From Vicinamibacteraceae bacterium (lineage in GTDB: Bacteria; Acidobacteriota; Vicinamibacteria; Marinacidobacterales; Marinacidobacteraceae), in assembly GCA_012271265.1 (NCBI GenBank), contig JAAXGQ010000043.1, positions 1-54,312 on the forward strand: a stretch of 54,312 bases of DNA, written 5' to 3'. Positions 1 through 54,312 of the stretch are shown piece after piece. Positions within the stretch are counted from its first letter, which is position 1. Every line of letters begins with the position of its first letter. The notes beneath the pieces are model-generated. The model saw only the letters and a list, made by a program, of their open reading frames with translations, did no database searches and was not told the origin of the DNA. The position numbers and the translations under genes are program-made.

Positions 1-56
1 GCGGTGGCCGGTGAGGACACCGGTGCTCCCGGTGTGTTGGCCGGTGCGGACACCGG
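1..56. repeat. Two tandem hairpin repeats (minus-strand orientation)
   Basis: Two copies of an imperfect palindrome lie 33 bases apart. The first has stem CCGGTG at 8-13, loop AGGA and stem CACCGG at 18-23. The second has the same stems at 41-46 and 51-56 with loop CGGA. On the minus strand each copy reads GGAGC(G/A)CCGGTG..., the same family as copies at 5621-5652 and 27651-27760, where the stem is GCCGGCG/CGCCGGC. The paired differences keep base pairing intact. The array may continue beyond the window edge. Confidence 0.65.
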
Positions 57-178
57 CGCTCCATGCGCCGGGCGCCGGAGGCGTTGAAGCCCTCCGATAG
101 CATCGGGGCGACCTTCCGCCCGGCGGCCGGCCGGCCGCGCCAGGGTTCCCGGCACGACGCACGAAGCGAGAGGCGCCC

Positions 179-661
179 ATGCAGCAGACCACGCTCCGGG
201 TCAACGGTGAGACCCACACGCTCGACCTCGACCCCACGACGCCGCTCCTCTACGTTCTTAGAAACGATCTCGGGCTGCGGGGCCCGCGCTTCGGCTGCGG
301 CCTCGCCCAGTGCGGCACCTGCACGGTGCTGATGGACGGACGCGCGGTCCGCTCCTGCATCCTGCCGGTTTCCCGGACGCGCGGCGAGATCACGACCCTC
401 GAGGGACTGTCCGGCGAAGACGGCCGGCTGCACCCCGTCCAGCAGGCCTGGATCGATGAGCAGGTCCCGCAGTGCGGATTCTGCCAGAACGGCCAGATCC
501 TCGCGGCCTGTGCGCTCCTCGACAGGAATCCGAATCCGACCGACGACGAGATCCGGTCGCGCATGAACCCGATCCTCTGCCGCTGCATGACCTACTACCG
601 GATCCAGGCCGCGGTGAAGCGCGCCGCGGACGCCATGGCCCCGGCGGAGGCGGACCGGTGA
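179..661 (+). CDS. (2Fe-2S)-binding small subunit of a molybdenum hydroxylase (isoquinoline 1-oxidoreductase alpha type)
   Basis: This 160-residue protein is the iron-sulfur subunit of a xanthine-oxidase-family enzyme and passes electrons from the molybdenum site. Residues 1-75 form a plant-ferredoxin fold with cysteines C40, C45, C48 and C60 (GCGLAQCGTC). The second [2Fe-2S] domain carries C99, C102, C134 and C136 (CGFCQNGQ ... CRC). All eight ligands are present and the length is normal. The ATG is preceded by a GAGAGG-like ribosome site. The large subunit starts at a GTG overlapping this stop by four bases (GTGA), so the pair should be translationally coupled. It has no signal peptide and probably crosses the membrane bound to the Tat-tagged large subunit. 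The exact substrate cannot be read from the sequence. Confidence 0.93.
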   Translation: MQQTTLRVNGETHTLDLDPTTPLLYVLRNDLGLRGPRFGCGLAQCGTCTVLMDGRAVRSCILPVSRTRGEITTLEGLSGEDGRLHPVQQAWIDEQVPQCGFCQNGQILAACALLDRNPNPTDDEIRSRMNPILCRCMTYYRIQAAVKRAADAMAPAEADR

Positions 662-3045
662 GCGGCGCCCGCGACACCACGCCAGCGATCGGGCGCGCGC
701 TCGCCCGCTGGGGCGAAGGGCGTTCCCGGCGCGATTTCCTCAGGACCTCGGGCCTGTTCGTCTTCGGCCTGACTGCGGCGGGCCTCGCCGGCGCGGCGCG
801 CCAGACGGACGGGTCGGTCCGGTCCGGCCCCTACCCGGATCCGGACTTCCTCGATCTCGACTCGTGGCTCGTCGTCGACGAGGACGGGCGCGCCACCTTC
901 TACATCGGCAAGACCGACGGCGGCCAGGGCACCGGGACGGCGACGCAGCAGATGCTGTGCGACGAGCTCGACATCGCCTTCGACCGGGCCACGGTCGTCA
1001 TGGGACGGACCGACCGGACCGTGGACCAGGGCGGCTCCGGGGGCTCGGACGCCATCGAGCGGGACGCGATGGTCGGCCGCCGGGTCGCGGCGGAGGCCCG
1101 CCGGGTGCTGCTGGAGATGGCGTCGGAGCGCTTCGGCGCGCCGGTCGAGGACCTGCGGGTGAGCGAAGGGGTGATCTCGCTCGCCGACGACCCCTCGCGG
1201 ACGGTCGGCTACGGAGAGCTGGTCGGCGGCCGGCGCTTCGACGTGGCGCTCACCGGCGGCAACGTGAACACCACCACCGGCGTGGCGGGCATCAAGCCGG
1301 TGCAGGACCTGAAGCTGGTCGGCCAGTCGATTCCGCGCACCGACATTCCCGCCAAGGTGGCCGGAACGTTCGAGTGGGCCGTCGACGTGAACCTCCCGGG
1401 GATGGTCCACGCCCGCAACGTCCGGCCCCCCTACGCCGGCGCGACGTTGACCGCGATCGACGAGTCTTCGGTAGGCGGCATCCCCGGCCTGATCCGGGTC
1501 GTGCGCCAAGGCAACTATCTCGCCGTCGTGTGCGAGCGCGAAGAGCAGGCGATCGACGCTGCGGAACGTCTGGACGTCACCTGGGAAAAGCCCGCCGAGG
1601 CGCCGTTCCCGTCTTCGGACGACCTCTTCGACTACATGCGGAGCGCGGAGCCGGTCCCGGACTCGGACCGCCGCGTAGGAGCGCCGGTCACGGGAGACCC
1701 CGACGCCGCGCTCGCCGGCGCCTCGACCGTGGTCGAAGCCGCCTACGACGTGCCCTTCCAGGGGCACACGGCGATTGGGCCGGCGCACGCGGTGGCCGAC
1801 CCCTCGGACGGCCAGATGACGATCTACACGAACGACATGAAGCCGTACAGCCACCGGACGGGGATCGCCGAATTCCTGGGGATGCCGCCGGAGCAGGTGC
1901 GGGTGATCTGGATGGAGGGACCGCAGGTCTACGGGCGCACGGCGGCCGACGACGCCGGCTTCGAGGCGGCGTACCTGGCCCGGGAGCTGGGTCGCCCGGT
2001 GCGGGTCCAGTGGACGCGCCACGAGGAAACCGCGTGGGACACCAAGGGTCCCGCCTTCGCGATCGACCTCCGGGGAGGCCTCGACGCCGACGGCAACCTC
2101 GTCGCGCTCGACTACCAGGGCCGGATCGCGAACTACGCGCACGTCGGCTACAACCAGGCGCAGACGGTGCTCATCGCGCAACTCATGGGGCGCCGGCCCG
2201 AACGGCCGTCACCCGGGGGCGCCCGAGGTCCGGACGCGATGTACCACGTCCCGAACCGGCGCCAGGAGACGCGGGCGGTCCGCTTCCCGCTGGCGTACGA
2301 GACGCCGCTGCGCACCGGAAACCTCCGGGATCCCAACGGTCCGCAGACGACGTTCGCGGCGGAGTCGTTCGTGGACGAGCTGGCCGCGGCGGCGGACGCC
2401 GACCCGGTCGCGTTCCGGCTCCGACTCCTCGGCGGCGCGAGCGACGACGACGCGATCTTCCGCCGGGCGCGCTCGATCGCCGTGGTCGAAGCGGCCGCCG
2501 AGGCCTACGGATGGGACCCGAGGCCGTCACCGCGTCCGGTCGGCAGCGGGCGCCTGCTGACCGGGCGGGGGATCGCCTACGCCTACCGCGCCAGCACGAC
2601 CGTCGCCGTGGTCGCCGCAGTCGAGGTGGACCGCCAAACCGGCCGGGTGTGGGTCCGGCGGATGACGTGCGCCCATGACTGCGGGCTGGTCATCAACCCC
2701 GACGGCCTGGAGAACACGATCCAGGGGAATCTCCTGCACGGGATCAGCCGGACGCTCTACGAGGAAGTGCGGTTCGACGGCGCGACGGTCACCAGCGTGG
2801 ACTGGCGCAGCCACCCCACGCTGACGCACCGCGACGCGCCCGAGCGGATCGACGTGGTGGTGGTGAACGGCGACCCGAGCCCGGACCGGCCGGATCTCCG
2901 TCCCTACGGGGCGGGCGAACCCTCACACCGCCCCGTCCCCGCCGCGATCGCGAACGCCATCCACGACGCCAGCGGCGTCCGGATGCGCCGCCTCCCCCTT
3001 GGCCCCGACCGCGTCCTCGGGGAACTCCAGACCGCCGGAATCTGA
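658..3045 (+). CDS. Molybdopterin-binding large subunit of a Tat-exported aldehyde/isoquinoline oxidoreductase (IorB type)
   Basis: This is the catalytic subunit of a molybdenum hydroxylase, 795 residues from the GTG at 658. An open frame continues upstream to 472 but would overlap the small subunit heavily; the GTG gives the GTGA coupling seen elsewhere in the window. Residues 22-47 hold a twin-arginine signal (SRRDFLR followed by a hydrophobic stretch), typical of IorB-like enzymes. Family signatures include a RVQWTRHEE segment, GARGPDAM and a PLRTGNLR segment. Near the C-terminus GAGEP supplies the expected catalytic Glu at about residue 754. IorB-type enzymes usually receive electrons through the small subunit and pass them to a periplasmic cytochrome; no cytochrome gene is adjacent. 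Substrate unknown. Confidence 0.92.
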   Translation: MSGARDTTPAIGRALARWGEGRSRRDFLRTSGLFVFGLTAAGLAGAARQTDGSVRSGPYPDPDFLDLDSWLVVDEDGRATFYIGKTDGGQGTGTATQQMLCDELDIAFDRATVVMGRTDRTVDQGGSGGSDAIERDAMVGRRVAAEARRVLLEMASERFGAPVEDLRVSEGVISLADDPSRTVGYGELVGGRRFDVALTGGNVNTTTGVAGIKPVQDLKLVGQSIPRTDIPAKVAGTFEWAVDVNLPGMVHARNVRPPYAGATLTAIDESSVGGIPGLIRVVRQGNYLAVVCEREEQAIDAAERLDVTWEKPAEAPFPSSDDLFDYMRSAEPVPDSDRRVGAPVTGDPDAALAGASTVVEAAYDVPFQGHTAIGPAHAVADPSDGQMTIYTNDMKPYSHRTGIAEFLGMPPEQVRVIWMEGPQVYGRTAADDAGFEAAYLARELGRPVRVQWTRHEETAWDTKGPAFAIDLRGGLDADGNLVALDYQGRIANYAHVGYNQAQTVLIAQLMGRRPERPSPGGARGPDAMYHVPNRRQETRAVRFPLAYETPLRTGNLRDPNGPQTTFAAESFVDELAAAADADPVAFRLRLLGGASDDDAIFRRARSIAVVEAAAEAYGWDPRPSPRPVGSGRLLTGRGIAYAYRASTTVAVVAAVEVDRQTGRVWVRRMTCAHDCGLVINPDGLENTIQGNLLHGISRTLYEEVRFDGATVTSVDWRSHPTLTHRDAPERIDVVVVNGDPSPDRPDLRPYGAGEPSHRPVPAAIANAIHDASGVRMRRLPLGPDRVLGELQTAGI

Positions 3046-3098
3046 CGCCCGAGCGGCGCACGGAGCGCGCCGGTATTCTTGAAATCGACGAGGCGCGC

Positions 3099-4382
3099 AT
3101 GCGACGAAGAACCTTTCTGGGATCCACCGGCGGCGCCCTGACCGCCATCGCTGCGGGGGCCGAGGCGCGACTCGCGAGCGCCGTCACCCGCCTCGGCGCG
3201 AAGACCCCCCAGGAGGCGGCCCGGGACGAGGATTTCTGGTTCCGGGTCCGCGAGTCCTTCACCATCGACCGGAACCACATCAACCTGAATTCGGGCTCGG
3301 TCAGCCCCGCCCCGGCCCCGGTGCAGCGTGCGATGCAGCAGTACTGGAACATCACCAACATGGGCCCGTCGCTCTACGTGGACGAGCTGCTCGGCCCCCG
3401 CGTCGAGGTCGCGCGCCGCCGTCTCGCCGAGACCTTCGGGTGCAGCCCCGAGGAGCTGGCCTTCACCCGAAACGCCAGCGAAGCGATGGAGATCGTTCAG
3501 TTCGGCATCCCGCTGGATCCCGGCGACGAGGTGCTCACCACGACGCAGGACTACCCCCGCATGCTGATGACCTTCCGGCAGCGGGAGCGCCGCGATGGAA
3601 TCGTCCTGCGCACCGTGCCCTATCCCACGCCGCCCGAGGACCTGTCGGAACTGACCGCGATCCTGGAACGCGCCATCACCCCCCGGACGAAACTCCTGCT
3701 GATCTGCCACACCACCTTCACCACCGGGCAGATCTTCCCGGTCGGCGAGATCTGCCGCATGGCGCGCCGTCACGGCGTGGAGACCCTCGTGGACGGCGCC
3801 CACGGATTCGCACACTTCCCCTTCACCCGCGACGAGCTCGACTGCGACTACTACGGCACCAGCCTCCACAAGTGGCTCTTCGCCCCGGTGGGCACCGGCT
3901 TCCTCTATGTCCGCAAGTCCAGGATCCCGAATGTCTGGCCCCTGATGAGCGCCCCGGAAAGCCAGGACGACGACATCCGCAAGTTCGAGCAGATCGGGAC
4001 GAACCCCATCGCGATCCGGGGACCGATCACCGAGGCGGTGACGTTCCACGAGGGGCTTGGGGCGGAACGGAAGGCGGAGCGCCTCGTCTACCTCCGGCGG
4101 CGCTGGGCCGAGCGGGTCAAGGAGTTGCCCCGCGTCCGGGTGCTCAATCCGCCGGACATCCGCCAGGCCTGCGGCATCGGCGCGATGCGCATCGAGGGGG
4201 TGGACTCCGGGGCGCTCACCGACTTTCTCGAAGCGAAGTACCGGATCCACGTGCGCCCGCGCTTCGTCCGGGGCGAGTTCGACTGCATCCGGGTTTCCCC
4301 GAGCGTCTTCACCACTCTCGAGGAGATCGATCTCTTCTCCGCCGCGATCGAGGATGCGGCCAGCAACGGGGTCTCGGCATGA
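3099..4382 (+). CDS. Tat-exported class V aminotransferase-fold PLP enzyme (isopenicillin N epimerase-like)
   Basis: This 427-residue protein is a fold-type I PLP enzyme of the class V family (cysteine desulfurase / isopenicillin N epimerase / kynureninase relatives). The PLP lysine is K258 in TSLHKWLFAP. Upstream of it lies a VDGAHG segment whose Asp should contact the pyridine nitrogen. The N-terminus MRRRTFLGSTGGALTAIAAG is a twin-arginine signal, so the enzyme is predicted to work outside the cytoplasm. A Cys suited to a desulfurase role is not obvious. It follows the molybdenum hydroxylase by 53 bases and overlaps the next gene by four bases (ATGA). Its substrate is unknown; exported PLP enzymes of this type are mostly uncharacterised. 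Confidence 0.85.
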   Translation: MRRRTFLGSTGGALTAIAAGAEARLASAVTRLGAKTPQEAARDEDFWFRVRESFTIDRNHINLNSGSVSPAPAPVQRAMQQYWNITNMGPSLYVDELLGPRVEVARRRLAETFGCSPEELAFTRNASEAMEIVQFGIPLDPGDEVLTTTQDYPRMLMTFRQRERRDGIVLRTVPYPTPPEDLSELTAILERAITPRTKLLLICHTTFTTGQIFPVGEICRMARRHGVETLVDGAHGFAHFPFTRDELDCDYYGTSLHKWLFAPVGTGFLYVRKSRIPNVWPLMSAPESQDDDIRKFEQIGTNPIAIRGPITEAVTFHEGLGAERKAERLVYLRRRWAERVKELPRVRVLNPPDIRQACGIGAMRIEGVDSGALTDFLEAKYRIHVRPRFVRGEFDCIRVSPSVFTTLEEIDLFSAAIEDAASNGVSA

Positions 4383-5611
4383 GCTCGAAAAACGACGGCC
4401 TCCCCCGGCGGGACTTCCTGAAGGGCGCCGTCTGGGCGCTCCCCGCGACCGCAACCGCGGCCTGCGGCGGCGGCGGGGGCGTCGGCGGCGCCGAGGAGCC
4501 GACCGCGACCGAGGCGCCAACCGGGGGCCCACCGGCCGGCGTAGCGCTGTGGGGCCAGGACCTCGGACTCGGTGAGATGTATGAGGGGGCAGGGGACGAG
4601 ACCGAGGTCGAGCTCTACATCCGGAAGTGCGCCGACCACGGGGTTTCCCGCGTGTTCGCTCCCGGCGCCTCCGCCGAACTCGTTCAGGCCGGCGCCGCGC
4701 GAAACGTCGAGGTGCATCCCTACAAGGCGGTCGCCTCCGCCGGCGGGATCCGGATGTACCCCGCCTGGTCGAGCAATTTCATGGTCCCCCGTTTCGGCTC
4801 CGCGGAGGGCCGGGCGATCCTGAACGCGCACCGGCCGATCTGGAGCCATCCGCAACGGATCGAAAGCCTGAGCGACTTCGTGCGCGACAATCCCCGCCAC
4901 CGCCACCGCAATCGGGAACGAACCGACGAACTGAAGCCGTACGAGCGGGTGTTCCTGAGCCCCGGGCTTCCCGAGGGGCGCGCGGAGGAGGCGCGGGCCT
5001 TCGCCGCGCTGCTCGCCCGGAGCGGCGGGCGGGGGATCCAGGCCGAGTTCGTCTCCATCAACGAAGACGGGAACGGGGTCACCACCGACGGCTACGAGGA
5101 TTCCATCGCCGGCGCCTTCCGCGAGGCGACCGGCCGCAATCCCTTCGACCTCCCGAACGACGATCAGGACTGGGTGCAATTCCGCGCCGACCGCTGGACC
5201 GAGATGGTCCGGGCAATCCGCGACGCGGTGAAGGCCGAGCGCGCCGATGCGGTCTTCACCATCACCGTCATCAACCGCGATGCGGACGGCTATATGCCCC
5301 GCATGCAGGACTGGGCGGCGTGGGTGGAGCAGGGGCTCTCTGACGAGATGCACCTCTGGTTCCGGTCCACGACGGACCTCCCGACGATCGAACGCCACTG
5401 CCGCCACTTCGTGGACACGGTGGCCGGCCGGGTGCCCACCATGGCCGAGTTCTCCTGTTACCACCCGGGGAGCCTCCAGGACCAGACGGCCATCCTGGAG
5501 GCGGCCCGCATCGCCCGGGGGGCGGGGATGGATGGCCTCGGCATCTATCGCAGCCACGCGGTGGAGCAGCTCGGCTTCTGGCCAATCCTCGAGGCGATGA
5601 CCCGCCTCTGA
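4379..5611 (+). CDS. Tat/lipoprotein-type exported protein, probable TIM-barrel glycoside-hydrolase-like fold
   Basis: The ATG at 4379 overlaps the preceding stop, giving 410 residues. The N-terminus has a twin-arginine motif (PRRDFLKG), a hydrophobic run and then TAACGGGGG, which looks like a lipobox Cys followed by a glycine-rich tether, so an anchored extracytoplasmic protein is likely. The rest has alternating hydrophobic strands and acidic or aromatic motifs (GIQAEFVSINEDGNG, MHLWFRST, TMAEFSCYHPG) that suggest a TIM barrel like the family-10-like glycosidase domains, but I cannot fix the family. Candidate acidic residues are the Glu in AEFVSINED and the Glu in MAEFSCYHPG. It is the last gene of the four-gene Tat cluster. 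Confidence 0.6.
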   Translation: MSSKNDGLPRRDFLKGAVWALPATATAACGGGGGVGGAEEPTATEAPTGGPPAGVALWGQDLGLGEMYEGAGDETEVELYIRKCADHGVSRVFAPGASAELVQAGAARNVEVHPYKAVASAGGIRMYPAWSSNFMVPRFGSAEGRAILNAHRPIWSHPQRIESLSDFVRDNPRHRHRNRERTDELKPYERVFLSPGLPEGRAEEARAFAALLARSGGRGIQAEFVSINEDGNGVTTDGYEDSIAGAFREATGRNPFDLPNDDQDWVQFRADRWTEMVRAIRDAVKAERADAVFTITVINRDADGYMPRMQDWAAWVEQGLSDEMHLWFRSTTDLPTIERHCRHFVDTVAGRVPTMAEFSCYHPGSLQDQTAILEAARIARGAGMDGLGIYRSHAVEQLGFWPILEAMTRL

Positions 5612-5620
5612 CCGCCCCAG

Positions 5621-5722
5621 GGAGCGCCGGCGTCCTCGCCGGCCCGCGCCGCACTCCCGTCAGGCTCTTCGCACCTTCGGGGGAGCGACGGGCTCTCGGC
5701 GCTGGAGCGCCGGCGTGCTCGC
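5621..5722. repeat. Hairpin repeat, one full and one degraded copy
   Basis: A full copy begins GGAGC at 5621, with stem GCCGGCG at 5626-5632, loop TCCT and stem CGCCGGC at 5637-5643, followed by CGCGCCGC. A second, degraded copy (GGAGCGCCGGCGTGCTCGC) occupies 5704-5722 and no longer forms the same hairpin. The pair lies between the stop of the Tat lipoprotein gene and the 3' end of the methyltransferase gene. Apart from these copies I see nothing else in 5612-5825. Confidence 0.65.
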
Positions 5723-5825
5723 ATGAGCTCGCGGGGAGGGCGCCCCTCGCCGCGGCTTTCCGAAAGTCGCTTGTCTGCGCGTCCTCCGCCAACGCAGCCT
5801 GCCGCGGCTCTGACGCGCTGCCCTG

Positions 5826-7583
5826 CTACAGGAGGAGCGGATCCGGCGCCACCTCGTGTCCGGTGTTGTACACGTTCATCATTGCCGGCAGCCGAGGTCG
5901 CCCCTCTCGGCCCTTCCCCCTGTTCAGCCACTCCTCGATACACCAGATCTGCAGCCGACGAAAGACGGTGCCGTCGCTGGACTCGAACCGACCCATCTCC
6001 TGGGCCGCCGTCATCATTCCCGACGTTATCGCCTTCTTGCGGAGGACGACGAACACCCCCGCTGCGGCGTTCCTGGACCGGATCACATCGCGAAAGGCAC
6101 GGACCTGCTCAACCCCGACGTTCCGACCGCTCTTCACTTCAGCGAGCACGAGATTGCGCCCTTCCTTCGTCTTGTAAAGGAGGCACCCTACGCCATCCTT
6201 GCCTCCGTCTCCGCCCTTCTTTTCGTTGGGGACCAACCCGGGCAGCTGCGTAATGGCCCAGGACTCGAACTGGCCGCGACCCCCCTTGGCAGCAGCCATG
6301 AACTTGGCGGTCTCGTAGTCCACCGGGATGCCGTCCGTCTTCACGTTCCAGATGTTGAAGCGATTCAGGCGCTCCTTCATTACGGTTTCGATGGCAAAGG
6401 ATGAAATGTCGACTCCCGCCCAACGGCGGCCCTCCTCTTCAGCAGCATGGATGGTCGTGCCGCAGCCGCAGAAAGGATCAAGCACAAGATCCCGCGGATT
6501 CGTTGTAGCCAGGATCAGGCGTTTTAGGAGGGCGATCGGCTTCTGGGTCGGGTAGCCCATCTTCTGGACGTCGTTCGCCTCGATCCTGCTGAAGTCCGTG
6601 AACACGTCCGTCACGGCCTTCCCCGTCGTGGACTTCCAGAAGCGCTTGAGTCTTGGTATTCCGCGTCCGTCCCTGGGCCAATAGATCAGACCCGCCGCGT
6701 CGAGAGCATCCAGCCGCTCATGGACTGTCGAGCCGGGCATGGGCCAGTCCGGCACGAGAGCGTGCCTGATGATGAAGTGGTACATGCCTCCCTGCGGGGA
6801 GGTAGGGGTCCGCCAGTGATTCTTGCCGCCAGGTCCCGGACTGATTCCTCGCCACGGCTGACCGGACTCACCAGTGCGGCGGCCGTCTGCTGTCAGATTG
6901 TCGGCGCTCCATACTCCGAGATGGGGCCGGTCGTCGTCCATGTGCCTGTACTGCGTCCTCCTGTTCTTCAGGTCCTGTTCGGTGTTCCTCGGCAGGAACT
7001 GACGATTCCAGGTTACGGGCCCTCCCCCCCTGTAGAACAGAATGATGTCGTGGACCCGCCCGAATCTGTTGCCGTCGTTTCTGCTTGTGGTCCGCCGCCA
7101 CACGATCTCGTTCAGGAAGTTGCGCTCGCCGAAGATCGCGTCCATGACTATCTTCAGGTAGTGGCTCATCGTGGGATCGCAATGGAGGAAAATCGAGCCG
7201 TTGCGCTTCAGCAGCACCTTGCACTCGAGCAGCCTTTCCGCCATGTAGGCGAGATAGGCGAACCGGCGCTTGCGCCTGAGGATGGTCTCGAGGCCCGCGA
7301 TGGCGTCGCGTAGATCCTCGGGCACACTCGCCCTGTTCATGAGTTGCCAGACTCGCTCATCATCAGCTTCGCCCCAGTTCCAGGTGTCGCTGAATGCGAG
7401 AAGCTGAGCGTTGCGCCTGGGGATCGCCTCAAAGATGATGTTGTAGTTCTGGTTCGAGTTGAAGGGCGGGTCCAGGTAGATCATGTCCACCTGATCTTCG
7501 CCCCATCGGCGCATTACATCGAGGCAGTCCCCGTAATAGAGAGTGCGGTCGGCCAGCGGGCCGCGAAACGGAGTGAGGTCCAT
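5826..7583 (-). CDS. Beta-class DNA methyltransferase fused to a C-terminal PD-(D/E)XK nuclease-like domain
   Basis: This 585-residue protein is predicted to be an adenine-N6 or cytosine-N4 DNA methyltransferase. The catalytic motif IV is DPPF at residues 38-41. The AdoMet-binding motif I is DPFCGCGTT near 368-376. The order IV before I defines the beta class. After a linker, residues ~430-570 hold GGDGGKDGVG (Asp near 463) and LAEVKSG (Glu-x-Lys near 482-484), matching the D...ExK core of Mrr-like nucleases. The polypeptide could therefore both modify and cut DNA. No separate specificity, helicase or nuclease gene lies next to it. The DNA here is clearly less G+C-rich (about 34 G+C per 60 bases in two lines counted by hand, against about 42 in an ordinary line) and the protein is rich in Asn, Lys and Ile, which suggests horizontal transfer. 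Confidence 0.88.
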   Translation of the reverse strand: MDLTPFRGPLADRTLYYGDCLDVMRRWGEDQVDMIYLDPPFNSNQNYNIIFEAIPRRNAQLLAFSDTWNWGEADDERVWQLMNRASVPEDLRDAIAGLETILRRKRRFAYLAYMAERLLECKVLLKRNGSIFLHCDPTMSHYLKIVMDAIFGERNFLNEIVWRRTTSRNDGNRFGRVHDIILFYRGGGPVTWNRQFLPRNTEQDLKNRRTQYRHMDDDRPHLGVWSADNLTADGRRTGESGQPWRGISPGPGGKNHWRTPTSPQGGMYHFIIRHALVPDWPMPGSTVHERLDALDAAGLIYWPRDGRGIPRLKRFWKSTTGKAVTDVFTDFSRIEANDVQKMGYPTQKPIALLKRLILATTNPRDLVLDPFCGCGTTIHAAEEEGRRWAGVDISSFAIETVMKERLNRFNIWNVKTDGIPVDYETAKFMAAAKGGRGQFESWAITQLPGLVPNEKKGGDGGKDGVGCLLYKTKEGRNLVLAEVKSGRNVGVEQVRAFRDVIRSRNAAAGVFVVLRKKAITSGMMTAAQEMGRFESSDGTVFRRLQIWCIEEWLNRGKGREGRPRLPAMMNVYNTGHEVAPDPLLL

Positions 7584-8049
7584 GGGGTCTGCGGGAGTCC
7601 TCTAGTTCACCCGTAGCACAGAACGGCAGGATGCGCCAACTGAGTGGAGGGGAGGGTCGGTCAGTTCCGTCGGCCCTTCGGTCGTTCTTCGGCGACGCCC
7701 GGATCGGCGACACCCGGAGCCCTCGAGGCTGACGCCTCCACGAACCCAAGACGGTCCCGGCGGAGATGCCCCACGTACTCCTCCTCGGCCTCGCCCACAA
7801 GGAGCCGCTTCACGGGAACGGCGTTCGAGACGACACTGACCGGTTGCTTCTCACAGCGCGGTGCTACTAGCATCGGCTCCCGGCTCTTCGGGCCGGAGGG
7901 TAGCAGATCGAGGACCGGATTCCGGTGAAGGTGACTCAGAGCGTCACATGGAGGGCCGCGGGCGGTTGCGAGCCACGGTACGCAATTCTTTCATTTCCCT
8001 TCCGGGTGGCCGGACTCCGGCCCCGGCGCGGGGTCGCGACCAGGGGTTG
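7584..8049. other. Intergenic stretch between methyltransferase and DUF547 genes
   Basis: This 466-base stretch separates two divergent genes. Apart from the doubtful small ORF at 7661-7873, it contains TAGCATCGGC at 7868-7877, a copy of the -10-like element also seen near 98, 27828 and 49159. It also has a short A/T-richer patch near 7980-8000. The lower-G+C composition of the methyltransferase gene fades out across it, so it probably holds the right border of the insert. I find no inverted repeats or direct repeats that would mark an integration site. Confidence 0.4.
7661..7873 (-). CDS. Possible small protein upstream of the methyltransferase (unrecognised)
   Basis: A 70-residue open frame lies on the same strand as the methyltransferase-nuclease gene, 77 bases upstream of it. 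The central part (VVSNAVPVKRLLVGEAEEEYVGHLRRDRL, residues ~14-42) has a plausible amphipathic, charged composition, and its codon choice resembles coding DNA more than the opposite frame does. It matches no family I know. It could be a small regulator of the restriction-modification gene, a remnant, or a chance frame. Confidence 0.25.
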   Translation of the reverse strand: MLVAPRCEKQPVSVVSNAVPVKRLLVGEAEEEYVGHLRRDRLGFVEASASRAPGVADPGVAEERPKGRRN

Positions 8050-8922
8050 ATGATGCGAAGTGCCGCTTTCGGGGTGTCCCGGAGTTCGCCCAGGCCGGGT
8101 CGGGGAGCGCGCTCTTCGGCGGTCCTGGTTCTACTCGCGCTCGGCGCCTGCAGTCCGCCGGCTCCCCGGGAGCTGGCGGCGTGGGACCGGAGCGACGAGG
8201 GGAACCGCGCCCGGATCGACCACGGCGCCTGGCAGGAAATCCTCGAGGCCTACGTGGCGGCGGACCCGAGCGGCGTCCACCTCGTCGACTACGCCGGCCT
8301 TGCCGGAAACGAAGCGGAACGGACGCGTCTCGACGGCTACGTGGGGTCACTGGAGGCGGTCGACCCCCGCGAGTACTCCCGGGCCGAACAGATGGCCTAC
8401 TGGATCAACTTCTACAACGCGCTGACCGTCAAGGTCGTGGTGGACGCCTACCCGGTGGACAGCATCCGCGACATTCACGAAGGCGTCGTCCCCTACACCG
8501 GCCCGTGGGACGACGCGCACGCCCGCGTCGCGGGTCAGGACCTGACGCTCAACGACATGGAGCACGGCATCCTGCGCCCCATCTGGCAGGACCCCCGGAT
8601 CCATTACGCGGTCAACTGCGCCGCCCTGAGCTGTCCCAACCTGCTCCTGACCGCGTTCACGGCGGAAAACACCGAGGCGCTGCTCGAGGCGGGCGCCGTC
8701 GCCTACGTGAACAGCACCCGGGGGGTGGACGTGGTGGACGAGGATCTGATCATCCTCTCCAGCATCTACGACTGGTACGCCGTGGACTTCGGCGAAACGG
8801 AAGCCGACGTGATCGCCCACCTCCAGGTTTACGCCGACGACGAGCTGGGGGCGTTTCTCGCGGACTTCGGCGGCGCGATCGATTACGACTACGACTGGAC
8901 TCTCAACCGGCAGGCTCCCTGA
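8050..8922 (+). CDS. DUF547 domain lipoprotein
   Basis: The product has 290 residues from the ATG at 8050; a second ATG follows at 8053. The N-terminus is basic, then hydrophobic (SSAVLVLLALGAC), with a lipobox Cys at residue 34, so it should be a lipid-anchored protein. The rest is a DUF547 domain, recognised by QMAYWINFYNALTVKVVVDAYP, the DIEH-like LNDMEHGILRP and YAVNCAALSCPNL. The molecular role of DUF547 is not established. The open frame extends to 7861, but only the 8050/8053 start puts a signal peptide at the N-terminus. It is followed at 8942 by a large nested inverted repeat. Confidence 0.86.
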   Translation: MMRSAAFGVSRSSPRPGRGARSSAVLVLLALGACSPPAPRELAAWDRSDEGNRARIDHGAWQEILEAYVAADPSGVHLVDYAGLAGNEAERTRLDGYVGSLEAVDPREYSRAEQMAYWINFYNALTVKVVVDAYPVDSIRDIHEGVVPYTGPWDDAHARVAGQDLTLNDMEHGILRPIWQDPRIHYAVNCAALSCPNLLLTAFTAENTEALLEAGAVAYVNSTRGVDVVDEDLIILSSIYDWYAVDFGETEADVIAHLQVYADDELGAFLADFGGAIDYDYDWTLNRQAP

Positions 8923-8941
8923 GGCGCCCGCCTCGCCGCCG

Positions 8942-9051
8942 CGACGGTGAACACCCCGGGAACAGGGTGAAGCGGCATTCCAGGCGGCAAGGCGGTGTTG
9001 CTGCGTTGCGTTCCGCCTTGTCAGCCACGCGCCTGTTCCCGGCCACCGTCG
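8942..9051. repeat. Nested inverted repeat (~110 bases)
   Basis: Three pairs of arms are nested. CGACGGTG (8942-8949) pairs with CACCGTCG (9044-9051). CCGGGAACAGG (8956-8966) pairs with CCTGTTCCCGG (9032-9042). GGCAAGGCGG (8986-8995) pairs with CCGCCTTGTC (9013-9022), with one G-T pair. The loop between the innermost arms is 17 bases. The structure lies in the 306-base gap between the DUF547 and M28 genes (8923-9228), starting 20 bases after the DUF547 stop. There is no T-run, so it is not a classical Rho-independent terminator. It could be a mobile palindromic element or a structured RNA. Confidence 0.6.
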
Positions 9052-9216
9052 GTGCTTCCGCCACCTCATCCACCGGCTGTGGAGCTGGAGCCGGACTCCT
9101 TTCCTTCGGTGTCGGCGCGCCGACATTGCGCCGTCGCGAATGAGCGCGATCGGGGCTGTTCCGATCGTCTTCTCTGCCGGCGCCTGGACGCAGGACCCCC
9201 GGGGCTCCGCGCCAAG

Positions 9217-9222
9217 TACGAT
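9217..9222 (+). promoter_or_regulatory. -10-like box, M28 peptidase gene
   Basis: TACGAT lies six bases before the ATG at 9229. A transcript starting about seven bases after the box would begin at the start codon, i.e. be leaderless. No Shine-Dalgarno sequence is visible and no convincing -35 box was found. Confidence 0.4.
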
Positions 9223-9228
9223 ACGTGC

Positions 9229-11430
9229 ATGACGCGTCTCCTCCTCCGTTCCTGCTCTCGCCTCGCCCTGGCCTGCCTGCTCCTGGCCGGCGCCGCCCCG
9301 CTCGCGTCCGCCCTCCAGAACGCGGATCCCGCCCGGGGTTTCCTGGACGGCCAGTGGGATCGCCAGCAGGAGATCGAAGCCATGTTCCGGGCGGTGCCCG
9401 ATCCGGCCCGGCTCCGGGAGTACATGGAGTACATGAGCGAGGAGCCGCACATCGCCGGACTCGGCCGGGGCAGCCTCCGGGTCGCGGAGTACGCGGTGGA
9501 GAAGTTCCGTTCGTTCGGCCTCGACGCCGCGATCGAAGAGACCGAGGCTCTCATGCCGCTTCCGGTCGAACGCCATGTGGAGGTGCTGGGGCCCGAGCCC
9601 TACACGCTGCGGCTCACGGAGCCGGAGGTCCCGGAAGACGAGGACACCTTCGACGAAGGCCAGCTTTCTCCCTACAACGCCTTTGCCGCCGACGGAGACG
9701 CAACGGGCGAGGTGGTCTACGTGAACTACGGGATTCCCGAGGACTACGAGAAGCTCGCCGACCTCGGGATTTCCGTGGAGGGGAAGATCGTGCTGGCCCG
9801 CTACGGGCGGAGCTGGCGCGGCATCAAGGCGAAGCTCGCGCAGGAAAACGGGGCGCGGGGCGCCCTCATGTACTCGGATCCGGCAGACGATGGCTATTAC
9901 CAGGGCCTCACCTATCCCGAAGGGCCGTACCGTCCGCAATGGGGCGTCCAGACCGGTTCGATCCTCGACATGCCGGTCCGTCCCGGCGATCCGCTGACTC
10001 CCGGCTGGGGCGCGAAGGAGGACCGGGAGAAGCTGACCCGGGAGACGGCCGGGACGCTCGTCCGGATTCCGGTGCTGCCGATCTCGTGGGGGGACGCGCT
10101 TCCCATCCTCGAACAGCTCCGGGGCACGGCGGCTCCGAACGACGACTGGAAGGGAGCCCTGCCGATCACCTACCACATCGGCCCCGGGCCGGCGACGGTG
10201 CGGATACGCACCGTGAACGACTGGCAGGTGCGTCCGATCTACAACGTGGTCGCGCGGATCGAGGGCTCCACCTGGCCGGACCAGTGGATCGTCCACGGCA
10301 ACCACCATGATGCCTGGTGCAACGGCGCCATGGATCCGATCAGCGGCGCCGTCCAGCTCATGGAGACCGCCCGGGGTTTCGGCGAGCTGCTCAAGGCAGG
10401 CATCCGTCCCGCCCGCACCGTCATCTTCGCTCTCTGGGACGCCGAGGAGTGGGGGCTCCTGGGGTCCACGGAGTGGGCCGAAACCCACCGCGAGGACCTC
10501 GGGGAGAAGGGCGTCGTCTACATCAATACCGACAGCAACGGAAAGGGCTGGCTCGGCATGGCCGGGAGCCACACCCTGGAGCGCTTCCTCAACGAGGTGG
10601 CGCGGGACATCGAGGACCCGGAACGAGGGGTCAGCGTCTACGAGGCGGCGCGCGCCCGGCGGCTCGAGACCGCGGCGAATCCGGACGCCAGGCAGCAGAT
10701 CGAGCAGAGCGATGACCTGCGGCTCGCGGCGCTGGGGTCCGGGTCGGACTACACCGTCTTCCTCGACCACCTCACCATGGCCTCGCTGAATCTGGGCTTC
10801 GGGGGCGACAGTCCGGGCGGTGTCTACCACTCCGCCTACGACACTCTCCACTGGTACCTGACGTTCGCCGACGGCGAGTTCGTCTTCGGCCGGGCCCTGT
10901 CGCAACTCGTCGGCACCGCCATCCTTCGCCTCGCCAACGCGGCGGTGCTGCCGTTCGGGTTCACGGCCCTGGCCGACGCCATGAGCGGTTATGTCGAGGA
11001 GATCCGCGAAACCCACGCAGCGATGGAGTCCCCCGACGCAATCGACTTCGAGTCCCTCGAAGCGGCATTGGCGGCCCTTGAGGCGGCCGGCGAGGGATAT
11101 GAAGAAGCGCTTGCCGGGCTGAGCGCCGTCGAGGCCGAGGGGGTTCTGGGCAGCGAAGCGGCCGTCCAGCTCAACCAGTTGCTCTACACCACCGAGCGGA
11201 GGCTCGGATACGAGGAGGGGTTGCCCAACCGGGAGTGGTTCCGCCACCAAGTGTACGCGCCCGGCCTCTACACCGGGTACGGGGTCAAGACCATTCCCGG
11301 TGTCCGGGAGGGCATCGAGGAAGAGGAATGGGATGCGGCCCGGTTCTACGTCCAGGTCGTCAGCCAGGCGCTCGGTGATCTCACCGGCCAGATCCAGGAG
11401 GCCGAACGGATCCTCGCCGACCTTCGCTGA
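9229..11430 (+). CDS. M28 family metallopeptidase, glutamate carboxypeptidase II-like, secreted
   Basis: The 733-residue product is a two-zinc exopeptidase of family M28B, similar in length and layout to glutamate carboxypeptidase II. Residues 1-27 form a Sec signal (LLLRSCSRLALACLLLAGAAP...). A protease-associated domain occupies roughly residues 150-260. The metal-site motifs are GNHHDAW with zinc ligand H359, the catalytic/ligand pair in DAEEWGLLGS, NTDSNGKG, and the late His in YHSAYDTLHW. The C-terminal third fits the transferrin-receptor-like dimerisation domain. The open frame reaches back to 8995, but only 9229 gives a signal peptide. It likely trims C-terminal residues from extracellular peptides; substrate not known. 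Confidence 0.93.
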   Translation: MTRLLLRSCSRLALACLLLAGAAPLASALQNADPARGFLDGQWDRQQEIEAMFRAVPDPARLREYMEYMSEEPHIAGLGRGSLRVAEYAVEKFRSFGLDAAIEETEALMPLPVERHVEVLGPEPYTLRLTEPEVPEDEDTFDEGQLSPYNAFAADGDATGEVVYVNYGIPEDYEKLADLGISVEGKIVLARYGRSWRGIKAKLAQENGARGALMYSDPADDGYYQGLTYPEGPYRPQWGVQTGSILDMPVRPGDPLTPGWGAKEDREKLTRETAGTLVRIPVLPISWGDALPILEQLRGTAAPNDDWKGALPITYHIGPGPATVRIRTVNDWQVRPIYNVVARIEGSTWPDQWIVHGNHHDAWCNGAMDPISGAVQLMETARGFGELLKAGIRPARTVIFALWDAEEWGLLGSTEWAETHREDLGEKGVVYINTDSNGKGWLGMAGSHTLERFLNEVARDIEDPERGVSVYEAARARRLETAANPDARQQIEQSDDLRLAALGSGSDYTVFLDHLTMASLNLGFGGDSPGGVYHSAYDTLHWYLTFADGEFVFGRALSQLVGTAILRLANAAVLPFGFTALADAMSGYVEEIRETHAAMESPDAIDFESLEAALAALEAAGEGYEEALAGLSAVEAEGVLGSEAAVQLNQLLYTTERRLGYEEGLPNREWFRHQVYAPGLYTGYGVKTIPGVREGIEEEEWDAARFYVQVVSQALGDLTGQIQEAERILADLR

Positions 11431-11535
11431 CCGAGCCACGGCCCGCGCGGGCGCCGGTGAGAGTTCCGCGGCTTGCGCGCTGATCCGTTCCCGTCTTCCG
11501 CAACGGATCGCCGCGCGTTCCCCCGGCTGCGTCCG

Positions 11536-12582
11536 ATGTCCAGGCTTCTGGCCTTTGCCGCGATCTATCTGATCTGGGGCTCCACCTACCTCGCCATCCG
11601 GGTCGGGGTGGAGGAGGTTCCGCCGTTCGTGCTCGGCGGAGCCCGGTTCCTTCTCTCCGGCGCCATCCTCTATGTCTTCGGAAGGCGTCGGTCGGGCCCG
11701 CTCACCCGCCGGGAGTGGCTGGAGTGCGCCGGCCTCGGCCTGCTCTTCTTCACCGCCACCCACGGTCTTGGCCACTGGGCCCAGGCGCGCATCCCGTCGG
11801 GTACGGCGTCGGTGATCGTGGCGACGGTGGTCTTCTGGATCGCCGGGCTCGACGCGGCGCTGGTGAAACACCGTTTCCCGCGCCCGCTGCCCCTTCTCTG
11901 CATCGTGCTCGGCTTCGCCGGCGTGCTGGTCCTGGTCGCGCCCTGGAAGGCGGAGGCCGTTGTCGACCCGGCCGGCGTGCTGGCGATGCTGGGCGCGCCC
12001 GTCGCCTGGGCCCTCGCGAGCATCTGGTCCCGGTGCGCGACCAGGCCGCGGTCCCTCATTCTGGCCTCCGGCGCACAGATGCTGGTCGGCGGGGCCGCCC
12101 TCCTCGGGCTGGCCACGGCCAGCGGATCCTGGACCGGCTTCGATCCCCGAGCGGTCGGGTTGCCGGCTCTTTCTGCCCTCGTCTACCTGATCCTCTTCGG
12201 TTCGATCGTCGCCTTCCTGTCCTACCGATGGCTCCTGACCCAGGTGGATCCTTCCGTCGCGGCGACCTACGCCTTCGTGAACCCGCTGGTCGCAGTCCTC
12301 CTTGGCGCCTCGGTGCTCGGAGAAGAACTCTCCGCCCGGCTCGGGGTGGCGCTGGGGCTCATCGTGGTCCCCGTCGCGCTCCTGCAGTGGGACGAGTTCC
12401 GCCACCGCCGCTTCCCCCGGTCATCTCCCGGCCCACCGGGCCCCGGCATCCTGGTCCCCACCAGGGAGGACCCCACCCGGAGATCGCGCCGGGACTTGAG
12501 GAAGCGTCGCGCCACGGGGACGGACGCTGACAAACGGACAGGACCGGGCGGGGGTGTAACTTCTTCCCGGCGTCGTCCGTAG
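11536..12582 (+). CDS. EamA/DMT-family transporter (RhaT/YedA-like)
   Basis: This is a 348-residue inner-membrane protein with about ten hydrophobic helices in two EamA repeats. The first repeat starts at once with LLAFAAIYLIWGSTYLAIRVG, the usual opening of the family; the second starts near residue 150. The family exports amino acids or other metabolites, and the substrate cannot be read here. I chose ATG 11536 because the family starts at the first helix, although the frame is open back to 11473. The last ~50 residues are a basic, Pro/Ser-rich tail not typical of the family and may be unstructured. The gene lies 105 bases after the M28 gene and 14 before the TonB receptor gene. Confidence 0.88.
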   Translation: MSRLLAFAAIYLIWGSTYLAIRVGVEEVPPFVLGGARFLLSGAILYVFGRRRSGPLTRREWLECAGLGLLFFTATHGLGHWAQARIPSGTASVIVATVVFWIAGLDAALVKHRFPRPLPLLCIVLGFAGVLVLVAPWKAEAVVDPAGVLAMLGAPVAWALASIWSRCATRPRSLILASGAQMLVGGAALLGLATASGSWTGFDPRAVGLPALSALVYLILFGSIVAFLSYRWLLTQVDPSVAATYAFVNPLVAVLLGASVLGEELSARLGVALGLIVVPVALLQWDEFRHRRFPRSSPGPPGPGILVPTREDPTRRSRRDLRKRRATGTDADKRTGPGGGVTSSRRRP

Positions 12583-12596
12583 GGACAGACAAAGGA

Positions 12597-15134
12597 ATGC
12601 CGAGAGATCGTCCCGTTGGGGGCTTCCCGCCGAGAGGGCGGGAGGCCCGGCGTTTACACGGCCTGCCATCGGTGCGGTCCGGGTGCGGGTTTCGGCGGGG
12701 GGCGGCCTGGTTGGTCGTGGTTGCCGCAGCGGCCGGCGCCGCCCCGGCGGCGTCCGGTCAGGCTGCTTCCGGGAGTTCCGGGGAGGCGCCGGAGCTGGTG
12801 GGACGCGTTGTGGACGCCGCGGACGGAAGCCCGATTTCGGGCGCCGTGGTGGCCGGCGGGGGCGCCTCCACCGTTACGGGAGCGGATGGAGGGTTCCGTC
12901 TCCGCGCTGCCCCCGGGCTGGCAGCCGTCGCGGTCGCGGCGGAGGGGTACTTCGACCTCCAGGCGGCCGTTCCCGGGGAAGGGGAGCTCGTGGTCCGTCT
13001 CGTTTCGCAGACCCTTGCCGAGGAGGTCACGGTGAGCGCGTCGGTTCCCGAGGCCGACCGCCCCGCCGTGACGCGGGTCGCCCCGGCGGCGGTGCTGGAG
13101 ACGGCTGGCACGGTGGACAACATCTTCCGCGCCCTCACGACCCTCCCCGGCGTCACCCCCACCTCCGACTTCGGCAGTTATCTCTCAGTGCGGGGCGGCA
13201 CGCCGGACCAGAACCTCACCCTGATGGACGGGATCGAGGTGCACAACCCCTACCGGCTCTTCGGGCTCGTCAGCGCCTTCAACCCGGAGACGGTCGCGGA
13301 TTTCTCACTGGCCGCGGGCGGGTTTGGAGCGAAGTACGGGGACCGGCTGTCATCGCTCCTGATCGTCGAGAACCGAAACGGAAGCCAGGACTTCGCCGCG
13401 ACCTCCGCTCTCAGCATCACCGACGGGAACCTTCTGGCCGAGGGACCGCTGCCCCGAGGCGGGTCGTTCGTGGCCACGGCCCGCCGCACCTACTACGACT
13501 TCATCGTGGGTCGGATCCTCGACCAGGACTTTCCTTCGTTCCAGGATTTTCAGGCCCGCCTTGAATGGGCGTTCGGCCCCGGCCACCGCCTCACTTTCAC
13601 CGGCGTCCGCAGCCGCGAGGACACCAACTTCTCCTTTTCCAACGAGGAGGAAGGCGCCGAGGTGGACTTCGACTCCGACACCCGGAACGACCTCGGCGCC
13701 GCCCGCTTCGACGCGGTCGTGTCCGACCGCCTGACGACGAGCACGATCGTCGCCTGGTACCGCAACACCGAAGACCTCGCCTTCGACGGCCTGATCCCGA
13801 GCGAAGAACGAGCCTCCGCGGGAGGCGAAGAGTTGCTGTCGGAACTCGGCTTCGAGCGCGAGATCGTCGTGCGGGACCTCTCGCTCCGGCAGGAAGTCGG
13901 CTACCAGGCGGCGGAGGATCACTTCCTGGAAACCGGGTTCGAGCTTCACGGCATCGATTCCGGCATCGAACAGTCGATCAGGGGCATTCGCAACGAAGGC
14001 GAGGCGAATCCAACGAGCATCCAGGGCGGATCCGCACTCCCGGATTTTCTCGACTCCGACCTCCGAGGGCTGCGGGGGGGCGCCTGGATCCAGGATGCCT
14101 GGAACCTCCATGAAGCGCTTGCGGTCGAGCCGGGTCTGCGTCTCGAGTGGAGCACCGTGAACGGGCAGAGCACGCTCTCGCCGAGGCTGGCGGCGACGTG
14201 GAGCCTCGGGTCCGGGCTCCGGTTGCGGGCAGCCGGGGGGCTCTACACCCAGAGCCCAGGCTGGGAGAAGCTCCAGGCGTCCGACTACTTTCTCGACCTC
14301 AGCGGCGCCGCCGATCTCGAGCATGAGCGCGCCGCACATGCAGTTCTCGGTGTCGAAAAGGAACTTCCCGGGGCCTCCCGTCTGCGGGTCGAGGGCTACT
14401 GGAAGCGCTTTGACGGCCTCCTCGTGGGCCGACTGGAAACCGAAGAGGAACGGCGGGCCCGGGTCGCCGACTACGAATTCCCCGAAGCGCTTCGCGCCAG
14501 CGTCCCCACCGATCCGATGATCACGATCACGCCGGGGAACATCGGGGGCGGCGTGGCGCGCGGCCTCGATGTCTACCTGGCCCGTCTCGATCCCGGTGCC
14601 CGGCTGGCCGGATGGGTGTCGTGGTCGTGGGGCAGGGCGGAGCGCGAGACCTACGGGCAGCGCTATCCCTTCGAGTACGACCGTCCGCACGCTCTGAACG
14701 TGGTCGGTCAGTTGCGCCTCAGGGACACCCTGCGGCTTGCGGGCACCTGGAGGCTCGCCAGCGGCTTTCCCTACACCTCGGCCGAGGGGGTCCGCGTCGC
14801 GGCCCGAAGAGATTCCCGGGGACGCTACGTTCCCGACACCGACGAAGATGGCAACCTGGTCTACACGCCCGACTTCGGTGGGGTCGGGAATCTGCACGCC
14901 GCGCGGCTCCCGGCCTACGCCCGGCTCGACCTGCGGTTGACCTGGCAGCCCCGGGGCCGAGAGGGCCGCTGGCAGCTCTACGCCGAGGTCATCAACGCCT
15001 TCGGCCGCGACAACGGCGTGGATGTCGAGACCAACGTGGTCCGGGATGCTGCCGGCGGCCTTCCCCGGGTCGAGGAGTCCCCCAGCTTCGGTTTCCCCCG
15101 CATCCCGACGGTGGGGATCCGCTTCCGCTTCTGA
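12597..15134 (+). CDS. TonB-dependent receptor with N-terminal carboxypeptidase-regulatory-like domain
   Basis: The product has up to 845 residues. It begins with a basic stretch and a hydrophobic signal (AAWLVVVAAAAGAAPAASGQ). A carboxypeptidase-regulatory-like beta-sandwich follows (LVGRVVDAADGSPISGAVVAGG, residues ~65-150). The plug domain (FRALTTLPGVTPTSDFGSYLSVRGG) and a long 22-strand-type barrel follow, ending in FRF with the C-terminal Phe expected for BAM-inserted proteins. Ligand unknown; these receptors import siderophores, peptides or glycans using TonB energy. The ATG at 12597 leaves a long pre-signal region; the GTG at 12672 would give a more normal signal peptide and is a real alternative. 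Confidence 0.88.
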   Translation: MPRDRPVGGFPPRGREARRLHGLPSVRSGCGFRRGAAWLVVVAAAAGAAPAASGQAASGSSGEAPELVGRVVDAADGSPISGAVVAGGGASTVTGADGGFRLRAAPGLAAVAVAAEGYFDLQAAVPGEGELVVRLVSQTLAEEVTVSASVPEADRPAVTRVAPAAVLETAGTVDNIFRALTTLPGVTPTSDFGSYLSVRGGTPDQNLTLMDGIEVHNPYRLFGLVSAFNPETVADFSLAAGGFGAKYGDRLSSLLIVENRNGSQDFAATSALSITDGNLLAEGPLPRGGSFVATARRTYYDFIVGRILDQDFPSFQDFQARLEWAFGPGHRLTFTGVRSREDTNFSFSNEEEGAEVDFDSDTRNDLGAARFDAVVSDRLTTSTIVAWYRNTEDLAFDGLIPSEERASAGGEELLSELGFEREIVVRDLSLRQEVGYQAAEDHFLETGFELHGIDSGIEQSIRGIRNEGEANPTSIQGGSALPDFLDSDLRGLRGGAWIQDAWNLHEALAVEPGLRLEWSTVNGQSTLSPRLAATWSLGSGLRLRAAGGLYTQSPGWEKLQASDYFLDLSGAADLEHERAAHAVLGVEKELPGASRLRVEGYWKRFDGLLVGRLETEEERRARVADYEFPEALRASVPTDPMITITPGNIGGGVARGLDVYLARLDPGARLAGWVSWSWGRAERETYGQRYPFEYDRPHALNVVGQLRLRDTLRLAGTWRLASGFPYTSAEGVRVAARRDSRGRYVPDTDEDGNLVYTPDFGGVGNLHAARLPAYARLDLRLTWQPRGREGRWQLYAEVINAFGRDNGVDVETNVVRDAAGGLPRVEESPSFGFPRIPTVGIRFRF

Positions 15135-15155
15135 CTCCGCCCGGGACCTTACGGA

Positions 15156-17822
15156 TCAGGAAGGCCGGAAGGCTTCCCGGACCGCGTTCCGGATGTCTTC
15201 CTGAAGGGCGGGCAGTCCCTCCACGCGGGGACCGCCGCCTTCGGCGCGGTCGGCGCGTCCGCCCCCGCGGCCGCCGATCCGGGCGGCCGCCTCCCGGAGC
15301 AGCCGGTTCGCCGGAAGGCGCCGGGCTACCTCTGGGGACATCCCCAGGATGACCGCGGCGCGTCCGCCCCGGATGTTCGCCGAGAGCGCCACCCAGGGAC
15401 TGCCGTCCTGGCGGTCACGGAAGACATCCATCAGGCGGCGGTGCTCCTGCTTCGAGACCCCCTGAAGAGCTTCCGGCATCCAGATGCGGACTCCGGCGAT
15501 TTCGTCAAGGTCGGCGTCCGGAGAGGCGGCTGACGACCCGCCCAGCGCCACCTGGTCGCGGAGCCGCTCGACCTCCTTCTCCATCCGCTTCAGCTCCGCC
15601 TGCATCCGCTCGATCTTCTTCGGCGCCGTCTCCGGGGAGGTCCTCGCCGCCCGGCCGATCGTCTCCAGCAGCCTCCGGCCCCGCCGGACATGGTCCATGG
15701 CGGCGACGCCGGTCAGAGCGGTGATGCGCCGCACCCCCGCCGCCACCGATCCCTCGGACACGACCACAAACACGCCGGCTTCCCCGGTGGCGCCGAGGTG
15801 GGTGCCGCCACAGAGCTCGATGCTGAACTCCGGGACCTCGATGACCCGCACCTCGGTTCCATACCTGTCTCCGAAGAACGCGAGCGCCCCCCGGGCCAGG
15901 GCCTCGTCGAGGGACATCACACTGGCGAGAACCTCGCGGTTCGCGCGGATCTGGAGGTTGACCCGTCCCTCGATCGCCTCCAGCTCCCCCGGGGTCAGCG
16001 GCGCGAAATGGGTGAAGTCGAACCGGAGCCGATCGGGAGCGACGAGCGAGCCCGCCTGCTTCACATGCGGGCCCAGGACATCGCGAAGCGCGGCGTGGAC
16101 CAGGTGGGTGACCGTGTGGTGGCGGGCCGCGCCGGAGCGGCGCCGACCGTTCACCACGGCCTCGGCCGGTTCTCCGGCGCCGACTTCGCCCTCGCGGACC
16201 CGGACGGTGTGGACCACGACTCCGTCCCGGGCGCGGGTGTCCCGCACCTCGGCCAGACCCCCCTCGCTGCGAATGACGCCCCGATCGCCCACCTGTCCGC
16301 CACCCTCGGGATAGAACGGCGTGCGCTCGAGCACCAGCTCGCCCTCCTGCCCGGCGGTGAGCGCGGGGAGAGGACGGAGGCGATCCTGCCCGTCGCGCCC
16401 GAGGGCGGCGACGACCCGGATCCCGCGGTCCTCGAGTTCGTCGTATCCCGTGAAGGGGGTGGTCTCGCCGCCGGTCAGCTCGCGGTAGCGATCCTGCCCC
16501 GGGGCGGGGCGTCCTTTCCAGGAGCGCCGGGCCTGCTCCCGCTGAGCGCGCATCCGCTCACGGAATCCCGCCTCGTCCACTCCGAGACCATGCTCGCCGG
16601 CCACTTCCTCCACGAGGTCCACCGGGAGGCCGAAGGTGTCGTAGAGCCGGAAGACATCCTTTCCTGGAAGGACGCCGGCGGCGCGGACGCCCGGCCGCTC
16701 CAGCACCCGGTCCAGCTGGGTCATCGCGGTTGCGACGGTGCTGGTGAACCGATCTTCCTCGAATGCCGCCACGCGCAGGATCAGGTCGCGCGACAGGCCC
16801 AGCTCGGGCCAGGCGCCTTCCATCGCCGAAATGGCTTCTTCGGTGATCGCGGCGAGGAAGGGAACGGCCACGCCGGCCCGCTTGCCGAAACGAACCGCGC
16901 GCCGCAGGATCTTTCGCAGCACGTAACCCCGCCCCTCGTTCGCCGGCAGGACGCCGTCGGCGACGAGGAAGGCCGTCGCCCGCGCGTGGTCGGCGATGAC
17001 CCGGGCCGCGGCGCGGGCCAGCTCGGGGTCCGCATCCCGGGCGGCGCGGGCCTCGGTTTCCCGGATCAGGCTCCGGAACAGATCGGTGTCGTAGTTCGAG
17101 GGGACACCCTGCATGACCGCGGCGAGCCGTTCCAGTCCCATCCCGGTGTCCACCGAGGGCGCCGGAAGCGGTGTGAGAGTCCCGTCCTCCGCCCGATCGA
17201 ACTGCATGAAGACCAGATTCCAGATCTCCAGGTGTCGGTCCGGCCCCGCGAAGTCCGATCCCTGGTCGTAATGGATCTCCGAACAGGGACCGCAGGGCCC
17301 GGTGTCCCCCATCGACCAGAAGTTCTCGGCTGCGGGCAGCCGGGCGATGCGCTCCTCGGGCACGAAGCGCCGCCAGAACCCGGCGGCTTCCTCGTCCGCC
17401 GGGGCCGATGCGTCGCCGGCGAAGACGGAGACCGACAGCCGTTCGGGCGCCAGGCCGAGCTGCCTGGTGAGGAACTCCCACGCGAGGACGATCGTCTGCT
17501 CCTTGAAGTAGTCCCCGAAGGAGAAGTTCCCGAGCATCTCGAAGAAGGTGTGGTGCCTCGGGGTGAAGCCGACGTTCTCCAGGTCGTTGTGTTTGCCCCC
17601 GGCCCGCACGCACTTCTGGACGCTCACGGCCCGGGGATGGCCGGGCGTCGCCTGCCCGAGGAAGTAATCCTTGAACTGATTCATCCCCGCGTTGGCAAAC
17701 AGCAGGGTGGGGTCTCCCTGCGGCACGAGCGGCGAACTCCGGACGACCTGATGGTCCCGCCTCGCGAAGTACTCGACGAATGCGCGCCGGAGGTCGTCCC
17801 CCCGGGTGGGAGGAGACCTCAC
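15156..17822 (-). CDS. alaS: Alanyl-tRNA synthetase
   Basis: This 888-residue enzyme charges tRNA-Ala. The class II catalytic domain is at the N-terminus (DPTLLFANAGMNQFKDYFLG; FTPRHHTFFEMLGNFSFGDYFK). The editing domain has the zinc/active-site motifs HHTVTHLVHAAL and CGGTHLGATGE. The DHHA1-type C-terminal domain ends with a Gly-rich GRGGGRADRAEGG. I place the start at the GTG at 17822, which overlaps the recX stop as GTGA; the frame stays open to 17930 but that would run far into recX. The recX-alaS pairing is the classical recA-recX-alaS order, although recA is not next to it. It converges with the TonB receptor gene, with 21 bases between the stops. Confidence 0.96.
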   Translation of the reverse strand: MRSPPTRGDDLRRAFVEYFARRDHQVVRSSPLVPQGDPTLLFANAGMNQFKDYFLGQATPGHPRAVSVQKCVRAGGKHNDLENVGFTPRHHTFFEMLGNFSFGDYFKEQTIVLAWEFLTRQLGLAPERLSVSVFAGDASAPADEEAAGFWRRFVPEERIARLPAAENFWSMGDTGPCGPCSEIHYDQGSDFAGPDRHLEIWNLVFMQFDRAEDGTLTPLPAPSVDTGMGLERLAAVMQGVPSNYDTDLFRSLIRETEARAARDADPELARAAARVIADHARATAFLVADGVLPANEGRGYVLRKILRRAVRFGKRAGVAVPFLAAITEEAISAMEGAWPELGLSRDLILRVAAFEEDRFTSTVATAMTQLDRVLERPGVRAAGVLPGKDVFRLYDTFGLPVDLVEEVAGEHGLGVDEAGFRERMRAQREQARRSWKGRPAPGQDRYRELTGGETTPFTGYDELEDRGIRVVAALGRDGQDRLRPLPALTAGQEGELVLERTPFYPEGGGQVGDRGVIRSEGGLAEVRDTRARDGVVVHTVRVREGEVGAGEPAEAVVNGRRRSGAARHHTVTHLVHAALRDVLGPHVKQAGSLVAPDRLRFDFTHFAPLTPGELEAIEGRVNLQIRANREVLASVMSLDEALARGALAFFGDRYGTEVRVIEVPEFSIELCGGTHLGATGEAGVFVVVSEGSVAAGVRRITALTGVAAMDHVRRGRRLLETIGRAARTSPETAPKKIERMQAELKRMEKEVERLRDQVALGGSSAASPDADLDEIAGVRIWMPEALQGVSKQEHRRLMDVFRDRQDGSPWVALSANIRGGRAAVILGMSPEVARRLPANRLLREAAARIGGRGGGRADRAEGGGPRVEGLPALQEDIRNAVREAFRPS

Positions 17823-18388
17823 GGGTTCACGCTCCCGCGCTCCGCGGTCCGGGACTCGAAGAGGGCCTTGCGCGCGGCGGTGGGCGAGAATCCCCGGTTC
17901 ACCAGCCGACGGAACTGGCGCTGCTGCCACTTGCGGACCGGGTCGGGGCGGTCGGACCAGGCGCCGTCAGGGTCGGGGAGTGGACGCTCCGGCGGGGCTT
18001 CCCGGCGGGCGAAGCGGGCGAGGGCGCGCGCTGCGGCCCGATCCTCTTCTCCTTCGGGGAACGCCGCCGAGAGCGCGGCTCCGATGGAGGCGCCCCCGAA
18101 CCGCCGCCGCCTGAGGTCGAGCCGGATCCGCGCCGGGCCATACCCGCCGCGCCGGGCGCGGATGCGGGCCACCTCGATGGCGAGGCGCGCGTCGTCGAGG
18201 TAGCCGCGGCTGGAGAGGCGCTCGATCGCCGCGTCGATGTCGGCCTCCGGATACTCCCTCCGGGCGAGCCGTTCCCGCACTTCACCCTCGCTGAGGTCGC
18301 GGCGGGCTATTAGCGCGATGGCGGCGGACCAGGCGGTGGGCCGGGCTTCCGGATCGCGTTTCCGGGAGCGGGCGAACGGCATGAGCAT
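17819..18388 (-). CDS. recX: RecX family regulator of RecA
   Basis: The product is 189 residues from ATG 18388; ATG 18382 is a second option. RecX binds RecA filaments and limits their activity. The three-helix repeats are visible: AIALIARRDLSEGEVRERLARREYPEADIDAAIERLSSRGYLDD is the characteristic first unit, followed by ARIRLDLRRRRFGG and a third near QQRQFRRLVNRGFSPTAARKAL. The stop overlaps the alaS start by four bases. Upstream, 80 bases separate it from the protein kinase gene. RecA itself is not in the window. Confidence 0.9.
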   Translation of the reverse strand: MLMPFARSRKRDPEARPTAWSAAIALIARRDLSEGEVRERLARREYPEADIDAAIERLSSRGYLDDARLAIEVARIRARRGGYGPARIRLDLRRRRFGGASIGAALSAAFPEGEEDRAAARALARFARREAPPERPLPDPDGAWSDRPDPVRKWQQRQFRRLVNRGFSPTAARKALFESRTAERGSVNP

Positions 18389-18468
18389 GAGCCTAACGCG
18401 GCCCCGGAGGGGGCGATGCGGGGGTCGGCGTCCCGCGTCCGGGCCCGTGGGCCGGCCCGTCGGAAGAC

Positions 18469-19416
18469 TCAGGAATCGGACCAGTCGGCGCCGCAGAAGG
18501 CGCACATCAGCGCATGCGGGGACCGGACGCGACCGCAGCCCCAGCACGGCGGGCTGCTCCGCCGCTCGGTGGCGCGAACCCGGGTCCGTACCGCTTCCAG
18601 CTCCTCGTTGGCGGGCCCGAAGGAGCTGAGTTCCCGGAGGTCCTCCAGCAGGCCGGCCGCCGTCGTGTAGCGCTTCGAGACCATCGGGTCGAGCGCCTTG
18701 GCGACGATGGCGTCGAGCTCCCGCGAGAGCGTCGCGTTGTGCCGGCGGGGGTGTGCGTTGCCCCCGGCCTCGACCAGCGCCTGCTGCCGTTTCGGATCCG
18801 GATCCCGGTACGGGAGCGACCTGGTGAGCATCTCGAAGAGCACCACGCCCATGGAGTAGATGTCGGAAGCGAAGACGGCCTCTCCCCGGAACTGCTCTGG
18901 AGCCAGGTAGTGCGGATTCCCGACGTGTTGCGACCCGTGTTCGGCAACGTTGATCGTGCGCGCGATGCCGAAGTCGCTGAGCTTCGCGGTCTCGTCCGAC
19001 AGCAGGATGTTGTCGGCGCTGAGGTCGCCGTGCAGCAGTTGAAGGCGGTGGGCGTGCTCGAGAGCGGTGAGCACCTGTCCGGCGATCCGCATCGCGAGCA
19101 AAGCCGGGAACGGCGCCTCGGCCTCGATCCGCCTGGAAAGGGGGCTGCCCTCCACCCATTCCATGACGACGAACAGCACGTCGTCCTGTTCGTCGCAGAC
19201 GATCAGCCGCACGATGTTCGGGTGTTCCAGGCCGACCAGAACCCGGGACTCCCTGAGGAGCGCCTCGCGGCCGGCCTCGCTTTGGTCGAAGGGCACCTTG
19301 ATCGCCCGGCGCACGTCGAGCAGCACGTCGCGCACCAGGTACACCGTGCCGAAGGCGCCGTGCCCGAGGTTCCGGAGCACCTCGTAATTCCCGAGGCGGC
19401 TGCCGAGGTTCAGCAT
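18469..19416 (-). CDS. Serine/threonine protein kinase with C-terminal zinc ribbon
   Basis: This 315-residue cytoplasmic protein has a eukaryotic-type kinase domain. Visible elements are the glycine loop GHGAFGTVYL, the ATP-lysine K40 (AIKV), catalytic-loop H129-G130-D131 followed by LSADN, DFG at 148-150 and an APE motif (LAPEQF). The loop departs from the usual HRDLKxxN: Arg is Gly, and the catalytic-loop Lys is Ser, which resembles tyrosine kinases more than PknB. There is no transmembrane helix and there are no PASTA repeats. The C-terminus has CWGC and CAFC ten residues apart, a likely zinc ribbon. Its start overlaps the rsmE stop, and recX follows. Targets unknown. Confidence 0.88.
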   Translation of the reverse strand: MLNLGSRLGNYEVLRNLGHGAFGTVYLVRDVLLDVRRAIKVPFDQSEAGREALLRESRVLVGLEHPNIVRLIVCDEQDDVLFVVMEWVEGSPLSRRIEAEAPFPALLAMRIAGQVLTALEHAHRLQLLHGDLSADNILLSDETAKLSDFGIARTINVAEHGSQHVGNPHYLAPEQFRGEAVFASDIYSMGVVLFEMLTRSLPYRDPDPKRQQALVEAGGNAHPRRHNATLSRELDAIVAKALDPMVSKRYTTAAGLLEDLRELSSFGPANEELEAVRTRVRATERRSSPPCWGCGRVRSPHALMCAFCGADWSDS

Positions 19417-20153
19417 CCGGGGGCGCTCCGGTCGTGAACTTCGGGTTCCCCGCCGGAGCCCAGCAGCGCCCAGGCGGCGACGGCCGCAGCGGTTCCGCTC
19501 CGGAGGACCCGATCTCCAAGCAGCAGCTGCCGGAACCCGCTCTCCCTGGCCGCCCGGACCTCGTCGGGACTGAACCCTCCTTCGGGCCCGATCGCCACCG
19601 CCCGACGGACCCTGCAGTCAGGGCCGGCGGGCGGGCGGTTCCGGCCGGCTGGGCAGGCGATCCAGCGCTCGCGGGGCAGGGCCGAGCCGATCCAGGTGGC
19701 GAACGCCTGCGGCGGGCCCACGACCGGGACGGTGGCCCGGCCGCACTGGCGCGCGCCGGAGAGGACGGCGGCCCGCCAGCGGGCCACCCTGCCCGAAGAC
19801 GCCCGGCCCAGGGATCGCTCCGTGATCAGGGGGATGAGCGAAGCGGCTCCGACTTCGGCGAGCCGACGCGCGGCGGCCGTGAAGGCGTCACCCTTGAGCA
19901 CGGCCAATCCCACCGTCAACCGGATCGATGGCTCCCGTGAGTGCAGCGCCTCCCCGCGAAGGAGGCGGCAACGACCGGCCCCATCCGTCTCGACGAAGCG
20001 GGCGGTGAAGGCGTGCCCCATGCCATCGAACACTTCGACCCGCGACTGGCGGGGAAGCCGGAGAACGCGCATCAGGTGGTGGGACTCGCCCCGGTCCAGC
20101 CAGATGTCGCGCAAACCGGCTGCCTCGGGAGCAAGGAAGCGACGGGGGGTCAT
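19410..20153 (-). CDS. rsmE: 16S rRNA (uracil(1498)-N3)-methyltransferase
   Basis: This 247-residue SPOUT-class enzyme methylates U1498 of 16S rRNA. The N-terminal PUA-like segment opens with MTPRRFLAPE and contains SHHLMRVLRL. The C-terminal knot has the diagnostic AIGPEGGFSPDEV and LGDRVLRSGTAA motifs for AdoMet binding. The frame is open 49 codons upstream, but ATG 20153 fits the family start. The stop overlaps the kinase start. In many bacteria rsmE follows prmA or dnaJ; here it follows dnaJ after a 233-base gap (20154-20386) in which I see no gene. Confidence 0.92.
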   Translation of the reverse strand: MTPRRFLAPEAAGLRDIWLDRGESHHLMRVLRLPRQSRVEVFDGMGHAFTARFVETDGAGRCRLLRGEALHSREPSIRLTVGLAVLKGDAFTAAARRLAEVGAASLIPLITERSLGRASSGRVARWRAAVLSGARQCGRATVPVVGPPQAFATWIGSALPRERWIACPAGRNRPPAGPDCRVRRAVAIGPEGGFSPDEVRAARESGFRQLLLGDRVLRSGTAAAVAAWALLGSGGEPEVHDRSAPGC

Positions 20154-20386
20154 GGGAAGAAGTGGGGATCGGGCCCCTGTTCTCGGGCCCGCGCGAGAGT
20201 AGCGGGGATCCGGCGGCTGGAGTCGGGTGGCTCGGGGATTTCGGTGCGGAGCCGGAGGACCCGGAGGCCGCTCGCCTTCCGGGAAGCCGGCGATCACCAC
20301 CAGGCCCTCTGTCTTGACCGTCTCTCGGCGCGAGGGGCAGGTTCCCCGCCGGACACCGCCTCCTTGCCGCTTCCGCCGGCGCCGGG

Positions 20387-21646
20387 TCAGTCGCCCTTTG
20401 GCGACCCGGAGGAAAAGAGGCGTCCAAACAGGGAACCCTTCGTGGAGAACGCCCCTTCGGGCTCGTCCTGATCGGCTCCCGGCGCCGCCTTCGACCTGCC
20501 CGGACGCCGCTCTCGCGCGCCGTTCATCGAGGACCCTTCGTCTGCGGCGCCTCGGGGGCCCCTCTTCGCTGCATTCTCACCGGGCTTGAGCGCGGCGGCC
20601 AGCGACTCCATGGCGCGGCGCGTCTCCCGGTTCATCCGCTTCGGAATCTCCACCCCGATCGTGACCAGATGATCCCCGCGGCCGCGCCCACGAAGGGCCG
20701 GAAAACCCTTCCCGGACAACGAGAGCGTGGCTTCGGGCTGGGTGCCCGCCGGAACCCGCACTGTTTCCGGGCCCCAGATGGTCCCGACCTCGATCCGGGT
20801 CCCGAGAGCTGCCTCCGGAATCGAGAGGGACGCCCGGGTCAACACGTCGTTCCCGTCGCGTTCCATCCCCGGGGCCGGCCTGACGTGGATCCGCACGTAC
20901 ATGTCCCCGGGGGGACCGCCGTTTCTCCCCAGGTGCCCCTGACCGGGAATGCGCAACTGCACCCCGTCGTCGATCCCGGCGGGGATCCGTACCGGGATCT
21001 CCCGCTCGACCGCCACCCGGCCCCGCCCGCTGCACTCCGGGCAGGGGGTACGGATCATCTCCCCCTGTCCGCGGCAGGCGGAGCAGGTCCGGCTCATCAC
21101 CATCATGCCTCGGGCGATCGTCTCCTGCCCGGAGCCCCGGCACCGCCCGCAGACGATCGGGCGCGTCCCCTGGCGGGCTCCGCTCCCGGAACACGGATCA
21201 CAGGGTTCCTCCCGTGCCCCGAGCACCCGCTTCTCCGTCGGGTGGCGCGGCTCGTCGAACTCCACCGCGAGCTCGTACTGGACATCCCGGCCGCGCTCGG
21301 GCCGCCGCCGCGATCCCCGTTGCCCGAAGAGATCGCCGAAGATGTCAAAGACGCTGCCGCCGAAGAGATCCTCGATGTCGCGGGCCACGTCGCTGTTCAC
21401 CCGGGGTCCGGAGCCACCGACCCCGGCGCGGCCGAAGCGGTCGTAGCGGGCCCGCTGCTCCGGGTCCTTCAACACGCTGTAGGCCTCGGACGCCTGCTTG
21501 AAGGCCTCCCCCGCCGACGGATCGTCCGGATTCCGGTCCGGGTGAAACCGGACCGCGAGCGCGCGGTAGGCCTTCTTGATGCCGGCGGGCGAGGCATCCC
21601 GCGGGACGCCGAGAATCTCGTAGTAGTCGCGCTCGGATTCAGCCAT
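20387..21646 (-). CDS. dnaJ: Molecular chaperone DnaJ (type I Hsp40)
   Basis: The 419-residue co-chaperone delivers clients to DnaK and stimulates its ATPase. The J domain (residues ~5-70) has HPD at 35-37. The zinc domain has four CxxCxGxG-type repeats, with cysteines at 149/152, 166/169, 188/191 and 202/205. The substrate-binding domains follow. The linker after the J domain is short and only weakly Gly/Phe-rich. The last ~70 residues are a charged, low-complexity extension beyond the usual DnaJ end. It lies 140 bases downstream of grpE; dnaK is not in the window. Confidence 0.95.
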
Positions 21647-21786
21647 GGGTCATATGGCCCCCGCGGGACGGCTTCCGATCGGATGGAACCCCGGCCGGCA
21701 GGTCGGCGGTGGCACGGCTCGAGGTCTGGCGCGGGAGCAGGCCGCTTCCTGACTCAGGGAACGCCGCGCGACGCCCCGGATCCGGA

Positions 21787-22473
21787 TCACGCCTCCGCTT
21801 CGCCCGCTTCGCCCGCCTCGCCGGGAGCCGCATCGGGGCCGTCGCCCTCGGCCACGATGACCTTCGCGTGGCGGACGACCCGGTCGCCTCGCCGGTATCC
21901 CCGTTCGAAGACCGCGATGATCTGGCCGTCCCGCTCGCCGGCCTTGGCCGGGCTCCGTAGCATCGCCTCGTGCACCCGGAAATCGAAAGGCATGCCGTCG
22001 GCTTCGATCTCTTCGATCCCATGCTCGGCGAGCGCCTTCCGAAAGCGCTGCACGACGAGCCTCACGCCCTCTGCGAGATCGGCGAGGGCCTTCCGGGGAT
22101 CCGGTCCGTCCGCCTCGGGATCGCGCCCCAGCGCGTTGTCGGCGCCTGCCGCAGCCCGCTCGAGGTCGTCGAGGACCGGCAGGAAGCCGAGACAGGTGTC
22201 CTCTTCGACCCGCGCCTGTTTCTTTTTCAGGTCTTCCCGGGTGCGCCGCTTGTAGTTGGCGAATTCCGCCTGGCTCCGCCGGGCCAGATTCTGAAGTTCG
22301 GCAAGGCTCCGTTCCGCCTCGTCCCGGGCGGCGTTCGCGTGGTCGAGATCCTGACGAAGGGAGTCGTTCTCAAGCAACAGGGATGCGGCGTCGGGATCGG
22401 CGGCGCCCTGTTCCTCCGGATCGGGAGCGTTCTCCTCGGATTCGGACCGGCGGTCTTCGGATGAATCGGTCAT
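21787..22473 (-). CDS. grpE: Nucleotide exchange factor GrpE
   Basis: The 228-residue protein releases ADP from DnaK. An acidic N-terminus is followed by a long coiled coil (residues ~40-110, with LQNLARRSQAEFANYKRRTREDL, the family hallmark) and the C-terminal beta domain (FDFRVHEAMLRSPA ... VFERGYRRGDRVVRHAKVIVAEG). I take ATG 22473 (MTDSSEDRR), as the frame upstream runs into the lipM-like gene. TAGCCT at 22499-22504, 25 bases upstream inside the end of that gene, could be a private -10 box. The C-terminus is an EAGEAGEAEA tail. Confidence 0.94.
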   Translation of the reverse strand: MTDSSEDRRSESEENAPDPEEQGAADPDAASLLLENDSLRQDLDHANAARDEAERSLAELQNLARRSQAEFANYKRRTREDLKKKQARVEEDTCLGFLPVLDDLERAAAGADNALGRDPEADGPDPRKALADLAEGVRLVVQRFRKALAEHGIEEIEADGMPFDFRVHEAMLRSPAKAGERDGQIIAVFERGYRRGDRVVRHAKVIVAEGDGPDAAPGEAGEAGEAEA

Positions 22474-22496
22474 GGCTCGCAAGAGGCTGCCCGGAA

Positions 22497-23246
22497 TCAG
22501 GCTAGCACGCCCATTTGGGCAAAACGGCGCCCGAACGCGGCGACCATCGAGGCGGCCACCGATTCGGGAGAGATCGGAAAGCGGGCGGCGGCTTCGGCGA
22601 GTCCGACGGCCGTCAGGGGCGCGTCGGCAGGGAGTCCGACGGCCCGGTTCGTCATGGCGGAATCCACCGTCCAGGGGATGGATCCGTGCTGCAGGAAGGC
22701 GCCGCGGCGCCAACGCTGGGCCCCGGCCACCAGCTTCCGCCCGCCCACGGCGAGTTCATGGCCGGTCGCGACGGCGAGGCAGGGGAGCCGCGCCGCGGCC
22801 CGGTCGCGCCCGCCCGCATTCCTCTCCGGATCGAGGACGACGAAGGGCTCCAGCCCTTCACGGATGGCGCTCATGACGAGGCGGTAGGCGCCCAGGACTC
22901 CCGCCGCCGTGCCCCTCGGAGCAGCGAACGCGTAGGTCAGGTCATCCGGACGATGGAGGAGCGCCCGGCCGCCCGTCGGGCGCCGGATCCAGACAATGCC
23001 GAGGCGGGCGAGCGCCTCGGGATCGGCCGCCTCGGCGAGCTCCTGCCGGCGCCCCAGACTCAGGGTGGGGCGCGACCAGCGGTAGAGCCGCAGCATCGGG
23101 GGAGCGCCAGCGTCCGCGAGCTCCAGCATCTCCCGGTCGCGCTGCATGTGCCGGGCCCCTTCTTCGGGGGGGCCGATCCAGTCCAGGCCGGCAGGCCGGA
23201 AGTCGAGCGGAACGGCGCGCGGCGCCGGACTTTCTGCCGCTCGCAC
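22497..23246 (-). CDS. Lipoate/octanoate transferase of the LplA/LipB/LipM family
   Basis: This 249-residue enzyme is predicted to attach octanoyl or lipoyl groups to carrier domains such as the E2 subunits of 2-oxoacid dehydrogenases. Family motifs are RRPTGGRALLHRPDDLTYAF (residues ~89-107) and GGRKLVAGAQRWRRGAFLQHGSI (169-190), with Lys171 as the invariant lysine. C156 lies 15 residues before it, the place of the acyl-transfer Cys in LipM, so LipM activity is more likely than ATP-dependent LplA. The start is a GTG, 10 bases after the ald stop. The dehydrogenase E1 gene at the end of the window shows a likely need for lipoylation. Confidence 0.85.
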   Translation of the reverse strand: MRAAESPAPRAVPLDFRPAGLDWIGPPEEGARHMQRDREMLELADAGAPPMLRLYRWSRPTLSLGRRQELAEAADPEALARLGIVWIRRPTGGRALLHRPDDLTYAFAAPRGTAAGVLGAYRLVMSAIREGLEPFVVLDPERNAGGRDRAAARLPCLAVATGHELAVGGRKLVAGAQRWRRGAFLQHGSIPWTVDSAMTNRAVGLPADAPLTAVGLAEAAARFPISPESVAASMVAAFGRRFAQMGVLA

Positions 23247-23256
23247 CGGAAGATGA

Positions 23257-24372
<1,116 letters not shown>

Positions 24373-24378
24373 CCGGGG

Positions 24379-24849
24379 TCAGCCTTTCGCGGTTGTCTTC
24401 CGGTCAGCATGCTCCGGCGGCTGGTGGTGGATGACTCCGTCGAACTCGGCGCCGAGCGCCACGACCACGTGCGGCGCAGTCACGTCGCCAACGAGGGACC
24501 CACTCCCGGCGAGTTCGACGAGTTCCTTCGCCTCGATGTTCCCCCGCACATTGCCGTGAACGGTGACGCGGCGCCCGTGGAGCCTGCTGGCCTCGACCGA
24601 CCCTCCTTCCGGCACGGTGACCGCCGCCTGAGAGTGAACATCGCCCTTGACCGATCCCTCGACGCAGATGTCCTCGGACGAGGTGATCTTCCCTTCGACC
24701 GTGGCCGGCCCTCCAATCCAGGTGCTGCGGGTGCTCCGCGGAGCCTGCGTCCGGGTGGGGGCAGGGCGTGGGGGGAGGGGTCGCTCCACGGCAGACTCCT
24801 TTTCGGGGGCGGATTTGCCTTCGTGGCTGGAACGTCGGAAGAGGGCCAT
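24379..24849 (-). CDS. Bactofilin (polymer-forming cytoskeletal protein)
   Basis: The 156-residue protein has the bactofilin beta-helix (residues ~45-135), a run of short hydrophobic strands with regular glycines (ATVEGKITSSEDICVEGSVKGDV ... VHGNVRGNIEAKELVELAGSGSLVGDV). It is flanked by a Pro/Arg-rich N-terminal tail and a short charged C-terminal tail. Bactofilins self-assemble without nucleotides and position cell-wall or polarity factors. It starts 29 bases downstream of the tRNA-Gly gene on the same strand and may be read from the same promoter. Confidence 0.9.
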   Translation of the reverse strand: MALFRRSSHEGKSAPEKESAVERPLPPRPAPTRTQAPRSTRSTWIGGPATVEGKITSSEDICVEGSVKGDVHSQAAVTVPEGGSVEASRLHGRRVTVHGNVRGNIEAKELVELAGSGSLVGDVTAPHVVVALGAEFDGVIHHQPPEHADRKTTAKG

Positions 24850-24878
24850 GGCTCAACACCCCGGGCACTTCGGGCGGG

Positions 24879-24951
24879 AGCGGGCGACGGGGCTCGAACC
24901 CGCGACACCGAGCTTGGGAAGCTCGTACTCTGCCAACTGAGATACGCCCGC
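24879..24951 (-). tRNA. tRNA-Gly (anticodon CCC)
   Basis: A full cloverleaf can be folded on the minus strand. The acceptor stem is GCGGGCG with CGCCCGC and discriminator U73. The D arm contains AGTTGGCA. The anticodon stem is CGAGC/GCTCG with loop TTCCCAA, giving anticodon CCC. The variable loop is GTGTC and the T arm has loop TTCGAGC. CCA is not encoded. U73 agrees with glycine identity. A -10-like TAGAAT lies 12 bases upstream. Confidence 0.95.
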
Positions 24952-24963
24952 CCGGACCCCGCA

Positions 24964-24969
24964 ATTCTA
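24964..24969 (-). promoter_or_regulatory. -10-like box, tRNA-Gly
   Basis: TAGAAT on the minus strand, 12 bases before the mature 5' end of the tRNA, fits a transcript with a leader of about five bases. The -35 region is not convincing. The sequence around it (TAGAATTGCG) recurs at the rsmB-PASTA junction. Confidence 0.45.
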
Positions 24970-25019
24970 GCCGAGCAGGTGGGGGCCGAAGCGTCAGGAT
25001 CGAGAGCCGGGACCCCAGG

Positions 25020-26429
25020 CTAGCCAGGGGAGGAAGCGGGCGCCTCGAACAGCCGCAACACCTCCCGAACCGCCTGTTGGCCGGCCTCGGCGCGGCCCGC
25101 CTCGAACCCCTCGACCGTGAGCCGCAGGACCGGTTCGGTATGGGATGGCCGCAGGGTGAACCTCCAGTCCGGAAAGTCCATCGTGAGTCCGTCGAGCCCG
25201 GTCGCCGCGCCGCCCGGGAAAGCAGCGCGGACCGCGGCCAGGGCTTTCCCGGCAGGCGCGGCGGAGAGGCTCAGCTCCTCAAGGACGAAGTAGCGCCGGC
25301 GCAGGTTGCCGGCGATCTCCGAGAGCGGTCGATCCGCGGCGCCGATGCACTGCACGAGCCGGAGGATCGGGAGAAGGGCGTTATCGGCATAGCCCGCCGC
25401 CCGGAAGTAGAAGTGACCGCTCAGCTCTCCGCCGAATCGGGCATCCTCCCGTCGCATCCGGCGCTTCATGTACGCATGTCCCACCCGGTTCGGGCAGGGC
25501 CTGCCGCCGGCACGGAGGATGGCTTCCGGCGTCGCGCGCGAAGAGCGGAGGTCGAAGACGACCGCGGCCCCGGGCTCGGCGCGAATCTCCTGCGGAGCCA
25601 GGATCGCCGTCGTGAAGTCCCCCGGAATGAAGGTTCCGCTGTCGTCCACGAAGGCGCAGCGATCGGCGTCCCCGTCCCAGAGAACGCCGAAGTCGGCGCG
25701 CTCCGCGAGGACGCGCCGCACGAGCTGGCGCCGGTTTTCCGGTTGGAGGGGATTGCCGCCGTGATTGGGGAAACGCCCGTCGGGTTCGAAAAAGAGCGGG
25801 ATGAACGTTCCGGGAAAGCCGCCGAGGACGCGCGCGGCCATGACCCCCCCCATCCCGTTTCCGGCGTCGAGCACGATCCGAAGCGACGGAAGCGAAGAGG
25901 GCGGGGCCGCCTCGTGCAGGAAGGCCCGGTAGGGCTCGCTGATGTCGAGGACGCCCTCCCCGGGGAGGGACCTGCGGCGCTCCCGGGTTTCATGGGCGAC
26001 CTCCGGCGGCGGGATGGCGGCGGCGGCATCCCGCACTGCCGGCAGGCCGTTTTCCTGGAACACCGGGGCGGCATCCCGTTCGACCAGCTTGATTCCGTTG
26101 TCGCCGGGCGGGTTGTGGGACGCGGTGACCATGCCGCCGCCGGCAAGCGCGTGGGCCCGAACGGCGAACCACATCGCATCCGTCGCCAGCATCCCGAAGT
26201 GAACTACCTCGCCGCCGCCGGACCGCAGGCCGGCGGCGAATGCCGCGGCGAGCGCCGGGCTGGTGGCGCGCATGTCGCGGGCCACCCCGATCCGGCCTCC
26301 ACCAAGGTAGGTCACGAAGGCCTTCCCGATCCGGAAGGCAAGGGAGGGGGACAGGGGCATCGGCGCCGGTCCGCGCACGTCGTACGCCTTGAACAGCGCG
26401 TGCTCGGCGGCGGTCAGGCCGGTGCTCAC
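25020..26429 (-). CDS. Phosphomannomutase/phosphoglucomutase
   Basis: This 469-residue alpha-D-phosphohexomutase moves phosphate between C6 and C1 of mannose or glucose. It shows all four family signatures: the phosphoserine loop TASHNPPGDNGIKL, the metal loop DGDADR, the sugar loop GGELSGHFYF and the phosphate loop RPSHTEP (Asn, usual here, is His). The GTG at 26429 overlaps the stop of the upstream nucleotidyltransferase as GTGA; the ATG at 26453 is less likely. The pairing with a sugar-1-phosphate nucleotidyltransferase suggests GDP-mannose or a similar activated sugar as the product. Confidence 0.92.
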   Translation of the reverse strand: MSTGLTAAEHALFKAYDVRGPAPMPLSPSLAFRIGKAFVTYLGGGRIGVARDMRATSPALAAAFAAGLRSGGGEVVHFGMLATDAMWFAVRAHALAGGGMVTASHNPPGDNGIKLVERDAAPVFQENGLPAVRDAAAAIPPPEVAHETRERRRSLPGEGVLDISEPYRAFLHEAAPPSSLPSLRIVLDAGNGMGGVMAARVLGGFPGTFIPLFFEPDGRFPNHGGNPLQPENRRQLVRRVLAERADFGVLWDGDADRCAFVDDSGTFIPGDFTTAILAPQEIRAEPGAAVVFDLRSSRATPEAILRAGGRPCPNRVGHAYMKRRMRREDARFGGELSGHFYFRAAGYADNALLPILRLVQCIGAADRPLSEIAGNLRRRYFVLEELSLSAAPAGKALAAVRAAFPGGAATGLDGLTMDFPDWRFTLRPSHTEPVLRLTVEGFEAGRAEAGQQAVREVLRLFEAPASSPG

Positions 26430-27532
26430 GGAGACCTCCGATCCGGAGACCACGGGATCCGGCTGAAGCCGGGAACCACGCTCTTGTCGCCGAGGACGAC
26501 CCCCTCGATCAGCGCTTCGCGGCCGACGAAGCCCGCCGCTCCCACCACCGCCCGCCGGACTACGGCTTCCGGTCCGACGCGGGTCCCGGCCCAGAGGATC
26601 GCGTCCTCGACCGCGGCGCCTTCCTCCACGACGACGCGGCGCCCGAGGACGGCGTAGGGACCGATGCGGGCTCTGGCCCGGACGACGGCGCGGTCACCCA
26701 CGTAAGCGGGGCCGCTAAGTACCGCCTCCGGATGGATCGAGGCGGCCTTTCCCACGATGACCCCTCCGGGGTTCGCCGGACCCGCTCCGTGGATCCGGAT
26801 GCGGCCGTCGAGGGCGTCCCGGTGGGCCTGGCGGTATCGCGAGATCACGCCGATGTCCAGGAAGTACCCCTCGTGGCGATGGGCGACGATGCGCCGCCCG
26901 GAGCGGATCACCTCCGGAAAGACATCGCGTTCCAGCGACACCGGCCTGCCTCGGGGGATGAAATCGAAGATGCCGGGATCCATGAAGTAGGCCCCGACGC
27001 TGATGTCGGCGGCGCCGGCTTCCGGGGCCTTCTCTTCGAACGCAGTGACGCGGGCCATTCCTTGCCGCTCGCAGGTCGCGATCCGGCCGTAGGCCGCCGC
27101 GTCCGGGACGCGGGTCAGGGCCAGCGTGAGCGCGGCGGCACTCGTCCTGTGGGTCGCGGCCAGGGCGCGGAAGTCCAGGTTCCAGAGGACGTCGCCGTTC
27201 ATGCAGAGGAAGGGCTCCCGAAGGCGTGCGCGCAGCCTTCCGAGAGCGCCGCCGGTTCCGAGCGGCAGCGGTTCCACCGCGTACTCGAGGCGGAGTCCGA
27301 AGGCGGCGCCGTCCCCGAACATGGGCCGGAGGCGCCGGGGCAGGTGCCCGAGGCACAGAACCACGTCGCGAAATCCCGCCTGGCGGAGCAGATCGAACTG
27401 GGTGGCGAGAAACGGTTGGCCAAGGATCGGAACCACGGCCTTGGGGCGGCCGGCGGTCAACGGCCGGAGGCGGGCCCCCCGGCCCCCGACGAGGATGACC
27501 GCCTTCACCCGCTCCCGGGGCCCACCACCCAT
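26426..27532 (-). CDS. NDP-sugar pyrophosphorylase with C-terminal left-handed beta-helix
   Basis: The 368-residue enzyme makes a nucleotide sugar from a sugar-1-phosphate. The N-terminal nucleotidyltransferase domain begins KAVILVGGRGARLRPLTAGRPKAVVPILG, the family signature; NGDVLWN supplies the metal Asp, and FEEKAPEAGAADISVGAYFMDP is typical. Residues ~245-360 are hexapeptide repeats. Most relatives start right at MKAVI, so the GTG at 27508 is a good alternative to ATG 27532. TACCCT at 27548-27553 is a weak -10 candidate. It heads the minus-strand run and is coupled to the phosphohexomutase. Confidence 0.9.
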   Translation of the reverse strand: MGGGPRERVKAVILVGGRGARLRPLTAGRPKAVVPILGQPFLATQFDLLRQAGFRDVVLCLGHLPRRLRPMFGDGAAFGLRLEYAVEPLPLGTGGALGRLRARLREPFLCMNGDVLWNLDFRALAATHRTSAAALTLALTRVPDAAAYGRIATCERQGMARVTAFEEKAPEAGAADISVGAYFMDPGIFDFIPRGRPVSLERDVFPEVIRSGRRIVAHRHEGYFLDIGVISRYRQAHRDALDGRIRIHGAGPANPGGVIVGKAASIHPEAVLSGPAYVGDRAVVRARARIGPYAVLGRRVVVEEGAAVEDAILWAGTRVGPEAVVRRAVVGAAGFVGREALIEGVVLGDKSVVPGFSRIPWSPDRRSP

Positions 27533-27650
27533 GAATTCATGGCTGGCAGGGTATCGTGAGGCGGCTCAGCGCCCTCTCTCCGGGCCTGCAGCCGCCCGAC
27601 CGCAATCCGCCGTTCCGCGGGCGCCCGGCTGGACCATGGAGCGCCGCCCC

Positions 27651-27760
27651 TGGAGCGCCGGCGTCCTCGCCGGCCTGCGCCGCACCTGCGCTCCCTCAGC
27701 CAGTCACCTGCCGACCGCGCCGGCCCATGGAGCGCCGGCGTCCTCGCCGGCCTGCGCCGC
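27651..27760. repeat. Two identical 33-base hairpin repeats
   Basis: Identical 33-base copies lie at 27651-27683 and 27728-27760, 77 bases apart. Each starts TGGAGC, contains stem GCCGGCG, loop TCCT and stem CGCCGGC, and ends CTGCGCCGC. They belong to the same family as 1-56 and 5621-5652. Confidence 0.75.
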
Positions 27761-27827
27761 TGGGGAGGTCCACCGGCCAACCTGCTTCCGCAGGGTCGGG
27801 AGACCGGCGTTCGGTGGTGGTGACTGA

Positions 27828-27833
27828 TAGCAT
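27828..27833 (+). promoter_or_regulatory. -10-like box, pgsA
   Basis: TAGCAT within GATAGCATCGGGGC, about 52 bases before the pgsA ATG. The same 14 bases occur at 96-109 upstream of the molybdenum hydroxylase genes. No -35 box is clear. Confidence 0.35.
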
Positions 27834-27885
27834 CGGGGCCGGCGCCTCGGGCGCGGGAACGGAACCACGTGCAGGAGCGGCCTGG

Positions 27886-28416
27886 ATGAGCCTCGCGAAC
27901 CGGCTCACCCTGGCGCGGATCTTCCTCACCCCGCTGGTGGCGGTGGTCATGCTCTCGACGTGGCGGGGGTGGGAGGCGGCATCGCTCGCGTTGATCGGGA
28001 TCGCTGCGCTCACCGATCTCCTCGACGGCAAGCTGGCGCGGCGGGCGAACGAGGTCACCGCGCTCGGCGCGATGCTCGACCCGATCGCGGACAAGTTCTT
28101 CATCTCCACGATCTTCATCTGTCTGGTCGCGCGCGGTCTGAGCCCCGCGTGGATTGCGATCGTGATCGTGGGCCGGGAGTTCGCGGTGACCGCGCTCCGC
28201 ATGGCGGCCCGGGAGCGGGGCGGGAGCGTGCCGGTTCGGATGCTGGGGAAGATCAAGATGCACGCCCAGGTCTACGCGTCGCTCCTGGTGGTCTTCGGCG
28301 CCTGGGTTCCCGAAACCAGGCCGTTGGGTGTTCTCGGGCTCTGGGTCGCCGCCGCCCTCACCCTCTGGTCAGGCGCTGACTACTTCGCCCGCTCCCGCCG
28401 TGCCGTCTTCGGCTGA
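27886..28416 (+). CDS. pgsA: CDP-diacylglycerol--glycerol-3-phosphate 3-phosphatidyltransferase
   Basis: The 176-residue membrane enzyme makes phosphatidylglycerol phosphate. The CDP-alcohol phosphotransferase signature is complete: DLLDGKLARRANEVTALGAMLDPIADK (residues ~42-68), with the DGxxAR...GxxxDxxxD pattern. It opens with MSLANRLTLARIFLTPLV, typical of PgsA, and has about five or six membrane helices. A GGAG ribosome site lies before ATG 27886. The next frame overlaps its end by 17 bases. Confidence 0.92.
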   Translation: MSLANRLTLARIFLTPLVAVVMLSTWRGWEAASLALIGIAALTDLLDGKLARRANEVTALGAMLDPIADKFFISTIFICLVARGLSPAWIAIVIVGREFAVTALRMAARERGGSVPVRMLGKIKMHAQVYASLLVVFGAWVPETRPLGVLGLWVAAALTLWSGADYFARSRRAVFG

Positions 28417-28795
28417 CGACGGGACGACGCGCGCCCGACTCCTCGCCGAGGTTCCGGAGGTCTTCCTCGGGGCCGACGCCCGCGCGGCCTGGTCCGGTCG
28501 ATCCGGACTGCTTCACGGGCAAAAGCGCCACGCACAGGTCGACGTCTTCCACTTCGCCCGCTGGACCGGCGAGGCGGGATCGGGGCTTCGGGACCTCATC
28601 GCCGCGCGTTTCCAGCGCGGCGCGGAAGGGGGCTGGCCGGTCGTGGGGGTCGCCGTCCCCGCGAGGGATTTCGCGGCGGGATCGGAGGCCCTGGTCGAGG
28701 GGCTCGTGGCCGGCGATGTGGTCATGACGGCGTCCGACGGCGGCCTGCTTCTGGTCCACCGCGGCGACCGGCTGGTTCCGGCCGTGGTCGTCTGA
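28400..28795 (+). CDS. Unrecognised protein overlapping pgsA
   Basis: A 131-residue frame from GTG 28400 overlaps the pgsA end by 17 bases and ends 10 bases before the convergent bamD stop. The sequence looks coding: hydrophobic and charged residues alternate sensibly (RLLAEVPEVFLGADARAAW; LRDLIAARFQRGAEGGWPVVGVAVPARDF; LVAGDVVMTASDGGLLLVHRGDRLVPAVVV). It has no signal peptide or membrane helix. I do not recognise the family. Its position suggests cotranscription with pgsA. Confidence 0.6.
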   Translation: MPSSADDGTTRARLLAEVPEVFLGADARAAWSGRSGLLHGQKRHAQVDVFHFARWTGEAGSGLRDLIAARFQRGAEGGWPVVGVAVPARDFAAGSEALVEGLVAGDVVMTASDGGLLLVHRGDRLVPAVVV

Positions 28796-28805
28796 GCGGG
28801 AAGCG

Positions 28806-29639
28806 TCAGCGGCGTTCGTTGTCCGGCGTCGAGGCGCGGGCGAGAATTTCCCGAATCCGCTCCCGGGCCCCCACCGTGTGCTCGCTGTCCGGATGTTCCT
28901 CGACGAGCCTCTGGTAGTGGACCAGGGCCTCGTTCTCGCGTTCGCAGTCGGTCAGCGCCTGCGCCAGGCGGGCCCGCACCTCGGCGATGCGGTCAAAGCC
29001 GGGGTGCGCTTCCAGGATCTCCTCGAGCCTCGGAATGGCTCCCCGGCACCACCGGCGAATGTCCTGGTAGAACTCCGCCTTGAGCAGCAGCGAAGTGGCC
29101 AGGTCGTTCTCGCAGGTTGCGAGGCGAGTCCGGGCTTCCGCGGCGTAGCGCGAGTTCGGGTAGAGCTCGAGCAGCTTCTGGAACTCCTCCGCGGCCAGCC
29201 GGGTGTCCTCCTGATCGCGATCGGCGCTTCGCCGCCGCTCGAAGTGTCCGAATGCAATCTGGTACTGGGCGTAGTCGGCGCGGGGGTGATTCGGGAAGAA
29301 CGTCAGGTAGTCGCGGTATTCCGTCGCCGCCAGCAGCGCGTTCTGGGCGCCGCGCTGGTTGTTGTAGGTATCGGCGATGCCGAGCCGGGCGTCGCCGGCG
29401 AACTGGCTGCGCGGATAACTGTCGAGCAACTGGCGGAACCAGGTCCGCGCCGTGTTCCAGTCGCGCGCGTCAAGCGCCTGTTGACCCAGCGCGAGAAGGC
29501 GTCGATCGGCCTGGGCGCCGGTCGGAACATCCGGCAATTGGCGCTCGGCGCAGGCCGCCGCAAGGGCGATGACGAGCCCGAGCGAGACTCCTCCAACCCG
29601 GTTGAGGCAGCGCCTCGGGCGGTCGGGCAGGGAGTTCAT
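28806..29639 (-). CDS. bamD: Outer membrane assembly lipoprotein BamD
   Basis: The 277-residue lipoprotein belongs to the BAM complex that inserts beta-barrels into the outer membrane. A signal peptide ends in LAAAC with the lipobox Cys at residue 30. It is followed by TPR-like repeats (ALGQQALDARDWNTARTWFRQLLDSYPRSQFAGDARLGIADTYNNQ...; AAEEFQKLLELYPNSRYAAEARTRLATCENDLA), the classic BamD/YfiO pattern. The ATG at 29639 has no Shine-Dalgarno sequence but a TAGCAT box 13 bases before it. It is the last gene of the def-to-bamD run. Confidence 0.92.
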   Translation of the reverse strand: MNSLPDRPRRCLNRVGGVSLGLVIALAAACAERQLPDVPTGAQADRRLLALGQQALDARDWNTARTWFRQLLDSYPRSQFAGDARLGIADTYNNQRGAQNALLAATEYRDYLTFFPNHPRADYAQYQIAFGHFERRRSADRDQEDTRLAAEEFQKLLELYPNSRYAAEARTRLATCENDLATSLLLKAEFYQDIRRWCRGAIPRLEEILEAHPGFDRIAEVRARLAQALTDCERENEALVHYQRLVEEHPDSEHTVGARERIREILARASTPDNERR

Positions 29640-29652
29640 GGAACCATCGGGA

Positions 29653-29658
29653 ATGCTA
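29653..29658 (-). promoter_or_regulatory. -10-like box, bamD (overlaps upstream stop codon)
   Basis: TAGCAT on the minus strand ends 13 bases before the bamD ATG. Its TAG is the stop codon of the thioesterase gene. It would give a leader of about six bases, and there is no Shine-Dalgarno sequence. Confidence 0.4.
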
Positions 29659-30087
29659 GCCCGCTCCGGTTTTGCCGAGCCCATGGCGGACCGCGGCGGG
29701 GAGCCGTCGCACGCTCCCGTCGCGCCGGATCGTGGCGTGGCGGGTCTCGGCCGTAGCCGTCAAGGTTCCGTCGGCGGGGCGGGTCACGCGATAGCGGAAG
29801 CGGATCCCGGAGCGGCCCCAGGGCCGGGCTTCGGCCTCGATGCGGAGTTCGTCGTCGTAACGCACCGGGCGGCGGTACCTGCAGGACAGCTCCACGACCG
29901 GCAGGTGGACTCCCGCCGCCTCCAGATCCCGATAGGGAAGGGCATGTTCCCGAAGCCAGGCGGTGCGGGCCACCTCCAGCCAGGGAAGGAAGGCTCCGTG
30001 GTACCCGACGCCCATCTGGTCGGTTTCCGCATAGCGCACGCGGAGAACGACCGCGGTCCCGGGGAGCGAACCGTCCGCCCCCGACAC
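29656..30087 (-). CDS. Acyl-CoA thioesterase, YbgC/4-hydroxybenzoyl-CoA type
   Basis: The 143-residue hot-dog-fold protein is predicted to hydrolyse acyl-CoA. The active-site region VRYAETDQMGVGYHGAFLPWLEVART (residues ~15-40) matches the YbgC subfamily, with the catalytic Asp in ETDQMG, and the strands that follow (VVELSCRYRRPVRYDDELRIEAEA) fit. I place the start at GTG 30087, seven bases after the rpe stop; the frame runs to 30210 inside rpe. It ends in TAG, which is shared with the bamD -10-like box. In proteobacteria ybgC is often next to tol-pal; here it sits between rpe and bamD. Confidence 0.88.
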   Translation of the reverse strand: MSGADGSLPGTAVVLRVRYAETDQMGVGYHGAFLPWLEVARTAWLREHALPYRDLEAAGVHLPVVELSCRYRRPVRYDDELRIEAEARPWGRSGIRFRYRVTRPADGTLTATAETRHATIRRDGSVRRLPAAVRHGLGKTGAG

Positions 30088-30094
30088 GACCGCC

Positions 30095-30739
30095 TCAGGC
30101 GGCGCGCATGGCCCGGACCACGGCGCCGGGGTCCGCAGCGCCGAATACCGCCGACCCCGAGACCAGAGTGTCGGCGCCGGCCGCCCGGGCCGCCGGCGCG
30201 CGCCGCGCATTCATGCCTCCGTCCACCACGATCCCGAACCCGGGATGGACCTCGTCGGCGATGGCCCGCAGCCGCCGGACCCGGCGCATGCTGCCCCGAA
30301 TGTAGGTCTGTCCGCTCCAGCCGGGGTTCACCGACATGACCACGGCGTAGTCGGCGAGGGCGATCGCATCCCGGAGTGGTTCGAGGGGGGTCAGCGGATT
30401 CAACGCCAGGCCGGTCCGGACACCGAGCCCGGAGAGGTGGGCCAGCAGGCGGTGAAGATGAGGCGCCGTTTCCGGATGCACGGCGATGGCGTCGGCCCCC
30501 GCCTCGGCGTAGAGCGGCGCCATTTCCGTCGGGTTCCCGATCATCAGGTGGGCGTCGAGCGGAAGGCTCGTGGCGCGCCGGACCGCCTTGATCACGGTCG
30601 GTCCGAAGGTCAGGTTCGGCACGTAGTGGCCGTCCATGACGTCGAGGTGGAGCCCGTCGGCGCCGGCCTCCTCCACGATGCGGATGTCTTCCCCCAGCCG
30701 GGTGAAGTCGGCAGAGAGGAGAGAAGGGGTCACCCTCAT
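30095..30739 (-). CDS. rpe: Ribulose-phosphate 3-epimerase
   Basis: The 214-residue TIM-barrel enzyme interconverts ribulose-5-P and xylulose-5-P in the pentose phosphate pathway. Family signatures are present: PSLLSADFTRLGEDI, HLDVMDGHYVPNLTFGP, DAHLMIGNP, VMSVNPGWSGQ and VDGGMN, supplying the metal His/Asp residues and catalytic Asp pair. It starts 13 bases after the PASTA-protein stop. Its location after rsmB and a PASTA gene matches the conserved def-fmt-rsmB-...-rpe order. Confidence 0.95.
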   Translation of the reverse strand: MRVTPSLLSADFTRLGEDIRIVEEAGADGLHLDVMDGHYVPNLTFGPTVIKAVRRATSLPLDAHLMIGNPTEMAPLYAEAGADAIAVHPETAPHLHRLLAHLSGLGVRTGLALNPLTPLEPLRDAIALADYAVVMSVNPGWSGQTYIRGSMRRVRRLRAIADEVHPGFGIVVDGGMNARRAPAARAAGADTLVSGSAVFGAADPGAVVRAMRAA

Positions 30740-30752
30740 GAGGGCCGGTCCG

Positions 30753-31514
30753 TCACTGGCTCAGGGTCAGCCCGATGTAGTCGGCGCGGGTCACCTTGGC
30801 CCCGGCAGCGGGCGCCTGGTTCACGACGACTCCGCGCGGCGCCCCCGGGTAAGGCACGCTCCGGATTTCCCGGACCTTGAGCGCGGCCCGACTCAGGTCG
30901 CCGGCGATGTCGCCGTAGCGCCGGCCGATGAAGTCCGGCATCACGAAGGCCTCGGGTTCCGAGCCGGCGGAAAGCAGCAGGGAAACCGCAGCGCCGGGAG
31001 CGACTTCCGACCAGGCGATGGGAGCCTGGGCGATGACGCGCCCCGCCAGGTAGGTGTCGCTCTCGACCTCGGCGATCCGGCCCACGGCGAGGTCCGTCGC
31101 CTCGAGTTGGCGCCGGGCCTCGATCAGCGTGCTGCCTTCGACCCTTGGGACCACGCGACGCGTCGGGCCCAGACTGGCGTAGACCCGGACGGAGCGCCCG
31201 CGCCGGAAGACGGCCCCGGCGCCGGGTTCCTGATGGGCCACCAGCCCCACCGGAATCCGATCGTTGAAGCGGTCGCCCCCGGCCGCCATGCGAAGCCCCA
31301 CCTCGGCAAGCAGGGCCTCGGCCGTCTCCGGATCCAGCCCGGTCACGTCCGGCACCCGCGGATCGGCGCTTCCGGAGGCGATCAGGAACGACGCCACCGC
31401 CGCACAGACGAAGACGGAGCCGAGCACGAAGGCGCTTCCCAGGTACCACAGACTGCGGCCGAGGAAGCGCCCGGGCTTCGCGCCCACGATGCGGAATCGG
31501 ATCCTGCGTGACAA
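30753..31514 (-). CDS. Membrane-anchored PASTA-domain protein without kinase domain
   Basis: The 253-residue protein has a short basic cytoplasmic N-terminus, one membrane helix (residues ~20-47) and three PASTA repeats (VPDVTGLDPETAEALLAEVGL; VPRVEGSTLIEARRQLEATDLAVG; MPDFIGRRYGDIAGDLSRAALKV). PASTA repeats bind peptidoglycan fragments or beta-lactams. The start is a TTG at 31514 with a strong GGAGGT ribosome site six bases upstream. In many Firmicutes this place is held by the PASTA kinase PrkC; here only the sensor half exists. A kinase without PASTA lies elsewhere in the window (18469-19416); any link between them is speculation. Confidence 0.88.
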   Translation of the reverse strand: MSRRIRFRIVGAKPGRFLGRSLWYLGSAFVLGSVFVCAAVASFLIASGSADPRVPDVTGLDPETAEALLAEVGLRMAAGGDRFNDRIPVGLVAHQEPGAGAVFRRGRSVRVYASLGPTRRVVPRVEGSTLIEARRQLEATDLAVGRIAEVESDTYLAGRVIAQAPIAWSEVAPGAAVSLLLSAGSEPEAFVMPDFIGRRYGDIAGDLSRAALKVREIRSVPYPGAPRGVVVNQAPAAGAKVTRADYIGLTLSQ

Positions 31515-31547
31515 AACGGACCTCCGACGATTGCCGGCGGCGCAATT

Positions 31548-32939
31548 CTACGTTGTCCCTCCGGGGCGACGGATCAGGAGGGCGGCAAAGTACCCATCCG
31601 TTCCGTGAGCCTCGGGAGCGAGCCGGAGGGCGCCGTCCTCATCCACCAGCGACGCCATCCGGGGCGGCACCTGGCCGCTGAGGGGCACGCGGGCCAGATC
31701 CTCCCGCTCCTCCAGCAGCGACGCGACGACCTCGCTCGTTTCTTCGGGCTCCAGGGAGCACACCACGTAGAGCAGCATCCCCGCCGGGGCCAGCAGGCGG
31801 GCGGCGGCGCCCAGAATTCGTCGGCTCACGGCCCCCAGCGCCGCGATGCGCTCCGGCGAGCTGGTCCACTTGATGTCCGGGTTCCGGGCGAGCGTCCCGA
31901 GGCCGCTGCACGGGGCGTCGACCAGGATGCGGTCGAGGCGCCCGTCCCGGAGAGCCGGTCGGGCGGCGTCGGCCACGAACGGCACGACGCCAGCCGTCCG
32001 GAGGCGGCCCACGGTCCGGCCGAGCACCGAGATCCGGGCGGGCCGGAGGTCGCCGGCCAGCACCGGCCGGGGATCGGCCCGCTCCGCCAGGATCGTGGCC
32101 TTCCCTCCCGGCGCCGCGCAAAGGTCGGCGATCCGCCGGGCGCCGGCCACCGGAAGCAGCCAGCCCATGAGTTGGGAGCCGGCATCCTGGATGTGCACGA
32201 CCCCCTCCCGGTGGAGCGGCGACTGCTGCGGGTTGCCCTCGATGACCCGAAGGCAGCGCGGCGCCAGGGGAAAGCGTTCGCTGGCCACCCCGTCGTCCCG
32301 GAGCCGCCTGCGCACGGCGGCGACATCCTCGCCGCGGCGAACGCGCACGTAATTCCGGGGCACACGGGTGTTCGCCTCGAGCCGCGCCCGTGCTCCGTCG
32401 GGGCCGAGAGCGGCGAGGCAGCGGTCCACCAGCCAGTCAGGATGCGAAAGCCCGACGCGCAGATACAGGGACGGATCCCCACCGCGCCAGGGCCAGGGGT
32501 GGTGCGCGCGGAGGTAGGCGCGGAGCACGGCGTTCACCAGCCGCGAGGCCCCGACGCCCGCCACCGAAGCCGTGAGGGAAACGGTCTCGTGGACGGCCGC
32601 CCGTTCGGGCACCCGGGTCAGGTAACGGAGTTGGTAGAGACCGAGCCGGAGGCAGGTCCGGACGGCGGGCCCGAGGTCGGCCACCGGGGTCCGCGCATAG
32701 GAGTCGAGCGCGTGGTCGAGGAGCCGCCTCCAGCGCAGCACCCCGAAGACCAGCTCGCGCGCCAGGGCGCGGTCCCGGGAACCGTCCCGCGAGCCATCCT
32801 TCGCATCCTCCATCCAGGCGAGCAGCGAGTCGGGCCGGGGCGCAGGTCGGTCGGGCTTCGCCCGTTCGAGTCGGATCAGGACCCGGAAGGCAAGTCGCCG
32901 GGCGGGCGTCGCGACCTGGGTCCGCCTGCTGCCGGCCAT
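31548..32939 (-). CDS. rsmB: 16S rRNA (cytosine(967)-C(5))-methyltransferase
   Basis: The 463-residue enzyme has the NusB-like N-terminal domain (RALARELVFGVLRWRRLLDHALD) and a Rossmann methyltransferase domain with LCAAPGGKATILAE for AdoMet. The two catalytic cysteines are in DAPCSGLG and VVCSLEPEE. It methylates C967 of 16S rRNA. Its start overlaps the GDPD stop by one base. Its TAG stop begins the string TAGAAT upstream of the PASTA gene. Confidence 0.94.
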   Translation of the reverse strand: MAGSRRTQVATPARRLAFRVLIRLERAKPDRPAPRPDSLLAWMEDAKDGSRDGSRDRALARELVFGVLRWRRLLDHALDSYARTPVADLGPAVRTCLRLGLYQLRYLTRVPERAAVHETVSLTASVAGVGASRLVNAVLRAYLRAHHPWPWRGGDPSLYLRVGLSHPDWLVDRCLAALGPDGARARLEANTRVPRNYVRVRRGEDVAAVRRRLRDDGVASERFPLAPRCLRVIEGNPQQSPLHREGVVHIQDAGSQLMGWLLPVAGARRIADLCAAPGGKATILAERADPRPVLAGDLRPARISVLGRTVGRLRTAGVVPFVADAARPALRDGRLDRILVDAPCSGLGTLARNPDIKWTSSPERIAALGAVSRRILGAAARLLAPAGMLLYVVCSLEPEETSEVVASLLEEREDLARVPLSGQVPPRMASLVDEDGALRLAPEAHGTDGYFAALLIRRPGGTT

Positions 32940-33832
32940 CAGCGCCGGGACGCCAGAACGTCCGAGAGCGCGGCGGGATCGTCCGTAAGGATGCCGTCCA
33001 CGCCCAGGTCGAGGAGACGGTTCATGTCCTCCGCACGGTTCACGGTCCAGACGATCACCGGCAGGCGGACGCGCCGCGCCGCACGCAGGAACCGCGGGGT
33101 CACCACCCGGATGGCGCCGATCCCCTCGCTGACCAGCAGGGCGTCCGCAGGAGCGCGGAACAGCCCCTCGAGTCCGAGAAGGGAGAGTCCCCAGAAGCCG
33201 GCGGCTTCGGTAAATCCTGCCCCCGTCGGGACATCCGGGCAGAGTTCGCGAAAGACATCGAGGGCCGCCTGCTCGAACGCCCCGACCAGAACCTCACCCG
33301 ACTTGCCCGCGCGCTGGATCATCTCGCAGAGCGGCGCGGCCGCAGCCGCCGCCTTCATCTCGATCACCATGCGCTGCCCGGGATGCGCGGCGAAGACCTC
33401 GGTGAGCGTGGGGATCCCGACGGGATCGTCGCGGTAGGCGAAACGGCCCTCCCGATCGCGGAACCGATGCCCGGCATTGAGTTCCCGAAGTTCCGCGAGG
33501 CTCCGCCCGGCGACCTCCCCCGACCCGTCGGTCGTGCGGTCGAGGGTGCGGTCATGGAAGACCACGAGTTCGCCGTCACGGGAAAGATGGACATCCATCT
33601 CGAGGGCATCGACATCGTGGCGAACAGCCGCGGCGAACGCCGCGAGGGTTTCCTCGGGAGCCAGCAGGGAGCCGCCGCGATGCGCCAGATTGCGGACCGG
33701 GGGGTTGAAGAAGGAAACGACCGGACGGGCCGGGCGCGAGTCCGCGACCACGGCGAGAAGGAACCAGCCGCCCGCAACGGCGATCGCCCCGCGTCCCGCG
33801 GCGCGAAAGAGCCATCTGCTCACCCTGCCCAT
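32939..33832 (-). CDS. Glycerophosphodiester phosphodiesterase family protein
   Basis: The 297-residue protein has an N-terminal membrane helix (residues ~10-30) and a GDPD TIM-barrel domain. Signatures are NLAHRGG...APEETLAAF, EMDVHLSRDGELVVFHDRTLDRTTDG with metal-binding acids and the second catalytic His, and VWTVNRAEDMNRLLDLGVDGILTDDP at the end. It probably hydrolyses glycerophosphodiesters to glycerol-3-phosphate at the membrane. It is inserted between fmt and rsmB, an unusual place, one base after the fmt stop. Confidence 0.9.
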   Translation of the reverse strand: MGRVSRWLFRAAGRGAIAVAGGWFLLAVVADSRPARPVVSFFNPPVRNLAHRGGSLLAPEETLAAFAAAVRHDVDALEMDVHLSRDGELVVFHDRTLDRTTDGSGEVAGRSLAELRELNAGHRFRDREGRFAYRDDPVGIPTLTEVFAAHPGQRMVIEMKAAAAAAPLCEMIQRAGKSGEVLVGAFEQAALDVFRELCPDVPTGAGFTEAAGFWGLSLLGLEGLFRAPADALLVSEGIGAIRVVTPRFLRAARRVRLPVIVWTVNRAEDMNRLLDLGVDGILTDDPAALSDVLASRR

Positions 33833-33833
33833 G

Positions 33834-34898
33834 TCAGTCCCTCACCTTCGACTCTCCGGGGTTCGGATCGTCGTTCGCGGCGGCCGTGGCCCGGTCGAGG
33901 AACCGGCCGTGGAACGGCTTCCAGCCGCGCGAGAGAATTGTTCCCCGGAGGAGGTCGGCCACGGCCATCTTCCGTCGGCCGGCGGCCTGGACCATCTGCG
34001 GGCGCAGGGTCTCCTCCCCGCCGCAGCGGATTGCGATCTCCGGGCGCGCCCGGGACCCGACGACCGCAAAGGACCCTGGCGGCGCGGGAACGGCATCGTT
34101 CGGGGGCCCGACGGTTGCCGCGTGCACCCGCAGCGGGCCGGCCCCGAACGGGCCGCCGGGACCCGTCCGGGTGAACGCGGTGGGGCGGGGAGAAAACGCC
34201 CGGACGCGACTCGCCAGAGAGGCGGCCCCAAGCTCCCAGTCGAGCGCCGCGTCGACCCGGGTGATGCGTGGCGCCCAGGTCGCTGCCGCATCGTTCTGCG
34301 GACGCGGACGAAGCACGCCTCGGTCGAGCCCGTCCAGGGTATCGAGCAGCACCTCCGCGCCGATCGGCGCGAGCCGGCCGAGCAGACTGCCTCCGGTGTC
34401 GCAGTCCGTGATCTCTGTTTCCCGCTGCAGCAGAATGGGGCCGGTGTCTAGGCCGACATCCATCAGCATGGTCGTCACGCCCGTCCGCCGGTGGCCGCGG
34501 GCGACCGCCCAGATGGCCGGCGCGGCCCCCCGGAGCCGGGGAAGCAGGGAAGCGTGAACATTGACCGCCCCGAGCCGAGGAACGGCGAGCAGTCGGCGGG
34601 AAAGGATCTGACCGTAGTCGGCCACCACGAGAACATCGGGCTTTCGGGCAGCGACCGGCGCCCAGGACCGGCGGAGGCGAATCCGCTTCGGCTGCAGCAG
34701 CGGGAGGCCCAGTTCGTCCGCGATGTGTCCGATTTCGCTGCGGAGCAGCCGCCGACCACGTCCCGCCGGACGATCGGGCTGTGTCACGACCGCGCGCACG
34801 CGGTGGGCCCGGTGGACGGCGCGAAGGCAGGGCGCCGCGAACCCGGAGGTGCCGAGAAACACCACGTCGAGGCGCGGCGGCCCACCCCGATCCGTCAT
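33834..34898 (-). CDS. fmt: Methionyl-tRNA formyltransferase
   Basis: The enzyme formylates initiator Met-tRNA. The formyltransferase core is clear: VVFLGTSGFAAPCL at the N-terminus, NVHASLLPRLRGAAPAIWA with the catalytic Asn-His pair, and GVTTMLMDVGLDTGPILLQ with the catalytic Asp. The OB-fold C-terminal domain follows. At 354 residues it is longer than usual (~310) because of a charged tail. It sits 67 bases downstream of def. Confidence 0.94.
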   Translation of the reverse strand: MTDRGGPPRLDVVFLGTSGFAAPCLRAVHRAHRVRAVVTQPDRPAGRGRRLLRSEIGHIADELGLPLLQPKRIRLRRSWAPVAARKPDVLVVADYGQILSRRLLAVPRLGAVNVHASLLPRLRGAAPAIWAVARGHRRTGVTTMLMDVGLDTGPILLQRETEITDCDTGGSLLGRLAPIGAEVLLDTLDGLDRGVLRPRPQNDAAATWAPRITRVDAALDWELGAASLASRVRAFSPRPTAFTRTGPGGPFGAGPLRVHAATVGPPNDAVPAPPGSFAVVGSRARPEIAIRCGGEETLRPQMVQAAGRRKMAVADLLRGTILSRGWKPFHGRFLDRATAAANDDPNPGESKVRD

Positions 34899-34965
34899 CG
34901 CCCCGTTCGAACGCGCGCTGCGGCGGAGACGTGCGAATGCGTCGCCTCGGGACGGGTGCGTCCCC

Positions 34966-35478
34966 TTACCAGTCTCCGCGGCGGATGCGGCGGCGCAGCT
35001 TGCGCCGGATGAGGTCCCGCTTCAGCGCCCCAAGGCGCTCCATGAAGAGGCGTCCGTCCAGGTGATCCACCTCATGACCGAAGGCGCGCGCCAGCAGGCC
35101 GGTGGCTTCCATCTCGAATGAGGAGCCGTCGAGCCGCTGGCCTCGGACACGAACCCGGGCCGGCCGCCGGGTGACGCCCGAGTATCCCGGCACCGAGAGG
35201 CATCCCTCCTCGGCGAGCTGGCGCCCTTCGGCTTCCAGGATCTCGGGGTTCGCCATGACGATCAGCTCGCCTTCCCGATCGCCCGCACTGATGTCAATCA
35301 CGATGAGCCGCTCGTTGATCCCGATCTGGGGCGCGGCGAGCCCCACCCCCGGGGCGGCGTACATCGTGGCTACCATGTCATCGACAAGGGACTGCCAGTC
35401 GCGGGAGAAGTCGGTGATGGGAACGGAAACCGTCGAGAGCGGCTCCGCTCCGTAGCGCAGAATGTTCCGAACCGGCAC
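34966..35478 (-). CDS. def: Peptide deformylase
   Basis: The 170-residue iron/zinc enzyme removes the formyl group from new proteins. All three motifs are present: GVGLAAPQIG, EEGCLSVPG and GHEVDHLDG. The best start is GTG 35478 (VPVRNILRYG...), giving the normal length; the frame is open farther upstream, into the divergent copA gene. No Shine-Dalgarno sequence is seen, but TAGAAT lies 10 bases upstream. It heads the def-fmt-...-bamD run. Confidence 0.94.
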   Translation of the reverse strand: MPVRNILRYGAEPLSTVSVPITDFSRDWQSLVDDMVATMYAAPGVGLAAPQIGINERLIVIDISAGDREGELIVMANPEILEAEGRQLAEEGCLSVPGYSGVTRRPARVRVRGQRLDGSSFEMEATGLLARAFGHEVDHLDGRLFMERLGALKRDLIRRKLRRRIRRGDW

Positions 35479-35488
35479 GAAGGGGCGG

Positions 35489-35494
35489 ATTCTA
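35489..35494 (-). promoter_or_regulatory. -10-like box, def
   Basis: TAGAAT on the minus strand ends 10 bases before the def GTG, in the 45-base gap between divergent def and copA. It predicts an almost leaderless transcript. Confidence 0.45.
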
Positions 35495-35523
35495 AAGGGG
35501 GGATCGGAACGGCCGAAGACCGC

Positions 35524-37806
35524 ATGATGTCCACCACCGTCGGTCCCCGGGGGGCCTCCCCCGAGACCTCCCGCCTGGAGGCGGAAGTCCTCGGCATGCA
35601 CTGCGCCGGCTGTGTGGCGAGCGTCGAAAAGGCGGTCGGCCGGACCCCGGGGGTCATCGCGGCTTCGGTGAACCTCGCCACCGGCCGGATGGCGGTCGAG
35701 CTCGAGGCGGGAAGCCGGGTGGATCAGACGCTCCGGGACGCCATTGCCGCGGCGGTCGGGGAGGCCGGTGACTATCGCCTGGCTCCGGAACCCGAACCGG
35801 CCCCGGAAGCGGGAGCCGCCGGCCCCGCGGCGGGGAGCGACGCGCCGCCGTCAGGCCGGGCCCTCCGGCCGGCGGGCGCTGCACTCGCGCTCGCGGCCGT
35901 GGCGATGGGGCTCTCGATGAGCCCGGTGGGCGCCTCGGCCGGCGGGCGCGTCGCGCAGCTCCTTCTGTCCGCGCCCGTCGTCCTCTGGCTGGGCCGGGGC
36001 TTCCTTCTCGCGCTCGGGGCCGCGGCGCGACGGCGGATCTTCGGTATGGACAGTCTGATCGGCATGGGCGCCGGGGTCGCGTTCGCGGCATCGACCGTCC
36101 AACTGCTGTTCGGCGTTCCGGACGCTCCCCTCTTCTTCGACACCGCGGCGCTCATCGTGGCGTTTGTCCTGCTCGGCAGGTACTTCGAGGGGCGGGCCCG
36201 AGGCCGGGCGGCTCGAGCCCTCAACCGGCTGCTGGCGATTGCTCCCGACCGGGCGCGCGTTTCCCGAGGCGACGTCTGGAAGGAGGTTGCGGTGGCGGCG
36301 GTCCGCGTGGGGGAGCGGGTGCTCGTCCGTCCTGGCGAGCGAATTCCCCTCGACGGGGCGATCGTGCGCGGTGGCGCGGCCCTCGACGAATCTCTGGTCA
36401 GCGGAGAAAGCGTCCCGGTGGAACGGACCGTCCCGGACCGGGTTCCCGCGGGGGCGATGAACCTCACCGGCGCGATCGAGATCGAAGTGCGCCGGGAGGC
36501 GGCGGAGAGTGCGGTCTCCCGCATCGGCCGGGCCGTCCGGCAGGCGCAGGCCGACAAGATTCCGCTGCAACGGGCCGCCGACCGGGTCGCCAGTGTCTTC
36601 GTCCCGGCGGTCATGGCGGTGGCCGGAGCGACCGCGGCGATCTGGGGCCTGGCCGGAGGCGGAGCGCTCTTTGCCGTGGAGCGGGCGGTGGCGGTTCTGG
36701 TCGTGGCGTGTCCTTGTGCTCTCGGTCTCGCGGTCCCCACCGCGGTCCTGGTGGCGACCGGGCGGAGTGCCCGGCGAGGCATCCTTTTTCGGTCCGGATC
36801 GGCTCTGGAAGGCCTCGCCCGGGTGCGTGCCGTGGCCCTGGACAAGACGGGCACCCTGACCGCGGGAGAGCCCACGGTGGCGCTCGTCGCCCCGGCGCCT
36901 GGCGCCACCCCGGACGAACTCCTCGAGGCGGCCGCCTCTGCCGAGCAAGGCTCCGAGCACCCGCTCGGCGTCGCTCTCGTCGCCTTCGCCCGCTCCGGAG
37001 GGACGCGCCTCCAGCCTCTCCGCCGCTTCGAGGCCATTCCGGGCAAAGGCGTGACGGCGACATTGGAGAACGGCGTGGTGATTCATGTCGGGAGTCCCCG
37101 TTTCGCCCGGGAACTTGGCGCCGCGGCGCCGGCAGGTGACGCTGGGGAACCCGGGGTTTCCGGGCGGCTCGTCGTGCTCCGGGATGGAATCTTCCTGGGG
37201 GCGGTCGGCTTCCGCGACCATCCGCGCCCGGAGGCGCGGGAACTGGTGCGGCAGCTCCACGATGACGGGCTCGCAGTGGCGCTCTTCTCCGGCGACGCCC
37301 CCGGGGCGGTGGCCGCGGTCGGCCGTGAGGCGGGGATCGAGAGCACCGAGGGCGGCCTGCTGCCCGACGGGAAGCTCGAGGCGGTGGATCGCCTGCGGGC
37401 CGCGCATGGGCCGGTCGCCATGGTCGGGGACGGCATCAACGACGCCCCGGCGCTGGCTCACGCCGACATTGGCATCGCCTTCGCCGAGGGGACCGAAGTT
37501 GCGCGCGAGGCGGCGGCGGTGACGGTCATGCGGCCCAACCTGCGTCTCGTCGCCGAGGCGCTCGCGATCGCGCGACGCGCAACGCGGATCATCCGCCAGA
37601 ACCTCTTCTGGGCCTTTCTCTATAACACGGCGGCCATTCCGCTGGCTGCCGGGGTGTTCCATCCCGGGACCGGCCTCCTGCTGCCTCCGGAAGCGGCAGC
37701 CGCGGCGATGGCCCTTTCCTCCATCTCGGTGGTGGGCAACGCTTTGCGACTCGGAAGATCGGCCCCGTCCCGGCGCCTTTCTGGCGCGGCGAGCCGTCCG
37801 GCCTGA
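35524..37806 (+). CDS. copA: Copper-type heavy-metal translocating P-type ATPase
   Basis: The 760-residue pump exports monovalent copper or silver. It has one N-terminal metal-binding domain (GMHCAGC, C27/C30), the CPC membrane motif at 396-398, phosphorylation site DKTGT at 440, the SEHPL motif, and GDGINDAPAL in the hinge. Late-helix residues NLFWAFLYN and MALSSISVVGN match the P1B-1 (Cu+) group. ATG 35524 is followed by a second ATG. It ends exactly where the convergent DUF349 gene ends (TGATCA at 37804-37809, no spacer). No CopZ or CueR-like gene is adjacent. Confidence 0.94.
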   Translation: MMSTTVGPRGASPETSRLEAEVLGMHCAGCVASVEKAVGRTPGVIAASVNLATGRMAVELEAGSRVDQTLRDAIAAAVGEAGDYRLAPEPEPAPEAGAAGPAAGSDAPPSGRALRPAGAALALAAVAMGLSMSPVGASAGGRVAQLLLSAPVVLWLGRGFLLALGAAARRRIFGMDSLIGMGAGVAFAASTVQLLFGVPDAPLFFDTAALIVAFVLLGRYFEGRARGRAARALNRLLAIAPDRARVSRGDVWKEVAVAAVRVGERVLVRPGERIPLDGAIVRGGAALDESLVSGESVPVERTVPDRVPAGAMNLTGAIEIEVRREAAESAVSRIGRAVRQAQADKIPLQRAADRVASVFVPAVMAVAGATAAIWGLAGGGALFAVERAVAVLVVACPCALGLAVPTAVLVATGRSARRGILFRSGSALEGLARVRAVALDKTGTLTAGEPTVALVAPAPGATPDELLEAAASAEQGSEHPLGVALVAFARSGGTRLQPLRRFEAIPGKGVTATLENGVVIHVGSPRFARELGAAAPAGDAGEPGVSGRLVVLRDGIFLGAVGFRDHPRPEARELVRQLHDDGLAVALFSGDAPGAVAAVGREAGIESTEGGLLPDGKLEAVDRLRAAHGPVAMVGDGINDAPALAHADIGIAFAEGTEVAREAAAVTVMRPNLRLVAEALAIARRATRIIRQNLFWAFLYNTAAIPLAAGVFHPGTGLLLPPEAAAAAMALSSISVVGNALRLGRSAPSRRLSGAASRPA

Positions 37807-40761
37807 TCAGTCCCGGCCGGGAGGGCTGGCGTACTCCATGGGCCGCGAGCGGAACGGCCGACGCCGGCCCTTCCCGCGGCGCGGCCCGGAGAATCCCGTC
37901 GGACCGGGCGGCGTCCGCGGCGCCTTCGCGATCAGCCTGCGCGCCAGCTTCTCGATGTCCGCCAGGCAGGCTCGGGCTGCCGGAGCCACGGCCGGCCCGG
38001 AAAGCCGAGCCCGCTCCAGGGTCCGGGCGGCTGCGTTTGCCGCCTCCCGGGCTTCGGCGTCGCGGTCGGCGGCGCCGCCGCGGCGCAGGCTGCGCTCGAG
38101 GTGCGCCGCAAGCTGCGCGGCCCCGCCCCGGGCCGGCGCCTTTGCCGAGCGCGAGTCGAGGGCCCGCGTCTCGGCCAGCCGGGCCTCGAGCCGCCCGATC
38201 AGCCGATGCTGGTCGAACCGGGTGCCGGCAAACGTGTCGGGTGACGCCTCGAAGGCGTCCTGGAGGCTCGCGACGAACTCCCGCTCGATCGCGGGCACGC
38301 CGGTCCTCCGCTCCGATCCTGGCGCCGGATCGCGATAGAGACGCCGGTACTCGCTCCAGATCGGTTCCGCCGCCCGGGCCCGCTCTCCGGGGTCGAGGGC
38401 GGCCAGCCCGGCGAGAGCTTCCCGGAGCGCCTGTTCTTCCTCCGGCTTGAGGCAGGTCGCGACGCCCTTCCCCGAGCCTCCGTTGCGGGCAGCGCCATCG
38501 CGGAATCGGTCCCGGGCGCGGTCGCAGGCGGTCCGGAATTCCTCCCAGAGCGGATCCGAACGCTTCCTGGGGATGGGCGGAGCTTCCTTCCAGGCGCGCA
38601 TGAGGTCGCGGACTGCGCTCCGGACCTGGCCGGCATCCGCGACATCCTCCAGCTTCCGGGCCTGGCTGATCAACTCCTCGCGCACCGGAACATTCGCTTC
38701 GAGCTCGGCCACATGCCGTTTACGGGCCTTCTTCCACTGGGTGAAGTACTGGTCGTTGGCGCTGTGGAAGCGCTTCCACAGCGCGTCGGTCTGCTTGCCC
38801 AGCCCCTTGGAATTCTCGCGCCAGGAGGTCATCAGCCCCCGCATCTCGGCGACCCGCTTCGGATCCGCGCTCTCCGCGATGGATTCGGCCCGGACGACCA
38901 GGGACGCCAGTGCCTCGAGCCTCCGGTTCTGCTCCTGTTCCGCTGCCTCCCGAATCGGCCCGACCCGCTCCAGCAGCTCGGCGCAGACTTCGGTCCACTC
39001 GTCCCAGATTTCCTGTCCCTGCTCGCCCCGGGTATGCCGCGCCCGGAACCAGGAGTGCTCCAGGCGGGTCAGCTCCCGGTCCACGCGGCGGAGGTCCTTG
39101 ACTTCGAGCAGCGCCCGCGCCTTGCGAAGGAGTTCCTGCTGCTCGTCCAGGTTCGACCAGAACTGCCATTCCCGCAGTTCCCGGGCCTCGCGGAGGCGCG
39201 GCATGAGCGCCGCCTGGGAGCGCTGTAGCCGACCCTGCCGTTCCGGTCCGGCAAAGCGCCACGCATCACTGCTCCGTAGGGCCGCGAGGTCCCTGAGCGC
39301 CGACTCCGCCTGTCCGAGGCGGAACGGCTCGGCGGTTTCCAGGGCGGCGAGGCGCTCTTCGAGCCGTTCCAGGCGCTTTTCCGCCTTGCGTCTCTTTCGT
39401 TGCCGCTCTTCCTCGACTCCGGTGAGGGCGGCATCAACCCGCTCCATGGCTTCGTGAAACGGTGCGGGATCGGCTCCCTGGGGCAACGCAAGCCGCTCGA
39501 AGCGCTTCTTCAGGCCTGCCCAGTCCTTGCGCGCCAGCCCCGCGTCGCGACCCGATACGCCCCCCTCGGCGGATTTGGCGAGGGCCTTGGCCTGATCCAC
39601 CATCTCCTCGAAACGGAAGGCCGCGATCCGCTGGCGCTTCCGCTCCCAGGCCCGGTCGCGCGCACTCTTCACCGCCGATCGCCAGCGGTCTGCCGCGCCG
39701 TCCGGGGAGTCCCCGAGCAGCCGCCCGAGCTGCTGATCGCAGGCGTCCACCTGGGCCAGGGTGAGCTCCTCGGCGGGATCCTCCAACCGGGCGAGAACCG
39801 ATGCGGCCTCCTTCGGCATCCGGTCGGGGGCCGGCGCCGCGCGCGCGACGACCGTCGGAGGAACGAGCATCCGATGGGCCAGGCCGGGCCGCGCCGCCGT
39901 CCGGGTACTCGCGGTTTCCGCCGCCTCGAGGCGGGCGAGCAACTCCGGCTCCACCGGCCCTTCCCCGACCAGCGCCCGGGCGCGGTCAAGGAGCGCCCGC
40001 CGTGCTCCGGCAGCGCCGCCGCGCGCCTGAAGGGCCTCGAGGCGATCGAGCCATTCGCGAATCCTGGCTTCGCGAGCGCGCACCTGCTCGGGGTGGTCCG
40101 CCGGCACGCGCTCGTCGAACAGGCGGCGCGCCAGGCCCCGCACTTTCGCAGTGGGCGCCTTCTCGGCCACGCGAAGGAGTTCGTCCGGGTCGACGAGACG
40201 CCGGGTCGCGGCCTGCGCGACGTGCTTGGCCTTCGCCGAGAGCGCCACCCGGGCGAGCGCGGCCTGGCCGCGAACCGCCGCGAGCGCCTGCTTTCTGGCC
40301 TGCGGCGCCTTCGCGGTCGCGGCGACGCGGGTGAGCGCCTCATCCCGCCCGACGTCGCCCTCGGCCCCGACGAGACGCGCTACGGCCTCGCTCCAGACCG
40401 GACGGAAGTGGGCCCGGCAGGCCACCCTTGCCACTGCGGGGAGCGGCTCGATCAGTTCGAGCGCCCGCTGCGACTCGCCGAGGTCCCGATTGTCCGCCGC
40501 GATCCGGACCAGGAGATGCTCGCTGCGCTTGCGGGCGAGCTCGCGGACATCCGGGTCGCTGGCCTCGGCCACGATCTGCAGCAGCAGCCGGGGCGCCTTG
40601 AGCCGCTGGACCGCCTCCGCGCGGACCCCGGCATCGGGATCGCCGCACGCCACCCCGACAAGCGTGTCCGTCTCGTGTTCGGCGAGATTCTCGACGTACT
40701 GCCGGCGAACGTCCGCGTCACGGCTCCGCAGCGGCGACCGGAAGCGATCCAGAAGAAGCAT
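37807..40761 (-). CDS. Large DUF349 / HEAT-like repeat protein
   Basis: The 984-residue cytoplasmic protein begins with HEAT-like alpha repeats (residues ~1-240: ADVRRQYVENLAEHETDTLVGVACGDPDAGVRAEAVQRL). A long, highly charged helical or coiled-coil body follows with several DUF349 units (LWKRFHSANDQYFTQWKKARKRH; PLWEEFRTACDRARDRFRD). The C-terminus is basic (RRGKGRRRPFRSRP), which could bind nucleic acid. DUF349 proteins have no settled function. It has no signal or membrane helix. The start lies 12 bases after a TATATT box and shares a 40-base intergenic region with the divergent MFS gene. Confidence 0.85.
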   Translation of the reverse strand: MLLLDRFRSPLRSRDADVRRQYVENLAEHETDTLVGVACGDPDAGVRAEAVQRLKAPRLLLQIVAEASDPDVRELARKRSEHLLVRIAADNRDLGESQRALELIEPLPAVARVACRAHFRPVWSEAVARLVGAEGDVGRDEALTRVAATAKAPQARKQALAAVRGQAALARVALSAKAKHVAQAATRRLVDPDELLRVAEKAPTAKVRGLARRLFDERVPADHPEQVRAREARIREWLDRLEALQARGGAAGARRALLDRARALVGEGPVEPELLARLEAAETASTRTAARPGLAHRMLVPPTVVARAAPAPDRMPKEAASVLARLEDPAEELTLAQVDACDQQLGRLLGDSPDGAADRWRSAVKSARDRAWERKRQRIAAFRFEEMVDQAKALAKSAEGGVSGRDAGLARKDWAGLKKRFERLALPQGADPAPFHEAMERVDAALTGVEEERQRKRRKAEKRLERLEERLAALETAEPFRLGQAESALRDLAALRSSDAWRFAGPERQGRLQRSQAALMPRLREARELREWQFWSNLDEQQELLRKARALLEVKDLRRVDRELTRLEHSWFRARHTRGEQGQEIWDEWTEVCAELLERVGPIREAAEQEQNRRLEALASLVVRAESIAESADPKRVAEMRGLMTSWRENSKGLGKQTDALWKRFHSANDQYFTQWKKARKRHVAELEANVPVREELISQARKLEDVADAGQVRSAVRDLMRAWKEAPPIPRKRSDPLWEEFRTACDRARDRFRDGAARNGGSGKGVATCLKPEEEQALREALAGLAALDPGERARAAEPIWSEYRRLYRDPAPGSERRTGVPAIEREFVASLQDAFEASPDTFAGTRFDQHRLIGRLEARLAETRALDSRSAKAPARGGAAQLAAHLERSLRRGGAADRDAEAREAANAAARTLERARLSGPAVAPAARACLADIEKLARRLIAKAPRTPPGPTGFSGPRRGKGRRRPFRSRPMEYASPPGRD

Positions 40762-40773
40762 CGGGGGCGCGAG

Positions 40774-40779
40774 AATATA
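40774..40779 (-). promoter_or_regulatory. -10-like box, DUF349 gene
   Basis: TATATT on the minus strand ends 12 bases before the ATG at 40761; no Shine-Dalgarno sequence is present. It lies four bases from the opposing box at 40784. Confidence 0.45.
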
Positions 40780-40783
40780 GCCT

Positions 40784-40789
40784 TAGCCT
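40784..40789 (+). promoter_or_regulatory. -10-like box, MFS transporter gene
   Basis: TAGCCT on the plus strand ends 12 bases before the GTG at 40802; the bases between are C-rich, with no Shine-Dalgarno sequence. Confidence 0.35.
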
Positions 40790-40801
40790 CCGCCCCCGCC
40801 C

Positions 40802-42007
40802 GTGAGCCCCCCGGACTCGAACGCCGCTCTCCGCTGGTCCGCGGCTCCGCTTGCCCTGTTGCTCGCGCTGGGGCTCCTGGATCAACAGGTTGTCGCGCCG
40901 TTGATCGCCGTCATCGCGGCCGGACTCGGGGTCTCCGTGGCGGAGGCGGGTCTCGCGGTCTCCGCCTACGCCGTGGCCGCTTCGGCCGCGGCCCTGCTGA
41001 TCGGCCCCGTTTCGGACGCACGGGGCCGGCGACCGTTCCTGCTGGCGGCCACAGCCCTTCTGGCGGCTGCCGCGGGGCTCGTCGCGGGTTTCCCCGGCTA
41101 CGCGTCCTTCCTCGTGGCCCGGGTCGGCGCGGGCATCGCCGGCGGAACGATCGCGGCGCTGGCCGTGGCATGGGTCGGCGACCGGGTGGCTTACGAGCGT
41201 CGCGGCCGGATCATGGCGCTTCTCCTGGGGGCGGCCATGGGGGCGGCCATCCTGGGCCAGGTCGGCGCCGCGTTCGCGTCGGCCCGGTGGGGGCATCAGC
41301 CCGTTTACGCCGTCCTTGCGGCGGGCGCGGCGCTGACCCTGGTTCCGCTGGCCATGCTGCGCGAGCCGCGGAGGCGATTCGACGACCGGGCTCTCCGGCT
41401 TCGGCTCGCGGGGTACCAGGCCTTCTTCCGCTCCGCGACTCTTCGCCGGGCCGCCCTGGCTGCCTTCTGCCTCTCGGCAAGTCTGGTCGGGGTGTCCACC
41501 TACGCCTCGGGCTGGCTGCAGGAGTTTCGGGGCTACACCGTTGCCGAGGTGGGCCTGATGTACGGCGGGCTCGGGGCTGCAGTGCTCGTCGTCCAGCCCC
41601 TGGCCGGCCCGCTGGCGGATCGGTTCGGAAAGCGTCGCTTCACCATCGCGACGTCCGTGGCCCTGGCCCTGGTCACCGTCACGCTGCCCCTCCTGCCGGG
41701 CTGGGCGGCGCTCGTCGGCCTTCTCGGATTCGGCGTCATCGGGGTGGCGCGGATGGGGGCGTTTGCCGCGCTTCGCAGCGAATTGGCCGGGCCCCGGCGG
41801 CGTGCCGCGTTCCTGGCTTTCTCGAACACCGCTTCACAGATCGGCATCGCCGCGGCCGCGGCCGTTGGCAGCATCCTCTACGGGGTCGGATTCCAGGCAG
41901 TCTGCTGGGGCATGGCCGGCTTCGGGGTGCTCGCCGTGTTCCTGGTGTCCGGAATCGGGCCTCCCGAAGCCGATACGCCCGCTGCCCCCGGAGACGCCGC
42001 CGCATGA
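40802..42007 (+). CDS. MFS transporter
   Basis: This 401-residue inner-membrane protein has 12 predicted helices in two halves. The loop 2-3 signature GPVSDARGRRPFLLAAT and its second-half counterpart GPLADRFGKRRFTIATS are clear. It resembles the drug or metabolite exporter groups; the substrate is unknown. It starts with GTG 40802. The stop overlaps the alpha/beta hydrolase start (ATGA), making a likely three-gene operon with the hydrolase and phosphatidyltransferase. Confidence 0.9.
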   Translation: MSPPDSNAALRWSAAPLALLLALGLLDQQVVAPLIAVIAAGLGVSVAEAGLAVSAYAVAASAAALLIGPVSDARGRRPFLLAATALLAAAAGLVAGFPGYASFLVARVGAGIAGGTIAALAVAWVGDRVAYERRGRIMALLLGAAMGAAILGQVGAAFASARWGHQPVYAVLAAGAALTLVPLAMLREPRRRFDDRALRLRLAGYQAFFRSATLRRAALAAFCLSASLVGVSTYASGWLQEFRGYTVAEVGLMYGGLGAAVLVVQPLAGPLADRFGKRRFTIATSVALALVTVTLPLLPGWAALVGLLGFGVIGVARMGAFAALRSELAGPRRRAAFLAFSNTASQIGIAAAAAVGSILYGVGFQAVCWGMAGFGVLAVFLVSGIGPPEADTPAAPGDAAA

Positions 42008-42924
42008 GCCGCCGCCGGAAGTGGCTCCTGCGTACGCTTCTCGGTCTTCTCGTGGGCGCCATCCTCTTCGTTCTCCTGATTCCGGTGGCGGTCGGGGTGG
42101 CTCTCACCACCGCCACCGGGACCCGGCCGCAGGATCGGGCTCTCACCACCACGCCCCGCGATTTCGGGCTGCGCTACCGGAGCGTCCTGCTCCCCACCGA
42201 AGACGCGCTCCGGGTCTCGGCCTGGCTGCTTCCCGGTTCGGAGCCCGTCCCCTGCGGGGTGGTCATCGCCCACGGGCTGTTCCGGTCGCGGCGCGAAGTC
42301 CTCGATCGGGCGGTCTTCCTCGCCCGCGCCGGTTGCGAAGTCCTCGCGATCGATCTCCGCCGGCACGGCGACACTCGGGGGGGGCGGACCACGCTCGGCC
42401 ACGACGAGCGCTTCGACGTGATCGCCGCGGCCCACTACCTCCGGAAGCGCTCTCCCGGAACCCGCCTCTACCTGATGGGCGTTTCCATGGGCGCAGCGGG
42501 GGTGGCGGGCGCCGGCGCGGCGCTCGCCGACCCACCGTCCGGTGTCGTTCTCGACAGCACCTTCCGGAACGCGCCGGAGGTCATTGACCAGTACGCGGAC
42601 CTGCTCTTCGGGCTGCCTCCCTTTCCCGCCGGGGACCTGACGCGGATGGGCATGCGCCTTTCGGCGCAGTTCCGTGCCGAGGACCTCGACGTGGAGGAGC
42701 ATTCCCGAACCCTGGGCCTGCGAGGCGTTCCCGTTCTGGTGATCGTCGGGACGGAGGATCGCCGGGCGCCGCCCGGGAGTCAGGAGGCGGTGTTTCGGGC
42801 AAACGGCCTTTCCGGGAGCCGGATGCTGACCGTCCGAGGAGCGGGCCACGGGAGGCCGTGCCTCGTCGATCCCGCGGCCTGCCGCGAGGCTTTCGCGGCC
42901 TTCATGGGGCTGTCTTTGCCGTGA
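42004..42924 (+). CDS. Membrane-anchored alpha/beta hydrolase
   Basis: The 306-residue protein has an N-terminal membrane helix (residues ~8-35) and an alpha/beta hydrolase domain. Likely catalytic residues are the Ser in GVSMG, the Asp in GTEDRRAP and the His in GAGHG. It resembles YqkD/FrsA-like esterases, with the usual IAHGLFRSR oxyanion segment. ATG 42004 overlaps the MFS stop and its own stop overlaps the next GTG (GTGA). Substrate unknown. Confidence 0.87.
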   Translation: MSRRRKWLLRTLLGLLVGAILFVLLIPVAVGVALTTATGTRPQDRALTTTPRDFGLRYRSVLLPTEDALRVSAWLLPGSEPVPCGVVIAHGLFRSRREVLDRAVFLARAGCEVLAIDLRRHGDTRGGRTTLGHDERFDVIAAAHYLRKRSPGTRLYLMGVSMGAAGVAGAGAALADPPSGVVLDSTFRNAPEVIDQYADLLFGLPPFPAGDLTRMGMRLSAQFRAEDLDVEEHSRTLGLRGVPVLVIVGTEDRRAPPGSQEAVFRANGLSGSRMLTVRGAGHGRPCLVDPAACREAFAAFMGLSLP

Positions 42925-43454
42925 CCCTCGCCAACCAGCTCACGGTGGCGCGGCTGCTGCTCGCGCCGGTGGTCGTCACCTGCGTGATCTACGCCCGGTT
43001 CGGATGGGCTCTGGCCGCGCTCGCCCTGGCCGGCCTCACCGACGCGGTGGACGGGGCGGTGGCGCGCTGGCGGCAAGAGGACAGTCAGCTCGGGGCGCTG
43101 CTCGATCCGCTTGCCGACAAGGTCCTTGTGGTCTCGGCGGTGGCCATCCTGGCGGCGCCGCTGGAGGGCCTGACCGTCCGCATCCCGGCCTGGGTCGCCG
43201 TGGCGATCCTGGCTCGGGACGCGGTGATCCTGCTTGTCACCGGGGCCTACAACCTTGCGGTCGAGCGGCGCGACTTCCGTCCTACCCGGCTGGGGAAATG
43301 GGCGACAGCGGTGAACGTCACCGGGATCTTCTGGATCCTCGTCGCCAACCACCTGCGCCTCGAGTCGGCCGTCACCACCATCATCCTGGGAATGATGGCG
43401 GCGCTGACAGCGCTGACTTCGATCCAGTACCTGGTGCGCGTGCGGGAGCTCTGA
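42921..43454 (+). CDS. CDP-alcohol phosphatidyltransferase family protein
   Basis: The 177-residue membrane protein starts VTLANQLTVARLLLAPVV, like PgsA, and carries DAVDGAVARWRQEDSQLGALLDPLADK, the full catalytic signature. It is the second PgsA-like protein in the window. It may be a cardiolipin synthase of the CDP-alcohol type or a redundant PgsA. The GTG at 42921 gives GTGA coupling to the hydrolase gene. It converges with the TRAP permease gene, 12 bases between stops. Confidence 0.88.
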   Translation: MTLANQLTVARLLLAPVVVTCVIYARFGWALAALALAGLTDAVDGAVARWRQEDSQLGALLDPLADKVLVVSAVAILAAPLEGLTVRIPAWVAVAILARDAVILLVTGAYNLAVERRDFRPTRLGKWATAVNVTGIFWILVANHLRLESAVTTIILGMMAALTALTSIQYLVRVREL

Positions 43455-43466
43455 TCCCGGCGGGAC

Positions 43467-45338
43467 TCAGCTGTCTCTCCGTCCGTCGCGCCGGATCTGG
43501 GGGATGAGCGCACCCGCCGTGACGGCTGCCCCGATGAGGCGAACCGCCGGGTCGCCGCCGAGGAGAAGCAGTGCTCCGGCGCCGGCGCCGAGCCGCTCCC
43601 ACCCGCCGGCGCGGCGCAGTCCCGTCCCGTAGAGGGCGACGGCGAGGCCGGCCATCGCGAGCAGGCCGGTGAGGAAGGCCACGCCCTGCGCCGCGCCCGG
43701 GACGGCGCCGGCTTCCGGGATCAGCGGCGTGGTGGCCATGAGCAGAGGGACCACGAAGAGTCCGAGCGCGAGCCGGACTGCCTGGATCGCGGTGGGCATC
43801 GGGCGCCCGCCCGCCACGCCGGCGCCGGCGAAGGCGGCGAGTGCAATCGGCGGCGTGACGTTCGAGGTTTGCGAGAGCCAGAAGAGGATCAGGTGTGCGG
43901 TCAGGATGGGAAGGCCGAGTCCGGTGAGCGCCGGCGCCGCCACGACCGCCACGACGATGTAGGCCGCCGTCACCGGCAATCCCATGCCCAGAACCAGAGC
44001 AACGAGCGCCGACAGCAGGAGCGCGGGAAGGAGACTGGTCTCGGCGGCGCCGAGAAGCAGTTCCGCAAACTGGAGCCCGACGCCGGTCTGGCCGATCACC
44101 CCGACCACCACGCCGGCGGCGGCGCACGCAAGCGAGACCGGAACCGCGGTCACCGCGCCCCGGGCGAGCCCCTGGGCGAGGGCTGCCGGACCGATCCGGG
44201 TCCGCCGGCGCACCGCCCCGGCGGCCACGACCGCGACGCAGCCGGCGGCTCCCACCAGCATCGGGGAGTAGTTCAGCAGCAGCAGGACGACGACCACGAT
44301 GATGGAGAGGAGGAAATGGGCGCCCTCGACCAGGGTCGGCACGATCCTCGGCCGCGACGCCATCACCGGGATCCGCCGGCGTACCGCGAGCCCATGCACG
44401 AAGAACAGGGTTCCAGCGAAGAACAGGGTCGCCGGCAACAGCGAGACGAGGACGATGCGGGTGTACGGCGTGTTCGTGAGTTCCGCCATCAGGAACGCGC
44501 CGGCGCCCATGATCGGCGGCATGAGCTGGCCGCCGGTGGACGCCGCCGCCTCGATCCCCCCGGCCTCTTCCCGGGAAAAGCCCAGCCGCTTCATCATCGG
44601 GATCGTGAGCGCCCCGGTGGTCACCGTGTTGGCGATGGCGGAACCAGAGACCGATCCGAGAGCCGCCGAGGACAGGACGGCAGCCTTGGCTGGTCCGCCC
44701 CGCGCCTTTCCGGCCAGCGCAAAGGCGAGGTCGATGAAAAAGCGCCCGCCGCCGGTGGACTCGAGGAGCGCTCCGAACAGCACGAACACGAAGACGGTGC
44801 TGCTCGCCACGCCGAGCGGCAGGCCAAACAGCCCGGCGCCGGTGAAGACCTCGAAGCGGACGATGCGCTCGAGCTCGAACCCCCGGTGGGCGAGGATCCC
44901 CGGCAGCGCCGCCCCGAACGCGTTGTAGGCCAGGAAAGCGACCACCACGCTGCTCATCACCGCGCCCACCCGACGGCGGGTCCCCTCGAGGAGCAGACCG
45001 AGGAGGACGATTCCGGCGGCGAGATCCAGGAGCGGAAGCCCGTAGAGGATGGCGTCGATACCCTGGCGATCGAACCCGATCACCCGGATTCCGGCGGCGA
45101 GCGCCGCCACCGCGAGGACGCTGTCGCGGATGCGCCCGCCCCGGGTCGCGGCGCGCGCCCCGACAAACGCCAGGACCAGGATCCAGGTGAGATGAATCGG
45201 CCGGAGCCACGTGGCCCCCAGGGTTCCGGTGAACGCCTGCCAGAGCTGAAACAGGGAGAGGCCGGCGCCGAGGACGAGAACGACGGCCGGAAGCGGCGCG
45301 GCGCCCCCCGCCGGACCAGGCGTTTCCTTCATCGGCAA
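43467..45338 (-). CDS. TRAP transporter fused permease (DctQ-DctM type, TAXI-TRAP)
   Basis: The 623-residue membrane protein fuses the small four-helix subunit (residues ~1-150) to the large 12-helix DctM subunit, the arrangement typical of TAXI-TRAP systems. DctM signatures include SSAALGSVSGSAIANTVTTGALTIPMMKRLGF, ASTGGQLMPPIMGAGAFLMAE, LVLGMGLPVTAAYIVV and SQTSNVTPPIALAAF. It uses an ion gradient to take up small organic acids delivered by the binding protein encoded just upstream. Substrate unknown. Confidence 0.93.
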   Translation of the reverse strand: MPMKETPGPAGGAAPLPAVVLVLGAGLSLFQLWQAFTGTLGATWLRPIHLTWILVLAFVGARAATRGGRIRDSVLAVAALAAGIRVIGFDRQGIDAILYGLPLLDLAAGIVLLGLLLEGTRRRVGAVMSSVVVAFLAYNAFGAALPGILAHRGFELERIVRFEVFTGAGLFGLPLGVASSTVFVFVLFGALLESTGGGRFFIDLAFALAGKARGGPAKAAVLSSAALGSVSGSAIANTVTTGALTIPMMKRLGFSREEAGGIEAAASTGGQLMPPIMGAGAFLMAELTNTPYTRIVLVSLLPATLFFAGTLFFVHGLAVRRRIPVMASRPRIVPTLVEGAHFLLSIIVVVVLLLLNYSPMLVGAAGCVAVVAAGAVRRRTRIGPAALAQGLARGAVTAVPVSLACAAAGVVVGVIGQTGVGLQFAELLLGAAETSLLPALLLSALVALVLGMGLPVTAAYIVVAVVAAPALTGLGLPILTAHLILFWLSQTSNVTPPIALAAFAGAGVAGGRPMPTAIQAVRLALGLFVVPLLMATTPLIPEAGAVPGAAQGVAFLTGLLAMAGLAVALYGTGLRRAGGWERLGAGAGALLLLGGDPAVRLIGAAVTAGALIPQIRRDGRRDS

Positions 45339-45384
45339 GTCCGCGCCGCCGGGGATGGGGACCGACCTCGGACCCCGGAATCGG

Positions 45385-46431
45385 TCATGGCCGGATCGCG
45401 ACGGCCGCCCCGCCCGGTTCCGCGTGGGCTTCTCCCGGAATCACGGCCTCCCGCTCCTCCCGGTAATGGCGCGCCGCTCCCGGGTGGAGGGGCAGGCCGC
45501 CCACGGACGCCACGTTGTCCAGCCGGATGAACTCCGCGTTCCGGGTCACCGAGAAGAACTCCTCCCGTCCGGCGAGGAGCGAGGCGGCCAGGGCCGCCGC
45601 CAGCTCGTCCGGCATGTCCGCATGCACCACGAGCATGTTCCACAGCGACGGAGTCAGCGTGGGTTCGTCCACTCCCCGGTAGACGCCCGGGGGCACGGAA
45701 AAGCCCTGGTAGGCGGGATTCGCCGCCTCGACGGCCGCGATCTCCCCGCCGCTGAAAGGAACCAGACGGAGCTCGCGGGTCAGGCCGAGTTCGATCACCG
45801 AAGACACGCCCAGCCCCGCTGCCAGGAAGACCGCGTCCAGAGTGCCGTCTTTGAGGCCGTTGATGCTCTGGTTGTAATTCATGTGTCGGACCCGGAAGTC
45901 CCGATCGGCAATCCCCAGCGCCCGAAGCACGTTGCGGGCGGTGACCTCGTTGCCCGACCCCGGCGGACCCAGCGAGACCCGCTTCCCCGGAAGGTCGGAC
46001 GGCGACTCGACACCCCGCCCGGCCACGCTGAGCAGGTGCACCACGTTCGGATAGATCCGCGCGAGCACCCGAATCGGCAGCGCCGTGGGAAACCGGCCGG
46101 TCCCGGCGATGGCGTCGGTGACCGCATCGGCCTGGCTGAAGCCGATGTCGCTCTCACCCTTCGCGACCTGGATGAGATTCGTGACCGAGCCGGCGCTGAC
46201 TTCTGCCTTGACGACGAGTCCGGGGAGGTCGCGGGTCCAGCGGCTCGCGAGCGCGCCGCCCAGCGGGTAGTAGATCCCTGCCGTCGTGCCGGTGGCGAGC
46301 GCGAAGGGACGGGGGCGGTCGGGGTCGCAGGCAGCCAGCGTTCCGACCACCGGCAGCGCGGCCGCGGCGACGGCGGGCGCCAGCCGCAGGCCCCGCCCCC
46401 GCTTCCGTTCCCCGTCCGGCACCGGCTCCAC
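45385..46431 (-). CDS. TAXI-type TRAP transporter solute-binding lipoprotein
   Basis: The 348-residue binding protein opens with a basic stretch, a hydrophobic segment and GTLAACDPD, which looks like a lipobox. The mature part starts FALATGTTAGIYYPLGGALASRW, the TAXI-family hallmark, and continues with SAGSVTNLIQVAKGESDIGFSQADAV. It starts with GTG 46431, with TAGACT seven bases before it and no Shine-Dalgarno sequence. The fused permease follows 46 bases downstream. Confidence 0.92.
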   Translation of the reverse strand: MEPVPDGERKRGRGLRLAPAVAAAALPVVGTLAACDPDRPRPFALATGTTAGIYYPLGGALASRWTRDLPGLVVKAEVSAGSVTNLIQVAKGESDIGFSQADAVTDAIAGTGRFPTALPIRVLARIYPNVVHLLSVAGRGVESPSDLPGKRVSLGPPGSGNEVTARNVLRALGIADRDFRVRHMNYNQSINGLKDGTLDAVFLAAGLGVSSVIELGLTRELRLVPFSGGEIAAVEAANPAYQGFSVPPGVYRGVDEPTLTPSLWNMLVVHADMPDELAAALAASLLAGREEFFSVTRNAEFIRLDNVASVGGLPLHPGAARHYREEREAVIPGEAHAEPGGAAVAIRP

Positions 46432-46438
46432 TTCTGCC

Positions 46439-46444
46439 AGTCTA
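46439..46444 (-). promoter_or_regulatory. -10-like box, TAXI-TRAP operon
   Basis: TAGACT on the minus strand ends seven bases before the GTG at 46431, predicting transcription start at the start codon. Confidence 0.4.
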
Positions 46445-46472
46445 CCGGGCGCCGATCCTGGCGCCGGGAGCG

Positions 46473-49148
46473 TCAGCCAGGGCTCTCCTCGAGCTCCCGC
46501 CGCAGCCGGTAGACGAGATCGAGAGCCGCGCGGGGCGTGAGCCCGTCGGGATCGGCCCGGCGCAGCGCTTCGATCACCTCGGTTGCGCGGGGCCCGAGCC
46601 CGTCGCCGTCAGGAGGCCCCGGCTCCTCGGGCCGCACCGTCCTGGGGTCCCGGTCAAGGCCCCGCAGCACTTCGAGCGCCCGGTTCACCAGCGGGAGCGG
46701 GACGCCCGCAAGCCGAGCCACCTGGATCCCGTAGCTGCGGCTCGTCCCGCCGGGCAGCACCTGGCGCAGAAAGACGATTTCCTCCCGGTGCTCCCGCGCT
46801 TCGACGTGGAAGTTCACCACGGCGGACTCGCTGGCGGCGAGTGAAGTCAGCTCGTGGTAGTGGGTCGCGAACAGCGTCTTCATACGCAGTTCGGGCCTCC
46901 GGACGATGTGTTCCACAAGCGCCCAGGCGAGGGCCACGCCGTCGTAGGTCGCCGTTCCCCGGCCCACTTCGTCGAGGAGCACAAGGCTCCGCCGGGTGGC
47001 GTGGTGCAGGATGTGGGCGGTCTCCTCCATCTCGGTGAGGAACGTGGACCGGCCCCGCGAGAGGTCGTCCGTCGCCCCGACACGGGCGAACACCCGATCC
47101 ACCAGGGGCAGCCGCGCCGTCCGCGCCGGAACGAGGCAACCCGCCTGGGCCATGATCGCGATGAGGGCGGCCTGGCGCAGATAGGTCGACTTGCCGCCCA
47201 TGTTCGGCCCGGTCAGGACCATCAGGAATCCGTCCTCGTCGAGCCGGAGATCGTTCGGCACGAACTCCTCGTCAGCCACCGCCTCGACCACCGGATGGCG
47301 GCCGCCGGTGATCGTCAGATCGAAGCCGTCGTGCATCGTGGGGCGGACATGGGAGGTCTCGGCGGCAACGGCGGCCAGCGCCAGGGCCAGGTCAGCCTCG
47401 CCGAGAGCCGCCGCGGTCTCCTGGAGACGGGGTGTGGCGCGCCCGATGTCTTCTTCGAGCTCCGCGAAAAGCCGCGCCTCGATCGCCCGGATGTCGTCAT
47501 CGGCCCGCGCAACGCGCTCTTCGAACTCCTTCAGTTCGGTGGTGACGTAGCGCTCGGCGGCCACCAGCGTCTGCCGGCGGGTGTAGTCGTCCGGGACCCG
47601 GCCGTCATGACCCTTCCTGACTTCGATCGTGTATCCGAACACCTGGCTGTAGCGGATCCGGAGCGACCGGATGCCGGTGCGCGCGCGCTCCCGCGCCTCC
47701 ATGTCACGGATGCGCCCGCGCGCCTCGATGCGCAGCCGGCGCAGCCCGTCGAGCTCGGGTGAAAGACCGGTGCGGATCACCCCCCCCTCGCGAAGCAGGG
47801 CAGGGGCTTCCGGGTCGATCGCGCGCTCGATCCGCTCCCTCACCTCGGGGAGATCGCGAAGTCGCTGACCGAGTTCACCGAGGAGCGGGGCCGCGGCTCC
47901 GTCGAGGAGTGCCCGCAGGCGGGCGGTTGTCGTCAGCGCTTCGGCGATCCGCAGATACTCCCGGGGCCCGGCCACCCGGAGCGAGGCGCGGGCTGCGAGC
48001 CGTTCAAGATCGGGGCAGCCCGTCAGGACGGCCCGCCCGTCGCTGCGGAGGCGCGGGGCCGCGGCAATTTCCTCCACGGCTTCGTGGCGGGCCTCCACCA
48101 CGGCCCGGTCGAGCCGGGGCTGCGCCAGCCGCCGCCGCAGCAGTCGCGACCCCATGCCGGTGCGCGAGCGGTCCAGAGTCTCGGCCAGGGTTGCCCCAGG
48201 CGCGGCATCGGCCGTCAGCGGATCGAAGATTTCCAGATTCCGCACGGTGACCCGATCCACGACCATACGTCCGGCGTCGTCGAGGCGCCGGAGGCTGACC
48301 AGGTGGCGGATTCGGCTTCTCTGGGTCTCGCCGAGGTAGCGCACCGCCGCGCCGGCGGCGGCGGCCGCAGCCGGCATCGCCTCGATTCCGAACGGCTCCA
48401 GCGAGGCCGTGCCGAAATGGCGCAGGAGAGCCTCGCGGGCGGATTCAGGGCCAAACCAGAGCCCTGGCCGCCGGGTCACGAGTGTCTCTCCTGCTGCGCT
48501 CCCGACAAGCGCCCGCGGCGGCGCGTCCTCGGCGGCGAGCAACTCCCGGGGGCGAAACGCGGCCATGGCGTCGGCTGCCTGGCGGAACCGCCCGCCGCCC
48601 CCGAACTCCGCCGCGCAGAAGTCGCCGGTAGAGAGATCGGCGAAGGCCGCTCCAAGCGCCGGGCGGGCGCCGCCGGTCTCCGCGACCGCCATCAGGTACG
48701 CCGCTTCCGCGGCTTCGAGGTAGTCGGGGTCCAGATAGGTCGAGGGCGTGGCGACCCGGACGATCTCCCGCGCCACCGGACCGCGTGACATCCCGGCGGG
48801 CTCGATCTGATCGCAGACGGCAACCCGGAAGCCGGCGCGCACCAGGCGGCCGATGTAGGTCTCGGCGGCGTGGTGGGGAACACCGGCCATCGGGATCGGT
48901 TCCCCGGCGGCGTCCCGCTGGCGGGACGTGAGAGCGATGTTCAGGACCGCGGCGGCGCGGCGTGCGTCCTCGAAGAACATTTCGTAGAAGTCGCCCATCC
49001 GAAAGAAGAGGATGGCGTCCTCGGCGCCGCGCTTGAGGTCGAGGTATTGACGCATCGCCGGCGACACCCGCTGCCTCTGCCGGGCCGTGGGAGCGCGGGT
49101 GCGGGGTTCCTTCCCCGGATCCCTCGGGAAGAGCAGCGGCGCGGTCAC
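46473..49148 (-). CDS. mutS: DNA mismatch repair protein MutS
   Basis: The 891-residue protein recognises mismatches. The mismatch-binding domain I (AILFFRMGDFYEMFFEDA) contains the Phe-x-Glu motif. The connector, clamp and core domains follow. The ATPase has Walker A GPNMGGKST near residue 650, the SRGRSTFLTEM signature and Walker B LVLLDEVGRGT. I choose GTG 49148 because an open frame upstream (to 49544) would overlap tsaB, and TAGCAT lies 10 bases before it. mutL is not in the window. Confidence 0.95.
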   Translation of the reverse strand: MTAPLLFPRDPGKEPRTRAPTARQRQRVSPAMRQYLDLKRGAEDAILFFRMGDFYEMFFEDARRAAAVLNIALTSRQRDAAGEPIPMAGVPHHAAETYIGRLVRAGFRVAVCDQIEPAGMSRGPVAREIVRVATPSTYLDPDYLEAAEAAYLMAVAETGGARPALGAAFADLSTGDFCAAEFGGGGRFRQAADAMAAFRPRELLAAEDAPPRALVGSAAGETLVTRRPGLWFGPESAREALLRHFGTASLEPFGIEAMPAAAAAAGAAVRYLGETQRSRIRHLVSLRRLDDAGRMVVDRVTVRNLEIFDPLTADAAPGATLAETLDRSRTGMGSRLLRRRLAQPRLDRAVVEARHEAVEEIAAAPRLRSDGRAVLTGCPDLERLAARASLRVAGPREYLRIAEALTTTARLRALLDGAAAPLLGELGQRLRDLPEVRERIERAIDPEAPALLREGGVIRTGLSPELDGLRRLRIEARGRIRDMEARERARTGIRSLRIRYSQVFGYTIEVRKGHDGRVPDDYTRRQTLVAAERYVTTELKEFEERVARADDDIRAIEARLFAELEEDIGRATPRLQETAAALGEADLALALAAVAAETSHVRPTMHDGFDLTITGGRHPVVEAVADEEFVPNDLRLDEDGFLMVLTGPNMGGKSTYLRQAALIAIMAQAGCLVPARTARLPLVDRVFARVGATDDLSRGRSTFLTEMEETAHILHHATRRSLVLLDEVGRGTATYDGVALAWALVEHIVRRPELRMKTLFATHYHELTSLAASESAVVNFHVEAREHREEIVFLRQVLPGGTSRSYGIQVARLAGVPLPLVNRALEVLRGLDRDPRTVRPEEPGPPDGDGLGPRATEVIEALRRADPDGLTPRAALDLVYRLRRELEESPG

Positions 49149-49158
49149 AAAGGCGCCG

Positions 49159-49164
49159 ATGCTA
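49159..49164 (-). promoter_or_regulatory. -10-like box, mutS
   Basis: TAGCAT (within TTAGCATCGGC) on the minus strand ends 10 bases before the mutS GTG; no Shine-Dalgarno sequence is present. Confidence 0.45.
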
Positions 49165-49284
49165 ACCAAGCGCGCCGGGCGGGGCCGTGGATCGACCCTG
49201 TCGGGGCGGCCCCCGCGGTAGGCTGATTCGGCGGAGCAACGGACGGAGCAGCGGACAGGGCAGGGGGCGGCCGAAGGGAGACGC

Positions 49285-50010
49285 ATGCCGACCGGGGAAA
49301 GCCAGTGGGTCCTGGCCTTCGACGTCACCGGCCCGTTGGGAAGCGCGACCGTGGCCCGCGTGACGGGTCCATGCCCTGGCGGTGGCCCGCTACGAGTGCG
49401 GGTGGAGCACACGGAGACGTTTTCTCCATCGAACCGGCACGCGGCGCATCTTCTCCCGGCGATCCGGCGCGCCCTCGAACGCGCCGGCGTCGGGCTGGGT
49501 GAGCTGCACCGGCTGGCAGCCACGCGCGGCCCCGGGTCGTTCACCGGCCTTCGGGTGGGACTTGCCTCGCTTCACGGTCTGGCGCTGGCGTCGGGGCTTC
49601 CGGCGGTGGGGGTATCGAGCCTCGGCGCAGCTGCGCTCGCAGACCGGGAGAGCGGGGCTCCCGGACGTTGTCTGGCCGTCGTGGATGCGCTCCGGGGGGA
49701 ACTCTTCGCCGCGGTGTACGACGGCGGGCCGCTTCCTCGGCGAGTCGCCGGGCCCCGCCGCCTCCGCCCCGGGGAGGTCGGTTCCTGGGCGGGCCGGCAC
49801 GGGGCGGCCCGGATCTGCGGACCGGGGATGACGCGCTACCGGGAGCCGATCGCGAGGAGCGCGCCCGGCGTCGGGCTCGCGCCGATGGCGGGGCCTCTCG
49901 CCCCCGCAGCGGTCCGTCTCGCCGCCGCGCGCCCGCTGGAATCCTTCTCTCCAAAGGAGAGGAACCTGGAGCCGCTGTACCTGCGCGCCCCGGACATCCA
50001 CGCGCCCTGA
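49285..50010 (+). CDS. tsaB: tRNA threonylcarbamoyladenosine biosynthesis protein TsaB
   Basis: The 241-residue protein is the non-catalytic partner of TsaD in forming t6A37 on ANN-decoding tRNAs. It has the ASKHA-fold start (VLAFDVTGPLGSATVA), the conserved AATRGPGSFTGLRVGLASLHGLA segment and VVDALRGELFAAVY. An AAGGGAG ribosome site precedes ATG 49285. It is divergent from mutS. TsaD and TsaE are not in the window. Confidence 0.92.
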   Translation: MPTGESQWVLAFDVTGPLGSATVARVTGPCPGGGPLRVRVEHTETFSPSNRHAAHLLPAIRRALERAGVGLGELHRLAATRGPGSFTGLRVGLASLHGLALASGLPAVGVSSLGAAALADRESGAPGRCLAVVDALRGELFAAVYDGGPLPRRVAGPRRLRPGEVGSWAGRHGAARICGPGMTRYREPIARSAPGVGLAPMAGPLAPAAVRLAAARPLESFSPKERNLEPLYLRAPDIHAP

Positions 50011-50059
50011 GGGGCCGGCCAATCCGTGGAAGCCCCTTCGGCTAGGCTAGGAGGCGCCC

Positions 50060-50293
50060 ATGGAACGAACCCAAGCCGCAGAACCCGAGCCACGAGCCAC
50101 GGCCGCGTCGCCGCCGGACCAGGCCGCAATCCTGGAGAAACTCGTTCGCCAGCACCGCGAACTCGACGCGCGCCTGACCGAACTCTCGCTTCGCCCGGCC
50201 CTCTCGCCCACCGAAGAGTTCGAGCGCGCGGTCATGAAGAAGCGCAAGCTGGCCCTGAAGGACCGCATCGCCGTCCTCTCCGCTTCTTCCTGA
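50060..50293 (+). CDS. Small DUF465 (YdcH-like) protein
   Basis: This 77-residue protein has a Pro/Ala-rich N-terminus and a helical DUF465 hairpin (residues ~22-75), ending FERAVMKKRKLALKDRIAVL, the characteristic KKxKLxLKDxI pattern. The function is not known. A strong AGGAGG ribosome site lies six bases before ATG 50060. It stands between tsaB and psd. Confidence 0.85.
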   Translation: MERTQAAEPEPRATAASPPDQAAILEKLVRQHRELDARLTELSLRPALSPTEEFERAVMKKRKLALKDRIAVLSASS

Positions 50294-50354
50294 CGTTTCC
50301 GACCGCCCGGATGGCGGCGCCGCGGACGTCCAACGGCGGGCCTCGGAGTCCCGC

Positions 50355-50993
50355 ATGAGGATCGCCCGCGAAGGCTGGATCTTCATTCTGATCCCCCTCG
50401 GCGCAGCTGCGTTGTTCGCCGCCGCCGGCGCCTCGTTCGAGGCGCCCGCCATGCGCTGGCTCGGCGGAGCCTCGCTGCTGCTCTCGGGATTCTGCGCCTG
50501 GTTCTTCCGGGATCCCCGCCGCGCCCCGCCGGCTCAGGAGGACCTGCTCGTGGCCCCGGCGGACGGGCGGGTGACCGCGGTCGGCCCGGCGGAGGAGGGC
50601 GCGCCGGGCATGCGCCAGGTGGTGATCTTTCTCTCCGTGTTCGACGTGCACATCAACCGGTCCCCGGCCGCCGGCGCGGTCCGGGAGGTGCGCTATCGGC
50701 CCGGCCGCTTCCGGGCTGCTTTCCGTCCCGACGCCGGGGAGACGAACGAGTGCAACGAACTCGAGATCGTGACCCCGCGGGGCACGATTCTGGTCCGGCA
50801 GATCGTCGGGGTGCTGGCGCGCCGGATTGTCTGCCGTTCCCGTCCGGGCGACGAGCTGGCCCGAGGCGAGCGCTTCGGCCTGATTCGCTTCGGGTCGCGG
50901 ACGGACGCACTCCTGCCTCCCGGCGTCACCCTTCTCGTCCGTCCCGGCGACCGCGTTCGAGGCGGCGAAACACCGATCGCCCGCTGGTCATGA
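50355..50993 (+). CDS. psd: Phosphatidylserine decarboxylase (short PSD-A type proenzyme)
   Basis: The 212-residue proenzyme makes phosphatidylethanolamine. Two N-terminal membrane helices are followed by the catalytic domain with FFRDPRR, LVAPADGRV, and the charge-relay Asp/His in FSVFDVHINRSP-like LSVFDVHINRSP. It self-cleaves at the Gly-Ser of RFGSRTD (S181) to form the pyruvoyl group; this replaces the LGST of longer enzymes. Length fits the PSD-A group. Its stop overlaps the pssA start (ATGA). Confidence 0.95.
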   Translation: MRIAREGWIFILIPLGAAALFAAAGASFEAPAMRWLGGASLLLSGFCAWFFRDPRRAPPAQEDLLVAPADGRVTAVGPAEEGAPGMRQVVIFLSVFDVHINRSPAAGAVREVRYRPGRFRAAFRPDAGETNECNELEIVTPRGTILVRQIVGVLARRIVCRSRPGDELARGERFGLIRFGSRTDALLPPGVTLLVRPGDRVRGGETPIARWS

Positions 50994-51742
50994 AGACGCC
51001 CCGCCTCCGCACCCGCCGCGGGGTCTTCCTGGTTCCCGCGCTGTTCACCGTCGCGAATATCTTCTTCGGGTTCTTCTCGATCGTGCAGAGCATCCGCGGC
51101 GAGTTCGCCGACGCGGCGCTGGCCATCGGGTTCGCGATCCTCGCCGACCTCGTGGACGGGAGGGTGGCCCGCTTCGCCGGGGCGACGAGCCGGTTCGGCA
51201 AGGAGCTCGACTCCCTGGCCGACATGGGTTCGTTCGGGATCGCTCCCGCGGTGCTCGCCTGGGCGTGGGTGCTCCACGCCTGGCCCCGCGTCGGCTGGCT
51301 GGTCGCCGCACTTTTCTCGGTCTGCGCCGCGGTGCGCCTCGCGCGGTTCAACGTGGGCCGGATCAGCAGCGACCCCCGCTACTACATCGGCCTCTCCTCG
51401 CCGGCGGCGGCCGCCGTCGTCGGCGCCGTCGTCTACTGGCATCCCGAGCCGCCGGGCCCGGGTGTCCCCGAGGCAGCGGTCCTGTTCGGCATCCTGGGGT
51501 TGGCGCTCATGATGAACAGTCCGGTGCGCTATCTCAGTTTCAAGGGATTCGCGACGCGGAACCCGCACTCCCACCGGGCGCTGGTCATCGTGGCCGTGTT
51601 CATCGTCGCTGCGCTCGCCGAACCGGTGGCCGTCTTCGCGATTCTGGCCGGCGGTTACTTTCTGTCGCCGCTGTTTCCGGTCGTCGCGAGACTCGTCCGC
51701 CGCACGCCCGCGGCGACCGACGCAACTCCCCCGGTGGACTGA
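50990..51742 (+). CDS. pssA: CDP-diacylglycerol--serine O-phosphatidyltransferase
   Basis: The 250-residue membrane enzyme makes phosphatidylserine, the substrate of Psd encoded just upstream. The signature DLVDGRVARFAGATSRFGKELDSLADMGSFGIAPA is complete and typical of PssA (with SFGIAPA after it). RRGVFLVPALFTVANIFFGF is the usual first helix. ATG 50990 overlaps the psd stop, so the two steps are translationally coupled. Confidence 0.95.
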   Translation: MKTPRLRTRRGVFLVPALFTVANIFFGFFSIVQSIRGEFADAALAIGFAILADLVDGRVARFAGATSRFGKELDSLADMGSFGIAPAVLAWAWVLHAWPRVGWLVAALFSVCAAVRLARFNVGRISSDPRYYIGLSSPAAAAVVGAVVYWHPEPPGPGVPEAAVLFGILGLALMMNSPVRYLSFKGFATRNPHSHRALVIVAVFIVAALAEPVAVFAILAGGYFLSPLFPVVARLVRRTPAATDATPPVD

Positions 51743-51782
51743 CGACCGTCGGCGCGCCGACGCCGCACCCGCCGGGCGGCGG

Positions 51783-51788
51783 TATCCT
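51783..51788 (+). promoter_or_regulatory. -10-like box, dacB
   Basis: TATCCT ends eight bases before the dacB GTG at 51797; the bases between are C-rich without a Shine-Dalgarno sequence. Confidence 0.4.
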
Positions 51789-51796
51789 CTCCGCCC

Positions 51797-53332
51797 GTGT
51801 TGCTGCGGGAGAGGCGGACCGGGGGAGGCAGACTCCCCGAGCCTTGGGGGAGCCGTCCCTCCTCGTGGCCCCGGCGCCGGGTGCTTCGCCTGCTTGGGAC
51901 CGCCGCGGGAGCGGCCGGAGCCGCTGCCGTGGGAGCTTCCGCCTCGGGCGCCGGCGTCTTCACCGACTCGGCGCTTCGCGACCTGTCGCGGCGCGTTCAC
52001 GGGGTGCGCCGGCGGTTCGGCCTGAACAACGCGATCGGGATCCACATCGAGGATCTCCTGACCGGCGAGCCCCTGCTGGGCCACAACGCCGATCGCAGGT
52101 ATGTGCCGGCTTCCGGCATGAAGCTGCCGGTGATGGCGGCCTGCATCCACTACCTCGGTCCCAGCTTCCGCTTCGCCACGGACCTGCTGGTCGACGCCCC
52201 CCCGACCGATGCGGGAGTCATCGAGGGACCGGTCACGGTCGTCGGGTCGGGAGATCCGAGCATCACGCGCCACGACCTGGAGTTCGTGGCGAGATCGCTG
52301 GCCGCCTACGGGATCACCCGAATCGAGGGGGATCTGATCCTCGACGACTCCTGCTTCGAGCCGCAGGAGACGGACCGGGAACTGGTCCGGCGCCGCCTCC
52401 GGTTTCGCGAGCCCATCCAGAGCGGCCTGGGCTACATGTGGAACCGGGTGGAGATCGCCGGTGTTCCCGGCAACGGAAACCGCCCCGACATCCGGGACGA
52501 GGGATACGGCTACTACCAGCTTCGGAACCGGATGGTGCTTCGGAACTCCGCCAGGCCCTACATCCTCGTGCGGCGGGGGCGCGGGCGGACGGCGACCGTC
52601 GAAGGGCGCATCCTTCGCGGCGGCGCCGAGCGTGTTGCCCGGTTCACGGCCACGGAGCCGGCGCTCTACTTCGGTCATGCCCTCCGCGGGAAGCTCGCGG
52701 AACAGGGAGTGACGACCGCGGGCGAACCCCGCCGGCTGCAACCGGACGACACGCGCCCCGAACTCCTGCTCTACCGCCACCAGTCGGCCCCGATGAGCCA
52801 GGTCGTCGAGGCGCTCGGCAAGTACAGCAACAACTGGTCTTCCGAGCAGCTCTTCTTTGCCCTGGGAGGGTTGCGCTGGGGCGGGCCGGCGACAGCCGAG
52901 CGCGGCTCCCGCGTGATCGAGGAGTACCTCGTCGGGCTCGGCTTCCGGGCCAGCGAGTTCCGGATCGCCGACGGCTCCGGCCTGTCTCGCGACAACCGGC
53001 TGTCAGCGCGGATGCTGGCGGCGGTGGTCCGGGATCTCTATGCCCAGCCCGACCTGCGCGACGACTTCCTCTGTTCGCTCGCCGTCTCCGGAGTCGACGG
53101 CACGCTCGCCCGGCGCATGTGGGGGTCGACGACCCTTGGTCGGGTGATCGCCAAGACCGGGAGCCTCTCCGGGGTCAGCTCGCTGTCCGGCGTGGCGTTT
53201 CCGGCGGAGCCCGGAGGGCGGCCCGTCGGTTTTTCGGTCATCACCAACGGGCTCCGCAACCAGTGGGCCGGGGACCAGGTCGAAAACGAGATCGCGGGCC
53301 AGCTCGTGCGCTGGAGCGGCGCCGCGACCTGA
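51797..53332 (+). CDS. dacB: D-alanyl-D-alanine carboxypeptidase/endopeptidase (PBP4, family S13)
   Basis: The 511-residue periplasmic enzyme trims or cleaves peptidoglycan cross-links. The three penicillin-binding motifs are present: SGMK with nucleophile S106 and K109, SNN at 344-346 and KTG from K453. The large insertion between the first two motifs is typical of PBP4. The N-terminus WPRRRVLRLLGTAAGAAGAAA looks like a Tat signal rather than a Sec one, which is unusual for DacB. Start GTG 51797. Confidence 0.93.
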   Translation: MLLRERRTGGGRLPEPWGSRPSSWPRRRVLRLLGTAAGAAGAAAVGASASGAGVFTDSALRDLSRRVHGVRRRFGLNNAIGIHIEDLLTGEPLLGHNADRRYVPASGMKLPVMAACIHYLGPSFRFATDLLVDAPPTDAGVIEGPVTVVGSGDPSITRHDLEFVARSLAAYGITRIEGDLILDDSCFEPQETDRELVRRRLRFREPIQSGLGYMWNRVEIAGVPGNGNRPDIRDEGYGYYQLRNRMVLRNSARPYILVRRGRGRTATVEGRILRGGAERVARFTATEPALYFGHALRGKLAEQGVTTAGEPRRLQPDDTRPELLLYRHQSAPMSQVVEALGKYSNNWSSEQLFFALGGLRWGGPATAERGSRVIEEYLVGLGFRASEFRIADGSGLSRDNRLSARMLAAVVRDLYAQPDLRDDFLCSLAVSGVDGTLARRMWGSTTLGRVIAKTGSLSGVSSLSGVAFPAEPGGRPVGFSVITNGLRNQWAGDQVENEIAGQLVRWSGAAT

Positions 53333-53356
53333 GCCGGGCGGCGCCCCGGGCGCCCC

Positions 53357-54312
53357 ATGAAACCGCTCCCCGGCCTGGATCCGCCGGAATACCTCGACTG
53401 GCGGGAGGATCCCACGCTGGTTCGGGAGTTCGGAGAAACGGCCCTCGCGGATCCGGATCGCGCTCCTCTGGTCCGGGCTATCTCGCGAGACCAGCGGCTG
53501 CGTCTTTACGAAGGGCTCGTCCGGAACCGTCTCCACGACCTCCAGCTCAAACGCTGGGTGCGTTCCGGAGTGCTCTCCAAGGCCTGGCTCGGCCCGGGTG
53601 AGGAAGCGGTGACCGTGGGCGCGTGCCACGCCCTCGGCCCGCGGGACGCGGTCGGCCCCATGATCCGGAACATCGGGGCCTGTCACGAACGGGGCATGCC
53701 GCTCGTGGAGATGTTTCGCGGCGCGCTGGGCGCCGCGGACGGCCCGACCGGGGGCAGGGATCTCCACTTCGGTGACCTGGAGCGGGGCATCGTCGCGCCG
53801 ATCAGCATGGTGGGCTCGCTCGTCCCGGTCATGGCCGGCATGGCCCTGGCCTTCCGGCTCCGCGGCGAGCGCCGGGCGGCCCTCACCTGGGTCGGAGACG
53901 GGGCGGTGGCGACGGCAGGCTTCCATGAAGGGATGAGCACCGCCGTCGCCCTTCGGGTTCCTCTGGTCGTCGTGATCCAGAACAACCGCATCGCGCTCGG
54001 CACGCCGCTCCCCCGCGAAAGGGACGCTCAGCTCCGCCGGTACGGCGACTTCTGGGGAAGGCCCACCCTGGCGGCGGACGGGAACAACGTCCTCGACGTG
54101 TTCGCGGCGGTGAGGGTGGCGCGCCGGCACGCCCTCGCCGCCGGCCCGGCGATCGTCGTGGCCGACACCTGTCGGATGGGAGGGCACGCAACGCACGACG
54201 AGGACCAGACCCGGAAACTCCTTCCGGCGGCGCTCATCGCCCACTACGGCCGTCGGGATCCCGTGCGCCTCTACGGGGCCTGGTTGGCGCGGGGAGGGGC
54301 GGCGCAGCCCCC
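53357..54312 (+). CDS. 2-oxoacid dehydrogenase E1 component, alpha subunit (partial, runs off window)
   Basis: An open frame from ATG 53357 continues to the window end (318 codons, no stop). It encodes the thiamine-diphosphate subunit of a pyruvate or branched-chain 2-oxoacid dehydrogenase. LHDLQLKRWVRSG and SKAWLGPGEEAVTVGA match the E1-alpha N-terminal region; the TPP motif runs from G180-D181-G182 to N209-N210 (QNNRIALGTP). The stretch GPMIRNIGACHERGM takes the place of the usual YREHG. It begins 24 bases after dacB. The E1-beta and E2 genes are expected just outside. Confidence 0.9.
   Translation, partial: MKPLPGLDPPEYLDWREDPTLVREFGETALADPDRAPLVRAISRDQRLRLYEGLVRNRLHDLQLKRWVRSGVLSKAWLGPGEEAVTVGACHALGPRDAVGPMIRNIGACHERGMPLVEMFRGALGAADGPTGGRDLHFGDLERGIVAPISMVGSLVPVMAGMALAFRLRGERRAALTWVGDGAVATAGFHEGMSTAVALRVPLVVVIQNNRIALGTPLPRERDAQLRRYGDFWGRPTLAADGNNVLDVFAAVRVARRHALAAGPAIVVADTCRMGGHATHDEDQTRKLLPAALIAHYGRRDPVRLYGAWLARGGAAQP

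Follow-up and report, generated by a model that had tools for sequence, protein, structure and literature searches.

The intergenic stretch at positions 8950–9080 of the window, the window being the whole 54,312 nucleotides of Vicinamibacteraceae DNA analysed here, is very probably a non-autonomous palindromic transposable repeat in decayed form, a MITE in the broad sense and comparable to ERIC, Correia/NEMIS and RUP. The element would be moved by a transposase acting in trans, and its fold may have been kept either because the enzyme reads hairpins or because the hairpin matters in the transcript. Copies occur throughout the genome and in related genomes, they share their termini and a fold, and sites that are filled in one species are empty in others.

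The repeat copy in the window

The repeat stands between a DUF547 gene (PF04784; stop at 8922) and an M28 peptidase gene (start at 9229) that additionally contains PA and TFR_dimer domains, these domain assignments being in agreement with the flanking genes named in an earlier note on this DNA. That note had described a nested inverted repeat of three arm pairs at 8942–9051, and the arms are indeed present: CGACGGTG (8942–8949) pairs with CACCGTCG (9044–9051), the 11-base arm CCGGGAACAGG (8956–8966) pairs perfectly with CCTGTTCCCGG (9032–9042), and the inner arms, GGCAAGGCGG from 8986 and CCGCCTTGTC from 9013, include one G-T pair. Since a perfect 11-bp arm pair was reached in 2 of 300 shuffles and 4 of 200 shuffles folded as well as the region 8930–9065 (−66.5 kcal/mol, z −2.16), the nesting of arms is uncommon but not overwhelming and, taken alone, constitutes a modest oddity. 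The earlier assertion that a T-run is missing and that this is no simple terminator holds, as no terminator-like site (a hairpin followed by a T-run) was found within 8700–9400.

A repeat found across the genome, which this stretch matches, is better evidence of a real feature than the nesting of the arms. An HMM built on 11 further copies of the same genome, from which the window copy was excluded, matches 8950–9080 with 48.0 bits (E 2e-14; model positions 2–150 of 154), with the mild circularity that some of these 11 copies were first detected using the window sequence. A second HMM, comprising 20 copies from relatives and one own copy, matches 9014–9080 more weakly (21.9 bits, E 3.9e-6). 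The feature reported earlier is therefore real, its true edges by HMM match being 8950 and 9080 instead of 8942 and 9051.

On the forward strand, in the orientation of the model, this shortened and diverged copy begins with a left terminal arm (8950–8980), after which 25 bases of the other copies are missing, and ends with the right terminal arm CACCTCATCCACCGGCTG (9062–9079), in which approximately 11 of 18 positions pair, by eye, with the left arm. Extra bases relative to the other copies, near 9033–9041, are found within CCTGTTCCCGG-C-CACCGTCG (9032–9051), which represents the right partners of the two outer arms; this segment mirrors the left edge of the repeat together with its flank, and was seen in none of the 11 copies that make up the HMM alignment. 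As the 11-bp pair is absent from the 11 aligned own-genome copies and the outermost left arm (8942–8949) lies just beyond the element’s edge, the three-arm architecture does not stand as a conserved structure, and the outer arms drawn earlier appear to be private to the window copy.

A loss of 25 bases would have shortened the window copy, and a stretch of its right half would have become a mirror image of the left edge and flank, most simply through template switching at a quasi-palindrome, an event that would account for both the mirrored 9032–9051 and the poor pairing of the termini. By now the copy can probably no longer move, any influence on the transcripts of DUF547 or M28 is probably incidental, and, being decayed, it is of little further interest in itself. 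No empty site was found for it because the DUF547-M28 junction is not conserved: a DUF547 match stood beside M28 in none of the 10 loci examined, of 11 from the M28 search. The eight close M28 relatives (80–84% identity) derive from Acidobacteria/Acidobacteriota metagenome-assembled genomes.

Beside the repeat, at 9082–9105 on the reverse strand, a sequence was noted that may be what remains of the 3′ end of a gene resembling outer-membrane receptors, 19 of 23 bases being identical, by eye, to the intact neighbour of another own-genome copy (L011), where a 474-aa frame with a likeness, by eye, to an outer-membrane receptor ends ...ILRIGVRFQF at the element. Another partial copy (G000:C147:75253-75309) is present on the window’s own contig, outside the window. 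A match within the window at 51032–51055 is probably a chance one inside coding sequence and was not accepted as a copy.

A dispersed repeat family with a conserved fold

The check for further copies in the genome, as recommended in the earlier note, was positive. Using 8930–9065 as a query, nine other matches were obtained in the own genome (3.4 Mb in 274 contigs) at E ≤ 1e-5, all to the inner and right part, while a better copy yielded at least 43 matches at E ≤ 1; at E ≤ 0.002 there are approximately 26 other places, merged by hand so that fragments up to about 1.2 kb apart count as one; this figure leaves out the window copy, which scored E 0.011 in that search. The intact element is approximately 183 bp in length (the model has 186 columns including target bases) and is too short to hold a transposase gene; it terminates in the inverted repeat ARCAGCCTGTGG, and its copies have the common ends ARCAGCCTGTGGA... 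and ...TCCACAGGCTGYT. Terminal inverted repeats and dispersed copies, two features that define a MITE, were thus both found. Long variants of the own genome (L061, L062, L063, L064 and L065) have their middle filled with tandem arrays of a second repeat, which can set the two ends as much as about 1.2 kb apart; no transposase was seen by eye inside L061, L062, L064 and L065, which contain these arrays.

The element is present in 14 of 21 genomes at E ≤ 0.001, the own genome included. Same-family relatives carry it in nine of nine cases (at least 42, 1, 40, 37, 39, 4, 42, 23 and 43 matches), same-order relatives in three of four (at least 1, 5 and 5) and same-class relatives in one of seven (at least 3), all matches per genome representing lower bounds. 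Across the class, 19 of 149 genomes match at E ≤ 1e-15, and seven of ten distant loci (L239–L248) possess elements of 162–165 bp with the same ends. The 391,594 bases of relative G003 gave 19 HMM hits; leaving aside duplicates on the opposite strand, seven of these are close to full length. Viral contigs yielded no HMM match, three exact 20-mer hits there being dismissed as chance (one lies inside a 588-aa frame), and plasmids and phages yielded no match to one relative’s copy.

For the analysis of ends and structure, 47 full-length copies were counted, defined as HMM hits that start at model position ≤6, reach position ≥180 and have 40 nt or more of sequence to either side. Application of RNAalifold to 39 of these (score >150, 180–190 nt) resulted in 53 pairs, and 96.8% of cells pair as compared to 35.6–44.1% in slid versions. 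Changes on both sides were observed in 22 of the 53 pairs (8.2 ± 1.5 in shuffles) and in 88 cells (shuffled mean 21.0), values that none of 500 shuffles reached and that are inflated by the relatedness of copies; examples are changes from G-C to C-G at columns 19/169 (13 sequences) and 62/76 (14 sequences). This analysis shows that the fold is a long hairpin with side hairpins, kept by compensatory change. The earlier note had proposed mutated, non-compensated arms as a test, which the arms it drew fail and the family’s own arms, being compensated, pass. The conserved fold could act as single-stranded DNA or as RNA.

Filled sites, target and stop codons

Orthologous sites that are occupied in one species are vacant in others, so that the element has moved, and the filled and empty sites associated with MITEs are thereby in evidence. 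The element at G003:C7:44001-44184, a UvrB-like site, is lacking in G001, G004, G005, G007, G008 and G009, where the corresponding position in all six empty counterparts follows a stop codon (TAG in five relatives, TAA in one); 7 to 25 diverged bases adjoin these empty sites, so that the junction is not clean. At locus L154, six relatives are empty at the first site of G003 and four at the second, where G001 has a shortened element oriented as in G003 and the copy in G004 points the opposite way, reflecting either separate insertions or an inversion. The L083 element (of G007) is missing in G001, G004, G005, G006 and G008, and the L087 element (of G005) in G003, G004, G006 and G008, G001 carrying a degraded copy; in all empty cases at these two loci the flank length equals that of the filled site minus the 183-base AR...YT element. 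Three loci, L182 (G002) and L209 and L212 (two G003 loci at L083), are counted here neither as filled nor as empty. The non-autonomous palindromic mobile element that the earlier note had offered among its options is thus supported by dispersed copies, common termini, and filled and empty orthologous sites.

With a net gain of AR...YT, the absence of a target site duplication, a duplication of TA and one of YTAR all fit by length. Among the 47 full-length copies, A is found at 41 left and 42 right ends, the preceding T at only 22 and 33, and the same R stands at both ends in 42 (30 G, 12 A); AR/YT may be read as belonging to the element, and T to the host. YTAR is present at both ends in 16 copies, at one end in 17 and at neither in 14. 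The copies show an element that sits at YTAR-like sites, often inside a stop codon apparently composed of host T and element AR, in such a manner that the gene keeps its stop. An element that itself ends a peptide was considered and rejected, the stop being that of the neighbouring gene.

Of the 94 ends, three were without a frame and 31 passed a coding-like cut-off, which is a composition rule and not a gene finder; among these 31 the stop falls exactly at the boundary in 19, 0–3 nt before it in six more and elsewhere in six. The bias towards stop codons is an observed one, a preference for stop codons as such being putative, and it may be explicable by a YTAR target combined with the loss of harmful insertions. 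CTAG occurs at 79 places across 371 kb of G003, with 23 matches to called stops, the calls covering 72–75% of the sequence. It is a rather doubtful proposition that a class-wide acidobacterial palindromic element would insert in stop codons (T^AR), rebuild them from its terminal AR and thereby spread along gene ends harmlessly, moved by a kind of transposase not yet tied to such repeats.

Candidate mobilisers and kindred repeats

Concerning the source of mobility, a DDE transposase with a target of TA/CTAG (IS630-type) or YTAR (IS5/IS701-type) is a credible mover of such a MITE, albeit one that we would not call probable. IS630 prefers CTAG, and the YTAR/CTAG targets of the element are consistent with such an enzyme. 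The similar repeat RUP is, according to PMC2229807, thought to be moved by IS630-Spn1 at TA. Against this, DDE_3 occurs in two of ten family genomes, the DDE_3 element read in G003 having other ends by eye, and the retention of A at ends where T is not kept argues against a TA duplication. DDE_Tnp_1 occurs in six of ten family genomes and was rejected as mobiliser since no locus has both element ends. Across 37 transposase loci from three Pfam families, one has an element fragment, none has both ends, and no parent transposon with the same ends, such as a MITE would be expected to have, was found; the missing transposase is weak evidence, because draft genomes lose insertion sequences. At L227 (G009), positions 596–1191 contain a transposase gene of the IS630 type, behind which lies a fragment from the right half of the palindromic repeat; this locus was discarded as a parent element and is read instead as an IS630-type element inserted into a repeat copy.

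It is unlikely that the element is a REPIN- or TIR-type repeat moved by the family’s RAYT-like Y1 (HUH) transposase. As with REP/REPIN and the TIR repeats of RAYT/TIRYT genes, the element is palindromic, intergenic and present in many copies, its palindromic ends lie at a YTAR-like tetranucleotide, and Y1_Tnp genes, RAYT-like by eye, are present in ten of ten family genomes; repeats tied to tyrosine transposases, including TIR families flanking Y1 genes, are described from Acidobacteria in PMC3733652. In contrast to these repeats, the element measures approximately 183 bp and not 20–40 bp, and neither of the tags GTAG or CGTC marks one end, the ends being mostly YTAR, with GTAA at 3 of 47 right ends and GTAG at none. 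The element was found at none of the Y1 loci, the ten that were examined for repeats (from nine of the ten family genomes) carrying other short repeats, and relative G019 has at least three element matches yet no Y1 match. The RAYT-like Y1 genes were rejected as mobiliser on the grounds that the element is not beside them.

Another repeat in the window, CATGGAGCGCCGGCGTCCTCGCCGGCC, which is the second, shorter one, occurs at 5615–5722, 27646–27790 and, inverted, at 39–71, and is probably the REP of the own genome’s RAYT-like Y1 gene (L081), because the same core flanks that gene. Elsewhere in the window, the reverse strand at 5826–7583 contains a 585-aa frame that is DNA methyltransferase-like by eye and has an extra C-terminal part.

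We consider it improbable that the repeat is a structured RNA or 3′-UTR element kept for its function, such as mRNA end protection or processing, with dispersal being secondary. The fold is under compensatory change, and in 25 of the 31 coding-like ends the stop coincides with the boundary or precedes it by no more than 3 nt, which would place a hairpin directly behind many genes. Differing presence among species of a single genus, and copies in both orientations at one site, fit a mobile element instead, and CTAG is both rare and often a stop codon anyway, as the counts from G003 illustrate. Searches of Rfam 15 revealed a tRNA elsewhere in the window as the sole match at gathering scores, and no match to any covariance model at E ≤ 1 in eight loci with copies. 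The structured RNA suggested in the earlier note is accordingly without an Rfam counterpart and retains the conserved fold, which would serve RNA or single-stranded DNA alike. A chance inverted repeat, for which the fold being only modestly better than its shuffles might plead, is hardly tenable in view of the end-to-end family match (E 2e-14), although chance may hold for the outermost 8-bp arm pair.

The preferred reading, a palindromic transposable repeat, places the element among known systems. According to PMC2229807, ERIC/IRU (RU-1) of enterobacteria and Correia/NEMIS of Neisseria are non-coding repeats of <200 bp with terminal inverted repeats, TA-type termini, base-paired transcripts and length variants. 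The element is likewise small and non-coding, with inverted ends, TA-type termini, putative hairpin transcripts and length variants; it differs in being of another sequence and G+C-rich, in ends that often lie inside stop codons, and in that its site duplication is putative. RUP of Streptococcus pneumoniae, which likewise has this size, inverted ends, TA-type termini and hairpin transcripts, is a MITE at TA-containing targets that is moved in trans (PMC2229807); the element resembles it as a MITE at TA-containing targets and differs in that no parent insertion sequence was found among the 37 loci. In the literature searches, no title or opening of an abstract was found that describes this acidobacterial repeat.

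Based on these findings, the element is classed as a further small mobile repeat of the ERIC/Correia kind, without a known parent. An odd intergenic palindrome can hereby be assigned to a family of mobile repeats in uncultured acidobacteria, a little-studied group; the family’s consensus and conserved fold now let its copies be recognised, and the species pairs with and without a hairpin at a stop codon provide material for testing an effect on mRNA.
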